Below, in pieces: positions 1-49,426 of a stretch of DNA of 49,426 bases. A model generated the notes under the pieces. It had not been told where the DNA came from. It searched no databases and saw only the letters and a program-made list of their open reading frames with translations. Position 1 is the first letter of the stretch. The number at the start of each line of letters is the position of its first letter. The DNA lies in assembly GCA_903872185.1 (NCBI GenBank), contig CAIQJL010000074.1, forward strand, positions 1 through 49,426. The letters run 5' to 3'. The position numbers were made by a program, and so were the translations under genes. This DNA comes from an uncultured Bacteroidota bacterium. Its GTDB lineage: Bacteria > Bacteroidota > Bacteroidia > Bacteroidales > GWA2-32-17.

Positions 1-2
1 AA

Positions 3-1130
3 GCTAAATTAGATGCTGAAGCAAAAGCTAAAGCTGATGCTGAAGCGAAAGCCAAAGCAGATGCTGAAGCTAAAGCAAAGGCTGATGCTATTGCAAAAGC
101 TGCAAAAGACAAAGCTGATGCAGATGCTAAAGCGAAATTAGATGCTGAGGCAAAAGCAAAAGCTGATGCTGAAGCAAAAGCAGCAAAAGATAAAGCTGAC
201 GCAGAAGCGAAAGCAAAAGCAGATGCTATAGCTAAAGCTGCAAAAGATAAAGCTGACGCAGATGCTAAAGCTAAATTAGATGCTGAAGCAAAAGCTAAAG
301 CTGATGCTGAAGCGAAAGCCAAAGCAGATGCAGAAGCGAAAGCTAAAGCCGATGCTATTGCAAAAGCAGCAAAAGATAAAGCCGATGCAGATGCTAAAGC
401 GAAATTAGATGCTGAAGCAAAAGCCAAAGCTGATGCTGAAGCGAAAGCAAAAGCAGATGCTATAGCGAAAGCTGCGAAAGACAAAGCTGACGCAGACGCC
501 AAAGCCAAATTAGAAGCTGATGCTAAGGCTGCAAAAGATAAAGCCGATGCAGAAGCAAAAGCGAAAGCAGATGCTCTTGCAAAAGCTGTTAAAGAAAAAG
601 CTGATGCAGATGCTAAAGCAAAATTAGAAGCAGACGCTAAAGCCAAAGCTGATGCTGAAGCTAAAGCAAAGGCTGATGCTATTGCAAAAGCTGCAAAAGA
701 TAAAGCTGACGCGGACGCGAAAGCCAAATTAGAAGCTGATGCAAAGGCTGCAAAAGATAAAGCAGACGCAGAAGCAAAAGCGAAAGCAGATGCTCTTGCA
801 AAAGCTGCTAAAGATAAAGCTGATGCAGATGCTAAAGCTAAATTAGAAGCTGATACTAAAGCTAAAGCTGATGCAGAAGCAAAAGCTAAAGCTGATGCTG
901 AAGCTAAAGCAAAGGCAGATGCTATTGCTAAAGCCGCTAAAGATAAAGCTGACGCGGACGCGAAAGCAAAATTAGAAGCTGATGCTAAGGCCGCAAAAGA
1001 TAAAGCCGATGCAGAAGCAAAAGCTAAAGCAGATGCTCTTGCAAAAGCTGCTAAAGAAAAAGCCGATGCAGATGCAAAAGCTAAATTAGAAGCAGAAGCT
1101 AAAGCAAAAGCTGATGCAGAAGCTGCTTCT
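3..1130 (+). repeat. In-frame tandem repeat array (105-138 nt units)
   Basis: The codon pair for Lys-Leu (AAATTA) recurs at 6, 135, 273, 402, 507, 621, 726, 840, 969 and 1083. The spacings are 129, 138, 129, 105, 114, 105, 114, 129 and 114 nt, all multiples of three. The first four copies read KLDA and the last six KLEA. The alternating 105/114 spacing between 402 and 840 suggests a 219-nt block was duplicated. Alanine codons vary (GCA, GCT, GCG, GCC), but long stretches between copies are nearly identical, which fits recent slippage or recombination. Confidence 0.93.
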
Positions 1131-1820
1131 AAAACAAAAGAGGAATCATATAAAACTTTTATTTCAAAAGCAGATCAAGATTTTACTTCAAAAGGTTACG
1201 AGTCAGCAAAGACTAATTATCAAAAAGCAAGTAATTTAAAACCAGATGAAGCTTACCCTAAAACAAAAATTATTGAAATAGATAATCTTTTAGCCCAAAA
1301 CAAAAAGAAAGAAGATGAACTAAAAATAAAGGACAAGGCATATCAAGAAGCTATTTCAAAAGCTGATGAGTATTTTAATAAAAAAGATTATCCTTCTGCA
1401 ATTGCAAGTTATAAAAACGCTTCTACTGCAAAACCTGATGAAAATTATCCAAGGCAGAAAATTTTTGACTGTCAGAATTTATTAAAAGAACAAAATCTAA
1501 CAGAACAGCAAAGGTTAGAAGCCGAAAAACAAAAACAAATTGAGGAAGCAAAAAACAGCAATAAAAAATTAGAAGAAATTGATTATACTAATAAAGCTGT
1601 AGTAGAAAAATTCCTTTCAGAATTAGCAACAAAATACCCAGAAGGTGTTACTGAAGAAAAATATGAGGATGCTTCAAAAAAAGTAAAAAGAGTAATTGTA
1701 AACCGTGGAGGTTTAGCCACTGAATACAGAGAAGTAACTCACAATTGGGGAGGTATTTATTTCTTTAAAAATGGTCAGTCAATATCTAAAACTATTTTCT
1801 ATACCGAAACAAAGAAATAA
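3..1820 (+). CDS. Ala/Lys/Asp-repeat protein with TPR-like C-terminal region (5' end outside window)
   Basis: The reading frame is open from the first base and stops with TAA at 1818-1820, giving 605 visible residues; the start and any signal peptide lie outside the window. Residues 1 to about 375 are almost only Ala, Lys, Asp and Glu (patterns such as AKAKADAEAKAKAD and AKAAKDKADADAKAKL), predicted to form one long charged alpha helix like TolA domain II. Two TPR-like units follow, each with the pattern ADxxFxxKxYxxAxxxYxxA...KPDExYPxxKI. The C-terminus contains RGGLATEYREVTHNWGG, a style common in Bacteroidota repeat proteins. The next gene starts 9 nt after the stop, so it is probably cotranscribed with the ABC importer genes. 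The function is unknown. A periplasm-spanning or envelope-scaffold role is inference only. Confidence 0.8.
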   Translation, partial: AKLDAEAKAKADAEAKAKADAEAKAKADAIAKAAKDKADADAKAKLDAEAKAKADAEAKAAKDKADAEAKAKADAIAKAAKDKADADAKAKLDAEAKAKADAEAKAKADAEAKAKADAIAKAAKDKADADAKAKLDAEAKAKADAEAKAKADAIAKAAKDKADADAKAKLEADAKAAKDKADAEAKAKADALAKAVKEKADADAKAKLEADAKAKADAEAKAKADAIAKAAKDKADADAKAKLEADAKAAKDKADAEAKAKADALAKAAKDKADADAKAKLEADTKAKADAEAKAKADAEAKAKADAIAKAAKDKADADAKAKLEADAKAAKDKADAEAKAKADALAKAAKEKADADAKAKLEAEAKAKADAEAASKTKEESYKTFISKADQDFTSKGYESAKTNYQKASNLKPDEAYPKTKIIEIDNLLAQNKKKEDELKIKDKAYQEAISKADEYFNKKDYPSAIASYKNASTAKPDENYPRQKIFDCQNLLKEQNLTEQQRLEAEKQKQIEEAKNSNKKLEEIDYTNKAVVEKFLSELATKYPEGVTEEKYEDASKKVKRVIVNRGGLATEYREVTHNWGGIYFFKNGQSISKTIFYTETKK

Positions 1821-1829
1821 TATTTCGCT

Positions 1830-2972
1830 ATGATATCTAGTTATTTGTGGCGAGTAATTGTTTGCATTGTTATATGCGCATCATATTCATGTAATTCAAA
1901 CTCTGATTTAAAAAAACAGACAAGTATTACATCTGAATTAATGAAAGCTGAATTAAAATATGCTAAGCATTTCGAGATTTTAAAATATGATTCAGTAATT
2001 TCAATTAATGTTTTTAATCCATGGCAATTTGCAAAAGATAAATCTTTCAATTATATTTTTTCACTTAGTAAAACTAATAACCAAAAGACTATTCATATTC
2101 CTGTTAAAAGAGTCATCTGTTTATCTACTTCTCATATTGGATTTATTGCAACACTCAACAAACAATCAAATATAGTTGGAGTTTCCGGAACTCAGTTTAT
2201 TTATGACAGTCTAACAAATGCATTAATAAATAAAGGTAAAATAGTTGATGTTGGTTACGAACAAAGCCTTAACTATGAATTAATTTTATCTTTAAAACCA
2301 GATGTAATTATTGCATATGGAGTAGAAAGTCAGAATATAGGGTATATCACAAAACTGGAAGAATTGGGATTACCCATTGTTTTTGTTGCAGAATACTTAG
2401 AAGAAACCCCACTTGCAAAAGCAGAATGGTTGAAATTTTTTGGTGTAATTTTTAATCTCGAAAATACATCAGATTCTTTGTTTTTAGTAATTGATTCAGA
2501 ATATAACAATGTTAAGAATATTGCTTCAAAATTCACTGATAAGCCAACTGTTTTTGCTGGTTTGCCTTGGAAAGATTCATGGTTTATTGCTGGGGGTAGA
2601 AGTAATTTTGCAAATTTACTTAATGATGCTGGCGCATTATATATATGGAAAAACGATACCTCAAAAGAAAGTTTTCCTTTAAATTTAGAATTAGTTTTTA
2701 ATAAAGTATCAAATGCTGATTATTGGATAAATTCTGGCTCTGCTAATTCATTACAAGAGATAAGTTCATCAGATTCAAGACTGAAATCATTAAGCGCTTT
2801 TAAAAACAAGAAAGTATATAACAATAATTACATTAAAAATTCATATGGAGGAAACGATTACTGGGAATCTGGTGTTGTAAATCCACAGATTGTATTAAAA
2901 GATCTTGTTAAGATTTTTCATCCTCAGGCTTTTCCTGATTATAAAATTCATTATTATAAAAAACTAGAGTAA
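1830..2972 (+). CDS. ABC transporter substrate-binding lipoprotein, FecB/BtuF type
   Basis: This 380-residue protein has a hydrophobic N-terminus ending in a lipobox-like SYSC (Cys about 21), so it is probably a lipidated binding protein of the periplasm. From about residue 95 it resembles the Peripla_BP_2 family: a KRVICLSTSHIGFIATL strand-helix, an IVGVSG turn, LSLKPDVIIAYG, and a second lobe with VFAGLPWKDSWFIAGG. This family delivers iron-siderophores, haem or cobalamin to FecCD permeases; the ligand cannot be told from sequence. It lies 9 nt after the repeat protein and 9 nt before the permease. No riboswitch or Fur box is visible in front of it, but the operon start may lie upstream of the window. 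Confidence 0.85.
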   Translation: MISSYLWRVIVCIVICASYSCNSNSDLKKQTSITSELMKAELKYAKHFEILKYDSVISINVFNPWQFAKDKSFNYIFSLSKTNNQKTIHIPVKRVICLSTSHIGFIATLNKQSNIVGVSGTQFIYDSLTNALINKGKIVDVGYEQSLNYELILSLKPDVIIAYGVESQNIGYITKLEELGLPIVFVAEYLEETPLAKAEWLKFFGVIFNLENTSDSLFLVIDSEYNNVKNIASKFTDKPTVFAGLPWKDSWFIAGGRSNFANLLNDAGALYIWKNDTSKESFPLNLELVFNKVSNADYWINSGSANSLQEISSSDSRLKSLSAFKNKKVYNNNYIKNSYGGNDYWESGVVNPQIVLKDLVKIFHPQAFPDYKIHYYKKLE

Positions 2973-2981
2973 AATTAAAAA

Positions 2982-4016
2982 ATGAATTTTTATAAAAGAT
3001 ATAATAAAGCTATTTTGCTAATTGTTTCAATCATAATTGTTATCATTTTAGTTATAGTAGATTTAATTAATGGGCCTGTAAAAATTAATATTCTTGAGGA
3101 ATTTAAAAATATTATGAATTCTAATTCATCAAACAATTATCTTTCTACAATTCTATATGATATTAGATTACCGAGAATTTTGACTGCAGTAATTGCTGGA
3201 TTAGCATTATCAGTTAGCGGTTTATTAATGCAAACATTATTTCGAAATCCACTTGCAGGTCCATATGTGTTAGGTATTAGCTCTGGTGCTGGCTTAGGAG
3301 TTGCACTTGTGGTTTTAGGATTTTCTGCTTTCGGACTAAACTTTATAGATATAATGGGAAGTGGGGGAACTATTTTAGCCGCTTGTATTGGGTCTGGGTT
3401 ATTTATGGCATTGATATTTGCCGTTTCTTTGAAAATAAGAGATGCAATGACCTTGCTTATATCCGGAATGTTGCTTGGGTCTGCTGCAAGTGCAATAATA
3501 AATGTTTTTCAATTTGCAGGTTCAGAACAATCTTTAAAGTTATTTGTTATATGGACAATGGGTAGTCTTGGAAGTACTACCTGGCCTCAACTTGAGTTAA
3601 TGTCAGTTGTAATTTTTGCTGGCGTAATTATTTCAATATTTTTAGCATACCCACTTAATGTTTGGTTATTAGGTGACGAAAATGCTAAGGCATCGGGTGT
3701 AAATGTAACAAAGATCAGAAATTTACTTTTAATATCTACCACATTGCTTGCTGGAAGTGTAACTGCATTCTGTGGTCCTCTCGCATTTGTAGGAATTGCT
3801 GCTCCACATATTGCACGAATGATTTCAAAAACATCTGACCATCGTTTTTTAATTCCATTTAGTGGAATTGTTGGCATTGCTATGTTAGTTACTGCTGATA
3901 TTCTGACTCAGCTACCCGGGTCAGGATTTGTTTTACCGATAAATTCGACTACATCATTACTTGGTGTACCAATTGTTTTGTGGATTGTTTTAAAAGGTAA
4001 AAAAATGTGGTTATGA
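2982..4016 (+). CDS. FecCD-family ABC transporter permease
   Basis: This 344-residue inner-membrane protein is of normal length for BtuC/FecD permeases. It begins with one transmembrane helix (about residues 10-30), followed by the family hallmark LPRILTAVIAGLALSVSG and the motif FRNPLAGPYVLGISSGAGLG. Near residues 260-280 it has GPLAFVGIAAPHIARM, the loop that contacts the ATPase, and it ends with a PINSTTSLLGVPIVLWIV helix. It should form a homodimeric channel with the following ATPase. Its TGA stop overlaps the ATPase start as ATGA (4013-4016), a usual sign of translational coupling. Substrate: iron complex, haem or B12, not distinguishable. Confidence 0.92.
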   Translation: MNFYKRYNKAILLIVSIIIVIILVIVDLINGPVKINILEEFKNIMNSNSSNNYLSTILYDIRLPRILTAVIAGLALSVSGLLMQTLFRNPLAGPYVLGISSGAGLGVALVVLGFSAFGLNFIDIMGSGGTILAACIGSGLFMALIFAVSLKIRDAMTLLISGMLLGSAASAIINVFQFAGSEQSLKLFVIWTMGSLGSTTWPQLELMSVVIFAGVIISIFLAYPLNVWLLGDENAKASGVNVTKIRNLLLISTTLLAGSVTAFCGPLAFVGIAAPHIARMISKTSDHRFLIPFSGIVGIAMLVTADILTQLPGSGFVLPINSTTSLLGVPIVLWIVLKGKKMWL

Positions 4017-5038
4017 CAAGTAACATCAATACTACAATAATTGCAAACAATTTAGTTACTGGCTATCGTAAAAGTGGCGGTTTTAAAGCTATTCCAAATT
4101 TTGAACTTAATTTTAAAGCAAATGAAGGAGAGTTAATTGCTTTAATTGGTTCAAATGGCTCAGGAAAAACAACATTACTAAGAACAATTGCAGGCTTACA
4201 TCCTTCAAAAAGTGGTGATTTAAGCATTTGTGGACTTTCGCCATTAAAAGCAGATAGATTAGAATTTGCAAAATCGCTATCAATTGCGACTACCGAATTA
4301 CTGAAAATTGCATATACCTCTGTTAACGATTTTGTAATGCTTGGTAGATTTCCACACTCTCACTTTTTTGGAAAATTAAATTCAAAAGATTTACAAATTG
4401 TCAATATGGCAATTGAAGAAACTGGAATTGCAACAAAGAGAAATGAACAAATGAATTGTTTGAGCGATGGTGAACGACAACGGGCAATTATAGCAAGAAC
4501 ATTAGCTCAAGATACTCCAGTTATTTTATTAGATGAACCAACAGCATATCTTGATATTAAGAATAAAATAGAAATTTTAAATCTGTTAAAATCGCTTACA
4601 TCAAAATTCAGAAAAACGATAATTTTCTCAACACATGATCTTGCTTCAGCCTTGCATCTTGCAGATAAAATTTGGCTAATTACTTTAGATAAAATTATTT
4701 GTAAAATACCCGAACAAATTATTTATGATGACGATTTAGCAAAGGAATTTAACTCAGATTTTATGCAAATTGATAAAAACTCGGGTAATTTTAATTTCAT
4801 TGATAAATACAATATAAACATTGGGCTTAGTGGTGATTATGGTGTCTACAATATGACTTTAAATGCATTAAAAAGGATTGGTTTTAATGTAATAAGTAAC
4901 AAATCAGATAATTTAAACGTTATAATTGAAGAAAATGAGAAATTAATAATTTGGAAACTGATTAATTTTAATGAAGAACAAATTTTTAATCAGCTGGAGG
5001 ATTTAATTTTACATTTAAAAATATTTAAACAAAAATAA
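4013..5038 (+). CDS. ABC transporter ATP-binding protein, FecE/BtuD type, with C-terminal extension
   Basis: This is the energy-coupling subunit of the FecB/FecCD importer. Walker A is GSNGSGKT (about residues 46-53), the signature is LSDGE (about 150), Walker B is VILLDEPT (about 170) and the H-switch is STHD. I chose the ATG at 4013, which overlaps the permease stop as ATGA; a GTG at 4007 is also in frame. The protein is 341 residues, whereas FecE-type ATPases are usually about 255-265. The extra 85 or so residues contain GLSGDYGVYNMTLNALKRIGF and a helix-rich end and have no motif I recognise. A small membrane protein gene follows 6 nt later. Confidence 0.92.
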   Translation: MTSNINTTIIANNLVTGYRKSGGFKAIPNFELNFKANEGELIALIGSNGSGKTTLLRTIAGLHPSKSGDLSICGLSPLKADRLEFAKSLSIATTELLKIAYTSVNDFVMLGRFPHSHFFGKLNSKDLQIVNMAIEETGIATKRNEQMNCLSDGERQRAIIARTLAQDTPVILLDEPTAYLDIKNKIEILNLLKSLTSKFRKTIIFSTHDLASALHLADKIWLITLDKIICKIPEQIIYDDDLAKEFNSDFMQIDKNSGNFNFIDKYNINIGLSGDYGVYNMTLNALKRIGFNVISNKSDNLNVIIEENEKLIIWKLINFNEEQIFNQLEDLILHLKIFKQK

Positions 5039-5044
5039 ATAATT

Positions 5045-5254
5045 ATGTTAAAAAAAATTGCTTCCTACACATTAGTCGCAATGGTATTATGCTTTACCAT
5101 TCTTGGTTTACTATCTATTTGGGATGTTATTTCCATTGAAAATGTTATGCGAAAAATATTATTATCACTATTTGTAATATTTGTTGCATCTGTGGTTGTT
5201 TTGTTTATTTTTGGTGTTGTAATTAGAGAAGATAAAAATCCAAAGCAACCATAA
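5045..5254 (+). CDS. Small two-helix membrane protein
   Basis: This 69-residue protein has two predicted transmembrane helices (about 7-27 and 38-59) and a charged tail, REDKNPKQP. It follows the ABC ATPase by 6 nt and precedes a hairpin, so it looks like the last gene of the importer operon. I do not recognise a family. It could be an accessory membrane peptide of the importer or an unrelated passenger. Confidence 0.6.
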   Translation: MLKKIASYTLVAMVLCFTILGLLSIWDVISIENVMRKILLSLFVIFVASVVVLFIFGVVIREDKNPKQP

Positions 5255-5276
5255 TTTATATAATTTGTAAAATATT

Positions 5277-5310
5277 AGGGTATGATTAACTTCATGCCCT
5301 ATTTGTTTTT
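5277..5310 (+). terminator. Hairpin with T-rich tail at the end of the importer operon
   Basis: AGGGTATGA (5277-5285) pairs with TCATGCCCT (5292-5300), nine pairs including one G-T, with a 6-nt loop. ATTTGTTTTT follows. The next start codon is at 5311, right after the T-rich tail, so the hairpin may both end the operon and influence translation of the DUF2279 gene. Confidence 0.65.
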
Positions 5311-6216
5311 ATGAAATTGAAGAGCATTATTTATATTGTAGTTTTTTTTACCTTATGTTATAGCAATAATATTGCTATTTCTCAAAACGATACTTTATTA
5401 AATAAAAAACGATTATATATTTTTTCAGGAGCTACTACAACTGCTTACACTGGTTCTATGTTAATGCTAAACGAATTATGGTATAAAAATTATTTGCATA
5501 GCTCATTTCATTTGTTTGACGACAGAAAAGAATGGCTTCAAATGGATAAATTAGGTCATAGCTTTTCTGCATATTATTTAAGTTCCGCTTTAATTAGTGG
5601 TTTTGAATGGAGTAAAATGAATCATAATAAATCAGTTTTATATGGCTCAGGTATTGCATTTATAGCTATGTCTGGCATTGAAATATTTGATGGATTTTCA
5701 TCAAAATGGGGAGCCTCACTAACCGATCTTACTGCAAATTTTAGTGGATCATTGCTATATGCTAGCCAGGAAATATTATTCAAAAAACAAATCTGCCGAA
5801 TAAAATTTTCTTACCATCCTACAAATTGGCCAAAATACAGACCAGATGCACTTGGCGAAAATAATTTTCAATCTATTATTAAAGATTACAATGGTCAAAC
5901 ATATTGGTTATCATGTAATTTAAAATCGATTACAGGCATAAAAAAAATGCCTGGATGGTTAAATATTGCAGTTGGATATAGTGGAGAAAATATGCTTGGT
6001 GGTATTGATAATTATGGAATAACAACTGAAACTATAATTCCTATTTCTGATCGCTATCGCCAATATTACTTATCGCTTGATGCTGATTTAACTCAAATAA
6101 AAGTAAAGAGTAAATTGCTTAAAAGTGTTTTTAAAGCCTTTAATTGCTTGAAAATTCCTTTCCCAGCTTTAGTTTTTGAAAAAAATAATTTTAGAATGAA
6201 GTCTATATATTTTTAA
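5311..6216 (+). CDS. DUF2279 family exported protein
   Basis: This 301-residue protein starts with a signal-peptide-like segment (hydrophobic to about residue 20, then ISQNDTLLN). The middle has the DUF2279 (YfiM-like) core: MDKLGHSFSAYYLSSAL, then SGIEIFDGFSSKWGASLTD, followed by short helices. The His and Asp residues of these two motifs are retained. The rest (FSYHPTNWPKYRPDALGENN onward) looks like an outer-membrane strand-rich region. The biochemical role of the family is not known to me. The start sits immediately downstream of a terminator-like hairpin with no clear TAnnTTTG element, so expression may depend on read-through or an unrecognised promoter. Confidence 0.75.
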   Translation: MKLKSIIYIVVFFTLCYSNNIAISQNDTLLNKKRLYIFSGATTTAYTGSMLMLNELWYKNYLHSSFHLFDDRKEWLQMDKLGHSFSAYYLSSALISGFEWSKMNHNKSVLYGSGIAFIAMSGIEIFDGFSSKWGASLTDLTANFSGSLLYASQEILFKKQICRIKFSYHPTNWPKYRPDALGENNFQSIIKDYNGQTYWLSCNLKSITGIKKMPGWLNIAVGYSGENMLGGIDNYGITTETIIPISDRYRQYYLSLDADLTQIKVKSKLLKSVFKAFNCLKIPFPALVFEKNNFRMKSIYF

Positions 6217-6231
6217 ATAAAAATAATTAAG

Positions 6232-6239
6232 TATATTTG
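6232..6239 (+). promoter_or_regulatory. -7 element of the 6309 gene
   Basis: TATATTTG matches the Bacteroidota -7 consensus TAnnTTTG, about 70 nt before the ATG at 6309. I see no TTTG at the -33 distance, so the promoter is only half supported. The leader between them is A-rich and has no structure that I can see. Confidence 0.45.
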
Positions 6240-6308
6240 ACTAAATATGTGGTAATTAATAATTCAACATAAACCTTAGTTTTTTATTAAACACAAACAC
6301 AATTAACA

Positions 6309-7013
6309 ATGAAAAGAAAATTATTTACTTTAATGATGGTAGCTCTTATTGCTACTGGTTTATCTGCTCAAAAACTTGATAAGTTTACAGCAGATTTTGG
6401 AAAAAAATCTGTTATGGGAAAAGAAGTTAGACTTCCATATTCAGATGTTATCAGCTATTACGGTTTTGTTGCACAAGGCGCTAATCCTGATGAAATGCGT
6501 GATGGTAAAAAATTCTATTACTTATATATTTGGATTTCAGTTGCAGCTCCGGAATTAGGTGTAAGAATGGTTTCACCAGTTCCAGATAAAATGGGACCTG
6601 AAGAAGGCGATTTTAAAAGCCCAGATTTTGATAAAAATATAGCTGACAAAAAAAGTTATTTTGATACATGGATTACTCTTGAAAAAGCTTCTGGTATTAA
6701 TAGTGTTGATGATATTGCTGCCAAAGCAGCAAGTGCAAAATGGAATACATATGAGCAAAATGATGACAGTGGCGAAATGCCTGCTCAGCCATCAGGAAGT
6801 AAATATAATTCATTAATGAGAATAACAAGTAGCGCAAGTGATCCTTTAAAATCACTTACATTAGGACTTTATCGTATTGGTTTTACTACTTATAAAGTTG
6901 GTGAGGTACAAGGTAGCTTCCTTGCACAAATTGGATCTCCTGTTAAAATTCCTGGAGTAAAAGTTGCAAAAGATATTGAAACTTTAGTAAAATTACTTAC
7001 TGAGAAAAAATAA
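6309..7013 (+). CDS. Secreted protein of unknown function
   Basis: This 234-residue protein has a clear signal peptide (MKRKLFTLMMVALIATGLSA, cleavage near residue 20). The mature part contains MGKEVRLPYSDVISYYGFVAQG, a YYLYIWISVAAPELGVRMVSP strand pair, and a C-terminal region ending QIGSPVKIPGVKVAKDIETLVKLL. No lipobox, sorting tail or catalytic motif is seen, and I do not recognise the family. It has its own -7 element at 6232 and a strong terminator after it, so it is probably a single-gene transcript. A periplasmic or outer-membrane-associated location is inferred from the signal peptide. Confidence 0.7.
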   Translation: MKRKLFTLMMVALIATGLSAQKLDKFTADFGKKSVMGKEVRLPYSDVISYYGFVAQGANPDEMRDGKKFYYLYIWISVAAPELGVRMVSPVPDKMGPEEGDFKSPDFDKNIADKKSYFDTWITLEKASGINSVDDIAAKAASAKWNTYEQNDDSGEMPAQPSGSKYNSLMRITSSASDPLKSLTLGLYRIGFTTYKVGEVQGSFLAQIGSPVKIPGVKVAKDIETLVKLLTEKK

Positions 7014-7036
7014 TTTAGATTATTTTGATATTTGTT

Positions 7037-7062
7037 AAGGGGGCATAGTTTGCCCCTTTTTG
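7037..7062 (+). terminator. Rho-independent terminator after the 6309 gene
   Basis: GGGGCA (7040-7045) pairs with TGCCCC (7051-7056) around a TAGTT loop, followed by TTTTTG. The A-residues before the stem can extend it with the T-tract. It lies 24 nt after the stop codon at 7013. Confidence 0.9.
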
Positions 7063-7191
7063 TATTTAATAAAGGTGAGTTTTATTACAGTGTTTATTTT
7101 ATCAACCTTATTGTAGTTAATCGTAAATATAGGTATTGAACATGCTCTATTGTATCATATTCTTTATTTTATTGCTCAAGAAAGAAGTTTA

Positions 7192-7199
7192 TAGTTTTG
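7192..7199 (+). promoter_or_regulatory. Orphan -7 element in a gene-free stretch
   Basis: TAGTTTTG matches TAnnTTTG, with a TTG at 7172-7174, 17 nt upstream. The only downstream frame is a 29-codon ORF at 7202-7291 whose start would lie at the expected transcription start, so I do not call it a gene. A small RNA is possible but unsupported. Confidence 0.25.
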
Positions 7200-7318
7200 C
7201 GATGTATAATGCCTTACTATTTGTAAGAATAAATAACAATACAATAAAGAATTCAATTATAGCGTATGCAAAAAAGAAAACGAAAGGTTAAGAAATGAAA
7301 AGTGTTGTAAAAAAATGA

Positions 7319-7546
7319 AGAAACTGTTTTGAATTTTAATGCATTTTTTATAAAAACATCAAAAGCGTGGGGTCATATAGAGCCTGTCGAAATAGTGCCT
7401 GGGGCATTGTGCATGTCTTTCGAGAGCACTTCGTCAAGCTTAGTGCAGGCTCTCAAGATGACAGAATTGGGAATTGTGAGATAAAACGATTTAAATTTTA
7501 TAACATTATGGTATCCTTACAATTAATAAAATTCAAAACAGTTTCT
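7319..7546. repeat. MITE-like element: 20-bp perfect terminal inverted repeat
   Basis: AGAAACTGTTTTGAATTTTA at 7319-7338 is exactly reverse-complemented at 7527-7546. Between them lie 188 bp without a gene, including an inner inverted repeat: AGAGCCTG (7379-7386) and CAGGCTCT (7446-7453). The right arm overlaps the stop codon of the minus-strand gene by two bases. I cannot define a target-site duplication, so a mobile origin is inference. Confidence 0.6.
7371..7465. repeat. Dispersed repeat, copy 1
   Basis: The right half read on the minus strand contains CTGTCATCTTGAGAGCCT. This closely matches CTGTCATCCTTTGAGAACCT at 41520-41539. The same stretch folds through AGAGCCTG/CAGGCTCT. It is markedly GC-richer than its surroundings and non-coding. 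This type of sequence is scattered through many Bacteroidota intergenic regions. It lies inside the larger inverted-repeat unit 7319-7546. Confidence 0.5.
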
Positions 7547-10500
7547 AAGAAATAAATTTAATTCCCATTATTATATGGTCATCAATTTGTTCCATTTCTC
7601 CACGCCAGTCTAATGCTTCTTTATCTAGAATGTTACGTTGTTCTTCCATAGGTTTCTGATGAATTTCAACTAAGAATTCTTTAAATCTCTTGTACATAAA
7701 TTTCCTTCCTTTTTCGCCACCAAATTGATCAGCAAAACCATCAGAGAACAAATATATTACGTCACCTACTTGCATGTCAAGATCTGTTTTTGAAAAAGGT
7801 ATATGCATTTTATCATGCAAACCAATAGGCATTTTATCTCCCTTATATTCAAGAAGTTCTCCATTCCTAACTAAGTATAAAGGATTATTTGCTCCACTAA
7901 ATTCTAGTTTATGTGACTTATAATCGTAGGCAATAAGGTTTATATCCATTCCATCTTTTGTTTCACCTTCGCGGCCAGTTTGGTTTAATGACTCAATAAT
8001 TGAATCTCGCAAATGGTTTAATACATCATCAGAATGCTGCACTTCTGGTTTAGTAATAATTTCATTTAAGAAACTTATTCCAAGCATACTCATAAATGCA
8101 CCTGGAACTCCGTGACCAGTACAATCAGCTGCTGCTGCAATAAGAATATTTGATCGTTCTATTTTTTTCAGAAAGTAGAAGTCACCAGAAACAATATCTT
8201 TTGGTTTAAAGTATATGAAGTACTCAAGACCTGGAGTATTAATTGAGTTTTCTGATGGTAGCAATGCTTCCTGAATACGTTTAGCATACCTAATACTTGC
8301 AGTAATATCTTTATTAATTAATTCAATTTCTTTATTTTTATCAAGAATTTCATCTTTTTGTTTTACGATTTCAGCAGTACGTTCAACTACTATACCTTCT
8401 AATCGTCTTTTATCTGCTTCGAGTTTTCTTGTATATATTTTTATTGAGAAAATTAAAATTAAAATTCCTATAACAAAATACCCAATGTAAGCCCATGTAG
8501 TTCTCCACCAAGGAGGCAATATTTCAAATTCAAATTCGGCTATGGTACTTTCTACAGCATATACATTTTGTGCTTTTACTTTAAAAATATATTTTCCCTC
8601 AGAAAGATTCGTAAACTCTTTTTTATTTTCAGTTGACCAATTTGACCATTTCTCACTATATCCTTCTAAAAAATAACTGTATAATATGTTATTTTCATCT
8701 TCAAAATAAGGCGCCGCAAATGAAAATGTAAGGTTATTAAATTTATAAGCTAAAACAGGTTTTAGTTCATTTGGTTGATTTAGGCATGAAATGATAGAAG
8801 TATCGTTACCATTGAACATAAATTTATAATTTGCTCCGTTAAAAATAATTGAGTCAGAATTTATGCTAACAGAGCGTATTAATGTGTGGTAAGAAATATT
8901 GTATTTACGTTTATAAAAATTGTCATAACAAAACAAACCTTCTGAACCACCAATCCAGGTTAATCCATCTGGTTCTGAATAAACAACCTGAACAGTCATT
9001 TGTGGTAGCCTTCTGAATGGTAATGTATCAGCCTTATATTCGTTATAATGTTTGTTGAATTTATAAATGCGGTTATCAATATTCATCCATACCTGATTGT
9101 TGAAACCAGGAAAAACTGAAATGATATTTCTTTTATTTTTTGAAATATTGTTACCAAAAGGTTCAAAAGAATTAAAACTATTTTTTTCTTTGTTATATGA
9201 ATAGAATCCTTTTGTTGTAGCAAAAACTAAACCCGATATAGTATTTGAAACCTTAATATCGTTCATTACCGGAAGGCCTTCTTTAGTTGTAAATTTTGAA
9301 ATATTTCCTTCTTTTGAAATTCTATAAACTCCTTCAACTAATGTTCCAATCCATAGGTTACCGTCATTATCTTCTGATAAGGAACGAATTTCGGTTTTAA
9401 CCATTTCACTATTTTCTGGAGTTAAACTCCATACTCCATTATTATAATTTGCTACAATTAAGCCTTTTTCTGTTCCAACATAAAATGTATTCTTTTTATA
9501 TTTAGAAGCATATACAATGTATGCGTAAATATCAGGGCGTTTAAAGTCATTTACGTGATCGTTAATAATTTCAAATAAATTATTACTTGTACCAATAACT
9601 AAATTCTGTTTGCCATCTATATTTACAATACTCATTGAGTTTACTGCCTGACCATTAAATTCTAATACTTCTTTAAAAGAAGCTAATCCACCTTTGTTGT
9701 AATTAAGATAATAAAGCCCTAGACTGGTTCCAACATAAAGTTTACCTTGATACCTGCATACTTCATTTACATTTCCATCAATTTTTGATTCCGGACCAAA
9801 ATATCTTATAGGGCTATTAAATTCAAATTTGGAGATACCATTACTTAAAGTTGCCCATAATACGCCTTCTTCATTACAGTATAAAACATCACTAACCATT
9901 TTATCTTGTAATCCAGATGAATCGGAGTAATTCTCAATAATTTTACCTTTCTTTTCGGCAATAATTACTCCAGCTGATTTTGTTGCCCATGCATAAAAAT
10001 TATCGTTTATGAGTGTTCCGTTATAAGCAACGTTTTCGATCAAAAATTTATTTGTTTTGCTAAACTGTGAGCCCTTTTCCGGATTAATAATACTTCCATC
10101 TATAGTGTTGTATAGATATAATCCGTTATAAGTAAAAATTATAAGTAAATTTCTTTTATAAGGTAAAATTTTAAGAATATCTTTATCAATAAAAAAATCG
10201 CCACCGGGAGCTTTTTCAACTTTATTTCCATTTAGTTTTAATAAACCAAAATCTTTCCAATTTCCAACATAAAGATTACCATCTACATAAAAACTAAAAA
10301 AACTACCCTCGGGTAAGTTAACAGGTACAATTTTATTGTTTTTGTAAATTATTATGCATTTCATTGCGCAGAATAAAATTTCATTTTTATTCGTCACATA
10401 TGTTTTCCAGATAGTATTAAATTTATATTTTGAAGTATCTACTTTATAACTTAATGATTTGTACTGCATTTTACCAGTAGAATTTGGTTCAAGAAAACCG

Positions 10501-10814
10501 AATTCTCTTGTTGCACCTACGAATACGGTACCATTGGAGTCGATAGTTAATGAACGTACAATAGAATTATTTGGTACTGGAATTTGTCGCCAGCTTTTTC
10601 CATCATATTCCAAAACACCATTATTGTTATTTCCAACATAAATGACTCCTCTTTTATCGCGAACAACTGCCCAGTTTTCATTATGAGCTTTATATTCTTT
10701 AGGAGAGAAATTTTTAAAAAAAGGAATACCTGTTTTATTTACCTGCGCAGATATAAAAAAATAGGGCAGGGTAAACAGAAGTAAAATAGATGATTTTAAG
10801 AAAAATGCTTTCAT
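7545..10814 (-). CDS. Periplasmic propeller sensor with SpoIIE phosphatase output (copy 1)
   Basis: This 1089-residue protein has a signal peptide (residues 1-24, ending FFISAQ), then about 650 residues of Reg_prop/beta-propeller repeats (patterns such as GVLWATLSNGISKFEF and GNLWIGTLVEGVYRIS). A Y_Y_Y domain spans about 700-765, one transmembrane helix about 768-790, and a coiled coil (VVERTAEIVKQKDEI) about 795-840. From about 860 to the end is a SpoIIE/PP2C phosphatase with metal-binding Asp motifs VSGDF, AADCTGHGVPG and FSDGFADQFGG. The likely role is sensing a periplasmic ligand and dephosphorylating a cytoplasmic Ser/Thr-phosphorylated regulator. It is divergent from the HAD gene. It has a close paralogue at 37351-40647. 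No anti-sigma or STAS antagonist gene is adjacent. Confidence 0.9.
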   Translation of the reverse strand: MKAFFLKSSILLLFTLPYFFISAQVNKTGIPFFKNFSPKEYKAHNENWAVVRDKRGVIYVGNNNNGVLEYDGKSWRQIPVPNNSIVRSLTIDSNGTVFVGATREFGFLEPNSTGKMQYKSLSYKVDTSKYKFNTIWKTYVTNKNEILFCAMKCIIIYKNNKIVPVNLPEGSFFSFYVDGNLYVGNWKDFGLLKLNGNKVEKAPGGDFFIDKDILKILPYKRNLLIIFTYNGLYLYNTIDGSIINPEKGSQFSKTNKFLIENVAYNGTLINDNFYAWATKSAGVIIAEKKGKIIENYSDSSGLQDKMVSDVLYCNEEGVLWATLSNGISKFEFNSPIRYFGPESKIDGNVNEVCRYQGKLYVGTSLGLYYLNYNKGGLASFKEVLEFNGQAVNSMSIVNIDGKQNLVIGTSNNLFEIINDHVNDFKRPDIYAYIVYASKYKKNTFYVGTEKGLIVANYNNGVWSLTPENSEMVKTEIRSLSEDNDGNLWIGTLVEGVYRISKEGNISKFTTKEGLPVMNDIKVSNTISGLVFATTKGFYSYNKEKNSFNSFEPFGNNISKNKRNIISVFPGFNNQVWMNIDNRIYKFNKHYNEYKADTLPFRRLPQMTVQVVYSEPDGLTWIGGSEGLFCYDNFYKRKYNISYHTLIRSVSINSDSIIFNGANYKFMFNGNDTSIISCLNQPNELKPVLAYKFNNLTFSFAAPYFEDENNILYSYFLEGYSEKWSNWSTENKKEFTNLSEGKYIFKVKAQNVYAVESTIAEFEFEILPPWWRTTWAYIGYFVIGILILIFSIKIYTRKLEADKRRLEGIVVERTAEIVKQKDEILDKNKEIELINKDITASIRYAKRIQEALLPSENSINTPGLEYFIYFKPKDIVSGDFYFLKKIERSNILIAAAADCTGHGVPGAFMSMLGISFLNEIITKPEVQHSDDVLNHLRDSIIESLNQTGREGETKDGMDINLIAYDYKSHKLEFSGANNPLYLVRNGELLEYKGDKMPIGLHDKMHIPFSKTDLDMQVGDVIYLFSDGFADQFGGEKGRKFMYKRFKEFLVEIHQKPMEEQRNILDKEALDWRGEMEQIDDHIIMGIKFIS

Positions 10815-10924
10815 ACTTAATCAACCATAAAAGTATAATTTTTAGATTGTAAAAAAAATAGCATTTAAAAAATATAATTTCATATTTTTATACTCTAATA
10901 TTATTTAAAAAATTGAATTGTTAA

Positions 10925-11329
10925 ATGAAGATTGCAGTTGATTTTGACGGAACCATTGTTGAGCATGAATACCCTAAAATTGGTGAAGAAAAACTTTTTG
11001 CTATTGAAACTCTAAAACAGATTCAAAAACAAGGGCATCAGCTTATTTTATGGACATACAGAACAGGACCAGAATTAAATGATGCTGTTGAATATTGTAA
11101 AAAACGTGGTCTCGAATTTTATGCTGTAAATAAAAATTATCCCGAAGAAGTGTTAGATGATAATACTCCAAGAAAACTTAGTGCTGACCTTTTTATTGAC
11201 GATAGAAATTTTGGTGGTTTTGTTGAATGGAGCGTTGTTTGGCAAGGCTTTAGTAAAGAATCTTTAGATAATTTAGAACAGAAATTTCTTAAAGCTAAAA
11301 AACCATTTTTTAAAAGAATCTTTGGATAG
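10925..11329 (+). CDS. Small HAD-superfamily hydrolase (BT0820-like)
   Basis: This 134-residue cytoplasmic protein opens with VDFDGTIV (residues 4-11), the HAD nucleophile motif DxDGT. LILWTYR is the second motif with its Thr, and LFIDDRNFGG is the final acidic motif. The lack of a large cap domain and the length match the small stand-alone phosphatases typified by Bacteroides BT0820. The substrate is unknown; a nucleotide or sugar phosphate is typical. It is a lone gene between divergent and convergent neighbours. Short AAAGTTTA-like repeats lie between its stop and fmt but do not form a good terminator. Confidence 0.82.
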   Translation: MKIAVDFDGTIVEHEYPKIGEEKLFAIETLKQIQKQGHQLILWTYRTGPELNDAVEYCKKRGLEFYAVNKNYPEEVLDDNTPRKLSADLFIDDRNFGGFVEWSVVWQGFSKESLDNLEQKFLKAKKPFFKRIFG

Positions 11330-11416
11330 AATAAGTCTAAAGTTTATAAAGTCAAAAGTTTTTAAAGTTTATTCAAGCACTTTTAACTATAAGTTTTTTA
11401 GGCACTTTAGTACACT

Positions 11417-12385
11417 TTAAATACTTTCTGTTATTTTCCATTCTTTTACTCCTCTTTGTCCTCTTAGAAAATCTTCAATATTCATTCTTTTTCTTCCTTC
11501 AGGCTGAATTTCAAGCAAACTAATTAATCCACCATCTGTTGTTATATAAAAATATGTTTTGCCGTCGCTTAAGCAATTTATTTCTTTTGAATTATGTCGT
11601 CCGTCAATTATTTCAGAAGAAAAAACCTTTAAAGTTAATTGTTCTCCCAACTCAGTATTCTCAATTATAGTCCAGGCGCCAGGGTAGGGGGATAAGCCAC
11701 GAATATGATTATAAATTTCTTCAACTTTTAAACTCCAGTTTATTCTACAGGTTTGTCGATTTATTTTTGGTGCATTTTTTAGTTCTACCTCGGGAATAAT
11801 AAATTGACTTTGCGAATAAGTATCATAACCTCCTTTTTCAATAGAATTTACTGTTTTTAATAATAAAACAGAACCTTTTGTCATTAAAGTATCATGTAGA
11901 ATACCTGCGTTATCATTTTCTTTTATTTTTACTTCTTCAAAATGGATAATTTTACCCATATCAATTTCCTTTTCAATAAAGAAAGTTGTGAGACCGGTAA
12001 TTTTTTCTCCATTAATTATTGCCCAATTTATTGGTGCTGCTCCACGGTAGTTTGGTAACAAAGAAGCATGGAGGTTTATTGTTCCCATTTTAGGCATTTG
12101 CCAAATTACTTCGGGCAACATTCTAAAAGCAACAACAATAAATAAATCTGCATTAAGATTTTTTAGTTCGTTAACAAAGTTTTCATCTTTTAATTTTACA
12201 GGTTGTAATATTGGAATCCCAATTTCTTCGGCATATTGTTTTATATCACTTTTTTGAATTTGCAAACCTCTACCTGCAGGTTTGTCGGGAACCGTAACAA
12301 CAGCACAAACATTTTTACCTGCAGTTACTAATGCTTTTAATGATTCTACTGCAAATTCGGGAGTTCCCATGAAAACAATGCGCAT
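11417..12385 (-). CDS. fmt: Methionyl-tRNA formyltransferase
   Basis: This enzyme transfers a formyl group from 10-formyl-tetrahydrofolate to initiator Met-tRNA. The 322-residue length is normal. The N-terminal Rossmann part begins IVFMGTPEFAVESL, and the folate-binding and catalytic region contains HASLLPNYRGAAPINWAI, with the family's Asn/His and SLLPxYRGAAP motif. The C-terminal OB-like domain contains GLSPYPGAWT. A 35-nt gap separates it from the helicase gene upstream on the same strand, so the two may be cotranscribed. Confidence 0.97.
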   Translation of the reverse strand: MRIVFMGTPEFAVESLKALVTAGKNVCAVVTVPDKPAGRGLQIQKSDIKQYAEEIGIPILQPVKLKDENFVNELKNLNADLFIVVAFRMLPEVIWQMPKMGTINLHASLLPNYRGAAPINWAIINGEKITGLTTFFIEKEIDMGKIIHFEEVKIKENDNAGILHDTLMTKGSVLLLKTVNSIEKGGYDTYSQSQFIIPEVELKNAPKINRQTCRINWSLKVEEIYNHIRGLSPYPGAWTIIENTELGEQLTLKVFSSEIIDGRHNSKEINCLSDGKTYFYITTDGGLISLLEIQPEGRKRMNIEDFLRGQRGVKEWKITESI

Positions 12386-12420
12386 AATACTACTTTATAT
12401 TTAATTCAAATTTAGTAAAC

Positions 12421-13842
12421 TTAAATTTCATTTTCAATAAAATATTTTTCAGGAAAATTTACCAGATAAAGTTTTTCTGTAGCTCTGGTAAATGCTGTAT
12501 AAAGCCAACGTAGGTATTCAATATCCATTTGCGGATTTGGCTGATAACCGGCATCTAAAAAAATATTTTTCCATTGTCCGCCTTGAGCTTTATGACAAGT
12601 AATTGCATAAGAAAATTTTACCTGAAGCGCATTATAATAAGGATCGGCTTTCATTTTTTCGCTTTTTTTAGCGTAAGATTTTTCATCGGCATAATCCTCA
12701 AGAACGCTATTGTATAATGCATTAGATTGTTCTTTTGTAATTGATGGTCCTTCTGAACTTAATGCATCCAATAAAAGTTTAACTCTTATTTCAAGATTGG
12801 AATAGTCTGTTAATTCAATTGTAGCATCACAAAATCTAAAGCCATGCATTTCTTCAAACTTATGAATTCTGCATATTTTAAAAATATCGCCATTAGCAAT
12901 AAAATTTGTTGGCGCATCTTCGGGCAACCAGCTATAACTGTTTTTAACAACCATTAAAAGGTCGCCCTGAGAAATTTCTTCTTCTCTATATAAAATTCGA
13001 TTTCTTATTCCTTGGTTATATTTATTTGCCTGTTTATTTGAACGGCAAATGACCATAGTTTCTGCCATCCCATGCTTCTCGTATGAGTCATTTATTTTTT
13101 CAAGAAAATCAATACCGGTTATTTTCTCAATATCAGAATGGGTTGTATCTATTATCAAATCTTTATTTCCCTCAGTTTCAATTTTTCTACGAATATTAGT
13201 AGCGTTAACTAACACGCCCATATCTGCTTCCTGCCTTACAACTTGCTTTAATGTTGTTTTTGTGGCATTAATTCCAAAACTTTTTATTTCGTGCAAATCA
13301 AGTGCTGGACTTTGTATTATCCCTACCGGTGGTAGTTGAGCGGTATCGCCAATTAAAATTAATTTACAATCTGGTTTGCTATATACAAATTGAATTAAAT
13401 CTTCAAGTAACCTGCCCGAGCCAAAAGTAGAATTTTCAAAAGATTGATTAGAAATCATAGATGATTCATCTACAATAAATATTGCATTTTTCTTTGTATT
13501 AAAATTTAAAACAAAATTACCTAATCCTGTTTTATCTTTTTGTCTGTAAATTCTTTTGTGTATTGTGTATGATGGTCTGTTGCAATATCCCGAAATAACT
13601 TTAGCAGCCCTTCCTGTTGGAGCTAAAAGCTCATAAGAAATTTTCATTTCTTCTAAAGTATGTGCAAAAGCTTTAATTAAAGTTGTTTTTCCGGTTCCAG
13701 CATGCCCATCAATAATTAAAAGTTGAAATTCAGAATGGGGTAAAACAAATTTACTGAACTCTGTTATAGAATTAGACTGATCGGTTGTGGGCTCGTATCC
13801 TAAGTTTCTTGTTACAATATTATATATATAATCTGTAATCAT
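12421..13842 (-). CDS. RecD-like/UvrD-type ATP-dependent helicase
   Basis: This 473-residue superfamily 1 helicase has Walker A DGHAGTGKTTLIKA (about 45-58), motif Ia LLAPTGRAAKV, motif II IFIVDESSM, motif III LILIGDTAQLPPVG, and a C-terminal UvrD_C_2 block, ITCHKAQGGQW followed by WLYTAFTRATEKLYL. It is shorter than RecD (about 600) and RecD2 (about 720-800), lacks the N-terminal extension of RecD2, and has no RecB or RecC gene beside it. It matches the compact Bacteroidota proteins usually named RecD-like helicases. The expected direction is 5' to 3', and the cellular role is undetermined. Confidence 0.88.
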   Translation of the reverse strand: MITDYIYNIVTRNLGYEPTTDQSNSITEFSKFVLPHSEFQLLIIDGHAGTGKTTLIKAFAHTLEEMKISYELLAPTGRAAKVISGYCNRPSYTIHKRIYRQKDKTGLGNFVLNFNTKKNAIFIVDESSMISNQSFENSTFGSGRLLEDLIQFVYSKPDCKLILIGDTAQLPPVGIIQSPALDLHEIKSFGINATKTTLKQVVRQEADMGVLVNATNIRRKIETEGNKDLIIDTTHSDIEKITGIDFLEKINDSYEKHGMAETMVICRSNKQANKYNQGIRNRILYREEEISQGDLLMVVKNSYSWLPEDAPTNFIANGDIFKICRIHKFEEMHGFRFCDATIELTDYSNLEIRVKLLLDALSSEGPSITKEQSNALYNSVLEDYADEKSYAKKSEKMKADPYYNALQVKFSYAITCHKAQGGQWKNIFLDAGYQPNPQMDIEYLRWLYTAFTRATEKLYLVNFPEKYFIENEI

Positions 13843-14183
13843 TTTTTAATATTCACAATTTTTTAAATTTCACAAAAATACAATTAATGGTTAACATAGT
13901 TTTATGGATTAATGGTAAATATAAAATACCATTTATTATTTAGATTTCACTTATGTTGCTCGTCATTGCGTTCTCCGCCATGGCGGAGCGGCGAATTGAT
14001 TCGCATTTGTGATTCAGAAAAATATTTAATCGAAGTTACAAAATCGATTAGTTAGTGTTTTTACTAATAATTTATAACTTTGCACAAAGTATTAAAATGT
14101 AAGTAACTTACTTAATACAATTTAATTACTTTAAATTATTCTTAAATGAATTTAAATATTAGCAACTAATTGAGTGAAATAAC
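13843..14183. repeat. Divergent intergenic region with GC-rich palindromes
   Basis: Between the helicase (minus) and the DUF3822 gene (plus) there is no gene. A sharply GC-rich island holds a perfect 16-bp palindrome, CTCCGCCATGGCGGAG (13973-13988), followed by GCGAAT/ATTCGC (13991-13996 and 13999-14004) with a 2-nt loop. The preceding CGTCATTGCG is typical of dispersed intergenic repeats in Bacteroidota. The right side carries the DUF3822 promoter element. Confidence 0.6.
14075..14082 (+). promoter_or_regulatory. -7 element for DUF3822-rsmD
   Basis: TAACTTTG matches TAnnTTTG, about 100 nt before the ATG at 14184. The -33 region is T-rich but has no exact TTTG. The leader between them has short direct repeats of AATTTAAAT type but no clear structure. 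Confidence 0.5.
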
Positions 14184-15032
14184 ATGCAGCAGATTTCACT
14201 TATTGACGAAACTTTTAATAGCTTAAATTCTGAGCATTATAAGCTAACCATTCAGATTTTACCTGATGGATACTCTTATACAATGCTTGATTCTGTTCGT
14301 AAGAAATATGTTTTATTAAAGCATTATAAAATTAATAATTCAGATAATTATTTAAATGAAATTATATCGCTGATAAATAACGATGAATTATTAAAACTGA
14401 AATTTGAAAATTCAAGAGCTTTTATTTTTACAAATAAGGCTACAATTTTTCCAAATTCATTTTCTCAAAAAGATAAAATTTCACATTTCACAAATTTTAA
14501 TTTTGGCGAATCAAATAATAGTGAAGATTTTGTTTGTAAATCAGCATTTGATTCGAATATTGCTTTTTCAATTCAAAGTAGTATTAAAGAAGTTTTATCA
14601 TCAATAAATTGCACATTGTTTTATCCACATGCAATTACAGTTTTGCTAGAGTCTCAGAAAGAGTGCTTGCAAAAAGAAAACATATCAGGAGTTTATTTAA
14701 ATATACTTAATAATAACGCACAAATTGTTGTAATAAAAGACAGTAAACTTCAATTGTTTAATATTTTTCCTTTTCAAACCGATGAAGATTTGTGTTATTT
14801 TATGGTGTATTTATTTGACTTATTTCAATTCGACAAAGAAAAAATTCCGGTTATAATATCAGGAATAATCCAAAAAAATGATTCTCGTATTACAAAGCTC
14901 GAACAGTTTATAAAGAAAATTCAATATTCAAAATCAAGTTCTCAATATATCTATAGTTATAGGTTTAATGAAATTCCCCAACATCATTTCTCTAATCTTT
15001 TTATAATGCCTTATGAGGATAATAAGTGGTAG
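14184..15032 (+). CDS. DUF3822 family protein
   Basis: This 282-residue protein has no signal peptide or membrane helix. Features seen are SLIDETFNSLNSEHYKLTIQ at the start, a central FYPHAITVLLESQKE, GVYLNILNNNAQIVVIKDSKLQLFNIFPF, and the end HHFSNLFIMPYEDNKW. The strand-rich two-lobe pattern, with a segment like 'domain one, then N-I-L-x-D', suggests an actin/ASKHA-like fold, but that is inference. The family is found in Bacteroidota directly before rsmD. Here its last 20 nt overlap the rsmD start, so the two are translationally coupled. The function is unknown. Confidence 0.82.
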   Translation: MQQISLIDETFNSLNSEHYKLTIQILPDGYSYTMLDSVRKKYVLLKHYKINNSDNYLNEIISLINNDELLKLKFENSRAFIFTNKATIFPNSFSQKDKISHFTNFNFGESNNSEDFVCKSAFDSNIAFSIQSSIKEVLSSINCTLFYPHAITVLLESQKECLQKENISGVYLNILNNNAQIVVIKDSKLQLFNIFPFQTDEDLCYFMVYLFDLFQFDKEKIPVIISGIIQKNDSRITKLEQFIKKIQYSKSSSQYIYSYRFNEIPQHHFSNLFIMPYEDNKW

Positions 15033-15546
15033 TAAAAAAGGTAAGCATATAATTCCTCCAAAAGGTTTAAAAGCAAGGCCAACAACAGATTTCGCAAAGG
15101 AAGGTCTGTTTAATATTTTAGAAAATAAAATTGATTTAAATGATCTTTCAGTTTTAGATTTATTTAGTGGTACAGGAAGTATAAGTTTTGAGTTTGCTTC
15201 ACGAGGAGCAAAATCTGTTATTGCTGTTGAAATAAATTCAAATCAGGTAGCATTCATAAGAAACGAAACAGCCAAAATGGGTTTTAATATTAAAGTTGTT
15301 CTGGCAAATGCGTTTTATTACATGAAAAAAGCAAAAATTCAATTTAATATTATTTTTTGCGACGCACCTTATGATATTGCAGGTATTGATCAAATTCCTG
15401 ATATTATATACGATAACGAATTATTACTGAAAGATGGATGGTTTGTTTTAGAGCATTCTAAAAAATACAGTTTCTCTGAACATAAGCATTTTATAGAATG
15501 CAGAAACTATGGAAGCGTACATTTTACTTTCTTTAATGCAAAATAA
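15013..15546 (+). CDS. rsmD: 16S rRNA (guanine966-N2)-methyltransferase RsmD
   Basis: This 177-residue S-adenosylmethionine-dependent methyltransferase shows the RsmD opening MRIISGSKKGKHI, the substrate motif RPTTDFAKEGLFNIL, SAM-binding motif I LDLFSGTGSISFEFASRGA, and VIAVEIN. The catalytic motif, normally DPPY in this family, reads CDAPYD, with a single Pro to Ala change. It starts inside the DUF3822 gene, and the ATG at 15013 reproduces the canonical N-terminus. The enzyme modifies G966 in the small ribosomal subunit RNA. Length and all other motifs look intact, so it is probably active. Confidence 0.93.
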   Translation: MRIISGSKKGKHIIPPKGLKARPTTDFAKEGLFNILENKIDLNDLSVLDLFSGTGSISFEFASRGAKSVIAVEINSNQVAFIRNETAKMGFNIKVVLANAFYYMKKAKIQFNIIFCDAPYDIAGIDQIPDIIYDNELLLKDGWFVLEHSKKYSFSEHKHFIECRNYGSVHFTFFNAK

Positions 15547-15558
15547 TTCATATAAGAT

Positions 15559-15589
15559 TTTGAAAAAATAATAATTTTATCTACTTTTG
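15559..15589 (+). promoter_or_regulatory. tRNA-Asp promoter
   Basis: TTTG (15559-15562), 19 nt, then TACTTTTG (15582-15589): the full Bacteroidota -33/-7 pattern. The -7 element ends 17 nt before the first base of the tRNA, placing transcription start just upstream of it. Confidence 0.85.
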
Positions 15590-15606
15590 CACTCCTAATC
15601 AAATTT

Positions 15607-15680
15607 GGTGTGGTAGTTCAGTTGGTTAGAATATCGGCCTGTCACGCCGAGGGTCGCGGGTTCGAGTCCCGTCCGCACCG
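15607..15680 (+). tRNA. tRNA-Asp (GTC)
   Basis: The 74-nt sequence folds as a normal cloverleaf. The acceptor stem is GGTGTGG with CCGCACC (one G-T), the anticodon loop CTGTCAC carries GTC, and the T arm is GCGGG TTCGAGT CCCGT. The discriminator is G, and CCA is not encoded. A strong promoter precedes it and a terminator follows it. The accessory tract to its right makes it a candidate integration site. Confidence 0.97.
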
Positions 15681-15691
15681 CAAACAGAATT

Positions 15692-15720
15692 TAAACCCCT
15701 TGAATTTCAAGGGGTTTTTT
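15692..15720 (+). terminator. Terminator of tRNA-Asp
   Basis: AAACCCCTTGA (15693-15703) pairs with TCAAGGGGTTT (15707-15717) over a 3-nt loop and runs into a T-tract. An 8-bp direct repeat, TGGGTGTA, follows at 15726 and 15738; its meaning is unclear. Confidence 0.92.
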
Positions 15721-15794
15721 GTTGATGGGTGTACAATTGGGTGTATTTTTGTTTTATACATAAGTTTTCTATAGTGTTTTTGGTTAGCAGTTTA

Positions 15795-17243
15795 TTACCA
15801 ATTAGATTTTATTTCAAGTGTGTTTACTCCAATATTATAAGCATAAACTGCTGCTGGAACATACGTTATATTTATATCATCAATGGTTTTATTATCTAAT
15901 ATATCAATGGTAGTTACCAAAGTTGATTTAAATTTATTTTGTTTGCAGAAATAAATTAAACTATTTAAATCTTGTGGCTTTTCAAAATAGCGATTGCTCC
16001 ATTTTATTTCAATACACCATTGTGGTTTAAATACTTTGTTGTCGAGCAATACAATATCAACTTCGCCTTCTGAACGTCCCATTTTCCAACGAGCATATTT
16101 TAAATCGAGATTTTCACGGTGCATCCATTGCGAAAAAATAGCTGTTTCAACCATATTGCCTGTTTCTTTGTCGGTTTCTACAATTGGCGAAAATAAGGCG
16201 GTTCGCAATGATGGATTGGTTAAATATACTTTAAAACTAGTTACTCTTTTTAATTTTTTAGCGTTATCGTCAATTTTATGAATTACTTTAATTAAAAATG
16301 CAGCTTCTAAATATTCTAAATACTTTTTAATAATTTCTTTTGCAATGCCACTGTCTTTTCCTAATTTTTCGAAAGAAAATTCATTTCCTGTATTATAAGC
16401 CAAATATGTAAAAAAACTATTTAATTCTTGAACATCTTTAATTCCATATAAACTTGGCAAATCGCGAAGTAATACTTTATCAATAATATCATTTTTTATA
16501 TATCGGCCCATATCTGATTGAATTTTTTCAGATAAAACTACTTCGGGATAACCTCCAAAGTTGAGATAATGAAAAAATTCTTTGTTAAATGTTTTATTAT
16601 CGTAAGTGATGAAAAAAGGAATTTCTTTGCCATTGTAAACTATGGTTTTGGCTTTAACTAAATGATTTAAACCTTTTAAATGAATATATTCGTGAAAAGT
16701 AAGCGGAGGCAACATAAAATCGGTAAAACGACCCGCTCCACTTTCTGTACTTTGTAAGCGTAAAGCAGCTGCTGCCGAACCCGATACTACAAATTTTGTT
16801 TTGGGATATGCATCTACCAACACTTTTAAATGGCGTTCCCAATCTTTGAGATATTGAATTTCGTCGAAAAAAACAAAACAGCCTTCTAAATTATTTAATT
16901 GCAATGCTTCTTTTGCCAAGTGTAGAATATCTTCTAAACTTAAGTGCAAATATATAGGATTGTCGATACCAATGAAAAAGATTTTTTGTGGTGAAATTTT
17001 TTCTCTTATTAACTCTTGAATGGAGTGATACATCATTACAGTTTTTCCAACACGGCGTGGACCCATTAGTACAACTGCACGTTTTATGTCGGTTTCTTTT
17101 ACAAATGGATAAAACAAATTAAAATATAAACGTTTATTCATTTCTTGATAGTTTTGTTGCACTTTGCCAGTTGCCCACCAAGGGTTTTCGTATTGCAAAC
17201 GTTCTATTCTTTTGCTTGTTGGAATAACAGTGTCGAAACTCAT
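15795..17243 (-). CDS. AAA_14 ATPase with DUF4143 domain
   Basis: This 482-residue protein has Walker A MGPRRVGKTVMM (about 60-70), Walker B-like CFVFFDEIQYL (about 120-130) and sensor VVSGSAAAAL. A winged-helix part follows with SFEKLGKDSGIAKEIIKKYLEYL. The C-terminal DUF4143 domain carries EVDIVLLD and, 11 residues on, CIEIKWS, matching a PD-(D/E)xK nuclease-like arrangement. Members are common in accessory DNA, often as many paralogues per genome. The function is unproven. Its own promoter lies at 17263-17292. It stands between tRNA-Asp and a decayed HsdS gene, so a horizontally acquired origin is likely. Confidence 0.85.
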   Translation of the reverse strand: MSFDTVIPTSKRIERLQYENPWWATGKVQQNYQEMNKRLYFNLFYPFVKETDIKRAVVLMGPRRVGKTVMMYHSIQELIREKISPQKIFFIGIDNPIYLHLSLEDILHLAKEALQLNNLEGCFVFFDEIQYLKDWERHLKVLVDAYPKTKFVVSGSAAAALRLQSTESGAGRFTDFMLPPLTFHEYIHLKGLNHLVKAKTIVYNGKEIPFFITYDNKTFNKEFFHYLNFGGYPEVVLSEKIQSDMGRYIKNDIIDKVLLRDLPSLYGIKDVQELNSFFTYLAYNTGNEFSFEKLGKDSGIAKEIIKKYLEYLEAAFLIKVIHKIDDNAKKLKRVTSFKVYLTNPSLRTALFSPIVETDKETGNMVETAIFSQWMHRENLDLKYARWKMGRSEGEVDIVLLDNKVFKPQWCIEIKWSNRYFEKPQDLNSLIYFCKQNKFKSTLVTTIDILDNKTIDDINITYVPAAVYAYNIGVNTLEIKSNW

Positions 17244-17262
17244 AATAATTCTTATTTTTACA

Positions 17263-17292
17263 CAAATGTAAATATAAGCAATTAAAAAACAA
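17263..17292 (-). promoter_or_regulatory. Promoter of the AAA_14 gene
   Basis: On the minus strand TTG (17292-17290), 19 nt, then TACATTTG (17270-17263). The -7 element ends 19 nt before the ATG, implying a very short leader. Confidence 0.7.
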
Positions 17293-17511
17293 CTTATTTT
17301 TACAAAAATGTTATTTTAAGACATTTTAATTCTTTTTAAATGTTTATTTTTACATTTGCACTCGCACTTCTCCACTCATTAATCTTGGCAATCTCCTTTT
17401 TCAATAATAGTGGTTAATCCATTGTCATAAGCTGGTAGAAATAATGATGATATTCTAAACTTGGATTGTAAAATGGTTTTATGTTAATCTTGCTTTAATT
17501 TGTAATTTCTT

Positions 17512-17676
17512 CTAATTTCCAACTCTCCAACCATCAGGCAATTCATCACCAATTTTATATTTCCCAAACCATTCAGCAAAAATAGTTTGGGCTAATGTTT
17601 CTAGTGTTTTGTTTTGGGCTTGTAGTAATTCTATTTTGTTGTTAAAAGCTGTTAGAATTTCTGAAATAGATTTTGG
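17512..17676 (-). pseudogene. Remnant of type I restriction specificity subunit HsdS
   Basis: The minus-strand frame from 17676 to the TAG at 17514-17512 encodes 54 residues including ISEILTAFNNKIELLQAQN, TLETLAQTIFAEWFGKY and GDELPDGWRVGN. This is the conserved central or C-terminal helix of HsdS (QAQNxTLExxAQTxFxEWF) and the start of the next recognition domain. An in-frame stop lies directly upstream and no start codon is available. The DNA-recognition domains are missing, and there is no hsdM or hsdR in the window. The rest of the 17244-17713 gap shows no other gene I can support. Confidence 0.75.
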
Positions 17677-17713
17677 TTAATGTTTACTTAGGACGCTATT
17701 AATTAAATAATTG

Positions 17714-20700
17714 TTATTCTACCACTAATTTCCCCCTATAAACCCTATCACTCCTTAATTCGACAAAATAAATTCCAGCATTTAAATCTTTTCTTTCAAT
17801 TACTATTTTATTTCCCAATAATTGATTCTCAGATAATATATATGTTCTTACAATTTTTCCGGTTATATCAATAATTAATAATTTAGCTTTAGTAATTGTT
17901 AATCCTGAATTTGTAAATGAGATATTTGTATATTCAGAAAATGGATTAGGATAAATCTCTATTTCATTTGTTGTAACATTATCTTTTATATTTAATACTA
18001 TCGCAACATCTTCCATATTACTATGCGCATGAGAGTATGGACCACCTTGAGCTTTACTTATACTTGTAGGCATACAAGGCGAAGGAACTTTTGTGCTAAC
18101 AATATACTTTAAGCCCCCTTGAGAAGGTGGCACATCAGTATATGAATGCAAGGTGTTTGGCAATGAATCTATAATAACCCAACCCAAAGCATTTGTATGA
18201 CGATGAATATAAAACGTTGAATAACTATACCCTTCATAATCGTCCCAAATTAAATTTCGGGAATTGCCTGCTCCTTGATTTATTGTTAAATGGATAGTTT
18301 TATGCAAATCGCTTAATGGTGATTCATTTCCACACATATCAACCTGAGATATTTTGTAACGCCATGAACGAATAAAAGGGTTTGCTGCAGGATCAACAAA
18401 CTCAGACATGGATGCATATTTTACAGTATCAACTAAAAGATATTGATTAGGAACAGAAGATTCTCTGTAAATCTTATAATAATCTACTCCTGTTAAAGAA
18501 ACTTTTTCCCAAACTATTTTGTTACGACTTATTAAAGAATCAACAGTAACAACACAAATTGGTTGAAAAGGAAGTGCTTCAACTGGAATTTCTATTTGGG
18601 TCACAGCAACACATCCTGTTTGTTCCGTAACTGTAACAACATATTGTCCAGGTGCGAATCCAACTAGGTTTTGTCCAAAATAGCTATTTGACCAATGGTA
18701 AGTATAAGGAGTTGTGCCTCCTGTTACGGAAATATATGCAGCTCCGCCGCCGCCACATGGTGCAGATTGTACAGAGCTTATATTTACTATTGGAGCATTT
18801 GTATTATTTAATGAAATTTGAGCAATCTTAACACACATATTTGCATCATAAATTGTTACGATATAATTACCTGCACCAACCCCACTTAAAGTATTTGAAG
18901 TTTGACCTCCAGACCAATGATAAGTATATGGTGAATTTCCACCATTTGGTGTTAGTATAATACTACCATTATTTTGACTACAAGAAGGATTTGTATTCGA
19001 ACTTGTGAAAGTTATTTCTGAACCATTTTGTACTTCAAAAGAAGTAGTTCCCATACAACCTATACCATCGGTAACAAATACATCATATGTTCCGGCAACA
19101 AGTCCGTTTATATCCTGGGTTGTTGCTCCGTTTGACCATTCATAAATATAAGGTGCTGTTCCACCGGAAACAGTTAAATCTATTGCACCATCGCTGCCAT
19201 TATAGCAATGTGCACTTTGAGCCGAACCAGTCAATGTAAAACCACCAGTATTATTAATAGCAAAGTATACAGTTTTAGCACATCCATTATCATCTGTTAC
19301 TTGCAATGAATAGGTCCCAGATGCAAGTGTGTCTGCTGTATATAAAGTATCGCCGTTACTCCAAAGAAAATAATAAGGTGCCATGCCACCTGTTACTAAT
19401 GCTTCTGCCCAGCCATTAAGTTGATTACAATTTGCTGCATGAGCAGTAATATCTATTTGCAATAAATCAGGTTGAGTTAAAGTAATCGATGCATTACCTG
19501 TACAACCCAAATTATCTGTAACTGTAATATTTGTTATAATACCGGCATAAATTCCATTTGCAATACTATCAGCTGAAGATGGTGTGTTATTCCATAAAAA
19601 ACTATACGGAATATTGCCACCTGTTGCATGGGCAACAACTGAACCTGTTCCACCATAACAATTTATAGCTTGGTATTGTTGAGCAGTTACTAATAATGTT
19701 GATTGCTTACTTACAGAATGAAATAACGAATCATTTGAAGCTTGCGAATCACCTGTTAAATGAACTTTTGCATAACATTGGTAAGTTCCGTTTGTTGAGA
19801 AATTTGCTGGTGTTGTAAAGTTATATGTCATTGTATAACCAGGTGCAAGAGTTCCAGAATAAACTTCGTTGTGCCATGTTATACCATTATTCAAACTATA
19901 TGATAAAGTAAAACCTGTTTCGGGCATGGTGCCATAATTACGAACTCGAATTGTAACTTGTTCGCTTCCTAAATTGCATGCTGATAATGGGTGATTCCAT
20001 TCTGTTACACCTAAATTATGCACTTCGTAAAAAGGGGAATTGTATTCGTAAGGGCCAATGTCAACTATGTATTGACTATCTCCATTTCCATCTGCAACGC
20101 GCCAGTTTCCATCAAAATCTATTGTGTCAACAACAGACAAATTATCACCTACATCTATACATGGACTGCCTGTTACTAAATGGAAATTATTATTGGCAGT
20201 ATCAGCAAGCATTGGGTCGACAAAAATATTTCCATAAATGTCAATACTATCACCATTATTATTAGTAGCAATATAATCTCCGAAATATGAATTAGATCCA
20301 TTGTAAACTATTCCATTATCATAAAAACAACAATTTTGAACAGTCCAATTCTCTTTATCAATAATTTTAGTATTATTATTGCTATAAAATATTGTATTGT
20401 ATATCTTAGGTAAAACGCTCATAGATATAAATAATGTAGATTGATTATCTACATCGTAAACAATGCAGTTATACATTTCTCTACAAACAATTCTATTGCC
20501 TGTGATAATTGAATTATGAATAATTACAACATTATTACCTCCAGTCGTACCCCCAGTGTTTATTCCATTAAGAATTCTTGATTCTCTAATATACAAAGGA
20601 AGTATACAACCTTGGCAAGAAAAGCCACTTGTATTTACAACAATACTCTGAATAAATTTACATCTAGTAAAATCTAAAAACCCACCATAATAATGATAAT

Positions 20701-21388
20701 TTTGATATACACTTCCATAAAAAGTGCAGTTTTTTGCATACAATGAACATTTATTAATTGAATATGAACTCAAACCTACTGGTGCATCTTTAATACTAAC
20801 AAAATCCAAATACGAAATTTTTTGGCCATAAATAGTCAATCCTTGCCATGTAGAATTTGGATATTTTTTTAATACAATACTATCAGAAATATTCCCTTCA
20901 GCGTATAAACAACCATTATTAATTGTTATACTGCTATTGTCAAAAAAAGACATTATTACACCTGGAAGAAGCCTTAAAGTATCATTTATATTAATACTAG
21001 CTGAATTTCCAATAAAATAATTCCCAGCAGGAACAATACCATTAATTGGGTATAAATTCACATTATTTAATGTTTGATTGCTATAACAGGTACGCTGGTA
21101 TTGATAATCTGTAGGAAATGGGAAACTATCCTTATAAAACTTTATGTTGTAAATGCCAGTAGGAACTACTTTTGAGTAATGCCCTGTTGCATCAGTATAT
21201 ATAGTATCGTTATATACCGAAGGCACGGTACGTTTTAAAATTACTTTTATGCCAGCATGGTTGGTTTTCCCAATTTTAAAAGCGCTGCCTTGCATGGTTA
21301 TGGTTTGCCCGAAGGAAGTTGAAAGTTGAAAGAAAAAAGTTAAAATAAAGAAGTACTTAAAGATTAAAAAAGATAATTTTGTATTCAT
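17714..21388 (-). CDS. Large T9SS-secreted protein with beta-helix and five SprB repeats
   Basis: This 1224-residue protein has a signal peptide (to about residue 27, ending STSFGQ). Next comes a carboxypeptidase-regulatory-like domain (about 30-90, TDATGHYSKVVPTGIYNIKF), then a right-handed beta-helix (about 110-430) closed by VTGSPCIDVGD. A CARDB-like domain follows (VRNYGTMPETGFTLSYSL). Five SprB repeats (about 560-925) share CxxxxG...GGxxPYxxxWSNG...GxYxVxVTDxxGC. A fibronectin-like region precedes the type A sorting tail (IYPNPFSEYTNISF ... GIYFVELRSDRVYRGKLVVE). It is predicted to cross the outer membrane by T9SS and become cell-surface attached or released. SprB repeats are known from gliding adhesins, so adhesion is likely but unproven. 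Confidence 0.9.
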   Translation of the reverse strand: MNTKLSFLIFKYFFILTFFFQLSTSFGQTITMQGSAFKIGKTNHAGIKVILKRTVPSVYNDTIYTDATGHYSKVVPTGIYNIKFYKDSFPFPTDYQYQRTCYSNQTLNNVNLYPINGIVPAGNYFIGNSASININDTLRLLPGVIMSFFDNSSITINNGCLYAEGNISDSIVLKKYPNSTWQGLTIYGQKISYLDFVSIKDAPVGLSSYSINKCSLYAKNCTFYGSVYQNYHYYGGFLDFTRCKFIQSIVVNTSGFSCQGCILPLYIRESRILNGINTGGTTGGNNVVIIHNSIITGNRIVCREMYNCIVYDVDNQSTLFISMSVLPKIYNTIFYSNNNTKIIDKENWTVQNCCFYDNGIVYNGSNSYFGDYIATNNNGDSIDIYGNIFVDPMLADTANNNFHLVTGSPCIDVGDNLSVVDTIDFDGNWRVADGNGDSQYIVDIGPYEYNSPFYEVHNLGVTEWNHPLSACNLGSEQVTIRVRNYGTMPETGFTLSYSLNNGITWHNEVYSGTLAPGYTMTYNFTTPANFSTNGTYQCYAKVHLTGDSQASNDSLFHSVSKQSTLLVTAQQYQAINCYGGTGSVVAHATGGNIPYSFLWNNTPSSADSIANGIYAGIITNITVTDNLGCTGNASITLTQPDLLQIDITAHAANCNQLNGWAEALVTGGMAPYYFLWSNGDTLYTADTLASGTYSLQVTDDNGCAKTVYFAINNTGGFTLTGSAQSAHCYNGSDGAIDLTVSGGTAPYIYEWSNGATTQDINGLVAGTYDVFVTDGIGCMGTTSFEVQNGSEITFTSSNTNPSCSQNNGSIILTPNGGNSPYTYHWSGGQTSNTLSGVGAGNYIVTIYDANMCVKIAQISLNNTNAPIVNISSVQSAPCGGGGAAYISVTGGTTPYTYHWSNSYFGQNLVGFAPGQYVVTVTEQTGCVAVTQIEIPVEALPFQPICVVTVDSLISRNKIVWEKVSLTGVDYYKIYRESSVPNQYLLVDTVKYASMSEFVDPAANPFIRSWRYKISQVDMCGNESPLSDLHKTIHLTINQGAGNSRNLIWDDYEGYSYSTFYIHRHTNALGWVIIDSLPNTLHSYTDVPPSQGGLKYIVSTKVPSPCMPTSISKAQGGPYSHAHSNMEDVAIVLNIKDNVTTNEIEIYPNPFSEYTNISFTNSGLTITKAKLLIIDITGKIVRTYILSENQLLGNKIVIERKDLNAGIYFVELRSDRVYRGKLVVE

Positions 21389-21488
21389 ATTGTTGTTATT
21401 TGTTTCCTTATAAATAGTGTTCCTTAGGCAAGGTAATTTCTATAAAATTTTATTTCTTTAAAAGTACCTTGTTTAAAATAATTACTCG

Positions 21489-21513
21489 CAGGTAAAAATA
21501 CCTGTTTTTTTTT
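21489..21513 (+). repeat. Hairpin plus T-tract and TCGCAGGTA repeat
   Basis: CAGGTA (21489-21494) pairs with TACCTG (21499-21504) over AAAA, followed by nine T residues on the plus strand. No plus-strand gene ends here, so a terminator role is doubtful. TCGCAGGTA at 21486 recurs at 21823, on the other side of the SBBP remnant. Confidence 0.45.
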
Positions 21514-21523
21514 GATTTTAAAA

Positions 21524-21760
21524 TTACACAACCACAAATTTCACTCTATAAACCAGATTACCATTTAAATTATAAACTACAATTCCAGGATCAAAATCTA
21601 CTGTTCCATCAAAAGTCCCTATTGTATATACATTTCCATTGGTATCAGCTACAACATTATTTCCTATTTCTGTATTTGAACCACCAAATTGTCCCTCTCT
21701 TAAAAGACTTTGTGAAAAAACTATTTTTACTCCAGATAATAGTATAATATTAAAGATCAA
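21524..21760 (-). pseudogene. Remnant of an SBBP-repeat (beta-propeller) secreted protein
   Basis: This 78-residue ORF starts with a signal-peptide-like segment (IFNIILLSGVKIVFSQS). It then has half of an SBBP repeat, FGGSNTEIGNNVVADTNGN VYTIGTFDGTVDFDPG in outline, after which only about 20 residues remain (VYNLNGNLVYRVKFVVV). That ending resembles the last residues of a T9SS sorting tail. Intact relatives have many repeats and several hundred residues. An internal deletion joining the N-terminus to the extreme C-terminus is my reading. Whether the stub is expressed is unknown. Confidence 0.6.
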
Positions 21761-21844
21761 TGCAGTTATTATACGAATGTACAGATTGATTAGAAATTTT
21801 AACTTAAGGTAAATGTAAATAGTCGCAGGTATTTTTACTAGTTG

Positions 21845-22228
21845 TTAAACAGGAGAGGAAATGGACATTTTAAGCCCTTTTTGTATAAAAAAGATATTTA
21901 TGGGAATATTATTTAACGATGCGGGATGTTCTCTGCACCGCAAGAAAACAAAAGGAAGATACTTATGATGTTGTCCACGTCCATCTTTTAAGGTGCCATT
22001 TTGGAACCTTAAAGCAGAATTATTTTCTAAGGTGTCATTTTGGAACCTTAAATCTTTCCATTCGTTCTCGGAAAGCTGAAACATAAAGGTGTTTGGAAAT
22101 CCTTCGGTATTTCTTTTTACAGCTCGGTTAATCTGCTTAGTTTCTACAGCATAGAATTCAGCAAGATGGCTGTCTAGCATTACCTGCATGCCACTAATGG
22201 TAAAAATTCGCTCTTCAATATGCTGTTT
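21845..22228 (-). pseudogene. Degenerate ORF6N-domain protein
   Basis: The frame encodes IEERIFTISGMQVMLDSHLAEFYAVETKQ in outline, then KRNTEGFPNTFMFQLSENEW and KYLPFVF, the ORF6N DNA-binding core found in phage and mobile-element proteins. The homology begins upstream of the first ATG (22189), where an in-frame TAA at 22231-22229 cuts off the N-terminus. After KYLPFVF (about 21943) the family motif TEQGVAMLS is not recognisable, and the frame ends early. From the ATG it would make 114 residues. I regard it as a broken gene, although expression of the short form is possible. Confidence 0.65.
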
Positions 22229-22274
22229 TTAAGAAGCTACTATTACTTTTCCACTACTATTACTAGTAATAATC

Positions 22275-22430
22275 TTAAACCAATTTTTCCAAGATTGTTC
22301 TTTTAATTTCTTTCTTGTTTAAAATCACAGTTTGTGATCTTAAATCTTTATTCCTTTTTGAGGTCGCAATTTGTGACCTCAAGCTTTGCAATACCACCTC
22401 GGTAAGTTGATATGATTGTTTTGTGTTTAG
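22275..22430 (-). pseudogene. Second ORF6N-type fragment
   Basis: A minus-strand frame lacking a start codon reads SYQLTEVVLQSLRSQIATS, then LRSQTVILNKKEIKRTILEKLV and a stop at 22277-22275. The FQLTExExxxLRSQIATS pattern is the middle of ORF6N proteins. It overlaps no gene and lies directly behind the SulP gene, next to the first ORF6N remnant. It is either part of the same broken gene in a rearranged order or a second copy. Confidence 0.5.
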
Positions 22431-22434
22431 AAAT

Positions 22435-24144
22435 TTATATTTTTTCAGTATTCAATTTCTCTTGCATTTCAGCTTCAGTAAGGGTATGAACAATTACATC
22501 ATGTATAGAATCTCTTCTGCTAACGTGCCCTAATAAATGCTCAACATCTTCAAACCTTAAAATATCTCTAACTTCGGAATGTGCTTCTGCCACTTTAAAA
22601 GAAATGCCTTTTGCCAAAAGATTTTCATAGAATTTTTTAATTAGTCTTGCTCCGCTTGAATCAATATATGCCGATGTACTTAAATCAAAAACCACAACCT
22701 TAATTGCTGATTTCTCTTTTAGTATTCTATCCATTATTATATTGTATACATTTGATACATTAAAATATACCAAAGGAGATTCAACCCTAAATAATAACAC
22801 TCCTGGCAATATTTCATTATCAGGGTGACGTTTAATATCTGTATAACGATTTGTTCCCGGTATTCTACCTAAGATTGCAATATGCGGACTAGATACAGTT
22901 CTTATAATTAATATTAGAGATGCTAGAGCTGCAATTAAAACACCATTTAAAATACCAAAACTAATAACACTTAGCATAGCAAGTAAAGCAATAATAAAAT
23001 CGAATTTATTTACTTTTCTCATTCGGTTTAATTCCTTTATATCAATTAAACCAGAAACAGCTATAAGTACTATCGATGCAAGAATTACTGTTGGTAAGTT
23101 TTTTAATAATCCAGTAAAAAATAATAAGCAGATTCCAATACAAACTGAAGCAAAAATTAGAGCCATTGGAGTTTTAGCTCCGGCTTTCTCATTTACTGCA
23201 GATTGTGATAAACCTCCACTTACAGGATAACCATGGCCAAAAGATGTTGCAAGATTCGAGAGCCCTAAAGCAAGTAATTCTTGTCTGGCATCAATTTCGT
23301 AACCGTTTTTTTGAGCTATTGCTTTAGCTGCCGAAACACTTTCGATATAAGCTAAAAGAAAGCATGCAAAAGCTAATGGAAGCACACTATAAATATCTGC
23401 CCAAAGTAAATTTGGAATATGTAATTGTGGTAATCCAGCAGGAATATCTCCAACAGTTTTAAATCCAAGTCCTGCAATTGATGTAAATGTTATTACAATT
23501 ATTGATAATACAACAACTACAAGAGTAATTGGTTTACCAGGAAGAATTTTTTTACCAATAATCATTAATGCAATTGCAATTAAACCAAAAATTAAAACAT
23601 AAATATTAGTGTGGGGAATTTGATGATATAGATTAACTACTCTTTTAAAGAAATCATCACCTCCACCAGAAACGCCTAATAATTTTGGCAACTGTGTTAA
23701 ACCAATTGTAATTGCAGCACCTGCTTTAAATCCAACAAGTACAGTTTCGCTAATAAAATTAATGATGCTGCTAAGATGTAAAATGTATGCTAAAAAACTC
23801 ATGGCGGCAAAAACAAGAGCTGTAAGTGACGACAAATCCAGCCATCTTTGCGTATCGCCATTTGATAAAGTAGCAAGAGTTACACCAATTAACATTGAAA
23901 TTGCAGAAGTTGGTCCAACTGCAAGTTGCTTGCCCGACCCTAACAAAGCGTAAAATATACCGCCAAGTAAATATCCAAAAATACCATATTGAGGTGGCAA
24001 ACCAGCCAAAGTTGCATAAGCTAAAGAAACAGGAATTGCATATGCAGATAAAGTAATACCAGCTACAGCGTCAACACCTAAAAGTTTTAAAGTATAGCTT
24101 GGCAACCATTCTATAGGCGGAATAAGTTTTTTTAGTCTATTCAT
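22435..24144 (-). CDS. SulP-family anion transporter with STAS domain
   Basis: This 569-residue inner-membrane transporter has the SulP start LLGVDAVAGITLSAYAIPVSLAYATLAGLPPQYGIF in outline, about 12 hydrophobic segments, and the family motif AQKNGYEIDARQELLALGLSN. From about residue 440 a cytoplasmic STAS domain contains VVFDLSTSAYIDSSGARLI. The family imports or exchanges sulfate, bicarbonate or other anions; the substrate is not predictable here. It is divergent from mfd, and its 3' end abuts ORF6N remnants, marking the right edge of the accessory tract. Confidence 0.92.
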   Translation of the reverse strand: MNRLKKLIPPIEWLPSYTLKLLGVDAVAGITLSAYAIPVSLAYATLAGLPPQYGIFGYLLGGIFYALLGSGKQLAVGPTSAISMLIGVTLATLSNGDTQRWLDLSSLTALVFAAMSFLAYILHLSSIINFISETVLVGFKAGAAITIGLTQLPKLLGVSGGGDDFFKRVVNLYHQIPHTNIYVLIFGLIAIALMIIGKKILPGKPITLVVVVLSIIVITFTSIAGLGFKTVGDIPAGLPQLHIPNLLWADIYSVLPLAFACFLLAYIESVSAAKAIAQKNGYEIDARQELLALGLSNLATSFGHGYPVSGGLSQSAVNEKAGAKTPMALIFASVCIGICLLFFTGLLKNLPTVILASIVLIAVSGLIDIKELNRMRKVNKFDFIIALLAMLSVISFGILNGVLIAALASLILIIRTVSSPHIAILGRIPGTNRYTDIKRHPDNEILPGVLLFRVESPLVYFNVSNVYNIIMDRILKEKSAIKVVVFDLSTSAYIDSSGARLIKKFYENLLAKGISFKVAEAHSEVRDILRFEDVEHLLGHVSRRDSIHDVIVHTLTEAEMQEKLNTEKI

Positions 24145-24291
24145 AGTTTCTGTATTAACAATGTGTCAGTTGGTTTATTTCAAAGTTTTTGTTTAAAATA
24201 AAAAATAAATATATAAAATTATTTTCATGTTAGATTATTTATTTAAAAAACATTTGAATACACTTTAAAATCAAAATAATCTTCAAAATAC

Positions 24292-24299
24292 TAACTTTG
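24292..24299 (+). promoter_or_regulatory. -7 element of mfd
   Basis: TAACTTTG fits TAnnTTTG. It overlaps an in-frame TTG at 24297, so that TTG cannot be the start; the ATG at 24327 is the right choice. No good -33 element is at the proper distance. Confidence 0.6.
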
Positions 24300-24326
24300 C
24301 AAAAATTATTTTTCTTTTTCGAATTT

Positions 24327-27300
24327 ATGCTCGATTTATATACTCATCACCATAGTTTTAACAAAGCTCTTGATTCGGTTAAAAAAGCAGAATCGCAAAA
24401 CACTTTTATAAAAGGACTTAGTGGTTCATCGCAAGCATTTTTGATTGCTTCTGTTTTTCAAAAATCAGAGAAGAATATGGTTTGTATTCTTCCTGAAAAA
24501 GAAGAAGCTGCAAATTTTTACTCTGATTTATTTAGCGTACTAAAAGAACAGAATGTACATTTTTTTCCATCTTCTTTCAGGAAAAAACATAATATTAACG
24601 ATTTAAATACTGCAAATTCTGTTATTCGCACAGGAGTTCTCGAAAAAATTTCTTCAGCAAAAAATCCGTTATTAATTATAACTTATCCCGAGGCTATTGC
24701 CGAAAAGGTTATTAGTAGTGAGATTCTCACCGAGAATACTCTTATTCTTCACAAAAACGAAAAAGTTTCTTCCTCATTTATCGAAGAAGTTTTAGTAAGT
24801 TATGATTTTGAACGTGCCGATTTTGTATACAAACCAGGGCAATATGCTTTTCGGGGAAGTATAATTGATATTTTCTCATTTTCAGATGAAAATCCATTTC
24901 GTATTGATTTTATTGGCGACGAAGTAAATAATATTCGCAGTTTTAATATCGAAAATCAATTAAGTATTAAAGAATTTGAAAAATTTGCAATTGTTCCTGA
25001 CTTTTCACAGAAAAGCGGAATTACTACAAACTCTTCAATGTTATCTTTCTATAATACTGAACCAGTAATTTATTTAAAAGATTCTGGTTTATTCGAAAAA
25101 CAAATAGAACAATTTAACACAGAATCTTCCGAATTATTTAATACATCAACCGAATTATTAGAAAGTATAACAAAATATAATATTCTTGAATCGGGAATAA
25201 GTTGTATTAAAAATCATGATCAGATTCTTCAATTTAGTACCAGTTCTCAACCTTCATTTAATAAAAATTTTGATTTACTTGGCTCTGATTTAATAGATAG
25301 AAAATCAAAAGAATATAAAGTTTTTATTTTGTCAGATAATCCACATCAGATTGAGCGGTTAAATGCGATTTTTGATGATATGGGAATTCCCGGACTTTTT
25401 GAAACAAAATCGCTAAATATTCATGAAGGATTTATTGATAATGATCTTCAGGTATGTTGTTATACCGATCATCAAATTTTTGGAAAATACCATAAATATA
25501 AATTACGTGATGATTTTTTGAAAAGTGAAACTATTACTTTAAACGAGTTTTACAATTTACATCCTGGCGATTATGTAGTTCATATTGATCATGGAATAGG
25601 TGTTTTTGGAGGATTAGAAAAAATAAATCTTAATGGAAAATGGCAAGAGCAAATAAGATTAGTTTATAAAGACAAAGATATACTCTTTGTTAATCTGCAT
25701 TCACTTCATAAAATATCAAAATACAAAAGTAAAGATGGAGATGTTCCCAAGCTTAATAAGTTAGGTACAGGTGCATGGACAAGATTAAAACAACAAACAA
25801 AGAATAAGGTAAAAGACATTGCCCGCGACCTTATAGATCTTTATGCTAAAAGATTACAACAAAAAGGTTTTGCTTTTTCGCCAGATACATATTTACAAAC
25901 AGAATTAGAAGCTTCATTTATTTATGAAGATACACCAGATCAGGAAAAAGCTACAAATGCATTAAAAGCAGATATGGAACTTGACATTCCAATGGACAGA
26001 TTAATTTGTGGAGATGTAGGATTTGGAAAAACAGAAGTCGCAATTCGTGCTGCTTTTAAGGCTGTAACAGATAGCAAACAAGTTGCAGTTTTAGTTCCAA
26101 CTACAATTTTAGCACTTCAACATTATTATACATTTACTGACAGATTAAAGGATTTTCCATGTAAAATAGAGTTTTTAAGTCGTTTTAAAACTGCTGCCGA
26201 ACAAAAAGAAATATTTAAAGAAATATCTTCCGGAAAGATTGATATAGTAATTGGTACACATAAACTATTAAACAAAGAATTACATTTTAAAGATCTCGGA
26301 CTTTTTATTATTGATGAAGAACAAAAATTTGGAGTTGCCGCAAAAGAAAAACTACGTTCAATAAGAGTAGATGTTGATACTTTAACTCTAACTGCTACAC
26401 CAATTCCAAGAACACTGCAGTTTTCATTAATGGGTGCAAGAGATTTGTCAATTATAAACACACCACCACCAAATCGTCAGCCTGTTGTTACAGAAGTGCA
26501 TGTTTTTAACGAAGAACTAATTCGTGATGCTATAAATTATGAATTAAACCGAAATGGTCAGGTGTTTTTCGTTCATAACCATGTGCAGAATATTCAAGAA
26601 GTAGAGCTTCTAATTAAAAAACTTTGTCCGCATGCAAGAACCGCAGTTGGCCATGGACAAATGAAACCAGCCGATTTGGAGAAACTAATGCTTAATTTTA
26701 TAAATGGTAAAAATGATGTGTTAATTTCAACTACAATTGTAGAAAATGGTTTAGATATACCAAATGCAAATACCATAATTATTAACAACGGCCATATGTT
26801 TGGCTTAAGTGATTTGCATCAATTACGCGGCAGAGTTGGACGATCAAACCGTAAAGCATTTTGTTATATAATGGCACCAGCTATTGATACATTACCTACC
26901 GATTCGAAAAGAAGATTAAGAGCAATTGAAGAATTTAGTGAATTGGGAAGTGGTTTTAATATTGCACTTCAGGATTTGGATATTCGTGGAGCAGGTAATT
27001 TACTAGGTGGTGAGCAAAGTGGTTTTATTGCTGACATTGGCTTTGATGCATATCAAAAAATACTTCAGGAAGCTATGTTAGAACTTCACGAAAGTGAGTT
27101 TCAAAATATAACACCTGCACCAAAAAAGGCTGATCTTTCTTCAATTAATAAAGAATACTCTCACGATTGTGTTGTTGAAACCGACATGGAACTTTTTATT
27201 CCAGAAAAATATGTCGAAAATATGTCGGAGAAAATTAAGCTATACCGCGAACTAGACAATATTGATAATGAAAAACAACTTCAGCTTTTTTCGGATTCAT

Positions 27301-27629
27301 TAGCTGATCGTTTTGGAAAATTACCTAAAGAAGTTTTAGGTTTATTTGATGTACTAAGGCTAAGATGGAAAGCGAAACAACTTGGTTTCGAAAAAATGAT
27401 ACTAAAACAAAATAGATTTATTTGTTATTTTATAAACGATAAATCATCACCTTACTATAGCTCTCAGGTTTTCAGTAACATTTTACAATATCTACATACT
27501 TCGCGAAGCTCATCAGGATTAAAAGAAACAAATGATAAATTATCGTTAAATTTTGAAAAGATAAGTTCTATAGAAAAGGCAAATCAGTTGCTGGATGGCT
27601 TAATTCAAAATGTAATAACTACTTTTTAA
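24327..27629 (+). CDS. mfd: Transcription-repair coupling factor Mfd
   Basis: This 1100-residue translocase removes stalled RNA polymerase at DNA lesions and recruits UvrA. I set the start at ATG 24327 because a further-upstream TTG lies inside the promoter. Domains: the UvrB-like N-terminal region (RGSIIDIFSF near 185); the CarD-like polymerase-binding domain (GDYVVHIDHGIGVFGGLEK near 412-470); helicase domains with Walker A GDVGFGKTEVA (about 560), DEEQ (about 661), TATPIPRTLQ and QLRGRVGRS; and the C-terminal TRCF/D7 region. Length and motifs are complete. Confidence 0.97.
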   Translation: MLDLYTHHHSFNKALDSVKKAESQNTFIKGLSGSSQAFLIASVFQKSEKNMVCILPEKEEAANFYSDLFSVLKEQNVHFFPSSFRKKHNINDLNTANSVIRTGVLEKISSAKNPLLIITYPEAIAEKVISSEILTENTLILHKNEKVSSSFIEEVLVSYDFERADFVYKPGQYAFRGSIIDIFSFSDENPFRIDFIGDEVNNIRSFNIENQLSIKEFEKFAIVPDFSQKSGITTNSSMLSFYNTEPVIYLKDSGLFEKQIEQFNTESSELFNTSTELLESITKYNILESGISCIKNHDQILQFSTSSQPSFNKNFDLLGSDLIDRKSKEYKVFILSDNPHQIERLNAIFDDMGIPGLFETKSLNIHEGFIDNDLQVCCYTDHQIFGKYHKYKLRDDFLKSETITLNEFYNLHPGDYVVHIDHGIGVFGGLEKINLNGKWQEQIRLVYKDKDILFVNLHSLHKISKYKSKDGDVPKLNKLGTGAWTRLKQQTKNKVKDIARDLIDLYAKRLQQKGFAFSPDTYLQTELEASFIYEDTPDQEKATNALKADMELDIPMDRLICGDVGFGKTEVAIRAAFKAVTDSKQVAVLVPTTILALQHYYTFTDRLKDFPCKIEFLSRFKTAAEQKEIFKEISSGKIDIVIGTHKLLNKELHFKDLGLFIIDEEQKFGVAAKEKLRSIRVDVDTLTLTATPIPRTLQFSLMGARDLSIINTPPPNRQPVVTEVHVFNEELIRDAINYELNRNGQVFFVHNHVQNIQEVELLIKKLCPHARTAVGHGQMKPADLEKLMLNFINGKNDVLISTTIVENGLDIPNANTIIINNGHMFGLSDLHQLRGRVGRSNRKAFCYIMAPAIDTLPTDSKRRLRAIEEFSELGSGFNIALQDLDIRGAGNLLGGEQSGFIADIGFDAYQKILQEAMLELHESEFQNITPAPKKADLSSINKEYSHDCVVETDMELFIPEKYVENMSEKIKLYRELDNIDNEKQLQLFSDSLADRFGKLPKEVLGLFDVLRLRWKAKQLGFEKMILKQNRFICYFINDKSSPYYSSQVFSNILQYLHTSRSSSGLKETNDKLSLNFEKISSIEKANQLLDGLIQNVITTF

Positions 27630-27692
27630 TATAATTACGAATAAAAACAATTACGAATTACGAAATAATAGTTTGTAATTATAAATTTGTAA

Positions 27693-30600
27693 TTATTTAT
27701 TGTATTCTCCACTTTGCACTTTATCCCTAACAAGCATCAAAATATGATCTTTATCAATTGGTGAAATACGAGCTTCGAATTGACGAATACCAGCAGGTGA
27801 GGATAGCTCATATTCAACTACCTGAATTTTTGAAGTTTCAAGCGAGTTTAAAATACATGTTCTAACTTTTTTCAACATTTCACCACTAAAAAAATCTTCA
27901 AGATTTTTTCCAATAACACTATCTAAAGGAACCTCAAGTTCGTGATATATATCTGGTTTAAAATATGAATATTGTCCGTTTCTGTCAACTATAAAAAGTA
28001 AATCTGGTATTGCATCTAACAATGCCTTGTATTTTTGTTCACTTTCACGAAGATTTCTTTCAATAAATTTGCGTTCAGAAATGTCTCTTACACTAAAATG
28101 TATATATTGTTTATCACTTAGTGTAAGAACTGTTAGACTTACTTCTGCATCAAATAAAGAACCATCTTTCTTTTTATATTGCCAATAATATGTGCTTTTT
28201 TCACCATTGTAAGCTTCTTCGATTTTCTTTTTTCTTTTTTCAGAAGACCGAATACCATTAGGCTGTGTTTCGGGCATTAGCAATAAAACATTTAGCCCAA
28301 CAAATTCGTCACGTGTATAACCAAATAAATTCTCAGCTTTTTCATTAAATTCAAAAACAATATCTTTATCTACAATAACAATAGCATCACTTCCTTCCTT
28401 AAACATAGAAAAATATTTTTTTTGACTTTCAAGAAGTGTTTTTTCAGTATTTTTCTGTTCAGTTATATCAATAAAATAGCCTAAAATATCAGTTATATTA
28501 TTTTCTTTATCTCTAATGTTACTTGCAAAATCTTTTACCCATAAATAGCTTCCATCCATGCGCTTCATTCTATATGGAGAGTATTCTATATGTGAAGCGT
28601 TTTTAGAAAGTGCTACATTTCTTTCTTTTAAGTGAAAAGCATTATCATCGGGATGAATTAATGAGTCATAAGTGACTATTCCAGATAAAAATTCTTGTGG
28701 TGCAAAACCCAGAATGTTTTTAACATTCTCAGAAATATATTCTACTTTTGAAGTATCACTTGCTTTTACACGTGCTATAACAACACTCCCTTGCAAAAAC
28801 ATATTGCGTTCATCAAGTAAGATTTTATTAGTTGCATGAATTTCTTCATCAATTTTTTTAAGTCGTGAAATATCAGTAATAGATCCCGCAAGTCTAATAG
28901 GCTTACCATTATCATCGTTCATTAAAACACCTCTTTCTATAACCCAAACAAATTGCCCGTTTTTATGTCTCAACCGAAGTTCATTTTCATAAGACTTAGT
29001 GTTACCAATTAGATAATCATTAAGGCATTTTTTTGCATGATCATAATCCTCATGATGAATAAATCCATCACGAACTCCAAATTCATTTTTCAATTCATAA
29101 TCTTCGTAACCAAGCAAACTTTTCCAACGAGGTGATAAATAAACTGTATTTGCTTCAATATCCCAATCCCAGATTCCATCGTTTCCTCCTTTTGCTACAA
29201 GCGCATATCGTTCTTGAGTATCTCGAAGGTCATTAAGATTTTTCTCTCTTTCAGTAACATCAAGTGTCCAAATAAGAATACGATAAATTTCTCCTCTGAA
29301 ATTCATTACCGGATCAATGTGAGTTTCATTCCAAACTTCCATTTCCCGAATTAAAATAACTTCTTTATAAACTATACTGTGTCCTTTTTTAGCTTCTTCA
29401 AACTTTGCTATAAAATTCTTTTGTCTTTCATCACCCGGAACAAAATCAAGCACATTATCTCCACGCTTAATTGTTCTGCTAAATTCTTTCATAATAATAT
29501 CCCGGGCAGCTTTATTAAATGTAACAATATTATAATTAAGATCCGACAAATAAAAGCGCTGAATACTACTATCAAATAATGGTTTTAACTCGTTTTTTGT
29601 TTCTTCTAAATCTTTTTCAATTTTCTTATTTTCGGTTATATCTAATAAAGAAATACAAAACCTATCAATATTATTATTTTCTTGATAAACAATTGGGTAT
29701 ATTGTTATTTTAAAATATCTTTGTTCTTTTCCTACAATAGCAATGCGCTCTATATAGTGCGAAACGCCATTTAATGCTGCCTTAAATAAATTATCTAAAT
29801 CATCATGTCCTAGAAAATACAAAAGATCAAAAATTGAATCACCTATTTTAGATTCTTTATTAAATGTTTTTAACTGATAACGTTGAGCTAGTTTGTTTAA
29901 ATCTATTAATTGCAGTTCTTTATCAACAAGATAAATTGCTTCAGTAGCTCCGTTAAAAATCGCTTTTAAATTAGCAATATAATTTCTAGACGATTCTTCA
30001 GTCTTCATTTTTGATGTTATATCTTTACAATAACATACTAAACTATAAACTTCGTCTATTTCATCATTTAAAACGGATAATGATAGAAAAGCAAATTTTT
30101 CAACTCCATCAGTAGAAATAAATGAGATTTCAGTTTCTAATTTTTCAAGTTCAAGAGCTTTTTCTAAAATATTTTCCTGAATAAATTCTTCTTTATTACC
30201 CTTGAATAAATCCGAAAAATTTAATCCTTTTATTTTATCTCTATTTAAACCAAATATTTGCTCGGCAGCTTTATTTGAATAGGTTATTTTTCCGTTTAAT
30301 GAAATGGTAAAAATCGCATCATTAATGTTATCGATAAGATTTTCATTAATTCTTGAATGATGATCGTTTTTATGTTTAGAAAAAACTAAATCAATTGTAA
30401 TACCCAAAGTAACTTTATCAATTGGCTTAACAAGATATCCATAAGTAGAAGATTTAAGAGCCTTGCATACTGTAGTTTCATCTGTATAACTTGAAACATA
30501 TATAATAGGAACGTCAAATTCATGATAAATCTTTTCAGCTGCAGTTATTCCATCTATACTTCCTGGTAGATTAATATCCATTAAAACAATATCTGGACGG

Positions 30601-30740
30601 GTTTCACTACATTTTGTAATTGCATCAGATGCATTTGTATATGCACCTAAAACATCGTGCCCTAATTCATTTACAAATAACGAAAAAACCGTTAAAAGCA
30701 TCTTATCGTCCTCAACGATAATTATTTTCTTTCCCTTCAT
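27693..30740 (-). CDS. Receiver plus seven PAS domains, no kinase
   Basis: The protein has 1015 residues from the ATG at 30740 (an in-frame TTG lies six bases upstream). Residues 1-125 form a receiver domain: acidic VEDD, phosphorylatable Asp in VLMDINLPG, Thr/Ser in YVSSYTD and Lys in LVKPID. Seven PAS/PAC units of about 125 residues follow, each ending in forms of DITxxK (for example ISLLDITENKK, SITDISRLKK, FIDITEQKN, VRDISERKF). The protein ends after the seventh PAS, with no HisKA, HATPase, GGDEF or HTH. The 60 bp downstream contain no continuing frame, so truncation by a simple frameshift is not supported. It converges with mfd. It probably passes signals through partner proteins, but this is inferred. 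Confidence 0.88.
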   Translation of the reverse strand: MKGKKIIIVEDDKMLLTVFSLFVNELGHDVLGAYTNASDAITKCSETRPDIVLMDINLPGSIDGITAAEKIYHEFDVPIIYVSSYTDETTVCKALKSSTYGYLVKPIDKVTLGITIDLVFSKHKNDHHSRINENLIDNINDAIFTISLNGKITYSNKAAEQIFGLNRDKIKGLNFSDLFKGNKEEFIQENILEKALELEKLETEISFISTDGVEKFAFLSLSVLNDEIDEVYSLVCYCKDITSKMKTEESSRNYIANLKAIFNGATEAIYLVDKELQLIDLNKLAQRYQLKTFNKESKIGDSIFDLLYFLGHDDLDNLFKAALNGVSHYIERIAIVGKEQRYFKITIYPIVYQENNNIDRFCISLLDITENKKIEKDLEETKNELKPLFDSSIQRFYLSDLNYNIVTFNKAARDIIMKEFSRTIKRGDNVLDFVPGDERQKNFIAKFEEAKKGHSIVYKEVILIREMEVWNETHIDPVMNFRGEIYRILIWTLDVTEREKNLNDLRDTQERYALVAKGGNDGIWDWDIEANTVYLSPRWKSLLGYEDYELKNEFGVRDGFIHHEDYDHAKKCLNDYLIGNTKSYENELRLRHKNGQFVWVIERGVLMNDDNGKPIRLAGSITDISRLKKIDEEIHATNKILLDERNMFLQGSVVIARVKASDTSKVEYISENVKNILGFAPQEFLSGIVTYDSLIHPDDNAFHLKERNVALSKNASHIEYSPYRMKRMDGSYLWVKDFASNIRDKENNITDILGYFIDITEQKNTEKTLLESQKKYFSMFKEGSDAIVIVDKDIVFEFNEKAENLFGYTRDEFVGLNVLLLMPETQPNGIRSSEKRKKKIEEAYNGEKSTYYWQYKKKDGSLFDAEVSLTVLTLSDKQYIHFSVRDISERKFIERNLRESEQKYKALLDAIPDLLFIVDRNGQYSYFKPDIYHELEVPLDSVIGKNLEDFFSGEMLKKVRTCILNSLETSKIQVVEYELSSPAGIRQFEARISPIDKDHILMLVRDKVQSGEYNK

Positions 30741-30818
30741 TTGCAAATTCTTAAATAAACCTGAAAATTATTTAATTTTACTCCCAAAAAAATGAACCGA
30801 GCATTCTTTTAAAAAACA

Positions 30819-30826
30819 CAAATTTA
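30819..30826 (-). promoter_or_regulatory. -7 element of the PAS protein
   Basis: The minus strand reads TAAATTTG, a perfect TAnnTTTG, about 80 nt before the ATG at 30740. No TTTG is found at the -33 distance. Confidence 0.4.
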
Positions 30827-30916
30827 CAAGAAAATAATATTTAACGAGTTTATTCTTAATTTAAATAATATTTGAGGTTGAAATTATAAATTATTTAGCT
30901 AACAATAAAATTTCAA

Positions 30917-31654
30917 ATGAATTTAACCATTGATATAGGAAATTCGAACACTAAGATTTCAAGATTTGAGAACAATAAATTTGTAGACTCATTTATTGCT
31001 GCTAATGAGTGTGATATGTTGCAATTGATACAAAATAAAATTAATAAAAATGATATAAATGCAATTATTATTTGCTCTGTAAAAGAAAATATTCCACAAT
31101 CTGTTATGTCATTAAATCAAACTGTTAAAAATTTAATAGTTTTTTCAAATAAAAATATAATTCCAATTGTAAACTTATATTCATCGCCAGAGACTTTAGG
31201 GCTAGACAGGCTTTGTTCAGCAGTTGGAGCAAATTTTTTATTTCCAAATTGTAATTGTTTAATTATTGATGCTGGAACTGCAATAACTTTTGATTTACTT
31301 AATAATAAAGGAGAATATTTGGGAGGATCTATATCACCAGGATTAACAACCAGATATAAGGCTCTTGCTCATTTCACAAAAAAACTTCCAGAACTTATTT
31401 ATAATGAAGAATTTAATTTTCCAGGCAACAATACAGAAAATTCTATTCATGCTGGAGTTCAGTATGGTGTTTTATATGAAACTGAAGGATATATAAATAA
31501 TTTAGAAAAAGAATATTCAGATTTGCACGTTATAGTTACAGGTGGTGATATCAATTTTTTTGAAAGAAACTTAAAAAAAACCATCTTTGCAGAACCAAAT
31601 CTTGTTGCAATTGGCTTACATAGAATTCTTGAAATTAATGAAAAAAACTTTTAG
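30917..31654 (+). CDS. coaX: Type III pantothenate kinase
   Basis: This enzyme catalyses the first step of coenzyme A synthesis, ATP-dependent phosphorylation of pantothenate. The 245-residue ASKHA-fold protein has LTIDIGNSNTKISRF at the start, SPETLGLDRLCSAVGA, the catalytic IIDAGTAITFD, and GGSISPGLTTRYKALAHFT. All are CoaX hallmarks. Its last 17 nt overlap the start of the next gene. It is the first gene of a six-gene co-directional cluster. Confidence 0.96.
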   Translation: MNLTIDIGNSNTKISRFENNKFVDSFIAANECDMLQLIQNKINKNDINAIIICSVKENIPQSVMSLNQTVKNLIVFSNKNIIPIVNLYSSPETLGLDRLCSAVGANFLFPNCNCLIIDAGTAITFDLLNNKGEYLGGSISPGLTTRYKALAHFTKKLPELIYNEEFNFPGNNTENSIHAGVQYGVLYETEGYINNLEKEYSDLHVIVTGGDINFFERNLKKTIFAEPNLVAIGLHRILEINEKNF

Positions 31655-33026
31655 TATAATTATTATAACATGTGCTCTGCTTGGAATTAAAGCAAGTGCA
31701 CAAAGCTTTACTAGCTCTCCTTATTCTAGATTTGGACTTGGTGATATTGCAGGAAATGCATTTCAACCTGGAGTTGCTATGGGCGGAACTGGAATTGCAT
31801 TACGAACAAATCATTCGATAAATAGCATTAATCCAGCATCTTACAGTGCTTTCGATACGCTTTCATTTATTTTTGATGTTACAGTAATAGGAAAATTTAC
31901 AACATATCAAACTAATTTACAGAGCAATAAGATAAATAATGTAGATTTAAGTCATTTTTCCGCGGGATTTCCAATTACTAAATGGTGGGGAAGTAGTTTT
32001 GGCTTATCACCTTATAGTAATGTAGGTTATAGTATTTCTGAATCAGTAGTTATTGATACTTTAAATCTTTCTAATACTTACAAAGGAAATGGTGGACTTA
32101 ATCAGTTTTTTATTGGAAATGCATTTAAATTATTCACAAAAGTTGATACAATTTCAAAAGTTTTAGCTGAAAATAATAAATTAACATTTTATAACACTAG
32201 TAGTTTATCTGTTGGTTTTAATACTTCTTACTTTTTTGGAGCTCTTGAAAGACATACAGCTTCTGTATTTCCAGATGAAGGAAATTTATTTGATATGTAT
32301 ACTACAAATAAAACTATTATTAATGATATAGGATTTAGAATAGGTGCTCAATATACATTTAACCGACAAGAAATTACAAGTTCAGAAAGAAAGAATAAGT
32401 ATACCATTATTGCTGGTTTTACATTTGATAACCAAAATGATTTAAATGCTAAAAACACTTCTATGGTAACTAAGTATTTAAATATTGGTGGTACAGTAAA
32501 AATTGACACTATTGAAAATCAAGTAAATAGTAAAGGAGATGTTCGTTTACCTATGAACATAGGTGTTGGTCTTGCTTTAATAACTCACGAGAGACTAACA
32601 TTTGCTTTAGATTACAGATGGCAACAATGGTCGGCAGCTCGTTTCTTTAACCAAAATGACTCATTAAATGATAGTCATACTATTTCTTTTGGAACTCAAA
32701 TTGCTCCCGACCCAAATCGTCAGAATAATTATCTTAAAATGATAAATTACAGATTTGGTTGTCACTATACTCAATCATATTTAAATTTAAGAAATACCAA
32801 TATAACTGATTATGGATTTAGTTTAGGTTTGGGACTTCCTATAACAAAGCCTGATAAGAGTGATGTTTCTGGATTAAGAAGAAGATTACCTCCTATAGTT
32901 AATATAGCTTTTGAGGTTGGGAAAAGAGGAACAACATTAAATAGTTTAATTAAAGAAAAATATTTTCAGATATCTGTAAATTTAAGTTTATACGATATTT
33001 GGTTTATAAAACGAAGATTTAATTAA
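31638..33026 (+). CDS. Putative outer-membrane beta-barrel protein
   Basis: I start at ATG 31638, which gives a clean signal peptide (MKKTFSIIIITCALLGIKAS, cleavage before AQS). The longer TTG-started form would put 17 non-signal residues in front. The 462-residue product has SPYSRFGLGDIAGNAFQPG, a FadL-like GGTGIAL, repeated NPASYSAFDTL-type strands and many alternating amphipathic strands. The last residues, SLYDIWFIKRRFN, are barrel-like with an aromatic near the end. It overlaps coaX and precedes lptC. The cargo is unknown. Confidence 0.75.
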   Translation: MKKTFSIIIITCALLGIKASAQSFTSSPYSRFGLGDIAGNAFQPGVAMGGTGIALRTNHSINSINPASYSAFDTLSFIFDVTVIGKFTTYQTNLQSNKINNVDLSHFSAGFPITKWWGSSFGLSPYSNVGYSISESVVIDTLNLSNTYKGNGGLNQFFIGNAFKLFTKVDTISKVLAENNKLTFYNTSSLSVGFNTSYFFGALERHTASVFPDEGNLFDMYTTNKTIINDIGFRIGAQYTFNRQEITSSERKNKYTIIAGFTFDNQNDLNAKNTSMVTKYLNIGGTVKIDTIENQVNSKGDVRLPMNIGVGLALITHERLTFALDYRWQQWSAARFFNQNDSLNDSHTISFGTQIAPDPNRQNNYLKMINYRFGCHYTQSYLNLRNTNITDYGFSLGLGLPITKPDKSDVSGLRRRLPPIVNIAFEVGKRGTTLNSLIKEKYFQISVNLSLYDIWFIKRRFN

Positions 33027-33054
33027 TTCTAGTTCACTTAAAATAATTCTTTAA

Positions 33055-33618
33055 TTGATAATTTTATTAGTTAAAATAACAAAGTTCACTTTTATTCTGG
33101 TACTCGGAGTAATCATTTTTAATTCTTGTTCTAATGATTTAGAGACAGTTAATGCAATTGTTGATTTATCCGAAAAGCCTATGATTTACGCAAAAGATGT
33201 TGAGATTTTGCGAACAGATTCTGGAAAAATTGTGTTGAAAGGGTTTGCCAAAGAATCATCTTACTTCTTATCTGAAAAAGACACTTTCCTTGAATTTAAA
33301 AAAGGTTTTGAAATAAAAACTTATAAAGATTACCCAATTGTAGAGTCAAGTATTAAAGCAGAATACGGTAAACATTGGGAAAGTAAACGAATTTGGGAAG
33401 CAAAAAAAAATGTAGTAACACAAAATATAAAAGGTGAAATGTTAAACACTGAGCAATTATATTGGGATGAAAACAAGCATATTATATATTCAAATAGCTT
33501 TTGCCGAATTACTACTGAAGATGGAATAATTTATGGAAACAGTTTTGAAGCAGATGAAACATTTAACAAATGGTCATTAAAAAAGGGCAAGGGAACAATA
33601 AATGTAAAAGATGAATAA
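33055..33618 (+). CDS. lptC: LptC-family lipopolysaccharide export protein
   Basis: LptC bridges the inner-membrane LptBFG exporter and periplasmic LptA. This 187-residue protein has an N-terminal hydrophobic segment ending in FNSCSND, so it may be lipidated at Cys. It is followed by a strand-rich domain: PMIYAKDVEILRTDSGKIVLKG, then ENKHIIYSNSFCRITTEDG and IIYGNSFEADETFNKWSLKKGKG, typical of YrbK/LptC. No ATG is present; TTG at 33055 is the likely start, which lowers confidence in the exact N-terminus. It is in an operon with neighbours on both sides, overlapping the next gene by 8 nt. Confidence 0.82.
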   Translation: MIILLVKITKFTFILVLGVIIFNSCSNDLETVNAIVDLSEKPMIYAKDVEILRTDSGKIVLKGFAKESSYFLSEKDTFLEFKKGFEIKTYKDYPIVESSIKAEYGKHWESKRIWEAKKNVVTQNIKGEMLNTEQLYWDENKHIIYSNSFCRITTEDGIIYGNSFEADETFNKWSLKKGKGTINVKDE

Positions 33619-33814
33619 AAAAGGCACAATAATTTTGGAATTTGTTTGGTTAGCATTAACAATTTTCGGAGTAGCAATAGGATCATATAAAGTAGCCACT
33701 ACTGGATTTAAAGACAGCTATGTTTTTTTTATTATTGCTGCTATTGCCGCATTTATGTATATATTAAGGCGAGCAATGAGGAAGTTTACAGATAATAATG
33801 AAACTAAAAAATGA
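33611..33814 (+). CDS. Small two-helix membrane protein in envelope operon
   Basis: This 67-residue protein has two transmembrane helices (about 8-27 and 38-54) followed by RRAMRKFTDNNETKK. It overlaps lptC by 8 nt, and its TGA stop overlaps the next start as ATGA. The strict coupling argues that it is a real gene. I do not recognise a family. Confidence 0.7.
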   Translation: MNKKGTIILEFVWLALTIFGVAIGSYKVATTGFKDSYVFFIIAAIAAFMYILRRAMRKFTDNNETKK

Positions 33815-35073
33815 GTACTATATTATTTATAATATTCATTACACTAATTTTTTCAGCTTTTTTCTCAGGAATGGAAATTGCATTCCTTTCCTCTAACAGA
33901 CTGCAAATTGAACTTGAAAAAAAACAAGGATTCAAAAGTTCAAATATAATTTCGGTATTTATAAAACATCCCAAAAAGTATATTGCTACAATGCTTGTAG
34001 GTAACAACATTGCATTAGTTGTATATGGTATTTTTATGGCCGAAATTCTTACCGAACCAATAAGTCATATAACACATTCAGAATTTGGTATTCTAATTAC
34101 TCAGACTTTAGTTTCTACCTTTATAATTCTTTTTACAGCAGAGTTTTTACCTAAAACTATTTTTCTTTTAAACTCAAATTTGTTTCTAAACATTTTTGCT
34201 GTTCCAGTTTATCTTTTTTACATAATTTTCTATCCTTTAACATGGGCTACAATAAATTTTTCAAATTTTATTTTAAAAAAGGTTTTTAAGGCAAATATCA
34301 AGAAAAATAATTCAATAGTTTTTGGCAAAGTCGACATTGATAATTACATAAATGAAAGAACTCAAAATAAAAACGGAATTGACGACGATGAGTATGAACT
34401 TAAAATATTTCAAAATGCACTTGATTTTAGTAAAATAAAATTAAGGGAATGCATAGTTCCGCGAACAGAAATTGCCGCAATTGAAATAAATGCCTCGATT
34501 GATGATTTAAAAAATAAATTTATAGAAACAGGATATTCAAAAATCCTGGTTTATAAAAATAACATAGACACCATTACTGGTTATATTCATTCTTCTGAAC
34601 TTTTTTTAAAACCAAAATACCTTAAAGAAATTGTTCATGAAGTAATAATTGTTCCTGAAACTATGCCTGCAAATAAATTACTTGCAACATTTATTCAGCA
34701 AAAAAGAAGTGTAGCAGTTGTTGTTGATGAGTTTGGCGGAACATCTGGTATGATTACTATTGAGGATATAATGGAAGAAATTTTTGGTGAAATTAGAGAT
34801 GAACATGATACCGACGATCTTGAAGAGAAAAAAATTAGTGAATTTGAATATCTTTTATCAGGCAGGCTTGAAATTGATTATCTAAACGAAAAATTCGAAC
34901 TGGATTTTCAAGTTACTGATGAATATGAAACTGTAGCTGGATTCATTCTATTTCATCACGAAAATATACCAAAGCTCAATGAGACTATAAACATAGGAAT
35001 ATATTCATTTAAAATATTACGTGTTACAAATACTCGCATTGAATTAGTACTATTAAAAATTGAGCACGAATAA
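33811..35073 (+). CDS. CNNM/CBS/CorC_HlyC membrane protein (GldE/hemolysin-like)
   Basis: This 420-residue protein has a CNNM (DUF21) membrane domain (SAFFSGMEIAFLSSNRLQIEL near 10-30, then four hydrophobic segments), two CBS domains (about 200-330, with VPRTEIAAIE and VVVDEFGGTSGMITIEDIMEEIFGEI in outline) and a CorC_HlyC domain (SGRLEIDYLNEKFEL). Relatives are called hemolysin C, magnesium/cobalt efflux, or gliding protein GldE. The neighbourhood (lptC, PpiD) fits the Bacteroidota GldE-like gene. Ion transport and gliding are both possible. The protein is of normal length. Confidence 0.87.
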   Translation: MSTILFIIFITLIFSAFFSGMEIAFLSSNRLQIELEKKQGFKSSNIISVFIKHPKKYIATMLVGNNIALVVYGIFMAEILTEPISHITHSEFGILITQTLVSTFIILFTAEFLPKTIFLLNSNLFLNIFAVPVYLFYIIFYPLTWATINFSNFILKKVFKANIKKNNSIVFGKVDIDNYINERTQNKNGIDDDEYELKIFQNALDFSKIKLRECIVPRTEIAAIEINASIDDLKNKFIETGYSKILVYKNNIDTITGYIHSSELFLKPKYLKEIVHEVIIVPETMPANKLLATFIQQKRSVAVVVDEFGGTSGMITIEDIMEEIFGEIRDEHDTDDLEEKKISEFEYLLSGRLEIDYLNEKFELDFQVTDEYETVAGFILFHHENIPKLNETINIGIYSFKILRVTNTRIELVLLKIEHE

Positions 35074-35143
35074 TTGCTTAGATTAAGTTGTATTTTTTTT
35101 ATATATTCGTGCCCTAAAATAAATTGGAAATTATTTAATAAAA

Positions 35144-37261
35144 ATGGCAACATTACAAACAATCAGAAACCGTGCAGGCGTACTTATTTCAGTAATTATT
35201 GGACTTGCGCTTTTATCTTTTATTTTAAGTGATTTAGTTTCAAATAACAGTCTTTTTAAATCTGGCAACAAAACAGAAGTTGCAGAAGTTGCAGGCGAAT
35301 CAGTACCTATAGCTATTTACGAAGAACGCGTTAACGATCTAATAGCAAACTATCAAAGAAATACAGGAAAAGATGCAACACCTGACGAAGAAACTTCACA
35401 AAGTATTCGTGATCAGGCTTGGGAAAGTTTAATTACAGATTTTGTACTTGCAAACAATTTAAGTGATTTAGGAATTACTGTTAATGCAAATGAATTACAA
35501 GACATGGTTGTAGGTAATAATATAGACCCTCAGGTACTTCAAATCCCAATTTTTAAAAGCCAAACTACTGGTCAGTTTGATCCAAATCTTGTTAAACAAT
35601 TTTTAGCAAATATGGATAAAGACGAAACAGGCGCAGCACGCTTAAGCTGGGTAGCTTTCGAAAAACAATTAGAACATTCACGCTTGTTGAGTAAATACTA
35701 TTCGTTGGTTAAAAAAGGATTATATGTTACTTCTGCTGAAGCTAAAAAATACTCAGAAGAATCATCTAATTTAATCGATATTCGTTTTGCGATGAAGAAA
35801 TATAGCGATGTTTCTGATTCAACAATTGTTGTAAAAGATGAAGAAATTGAAAAATATTATAATGAACATTCATATTTATTTGATCAGGAAGCTTCAAGAG
35901 ATATTGATTATGTAGTTTTTGATGTTTTACCTTCAGCTACTGATATTGAGAAGATCAGATCAAAAATGGAAGAAATTAAAATAGAACTAACAACTACAAC
36001 TGAAATAGCTGACTTTGTAAACAGAAACTCAGATGTTCCTTATGCTGAGCAACTATTCGCAAAAAGTTCTTTAATTCCTCCTTCCGACAGTCTTATTTTT
36101 GCTGCACAACCAGGATTTGTATACGGCCCATTTGTTGAAAATAACGTTTATAGATTAGCTCGATTAATGTCATTTAAAAATATGGCAGACTCTGTAAATG
36201 CCCGTCATATATTAATTGGACCTAACGAAAAAAGAACAAAAGATCAGGCAAAATTATTGGCAGATAGTATTAAATCTTTAATAGATAAAGGTGGTGACTT
36301 TGCAATGCTTGCAATGCAATATTCTGACGATAAAGGTTCTGCCAAAGAAGGTGGTAACTTAAAATGGTTTAAACCAGGCATGATGGTAAAACCTTTTGAA
36401 AAAGCAGCATTTGATGGAAAAAAAGGTGATGTTGTAATTGCCGAAACACAATTTGGTTTTCATATTATTAATATAATTGAAAAAAGTGCTGAAAGCAATA
36501 AAGCTGAAATTGCTTATATTGACTGGCAAATTGAACCTAGTTCGGAAACTTATCAAGGTGTAAAAACTAAAGTTTATCAATTTGCTGGAACAAATACCAC
36601 AAAAGAAAAATTTGATGCTGCTATTATTAAAGAAAACTTACAAAAAAAAGTAGCTAGTAATTTACGTGATAATGATCGAAATATTGCTGGATTAGAATCA
36701 CCAAGAGAAATTATCAGATGGGCATATAAAGAAGAAACTAAAAAAGGAGATGTTTCTCAACCATTCGAATTTCAAGATAAATTTGTTGTTGCATATCTTA
36801 CAGAGGTTCGCGAAAAAGGAACTGCTCCTAAAGACCAAATTAAAGATCAATTAACATCACTTGTGAGAAAAGATAAAAAAGCTGAAACTTTTATTACAGA
36901 ATTAAAGAATGCTTCATCTGCTGGATCAATTGATGGTTTAGCTCAAAAATTAAATCTAATGCCACAAGATGCTACAGCAATAAACTTTAATTCATTTTCA
37001 TTACCTGGAGTTGGAATTGAGCCTAATGTTGTTGCTACCTCATGTTTTGCTGAAAAAGGTAAACTTTCTAAACCAATTAAAGGAAACAATGGAGTGTTTG
37101 TTTTAACAGTTACTAATAAAGCTAAAGCCCCGCAACCAGCCGACGAAAAAATGGCTAAAATGCAGTTAGTTAGCGAAATTCAATCGCGAGTTGATTATCA
37201 GGCTTTTGAAGCACTTAAAAAATTAGCAGATATTAAAGATTACCGATCAACATGGTATTAA
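35144..37261 (+). CDS. PpiD-like peptidyl-prolyl isomerase chaperone
   Basis: This 705-residue protein is anchored by one N-terminal transmembrane helix (about 12-31) with a periplasmic body. A SurA_N-like region (about 45-240) contains YEERVNDLIANYQRN and LEHSRLLSKYYSLV. A PpiC rotamase domain (about 350-446) contains NARHILIGPNEKRT, GGDFAMLAMQYSDDKG and GGNLKWFKPGMMVKPFE. The C-terminal part also resembles a second, degenerate rotamase segment. It assists folding of exported outer-membrane proteins. It closes the coaX to PpiD cluster and is followed by a strong terminator. Confidence 0.9.
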   Translation: MATLQTIRNRAGVLISVIIGLALLSFILSDLVSNNSLFKSGNKTEVAEVAGESVPIAIYEERVNDLIANYQRNTGKDATPDEETSQSIRDQAWESLITDFVLANNLSDLGITVNANELQDMVVGNNIDPQVLQIPIFKSQTTGQFDPNLVKQFLANMDKDETGAARLSWVAFEKQLEHSRLLSKYYSLVKKGLYVTSAEAKKYSEESSNLIDIRFAMKKYSDVSDSTIVVKDEEIEKYYNEHSYLFDQEASRDIDYVVFDVLPSATDIEKIRSKMEEIKIELTTTTEIADFVNRNSDVPYAEQLFAKSSLIPPSDSLIFAAQPGFVYGPFVENNVYRLARLMSFKNMADSVNARHILIGPNEKRTKDQAKLLADSIKSLIDKGGDFAMLAMQYSDDKGSAKEGGNLKWFKPGMMVKPFEKAAFDGKKGDVVIAETQFGFHIINIIEKSAESNKAEIAYIDWQIEPSSETYQGVKTKVYQFAGTNTTKEKFDAAIIKENLQKKVASNLRDNDRNIAGLESPREIIRWAYKEETKKGDVSQPFEFQDKFVVAYLTEVREKGTAPKDQIKDQLTSLVRKDKKAETFITELKNASSAGSIDGLAQKLNLMPQDATAINFNSFSLPGVGIEPNVVATSCFAEKGKLSKPIKGNNGVFVLTVTNKAKAPQPADEKMAKMQLVSEIQSRVDYQAFEALKKLADIKDYRSTWY

Positions 37262-37266
37262 AATAT

Positions 37267-37294
37267 AAAAAGGGGCACTAGCCCCTTTTTTTTT
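37267..37294 (+). terminator. Terminator of the coaX-PpiD operon
   Basis: AAAAAGGGGC pairs with GCCCCTTTTT around ACTA, followed by further T residues to 37294. It begins 6 nt after the stop codon of the PpiD gene. Confidence 0.93.
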
Positions 37295-37350
37295 GCTATC
37301 ATTCTTTTTTTGATAAATATTTTATACTTTTAAACCATATATCAAAAGGA

Positions 37351-40300
37351 ATGAAAAGGCGCTTCTTATATCTATTAGATGTAATTATAATTTTAATATC
37401 TACTTCTTATTTTTCTTATTCTCAAAATATTTATAATAGGGTTTATACTGTACAAGATGGCCTTGCACAATCACAGGTATTATCTCTTTGTCAGGATAGA
37501 AAAGGCTTAATCTGGATAGGTACAGCAGCTGGAGGAATTAGTGTTTTTGATGGATTAAACTTTAAAAATATTACTAAAGATGATGGGTTAGCTGGAAATA
37601 GTGTTTATTCAATCATTCAAGACAAGAAAGGTAATTTATGGGCAGGAACAGATAGAGGTTTAACAAAGATCTCTGGCAAAGAAAAAACAAATTACACAAC
37701 TAATGAAGGGCTACCTGATAATTCTGTTTGGAAAGTTTTTGAAGATCATTCTGGAACAATTTGGGTTGGAACAGGAAAGGGTATTGCATCTATTAAAGAT
37801 AATAAATTAGTTGCTTTTAAAGGATCAACAGACATATCGCAATCTACAATTTACACTATTTTTGAGGATAAAGAATTTAATTTATGGCTTGGAACAAAAG
37901 GAAATGGAGTTTTTAAAATAGCAGGTACAATCATTACTCAATATACCAAGAACAATGGTTTATCAAATAATACAGTATGGACAATTAATCAGGATTCTCA
38001 AGATAATATCATTTTAGGAACATCCGTAGGGCTTAATTCAATTAAAAAAGATACAATTTTAGTATCAGAAAATTGGACAATTACATCAAGTATTGAATTA
38101 AAAGATGAAATTCTTTTTTCGAATTATGCTGGATTAATATTTAGTATAAAAAATTTCTCTAATGGAAAACCTATTATTCCTTTTTATCAAAAGTTTGATG
38201 GTATTGCAATAAGATCAATACTTAAAGATTTAGAAGGAAATATTTGGTTAGGCACCGAAGCCGGATTAATTAAAATACCTCCAACTCCATTTTATAATTG
38301 GAACAAAGCTCAAAAGTTAAATGGGGATAATATTTTCTCTATAATAAATGGCAGTAATACTTTTGAATTTTGGTTCGGATCATATGGTAATGGTGCAAGT
38401 AATTTTATAAAAAATAATTCTATACACTTAATTAAATCATTTATAACTTTTAGATCAATATTAAACAAAGCTGATAAAGACAAGATAAAACTATCTAATA
38501 AAGAAAGAGATAAGATAATCTCAAGAAATTTAATTGGAAGTAATATTCTTGCATCAGTTCGTGATAATAAAAATAGAATATGGTTTGGCACTACCGTAGG
38601 CTTAAGTATTTATAACCCTATTGACAGTTTTTTTGTTCATATAACAAATGACCCTGCCGATAAAGTTTTTAAAAATGTAATTATTAACTATAAACTTCCA
38701 AATAAATATTTTAACTGTTTAACCTTAGATTATTTAGGCAATATATGGGGAGGAACAATGTCAGGTATTATAGTATTTTCTGATACTACAATAATTCAAA
38801 ACAATGCTGAATTAAATAAATTAAATAATATACCTGTTTATAATATTTATCAAGATAAAAGCAAATGTTATTGGATAAGTACACAAGAAGGACTCTTCAA
38901 ATATAATGGAATAACATTAAAGCATTTTACCAAAAAAGATAATTTTATTGAAAGTCAGATAAACTCTGTAACACAAGATAAACATAATAATTTATGGATA
39001 GCTTCAAAAGAAGGCATATATTGTTTTAATAATAAGACTTTTGAAAAATTCGATCATCAATTAAATGGATTAGCTTCAAATAATATTTATTTAATTATAA
39101 TTGATAAAACAGGCGATTATCTTTTTATTGGCACAGAAAAAGGATTGGATAAATTAAATTTAAAAACTTATTATTCTAAAAAAGAAATAGAAATAAGGCA
39201 TTATGGACAGCTTGAAGGTTTTATGGGACTTGAATGTAACCGCAATGCTTGTTATTTAGATAGCCTTGGTAGAATATGGTTTGGAACTGTGAATGGTGTT
39301 ACAATGTATGACCCCGAAAAAGATGGTTTAAACACAAGAAAACCGAATACATATATTACAAATATATTAAACAATTTTCAAGCAGATTCATTATGGAAAC
39401 AATACTACAGTGATTATGATAAAGTAACTGGTTTGCCAATAAATTTGGTTTTACCATACGATAAAAATCACATTACTTTTCACTTTGTTGCAAATAGCTT
39501 AAGTGCACCTGAAAAAGTTTTATATAAATATATGATGGAGGGTATTGATACTTCATGGACTCCTCCAATGGCCAGAAACGAAGCCGATTTTCCTACTCTT
39601 CCTCCAGGGAAATATACTTTTAAAGTAAAAGCTTGTAATAATGATGGCATCTGGAGCGAAGTGCCAGCAACTTATTCATTTGAAATTTCTCCTCCATGGT
39701 ATTTTTCTCTTTGGTTTATTATTCCAGCAATTATTGTAATAATAATCTTGATTTTTGTTTTTATTAAATATAGAGAAGCGGCTCTTCGTCGTGATAAAAT
39801 AAGACTTGAAAAAACTGTAACAGAACGCACATCAGAAGTAGTTCATCAAAAAGAAATTGTTGAACAAAAAAACAAAGATATTACTGATAGTATTAATTAT
39901 GCTAAGAATATTCAGGAAGCATTGTTACCAACAAGAGCTGAAATTGGAAAACATTTTCCAGAATCGTTTATGTTATATAAGCCGCGTGACATAGTAAGCG
40001 GTGATTTCTATTGGATATCTCATCGTGGTAACAGAACATATTATGCAATTGCCGATTGTACTGGCCATGGTGTTCCAGGCGCATTTATGAGTATGCTTGG
40101 AATTGCTTTTCTTGATGAAGTTATTGGAATGAATCCAGTAATAGAATCAAATGAATTATTAAATCAATTACGTCAAAATGTAATCCTGTCTTTACGTCAA
40201 ACCGGAGAGGCTGGACAGTCAAAAGATGGTATGGATATTAATCTTGTTGTTGTTGACTGGGATAAAAAGATATTGGAATACTCTGGAGCTAACAACCCGC

Positions 40301-40647
40301 TATATTTAATTAGAAATAGCTATTTAACAGAATACAAAGGCGACAAAATGCCAATTGGTGTTCATATTAACAAAGAACCTTTTAGTATTCATCGTATTCC
40401 TTTTTCATTAGGCGATTCAATTTATATGTTCTCTGATGGGTATGCTGATCAATTTGGAGGTCCAAATAATAAAAAATTCAAGTATAAATCTTTAAAAGAA
40501 TTACTTATTAAAATAAGTAATCAACCAATGAGCGATCAAGGAAAAATACTTAACAAAACAATTGAAGAGTGGAAAGGTGATAATTCTCAACTTGATGATA
40601 TTATTGTTGCAGGTGTTCATTTTGGTAAAATAACAATTAGCTTGTAG
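37351..40647 (+). CDS. Periplasmic propeller sensor with SpoIIE phosphatase output (copy 2)
   Basis: This 1098-residue protein has an N-terminal signal or anchor (to about 24). About 660 residues of Reg_prop repeats follow (LAQSQVLSLCQDRKGLIWIG, then repeated DxxGNLWxGTxxGL blocks). A Y_Y_Y domain lies at about 710-780, one helix at about 786-808, and a coiled coil carrying TERTSEVVHQKEI. The SpoIIE/PP2C domain from about 874 contains VSGDFYW, IADCTGHGVPGAFMSMLG, KDGMDINL and FSDGYADQFGG. The domain order is the same as in the 7545-10814 gene and the catalytic part is nearly superimposable, so the two are paralogues. An insertion between propeller blades (about 370-400) is highly charged. It is followed 11 nt later by ispE. 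Confidence 0.92.
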   Translation: MKRRFLYLLDVIIILISTSYFSYSQNIYNRVYTVQDGLAQSQVLSLCQDRKGLIWIGTAAGGISVFDGLNFKNITKDDGLAGNSVYSIIQDKKGNLWAGTDRGLTKISGKEKTNYTTNEGLPDNSVWKVFEDHSGTIWVGTGKGIASIKDNKLVAFKGSTDISQSTIYTIFEDKEFNLWLGTKGNGVFKIAGTIITQYTKNNGLSNNTVWTINQDSQDNIILGTSVGLNSIKKDTILVSENWTITSSIELKDEILFSNYAGLIFSIKNFSNGKPIIPFYQKFDGIAIRSILKDLEGNIWLGTEAGLIKIPPTPFYNWNKAQKLNGDNIFSIINGSNTFEFWFGSYGNGASNFIKNNSIHLIKSFITFRSILNKADKDKIKLSNKERDKIISRNLIGSNILASVRDNKNRIWFGTTVGLSIYNPIDSFFVHITNDPADKVFKNVIINYKLPNKYFNCLTLDYLGNIWGGTMSGIIVFSDTTIIQNNAELNKLNNIPVYNIYQDKSKCYWISTQEGLFKYNGITLKHFTKKDNFIESQINSVTQDKHNNLWIASKEGIYCFNNKTFEKFDHQLNGLASNNIYLIIIDKTGDYLFIGTEKGLDKLNLKTYYSKKEIEIRHYGQLEGFMGLECNRNACYLDSLGRIWFGTVNGVTMYDPEKDGLNTRKPNTYITNILNNFQADSLWKQYYSDYDKVTGLPINLVLPYDKNHITFHFVANSLSAPEKVLYKYMMEGIDTSWTPPMARNEADFPTLPPGKYTFKVKACNNDGIWSEVPATYSFEISPPWYFSLWFIIPAIIVIIILIFVFIKYREAALRRDKIRLEKTVTERTSEVVHQKEIVEQKNKDITDSINYAKNIQEALLPTRAEIGKHFPESFMLYKPRDIVSGDFYWISHRGNRTYYAIADCTGHGVPGAFMSMLGIAFLDEVIGMNPVIESNELLNQLRQNVILSLRQTGEAGQSKDGMDINLVVVDWDKKILEYSGANNPLYLIRNSYLTEYKGDKMPIGVHINKEPFSIHRIPFSLGDSIYMFSDGYADQFGGPNNKKFKYKSLKELLIKISNQPMSDQGKILNKTIEEWKGDNSQLDDIIVAGVHFGKITISL

Positions 40648-40658
40648 AAAACCATAAA

Positions 40659-41474
40659 ATGCTTTTTTTTCCTAACGCAAAAATAAATATTGGTTTAAAT
40701 ATTTTAAATCGAAGAGACGACGGTTTTCATGACATTGAAACATTAATGATTCCTGTTGGGTTATGTGATTCTCTAGAATTTATTAAAGCCAAAGAATTTT
40801 TATTTAGCTCTTCTGGAATTGTGCTTGATGTTAATTCTGCTAATAATATTTGCACAAAGGCATATGAAATTCTGAAAAAATCGTATCCCTTAACTCTTTT
40901 GTCAATGCATTTACATAAAGCAATACCTACAGGTGCTGGGCTAGGAGGGGGTTCTGCTGATGCAGCATTTTTGTTAAAAAATTTAAACAATTATTTTAAT
41001 CTTAATATTTCTAATATTGAACTTCAAAATTTTGCAAAAGTTTTAGGAAGCGACTGTCCTTTTTTTATTAAAAATAAACCTAGCTTAGCTTTTGGTAGAG
41101 GTGAAATATTAGAAACTTTTGACATTGATTTAAGCAATTATAAAATTGTTATTGTTCATCTTGGAATACATGTAAACACAGCATGGGCATATAAGAATTC
41201 TAAACCAGATTCAAGTAGATCTACTTTAAAATCAATTCTTACATCTCAACCAATAGCAAATTGGAAAAATACAATATATAATGATTTTGAAAATATTATA
41301 TTTCCATTATATCCAGAGATAAAAGAGCTAAAAGACAAAATGTATAATCTTGGAGCAATATATGCATCAATGACAGGAAGCGGCTCTGCAGTTTTTGGAA
41401 TATTCGAAGAAAATAAAATAGACTTTACCGAACATTTTTCTTGCTTTGTGTGGCAAGGAAAAACTATAAACTAA
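40659..41474 (+). CDS. ispE: 4-diphosphocytidyl-2-C-methyl-D-erythritol kinase
   Basis: IspE phosphorylates CDP-methylerythritol in the non-mevalonate isoprenoid pathway. The 271-residue GHMP kinase has AKINIGLNILNRRDDGFHDI at the N-terminus, the ATP loop PTGAGLGGGSADAA (about 88-101), GSDCPFF, and the third GHMP motif MTGSGSAVFGIF near the end. All active-site motifs are present. The gene follows the sensor gene by 11 nt and may be cotranscribed with it. It is convergent with the SDR gene, with a palindromic repeat between them. Confidence 0.96.
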   Translation: MLFFPNAKINIGLNILNRRDDGFHDIETLMIPVGLCDSLEFIKAKEFLFSSSGIVLDVNSANNICTKAYEILKKSYPLTLLSMHLHKAIPTGAGLGGGSADAAFLLKNLNNYFNLNISNIELQNFAKVLGSDCPFFIKNKPSLAFGRGEILETFDIDLSNYKIVIVHLGIHVNTAWAYKNSKPDSSRSTLKSILTSQPIANWKNTIYNDFENIIFPLYPEIKELKDKMYNLGAIYASMTGSGSAVFGIFEENKIDFTEHFSCFVWQGKTIN

Positions 41475-41493
41475 TAAAAATATTATTAAACAG

Positions 41494-41549
41494 GTCACTC
41501 TGAGGTTCTCGAAGAGTGACTGTCATCCTTTGAGAACCTCAGGATGGAC
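41494..41549. repeat. Dispersed repeat, copy 2 (overlapping inverted repeats)
   Basis: Three inverted repeats interlock: GTCACTCT (41494-41501) with AGAGTGAC (41513-41520); CTGAGGTTCTC (41500-41510) with GAGAACCTCAG (41532-41542); and GTCATCCT (41522) with AGGATG near 41541-41546. CTGTCATCCTTTGAGAACCT resembles copy 1 near 7446-7465. It lies between the convergent ispE and SDR genes and may also serve as a bidirectional terminator. Confidence 0.65.
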
Positions 41550-41563
41550 TAAAAACACTTGCA

Positions 41564-42727
41564 TCAAGGATCTATAGCCCCCTCATAGATATCAATTGAC
41601 TCTAAAAACTCAATATTATTTAAAATATATTCGTGAGCAGGTAGCGGTTTTGGTAAAGTTATATCTTGTAAAAGTCTAGTATTATCGAAAACCTGACCTA
41701 ATTCAATAAAATCAAAATATGGTTCCAATCCAGCAAAAAGAATTCTAAGTCTGCCTTTTTCGGTTAAAATTGATTCCCAATATTCCAAATGGTTTGGATA
41801 ATTTACTAAATCACCTATATCTTCGTTTCTTCCTTTTGCCCAAAATCTCATATTATTAGCAAGTTTCCTTTGAACAAATTCATGAGATGGTTTATCAGGG
41901 AAGTATGATTCTATTTTATGGCAACATAATTCGCTGTCAGTAGCAGAATCAACACCTGCCGAAACATGATAAACACTATATGATCTGTTTTTTACAAATA
42001 ATAATTCTGTTATTGCATTTGCTGCATAATCAACAGGAATAATATCAATTTTTGAATGTTTATTAACTGGAATTAACCTTAAATAATTAAAAGCAGCTAA
42101 TGTCCATAGAATTACAGAAGATCTTGGAATTGCATTAACGCTATCACCCATAATTATTGAAGGACGTACAACTAATATTTTTTCTTGAGGTAAAAATTTA
42201 TCAAGCATCATTTCACCCATCATTTTAGTATAAGTATATGTAACTAAATGATGTGCAAGAGTATTTGGTGATTCTTCCTCTTTAATTATTTTGTCTTTGT
42301 TATCTTTTCCACAAATTGTTGCTGTTCCTATGTAGCAAAATGTCGACAAGTTTTTTAATTCTTTAGCCCATGTTAAAACATGCTCTAACCCATTAATGTT
42401 AACTTTTTTAACCTGATCGTCACAATTCTTAGAGAATGAGGTATTTGCAGCAGAGTGAACAATTAAATTGATATCTTCTAATTCTTTAATTGCAGAAAGT
42501 TTTGCTTTTAAATCGTCGTCTAAAAGATTTGCAATTACAGGAATAATTTTCTCAGGTTGATATATATCATTATGAAGATCAAAGACATGTTTAAGTCTAT
42601 TGTTAGCTTCTTCATTGCTTTTTGCCCTAACAAGGCAATATATCTTTTTTATATCATTGCGCTTTGACAATGTAATAAGTAACTCTCCGCCTAGAAACCC
42701 TGTTGCGCCAGTAAGAAATAAATTCAT
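41564..42727 (-). CDS. Thioester-reductase-like extended SDR
   Basis: This 387-residue protein begins with the NAD(P)-binding motif FLTGATGFLGGELL and has the thioester-reductase/male-sterility (NAD_binding_4) pattern LVRAKSNEEANNRL, ANLLDDDL, VHSAANTSFSK and IGTATICG, with the catalytic YTYTK. The C-terminal half has HVSAGVDSATD. Relatives reduce acyl-CoA or acyl-carrier-protein thioesters to aldehydes or alcohols. Here it is a stand-alone single-domain protein with no adenylation or carrier gene nearby. The exact substrate is unknown. Confidence 0.82.
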   Translation of the reverse strand: MNLFLTGATGFLGGELLITLSKRNDIKKIYCLVRAKSNEEANNRLKHVFDLHNDIYQPEKIIPVIANLLDDDLKAKLSAIKELEDINLIVHSAANTSFSKNCDDQVKKVNINGLEHVLTWAKELKNLSTFCYIGTATICGKDNKDKIIKEEESPNTLAHHLVTYTYTKMMGEMMLDKFLPQEKILVVRPSIIMGDSVNAIPRSSVILWTLAAFNYLRLIPVNKHSKIDIIPVDYAANAITELLFVKNRSYSVYHVSAGVDSATDSELCCHKIESYFPDKPSHEFVQRKLANNMRFWAKGRNEDIGDLVNYPNHLEYWESILTEKGRLRILFAGLEPYFDFIELGQVFDNTRLLQDITLPKPLPAHEYILNNIEFLESIDIYEGAIDP

Positions 42728-42880
42728 TATTTATATTTTATTCAAGAATTCAAAATTTTCTGCAATTATAAGTAAAATTGAAATAAATCTAGCATGGTAG
42801 CAACACAAGACTGAAGATTTATATCAACAATGCGCACTTAAACGATTATTGTTCAAATGTTTATTGTATTTACAAAATTG

Positions 42881-42954
42881 TGACCCCGGCGGGATTCAAA
42901 CCCACGACCTTCAGAACCGGAATCTGACGTTCTATTCAGCTGAACTACGAGGCC
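42881..42954 (-). tRNA. tRNA-Arg (CCG)
   Basis: On the minus strand the 74-nt cloverleaf has acceptor GGCCTCG with CGGGGTC (two G-T pairs), D-arm GTTC/GAAC, anticodon stem TCAGA/TCTGA and loop TTCCGGT (anticodon CCG, reading CGG), and T-arm GTGGG TTTGAAT CCCGC. The discriminator is A, and CCA is not encoded. A -7 element lies 11 nt upstream. Confidence 0.95.
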
Positions 42955-42964
42955 AATAAGTTTG

Positions 42965-42972
42965 CAAAAATA
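42965..42972 (-). promoter_or_regulatory. -7 element of tRNA-Arg
   Basis: The minus strand reads TATTTTTG, fitting TAnnTTTG, 10 nt before the first tRNA base. No convincing -33 sequence is seen. Confidence 0.55.
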
Positions 42973-43044
42973 GAAAATAATTTAGTTAAGTCTAAAATAT
43001 TAGCTTTTATTAAGAGTTTAATAATTATTACAATCTAAAGTGTT

Positions 43045-43052
43045 TAACTTTG
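43045..43052 (+). promoter_or_regulatory. -7 element of the M64 peptidase gene
   Basis: TAACTTTG fits TAnnTTTG and overlaps an in-frame TTG at 43050. This argues that translation starts at ATG 43065, not at the TTG. Confidence 0.55.
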
Positions 43053-43064
43053 CTAAAAAAACAT

Positions 43065-44336
43065 ATGTTTAAACTTACATTTATATTTACATTATTAAGT
43101 TTTGCTACTATTGCACAAATAAAATATGATCAATATTTTACTTCAAAAACTTTACGAATTGATTTTTATGAAATTGGAAATACTACAGAAAGAAAAGTAG
43201 TTTTTGAGCTTGCAAAACAAGAACAATTTTGGGCTGGGTCAAAAATAAATCTTATTGACACATTTAATTATGGTGAATATATATATCTAGTATATGATTC
43301 AACTTCATCGAAATTAATTTACTCGAAAGGGTATTGCACTTTATTTCAGGAATGGAAAGCAACAGCCGAAGCAAAAAATGAAACGCGTTCTTTTTACGAA
43401 ACTGCAACTATGCCTTTTCCAATAAAAACTATAAAATTTGAAATTCAGGCAAGAAATAAGAATATGGAATTTGAAACCATATTTACAAAATACATTAATC
43501 CTAAAGAAAGATTTTTAAATCCAGAAAACCCTAAGAGATATAATTGGTATTACGTTCAGAAAAATGGAGACTACAGCCAAAAAGTTGATGTAGTATTTAT
43601 TCCTGATGGCTACACTAAAGAAGAAATGAAAAAGTTTCGCGAAGATGCAAAGCGTTTTACTGGCTATTTATTTAACACAACTCCTTTTAAAGAAAATAAA
43701 AATAAGTTTAATGTTTTAGCAATTGAAGCAATATCAGAAGAAAGCGGAACCGATTTCCCTGGTGAAAATATTTGGAAAAACACAGTTGTAAATTCAAATT
43801 TTTATACATTTAATTCCGACAGATATTTAACAACAAGTGATATTAAATCAATGCGCAATATTGCCTCATTGGTTCCGTATGATAATATTATAGTTTTAGT
43901 AAATTCTAAAACATACGGTGGCGGTGGTATTTATAATTTTTTCTCTGTAGTTTCAAGTGATAATATGTTTTCGGAATATGTAAATGTTCATGAATTCGGA
44001 CATGCTTTTGCCGGATTAGGTGATGAATACTACGATTCAGATGTAGCTGTAGAAAATTATTATTCATTTGAAAAAGAGCCCTGGGAACCAAATATTAGTA
44101 ATTTGAAAAACTTCGCAACAAAGTGGAAAGATTTAATTGAAAAAGATATTCCGGTTCCAACTCCTGCTACCGAAAAGTATTTTAAAAAGGTTGGGGCATT
44201 TGAAGGTGCTGGCTATTCTGCAAAAGGGTTATATCGCCCGGCTTACGATTGCACTATGAAATCGGTATCTGTAAATAATTTCTGTCCCGTTTGTAAAAGA
44301 GCTATACAACAAATGATAGATTATTATTCGAAGTAA
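43065..44336 (+). CDS. M64-family zinc metallopeptidase (IgA peptidase-like)
   Basis: The protein has 423 residues from ATG 43065, which yields a signal peptide (FKLTFIFTLLSFATIAQ). An M64_N domain (about 20-150) is followed by the peptidase domain starting VDVVFIPDGYTKEEM. The zinc site HEFGHAFAGLGDEYY (about 309) is the HExxHxxGxxDE pattern of clan MA. A conserved ASLVPYDNIIVLVNS and a Cys-rich end (CTMKSV, FCPVCKRA) are present. It is exported; the proteolytic target is unknown. Relatives include Bacteroides M64 proteins and the IgA protease of Clostridium ramosum. The catalytic residues are complete. Confidence 0.92.
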   Translation: MFKLTFIFTLLSFATIAQIKYDQYFTSKTLRIDFYEIGNTTERKVVFELAKQEQFWAGSKINLIDTFNYGEYIYLVYDSTSSKLIYSKGYCTLFQEWKATAEAKNETRSFYETATMPFPIKTIKFEIQARNKNMEFETIFTKYINPKERFLNPENPKRYNWYYVQKNGDYSQKVDVVFIPDGYTKEEMKKFREDAKRFTGYLFNTTPFKENKNKFNVLAIEAISEESGTDFPGENIWKNTVVNSNFYTFNSDRYLTTSDIKSMRNIASLVPYDNIIVLVNSKTYGGGGIYNFFSVVSSDNMFSEYVNVHEFGHAFAGLGDEYYDSDVAVENYYSFEKEPWEPNISNLKNFATKWKDLIEKDIPVPTPATEKYFKKVGAFEGAGYSAKGLYRPAYDCTMKSVSVNNFCPVCKRAIQQMIDYYSK

Positions 44337-44707
44337 AAAGAATACTTTTTATTTATTAAAATATTGTAATTTGGAATAAATAATTTATCTTTAATAAATT
44401 TCATTGATAATGAAAAAATCTCTAAGTCACGCAGAGTCTCCTGAAATGGACTCTGCGCATAACAAATACAAATAATTCTGAATGTTGTTAATAGAGACTC
44501 TGAGGAAAACGTAATATATGAGGAAGCCTAATGTTAAAGAGTAATTTTTAATTATTTCTTGGAATTTGTATCAAGTCACACAGAGTCTACTGAAAGGGAC
44601 TCTGTGCAAAAATAACTAAATACATTTTTTTCTCAGAGTCCTTATTAAGAAATTAAATTCTGTTTTTGAATATTGTTAGTAGAGACTCTGAGGAGCATGA
44701 ATATATT
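44337..44707. repeat. Gene-free stretch with two related hairpin repeats
   Basis: Copy 1: CGCAGAGTC (44430-44438) pairs with GACTCTGCG (44449-44457). Copy 2: CACAGAGTC (44579-44587) pairs with GACTCTGTG (44598-44606). At one pair the G-C of copy 1 is A-T in copy 2, so both arms changed together. Each hairpin is preceded by AAGTCAC and followed after some 20-70 nt by TAGAGACTCTGAGG (near 44491 and 44680). No gene is visible, and the region lies between the convergent M64 and cca genes. Confidence 0.8.
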
Positions 44708-46117
44708 TTATATTGTTACAGGCTCAATTCCTTTATCTCTGGCAATCTGAAATAAATATTGTAAAACAGCTTCTCTTTCGTTAGAAACTAGTCCATCAAG
44801 AATAGCATCTTTAATTTCATTTTTTAAATCGCCAACTATTTTGCAAGGTGGTAAATTAAAAATATGCATTATTTCTTCACCGGTAACTGGTGGTTGCATA
44901 TTTCTGATTCTATCTTTTTCTTCAACTTCTTTTAGCTTTTTTCTTACTAATTTAAAATTACTCAAGTATAATTTTACTTTCTTTTCATTTTTTGAGGTAA
45001 TGTCGGCTTCGGCCAATTGCATTAAATCTTCAATATTTTCTCCTGCCTCAAATAACAACCTGCGCACAGCAGAATCGGTAACAACTTCGTGAACCAAAGC
45101 AATAGGTCGCAAATGAAGGTTTACCATTTTCTGAACATATTTCAATTTTTCATTTAAAGGCAAACGCAATTTTCTAAAAATTTCTTCTACCATTTTTGCA
45201 CCAACAACCTCGTGACCATGGAAAGTCCAGCCATTCTCTTTATTAAAATGTTTTGTTGCTGGCTTCCCAATATCATGAAGCAAAGCCGACCATCTAAGCC
45301 ATAAATCTGAAGAAATTAAACTAATCTGATCAACTACTTGAAGCGTATGTGCAAAATTATCTTTATGCATTTTACCTTCAACATTTTCTACACCTTTTAA
45401 ATGAATTAACTGAGGAAAAAATAATTCCAAAAGCCCAGTTTCCTCAAGCATTTCGATACCAATTGAAGGTTTTGGAGAAAGTAAAATTTTATTAAACTCA
45501 TCAATTATTCGCTCGCTTGATACAATTTCCAATCTATTTGCATTTACAGTAATAGCTTTATAAGTTTCATCAAAAATTTTAAAACCAAGCTGAGAAGCAA
45601 AACGAATAGCTCTAATCATTCTTAATGGATCATCAGAAAAAGTAATTCCTGGCTCAAGTGGAGTTCGAATAATTCTGTTCTCAATATCATTAAGTCCATT
45701 AAAAGAGTCTAATACAACTCCATAATCTTCTTTGCTTAGAGAAATTGCTAACGCGTTTATTGTAAAGTCACGTCTTAACTGATCATCAGAAAGACTACCA
45801 TTTTCAACAATTGGTTTTCTAGAGTTACGATCATAACTTTCTTTTCTTGCACCTACAAATTCTATATCTACATCGCCAAAATTTATTTGAGCAGTTCCAT
45901 AAGTTTTGAAAATAGCTACCTTTTTTATTCCCAGAATATTAGCAACAGTTCTTGCTAGTTCGATACCGCTTCCCACTGCCACAATGTCAATGTCTTTTGA
46001 GTTTCTGCCAATAATTGAATCGCGTACATAACCTCCAACAACAAATGCTTTAATATTCAATTCGGCAGCAGCTAACGAAATAGTTTCAAATATTTTATCT
46101 TCTAAATTAATTTTCAT
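44708..46117 (-). CDS. cca: CCA-adding/poly(A)-type tRNA nucleotidyltransferase with HD domain
   Basis: This enzyme adds or repairs the CCA end of tRNAs. Both tRNA genes in this window lack an encoded CCA, so the activity is needed. The 469-residue protein has FVVGGYVRDSIIGR and DIDIVAVGSG (nucleotidyltransferase core with metal-binding Asp), RRDFTINALAIS, then RMIRAIRFASQLGF and SSERIIDEF. A C-terminal HD domain contains LLHDIGKP. Motifs are complete. A -7 element lies at 46149-46156. Confidence 0.94.
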   Translation of the reverse strand: MKINLEDKIFETISLAAAELNIKAFVVGGYVRDSIIGRNSKDIDIVAVGSGIELARTVANILGIKKVAIFKTYGTAQINFGDVDIEFVGARKESYDRNSRKPIVENGSLSDDQLRRDFTINALAISLSKEDYGVVLDSFNGLNDIENRIIRTPLEPGITFSDDPLRMIRAIRFASQLGFKIFDETYKAITVNANRLEIVSSERIIDEFNKILLSPKPSIGIEMLEETGLLELFFPQLIHLKGVENVEGKMHKDNFAHTLQVVDQISLISSDLWLRWSALLHDIGKPATKHFNKENGWTFHGHEVVGAKMVEEIFRKLRLPLNEKLKYVQKMVNLHLRPIALVHEVVTDSAVRRLLFEAGENIEDLMQLAEADITSKNEKKVKLYLSNFKLVRKKLKEVEEKDRIRNMQPPVTGEEIMHIFNLPPCKIVGDLKNEIKDAILDGLVSNEREAVLQYLFQIARDKGIEPVTI

Positions 46118-46148
46118 TTCTGTATAATCTGACTAAAATATAATCGTA

Positions 46149-46156
46149 CAAAATTA
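46149..46156 (-). promoter_or_regulatory. -7 element of cca
   Basis: The minus strand reads TAATTTTG, fitting TAnnTTTG, about 30 nt before the ATG at 46117. No clear TTTG is seen at -33. Confidence 0.45.
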
Positions 46157-46210
46157 CTATTAATGTCAGTAAAATAAAGTTTTTTGTGACAAATAGACTT
46201 ATGCATATAA

Positions 46211-46245
46211 TTTGATATATGTTTTTAGTAAAATAATTATCTTTG
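46211..46245 (+). promoter_or_regulatory. Promoter of the thioredoxin gene
   Basis: TTTG (46211-46214), a 23-nt spacer, then TATCTTTG (46238-46245). The -7 element ends about 21 nt before the ATG at 46267. Confidence 0.65.
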
Positions 46246-46266
46246 AATAAACTTAAAAATTAAATT

Positions 46267-46626
46267 ATGTTAGAACATTTAACAATGGAAACTTTTAAAG
46301 AAAAAGTTTTCAATTATGAAGAAAATAAAGATTGGAAATTTATTGGCGATAAACCATGTGTTATAGATTTTTATGCCGATTGGTGTGCACCTTGTAAAAT
46401 GGTAGCTCCAATTCTTGAAGAGCTTGGAACAGAATATACCGGCAAGTTGAATATATACAAAGTGGATACAGAAGATCAGCAAGAATTAGCTTCTATTTTT
46501 GGAATAAGAAGTATTCCTTCAATATTATTTATCCCAATGGAAGGACAACCACAAATGTCGGCTGGTGCTATGCCTAAAGAATCTTTTGTTAAAGCTTTTG
46601 ATGAAATATTGGGTGTGAAGAAATAA
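46267..46626 (+). CDS. trxA: Thioredoxin
   Basis: This 119-residue thioredoxin has VIDFYADWCAPCKMVAPIL, with the redox pair CAPC rather than the commoner CGPC, followed by the cis-Pro region SIPSILF. No signal peptide is seen, so it is cytoplasmic. It reduces disulfides in proteins such as ribonucleotide reductase and peroxiredoxins. Its 3' region carries a REP hairpin and then a true terminator. It is a single-gene unit with its own promoter. Confidence 0.93.
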   Translation: MLEHLTMETFKEKVFNYEENKDWKFIGDKPCVIDFYADWCAPCKMVAPILEELGTEYTGKLNIYKVDTEDQQELASIFGIRSIPSILFIPMEGQPQMSAGAMPKESFVKAFDEILGVKK

Positions 46627-46628
46627 TC

Positions 46629-46664
46629 TTCTTTGTTGGAGATAACTCCAACAAAGGCGAAAAA
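46629..46664 (+). repeat. REP hairpin A
   Basis: CTTTGTTGGAG (46631-46641) pairs perfectly with CTCCAACAAAG (46646-46656) over ATAA, followed by GCGAAAAA. The 36-nt unit recurs identically at 47323-47358. A partial copy (TTCAACAAAGGCG) follows near 46669-46681. Confidence 0.9.
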
Positions 46665-46688
46665 CAACTTCAACAAAGGCGCAACATT

Positions 46689-46720
46689 TAAGTCGAATAT
46701 TTTTATTCGACTTTTTTTTT
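46689..46720 (+). terminator. Rho-independent terminator after the thioredoxin gene
   Basis: AAGTCGAAT (46690-46698) pairs with ATTCGACTT (46705-46713) around ATTTTT, and a T-tract runs to 46720. Confidence 0.9.
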
Positions 46721-46727
46721 CACAGCC

Positions 46728-46751
46728 CTTGTTGGAGTTATCTCCAACAAG
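46728..46751 (-). repeat. REP hairpin B (inverted orientation)
   Basis: CTTGTTGGAG (46728-46737) pairs with CTCCAACAAG (46742-46751). The loop is TTAT, the reverse complement of ATAA in copies A and C, so this copy points the other way. It lies 45 nt before the RAYT start. Confidence 0.88.
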
Positions 46752-46795
46752 ATTTTTTGTACTTTCATACTTTAAATAGTATTACTATCAGATAA

Positions 46796-47320
46796 ATGTT
46801 TAAAATTTACCAAAATACCTTTTTCTTAACAGCCACAATTAATGATTGGAAACCTTTATTAATTAATGACGAATACAAAAATATTGTTTTAAGTTCCTTA
46901 AGATTTCTAGTAAATGAGCAAAGAGTGAAAATTTTTGGCTTTGTTATAATGCCAAATCATATCCATCTAATATGGCACATTTCAAATGAAATAACAAAAA
47001 ATCATACTCAGGGCAGTCTTTTAAGGTTTACGGCTCAACAATTAAAATTTGAATTAATTAAAAATGCACCATTATTTTTAGAAGAATTCAAAGTCAATTT
47101 AAAAGACAGAAAATATCAATTATGGAAACGAAATCCCTTATCAATAGAAATTTATACTGATGCAATTCTTGAACAAAAACTTAATTATGTTCATAATAAT
47201 CCATTAAGCAAAAAATGGAATCTAGCTTTACAGCCAAAAGATTACTTTTATAGTTCTGCATTATTTTATGAGACAGGAATTGATAACTTTGGTTTTTTGT
47301 CAAATTATATATTGGAATAA
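46796..47320 (+). mobile_element. REP-associated tyrosine transposase (RAYT, Y1/IS200-like)
   Basis: This 174-residue protein has the Y1 transposase core: FGFVIMPNHIHLIWH, whose NHIH pair supplies the two metal-binding His residues, and KLNYVHNNPL, where the Tyr is the catalytic nucleophile. The length is normal for single-domain RAYTs. A REP hairpin lies 45 nt upstream and another begins 2 nt after the stop codon, as expected for RAYT-REP units. The coding region looks intact. RAYTs are thought to spread the REP sequences rather than themselves. No typical IS ends other than the hairpins are seen. Confidence 0.9.
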
Positions 47321-47322
47321 AA

Positions 47323-47358
47323 TTCTTTGTTGGAGATAACTCCAACAAAGGCGAAAAA
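47323..47358 (+). repeat. REP hairpin C
   Basis: CTTTGTTGGAG (47325-47335) pairs with CTCCAACAAAG (47340-47350) over ATAA and has the same GCGAAAAA tail as copy A. The 36-nt unit is identical to copy A. It starts 2 nt after the transposase stop codon. Confidence 0.9.
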
Positions 47359-47398
47359 TACTAAAAACTAAATAATGAACGTTGAACAAAACAATTTA

Positions 47399-47406
47399 TA
47401 TCTTTG
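47399..47406 (+). promoter_or_regulatory. -7 element of the flippase-like gene
   Basis: TATCTTTG fits TAnnTTTG, 16 nt before the TTG at 47423. A TTG at 47382 is too close for a normal -33 element. Confidence 0.45.
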
Positions 47407-47422
47407 AAAAAAATCACAGAAA

Positions 47423-48751
47423 TTGAATTTTAAGAAACAAATAACCAATATTTCATCGCTACAGTTTTTTCAGCTATTCAGGTTTGGAATATTGTTTCTG
47501 GTAAGTATTTGTTTTGCAAAAAGCCACTTAAGTACTGCAGAAATTGGAATTTACGAAAAACTGATTTTTCTTTCCGGAGCAATAAGCTTTTTCTGGGTAA
47601 ACGGATTAATTCAGTCCTTACTTCCATTATATAACAATAACAAGACATTTAAATCCTCAGAACAATCACCATTATTATTTAATGCACTTATTATTTCTGT
47701 TGCATTTAGTCTATTAATTGCCTTTATTTTATTGTTAACTGAAAAAACCAGTGCTACTTTTTTAATATCTGCCTCTGAAATACCATATAAGTGGCTATTT
47801 ATAGCATTTTTCACTATTTCAACACCAGCATTTTTATTAGAGTATGTTTATTTGTTATTAAAAAGACCATATTCTATTATTTATTACAGCATATTAACTT
47901 TTAGTTTACAATTTCTGGCCGTTGTTGTACCTGTTTGGTTAGGTTATGGTATTGAATCAAGCTTGTATGGATTAATTGCAATTTCAAGTTTAAGGTTTAT
48001 ATGGTTAGTAGTTCTTATTTTAAAGAACTCTAAACCAATTATTTCTTTACAATTTATAAAAGAGCATTTAACATTAGCATTGCCATTAATTGCAGGAGCG
48101 CTTATAAGTGGCTCTATGCCATACGTTGATGGGATAATTGTATCGGCGCATTTCGATGATGCTACTTTTGCCATTTACAGATATGGTGCTCGTGAATTAC
48201 CATTAGCTATGCTTTTAGCAAATGCATTTAGTAATGCAATGATTCCAGAGATTTCAGAACATTCGAATCTTAAATTAGCTCTAGTAAGCCTAAAAGAGAA
48301 ATCGACCAGACTAATGCATTTCCTTTTTCCATTAAGTATTTTACTAATTATCGTAAGTCGGTGGCTTTATCCAATAATTTTTAATCCTGCTTTTATTGAT
48401 GGCGCAGGAGTATTTAATGTTTTTCTACTTCTGGTAATTACACGATTAGTGTTTCCTCAAACTATTCTTTTAGGTCTGAAAAAGACAAAAATATTACTGA
48501 TAGTTTCAATTATCGAATTTTCGCTAAAGCTTGCATTTAGCTTATGGCTAGCTATTCCTTTTGGTATTGTTGGAGTTGCACTTGGAACCTTGATTGCATT
48601 TGTAGCCGAAAGAATTATTCTGATTACGATAAATTACAATTACTTAAAAATTAAACCTGCAGAATATATTGATGTAAAATGGCTATTTCTTTACTCCGCA
48701 ATAATACTGATAGTCTACTTCTTAGTAGAAAGAAATTTTTACTTTTTATAA
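47423..48751 (+). CDS. Polysaccharide flippase-like membrane protein
   Basis: This 442-residue protein has about 12-14 hydrophobic helices and the MOP-superfamily layout of Wzx/O-antigen exporters. It begins LQFFQLFRFGILFLVSICFAKSHLSTAEIGIYEK, in outline, then GALISGSMPYVDGIIVSAHFDDATFAIYRYGARELP, the conserved central pair. The role would be moving lipid-linked sugars across the inner membrane, but other substrates cannot be excluded. There is no ATG in the first 100 or so residues. The TTG at 47423 is the best start, just after the -7 element. No glycosyltransferase neighbours are present. Confidence 0.78.
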   Translation: MNFKKQITNISSLQFFQLFRFGILFLVSICFAKSHLSTAEIGIYEKLIFLSGAISFFWVNGLIQSLLPLYNNNKTFKSSEQSPLLFNALIISVAFSLLIAFILLLTEKTSATFLISASEIPYKWLFIAFFTISTPAFLLEYVYLLLKRPYSIIYYSILTFSLQFLAVVVPVWLGYGIESSLYGLIAISSLRFIWLVVLILKNSKPIISLQFIKEHLTLALPLIAGALISGSMPYVDGIIVSAHFDDATFAIYRYGARELPLAMLLANAFSNAMIPEISEHSNLKLALVSLKEKSTRLMHFLFPLSILLIIVSRWLYPIIFNPAFIDGAGVFNVFLLLVITRLVFPQTILLGLKKTKILLIVSIIEFSLKLAFSLWLAIPFGIVGVALGTLIAFVAERIILITINYNYLKIKPAEYIDVKWLFLYSAIILIVYFLVERNFYFL

Positions 48752-48765
48752 AATTCGTCAGATTG

Positions 48766-48797
48766 TTTGGGATTTTGAAAATGAAATTGTAATTTTG
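48766..48797 (+). promoter_or_regulatory. Promoter of the L31 gene
   Basis: TTTG (48766-48769), 20 nt, then TAATTTTG (48790-48797), a full -33/-7 pair about 40 nt before the ATG at 48837. Confidence 0.75.
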
Positions 48798-48836
48798 CAG
48801 TCCGAATTAAAAAACTAGAATTGTAAATTTTCCATT

Positions 48837-49115
48837 ATGAAAAAAGATATCCATCCAGCAGCTTACAGACTTGTAGCATTCAAAGATATGTCAAACGAGC
48901 ATACTTTTATTACAAAATCTTGCACACAAACAAAAGAAACTATTGAAATTGAAGGCGTTACATACCCTTTAATTAAAGTTGAAATTTCAAACACTTCTCA
49001 TCCATTTTATACTGGTAAAATGAAATTGGTTGATACAGCAGGTCGTATCGATAAATTCCGTAACCGTTATACAAAAAAAGACGAGAAGAAAGTTGAAGAG
49101 AAAGCAGCAGAATAA
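48837..49115 (+). CDS. rpmE2: 50S ribosomal protein L31 type B
   Basis: This 92-residue protein begins [20 protein letters not shown] and has [20 protein letters not shown] followed by [21 protein letters not shown]. It lacks the CxxC zinc ribbon of type A L31, as expected for the B type, and it ends in a Lys/Glu-rich tail. It is a single-gene unit with its own promoter and terminator. Confidence 0.95.
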
Positions 49116-49136
49116 TTCTGAATATAATATAAATGA

Positions 49137-49161
49137 AAAAAGCCCCAATCGGGGCTTTTTT
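49137..49161 (+). terminator. Terminator of the L31 gene
   Basis: AAAAAGCCCC pairs with GGGGCTTTTT around AATC. It begins 21 nt after the stop codon. Confidence 0.93.
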
Positions 49162-49376
49162 CATTTTATTACCTTTAACCATTTAAAAAAAATCTTCAGA
49201 AGAATGGGTAAAGTATTGTAAAATGTTAACTGAACTTTTACTGTTTATTAAGTAGGAGAGTTGTTTTACTTAAGAAATGAAGTATTAAGACCGTTGCAAT
49301 GTAAATTGTTCGTAAAATAGTTGATAACTAACTGTATGTCAGAAATATATCTCGAATGTTTTTATTATATTCGTGT
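49162..49376. other. Intergenic region before the last partial gene
   Basis: This stretch holds no gene or clear repeat that I can support. A TATATTCG just before 49377 is one base from the -7 consensus. If the next gene is a transposase, an insertion-sequence end could lie here, but I cannot define one. Confidence 0.4.
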
Positions 49377-49426
49377 ATGAAAAACGAAAAACAAGTAGGA
49401 TTTGCAGACTTAGCGGTTGTAGGCCG
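49377..49426 (+). CDS. N-terminus of an unidentified gene, truncated by window end
   Basis: An ATG at 49377 opens a frame reading MKNEKQVGFADLAVVG and then runs off the window. The wording (short charged start, then GFADLAV) is reminiscent of IS5-type transposase N-termini, but 16 residues are too few to decide. Confidence 0.3.
   Translation, partial: MKNEKQVGFADLAVVG

Follow-up and report, generated by a model that had tools for sequence, protein, structure and literature searches.

The question raised by this locus is whether a small transposase-like gene and the palindromes on either side of it constitute an enzyme with its own repeat family, a mobile element, or neighbours by accident. 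The window, i.e. the whole stretch of 49,426 nt analysed here, is contig C74 of an uncultured Bacteroidota genome (G000; 4.3 Mb in 407 contigs), and the genes at its end are, in order, a tRNA nucleotidyltransferase (- strand), a thioredoxin (+), a RAYT (+) and a polysaccharide flippase (+). The features of the region were as follows.

46267–46626, + strand: thioredoxin gene, the upstream neighbour, outside the element
46630–46659, - strand: REP R1, tag 5'-CGCC plus hairpin 46631–46656, just 3' of the thioredoxin stop
46666–46681, - strand: half REP, AACTTCAACAAAGGCG, right arm plus GGCG tag of the R1 type, with 1 mismatch
46690–46713, + strand: terminator-like hairpin of thioredoxin followed by a T-run, between R1 and R2
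46724–46753, + strand: REP R2, tag 5'-AGCC plus hairpin 46728–46751, 5' of the RAYT, tag facing away
46796–47320, + strand: RAYT, a TnpAREP-like Y1 HuH transposase of 174 aa, intact ORF, assigned from motifs, fold and profile matches
47324–47353, - strand: REP R3, tag 5'-CGCC plus hairpin 47325–47350, 3' of the RAYT, tag facing away
47423–48751, + strand: polysaccharide flippase-like gene, the downstream neighbour, outside the element

R1, R2 and R3 had the same stem, which was 10 bp with the loop TTAT in R2 and 11 bp with the loop ATAA in R3; R2 and R3 were mutually inverted, and R1 and R2 also formed an inverted pair. An intact RAYT ORF between two oppositely oriented REPs, as described in the original prediction, was thus confirmed. 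The same was true of a third copy identical to R3 over 36 nt, TTCTTTGTTGGAGATAACTCCAACAAAGGCGAAAAA being found exactly at 46629–46664 (R1) and 47323–47358 (R3), and of the position of this copy before the thioredoxin terminator; its placement inside the 3' region of the thioredoxin gene was in error, as the ORF ends at 46626 and the R1 hairpin starts at 46631, 5 nt past the last base of the stop codon. The earlier inventory of R1, R2 and R3 was correct as far as it went, but the half copy at 46666–46681 had been overlooked. When folded as single-stranded DNA, every REP had a z of about -7, unmatched by any shuffle, and the R1-to-R2 unit had a z of -10. All three REP hairpins were terminator-like by score, and an Rfam scan of the region returned only matches under the gathering scores.

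The deduced RAYT possessed the residues H55-x-H57, W110, Y131 (in YVHNNP), N135 and P136, together with a YSSA extension. The gene had been called intact, and its HuH and Y motifs were indeed in place, H55, H57 and Y131 being invariant in 47 relatives. The NCBIfam model REP_Tyr_transpos matched 47 of these 47 relatives and gave 74.2 bits for the RAYT of the window, 6 below the cut-off of 80; at the default limit Pfam assigned no family to the RAYT, a match to Y1_Tnp (0.0016) falling under its cut-off. In two structure comparisons, the top match of the predicted structure (pLDDT 94.5) was 4ER8, the structure of the E. coli RAYT in complex with its REP hairpin (Foldseek E 1.6e-8; Z 14.6, 2.9 Å over 136 residues), ahead of IS608 and ISDra2. 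In a profile alignment to 4ER8, W94 and Q95 had counterparts, whereas E100, H101 and R104 had none. The RAYT is single-copy in this genome and has one orthologue, at the same position, in G004. Between the two genomes, the dN/dS of the RAYT was 0.12 at a dS of 0.52, the dS of thioredoxin and flippase being 0.55 and 0.56, respectively. Thus, the RAYT has been inherited in place and is under purifying selection.

Copies beyond the locus, whose absence would have refuted the original prediction, were found: the family has about 25 members in this genome, almost all intergenic. The 22-nt core of the REP was found 15 times in the genome at up to 2 mismatches and its reversed control 0 times, while GGAGATAACTCC was found 14 times versus 0 for the control. 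With a covariance model made from 12 REPs, and distinct elements counted at E ≤ 0.01, the best 150 candidates per genome were scored, so that all counts are lower bounds: at least 24–26 members in this genome, R1–R3 included and with possible double counts at the contig ends C54/C281, C80/C149 and C34/C405, and, in the other genomes of the genus, at least 44 (about 45) in G004, at least 12 in G001, at least 8 in G002 and at least 2 in G003. None was detected among the best 150 candidates of each of the non-genus genomes G005, G006 and G011. A simple pattern, REP-A, matched 5 of 5 genus genomes and gave stray single matches in 2 of 55 others; by these matches the family is confined to one genus. 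Since the covariance model contains the tag, tag counts within the genus are biased, and the independent tag test is that of 80 related loci given below. The stems varied by paired changes (42 two-sided covariation cells versus 14.9 in shuffled data). According to a simple ORF scan of two genomes, 72 of 74 copies were intergenic, 23 being bounded by convergent genes and 3 by divergent ones. The repeats therefore had the characters of REP elements (short palindrome, intergenic location, many copies, inverted pairs) and the gene that of a RAYT (flanked by dispersed REPs, one gene per REP family). About 11 REP sites were common to this genome and G004, and turnover is therefore slow. G001 and G002, the latter only 74% complete, carried some REP-A copies and had no close orthologue of the RAYT, a point against the explanation given below.

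A mosaic REP was observed on C232 of this genome (L007:523–651), with a left arm of the TTGCAGG type and a right arm of the TTGTTCG type; an inverted pair nearby was made up of one element from each of these types, and the mosaic suggests recombination between REP subtypes. At the tail of C54 and the head of C281 (L002 and L008), REP-A repeats were situated 230 nt apart with identical flanks and adjoined a hairpin-like stretch, TTCGTGAGGACACGAA, of a type that flanks a different RAYT in G001. One REP with its flank was located at two contig ends (C80:17–38 and C149:104–125; L009 and L010), one of which adjoined a pair of IS3-like transposases; an insertion sequence may have landed beside the REP. 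Longer GTCAT..ATGAC-like palindromes were found no more than about 40 nt from REP-A copies (L012 and L015; C270 near 19740 and C387 near 39990). They resemble CGTC-type repeats (PMC3733652), and similar stretches were seen in G003 and G004 as side matches.

These data are best explained, with considerable confidence, by a vertically inherited, domesticated single-copy RAYT/TnpAREP with its own REP family, GCC-tagged REPs being copied at a low rate. The pairing of the RAYT with a cognate REP family, as first proposed, is well supported by motifs, fold, flanking-hairpin statistics and dispersed copies. The history of the locus was traced in two genomes, G004 and the sister species G003, with identities to the window here of 87.6% and about 84%, respectively. 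G004 had the same gene order and kept R2-RAYT-R3, but lacked R1. In G003, thioredoxin adjoined the flippase, the terminator was kept, and RAYT and R3 were absent from the orthologous site; one hairpin with a worn tag remained at the R2 position, and a decayed R1 followed the thioredoxin stop (local score of 14 versus a shuffled mean of 6; reached in 0 of 2000 shuffles). Because G003 has this worn R1 at the same place, the view that R1 was newly copied from R3 was rejected, and the absence of R1 in G004 is therefore a loss. By sequence comparison, R1 and R2 are older than the split of the three species. Two histories could account for RAYT and R3, a loss in the G003 lineage or a gain in the common ancestor of this genome and G004; on the evidence of one outgroup, loss is probably the better account, as each of the five species of the genus has the REP family. 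Direct-repeat recombination between palindromic REPs can also occur, and a short ATAC identity lies near the break. At another, otherwise conserved site, directly after a stop codon, a REP was present in this genome and G004 and cleanly absent in G003. The description of the locus as a clean case for REP spread is accordingly weaker at the locus itself, where R1 is old and the differences record decay of REPs and the loss, or gain, of the RAYT instead of a recent REP insertion, but it applies to this other site.

The alternative that survives best is a former RAYT/REP system, in which the enzyme has been kept for another task, such as ssDNA processing or regulation, and REP spread has ended; we consider it possible, though clearly the less probable reading. 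Purifying selection and vertical descent would agree with it, and so would the low copy number (about 25) and the many REP sites common with G004, both of which weaken the case for current RAYT activity, as well as the age of R1, since this extra local copy is not a new insertion. On the other hand, hairpins with outward tags have stayed intact next to the RAYT and differ from one RAYT lineage to another (see below), which suggests that the enzyme still reads them, and intact REPs are many in both RAYT-bearing genomes, with only 2 among the candidates scored in the RAYT-less G003.

Much less credible is an autonomous IS200/IS605-type insertion sequence that has R2 and R3 as left and right ends and moves as a unit. 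Its enzyme would belong to the same superfamily and have the same fold, and the lack of both RAYT and R3 at the orthologous G003 site is what a mobile unit might leave; yet the RAYT has one copy in its genome and one orthologue, at the same place, in G004, the RAYT dS is near that of its neighbours, hairpins are dispersed without the gene, and those at the locus are inverted with tags outward on both sides, unlike IS608 and ISDra2, in which, according to PMC6006769, the guide is 5' of the hairpin at both ends. A single-copy gene, inverted hairpins and gene-free copies led to rejection of the RAYT as an insertion sequence, and contradict it as a frequent mover.

Hairpins beside related genes were compared in the best 80 RAYT loci (44–87% identity) from a scan of one genome per species. 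Judged by record titles, these best matches comprised 79 from Bacteroidota, including Mucilaginibacter, Pontibacter, Roseivirga, Arcicella, Chitinophagaceae and Saprospiraceae, and one Ignavibacteria MAG. Up to 350 nt from the RAYT, hairpins of at least 8 bp numbered 3.8 per kb, as against 0.15 per kb beyond 1 kb, a density 24-fold higher near the gene (209 observed versus 2 in shuffles). An outward GCC-tagged hairpin was present upstream in 55 and downstream in 55 of the 80 loci (on both sides in 46), and the nearest tagged hairpin faced outward in 51 and inward in 7 cases on the upstream side, and in 52 and 2 cases, respectively, on the downstream side. When only the loop was used to orient the hairpins, 121 of 161 had GCC at the tag foot and 4 of 161 had GGC at the opposite foot; the tag positions carried 0.95 (G), 1.54 (C) and 1.41 (C) bits, positions further out at most 0.27, and the first stem pair was without sequence preference, yet usually paired. 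The related hairpins were 10-bp stems with 5'-GCC in two main styles, GTTGG[TA]G-TTRT and GGTTCGTG-TCYC. Upstream and downstream hairpins of one locus had the same stem top and loop in 34 of 46 cases, and the loop class changed 7 times on the RAYT tree versus 24.5 times when shuffled (minimum 19). The least tenable explanation of all is that the RAYT lies by accident beside commonplace palindromes that serve in termination or mRNA stability, since, although REPs lie at 3' ends and between convergent genes and the three in the window score as terminator-like, it leaves the hairpin enrichment beside the 80 relatives, the common outward tag and the matching pairs unaccounted for, a separate terminator hairpin with a T-run exists, and we know of no role for a conserved unpaired GCC in termination. 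Adjacency by accident is already contradicted; once inserted, the REPs may act secondarily as hairpins at 3' ends.

For a RAYT with its own REPs, a mechanism can be proposed by analogy with TnpAREP work (PMC8266576), the source for single-strand binding, guide-directed cutting and REP pasting. The RAYT would recognize the REP in its single-stranded form, binding a hairpin whose loop has T first and is closed by G-C; the unpaired 5'-GCC at the hairpin foot would be the guide, a role assigned to it because of its position and conservation. Directed by this guide, Tyr131 would cut nearby, and REP copies would occasionally be pasted into intergenic DNA while the RAYT gene stays put. A cleavage dinucleotide was sought via flank conservation, and none could be named, as positions outside the tag had at most 0.3 bits each.

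The tags in the window were CGCC (R1 and R3) and AGCC (R2), none being GTAG or GTGG. The system is a TnpAREP resembling subclass 2.6 (RAYT group 5), which is described in PMC6006769 as dominated by Bacteroidetes, with "atypical", weaker flanking structures that lack GT[AG]G and were found by eye; that text states no guide for the subclass, and it is relative to it that the system, differing in its guide tag, would be novel. Shared with subclass 2.6, as far as described there, are the mostly Bacteroidetes distribution, flanking hairpins with copies elsewhere, the lack of GT[AG]G, NH[LIV]H (NHIH here), a Y motif like YIH[QN]NP and a C-terminal SS (YSSA here). Differences from the same description are the perfect 10-bp stems with 5'-GCC in place of the weaker structures, WK and YVHNNP in the window instead of WQ and YIH[QN]NP (relatives of the window RAYT have WQ and YIHNNP), and a HuH-Y distance of 74 versus a median of 82. 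It follows that the original view of such units as less described in Bacteroidota was fair but not absolute, this subclass being covered there. A search of a limited literature collection for RAYT, REP and Bacteroidota found no paper, and GCC in place of GTAG in Bacteroidota RAYT REPs, as read from the aligned hairpins, is probably new.

With the E. coli RAYT (4ER8), the window RAYT shares the fold, the HuH-Y core, a 5' unpaired tag and REPs on both sides; unlike the E. coli GTAG REPs, those here have a GCC tag, a smooth 10-bp stem, a 4-nt loop and no bulge. According to PMC6006769, the residues located at the GTAG guide include E100, H101 and R104 of 4ER8, which are not kept in the window RAYT; the region is described there as not conserved in subclass 2.6. 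The Y1 HuH enzyme and the hairpin with a putative 5' guide are also features of IS608 and ISDra2 (IS200/IS605), from which the system differs in having no mobile unit, inverted hairpins and many gene-free hairpins. Of the GTAG and CGTC REP superfamilies in PMC3733652, the latter, for which no transposase was found, are likewise short palindromes with a 4-letter 5' tag and occur in Bacteroidetes, CGCC and CGTC being one letter apart; their stems are of 8–9 bp, their 3' tail is CCA-like and they lack a flanking transposase, versus 10 bp, no conserved 3' tail and a dedicated RAYT here. A link between CGCC and CGTC REPs, which would rest on this one-letter likeness and a few clade-B hairpins with GTC tags, is not claimed.

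Clade B is a sister RAYT clade with 100% support that takes in a second RAYT of this genome (L017:1492–1992; C86 near 61701–62201), which has 27% identity and its own REP family around GCGTAGTTTGTAACTACGC. Most of its hairpins had 3-nt loops; the tags were G[CT]T-like and less uniform, and at the thresholds used hairpins were present on a given side in under half of the loci. Since loops and tags are clade-specific, each RAYT clade has its own REP design. The clade-B RAYTs of L170, L172 and L242 were flanked by hairpins whose tag was GTC or CGTC-like, which may lead to the missing transposase of CGTC REPs. In G038, a genome of the same taxonomic order (C8:144855–154935; L082, L085 and L086), several RAYT-like genes and fragments were clustered, some with stop codons.

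What is known of REP choice by RAYTs comes mainly from proteobacterial GTAG systems, and systems of this known kind have now become comparable in Bacteroidota. The chances seem about even that a separate Bacteroidota RAYT-REP superfamily exists, with a GCC guide (G[CT]T-like with 3-nt loops in the sister clade) and a protein surface without the GTAG-contacting residues. If so, the RAYT-REP pairs of more than 80 loci would be at hand for learning how the enzymes read guide letters, and the genus would offer a natural comparison of RAYT loss in which REPs wear out. Because the GCC tag is clear and keeps a fixed orientation across dozens of loci, oligonucleotides can be used to test guide reading directly, and the RAYT-less sister species G003 provides the comparison for REP persistence without the enzyme.
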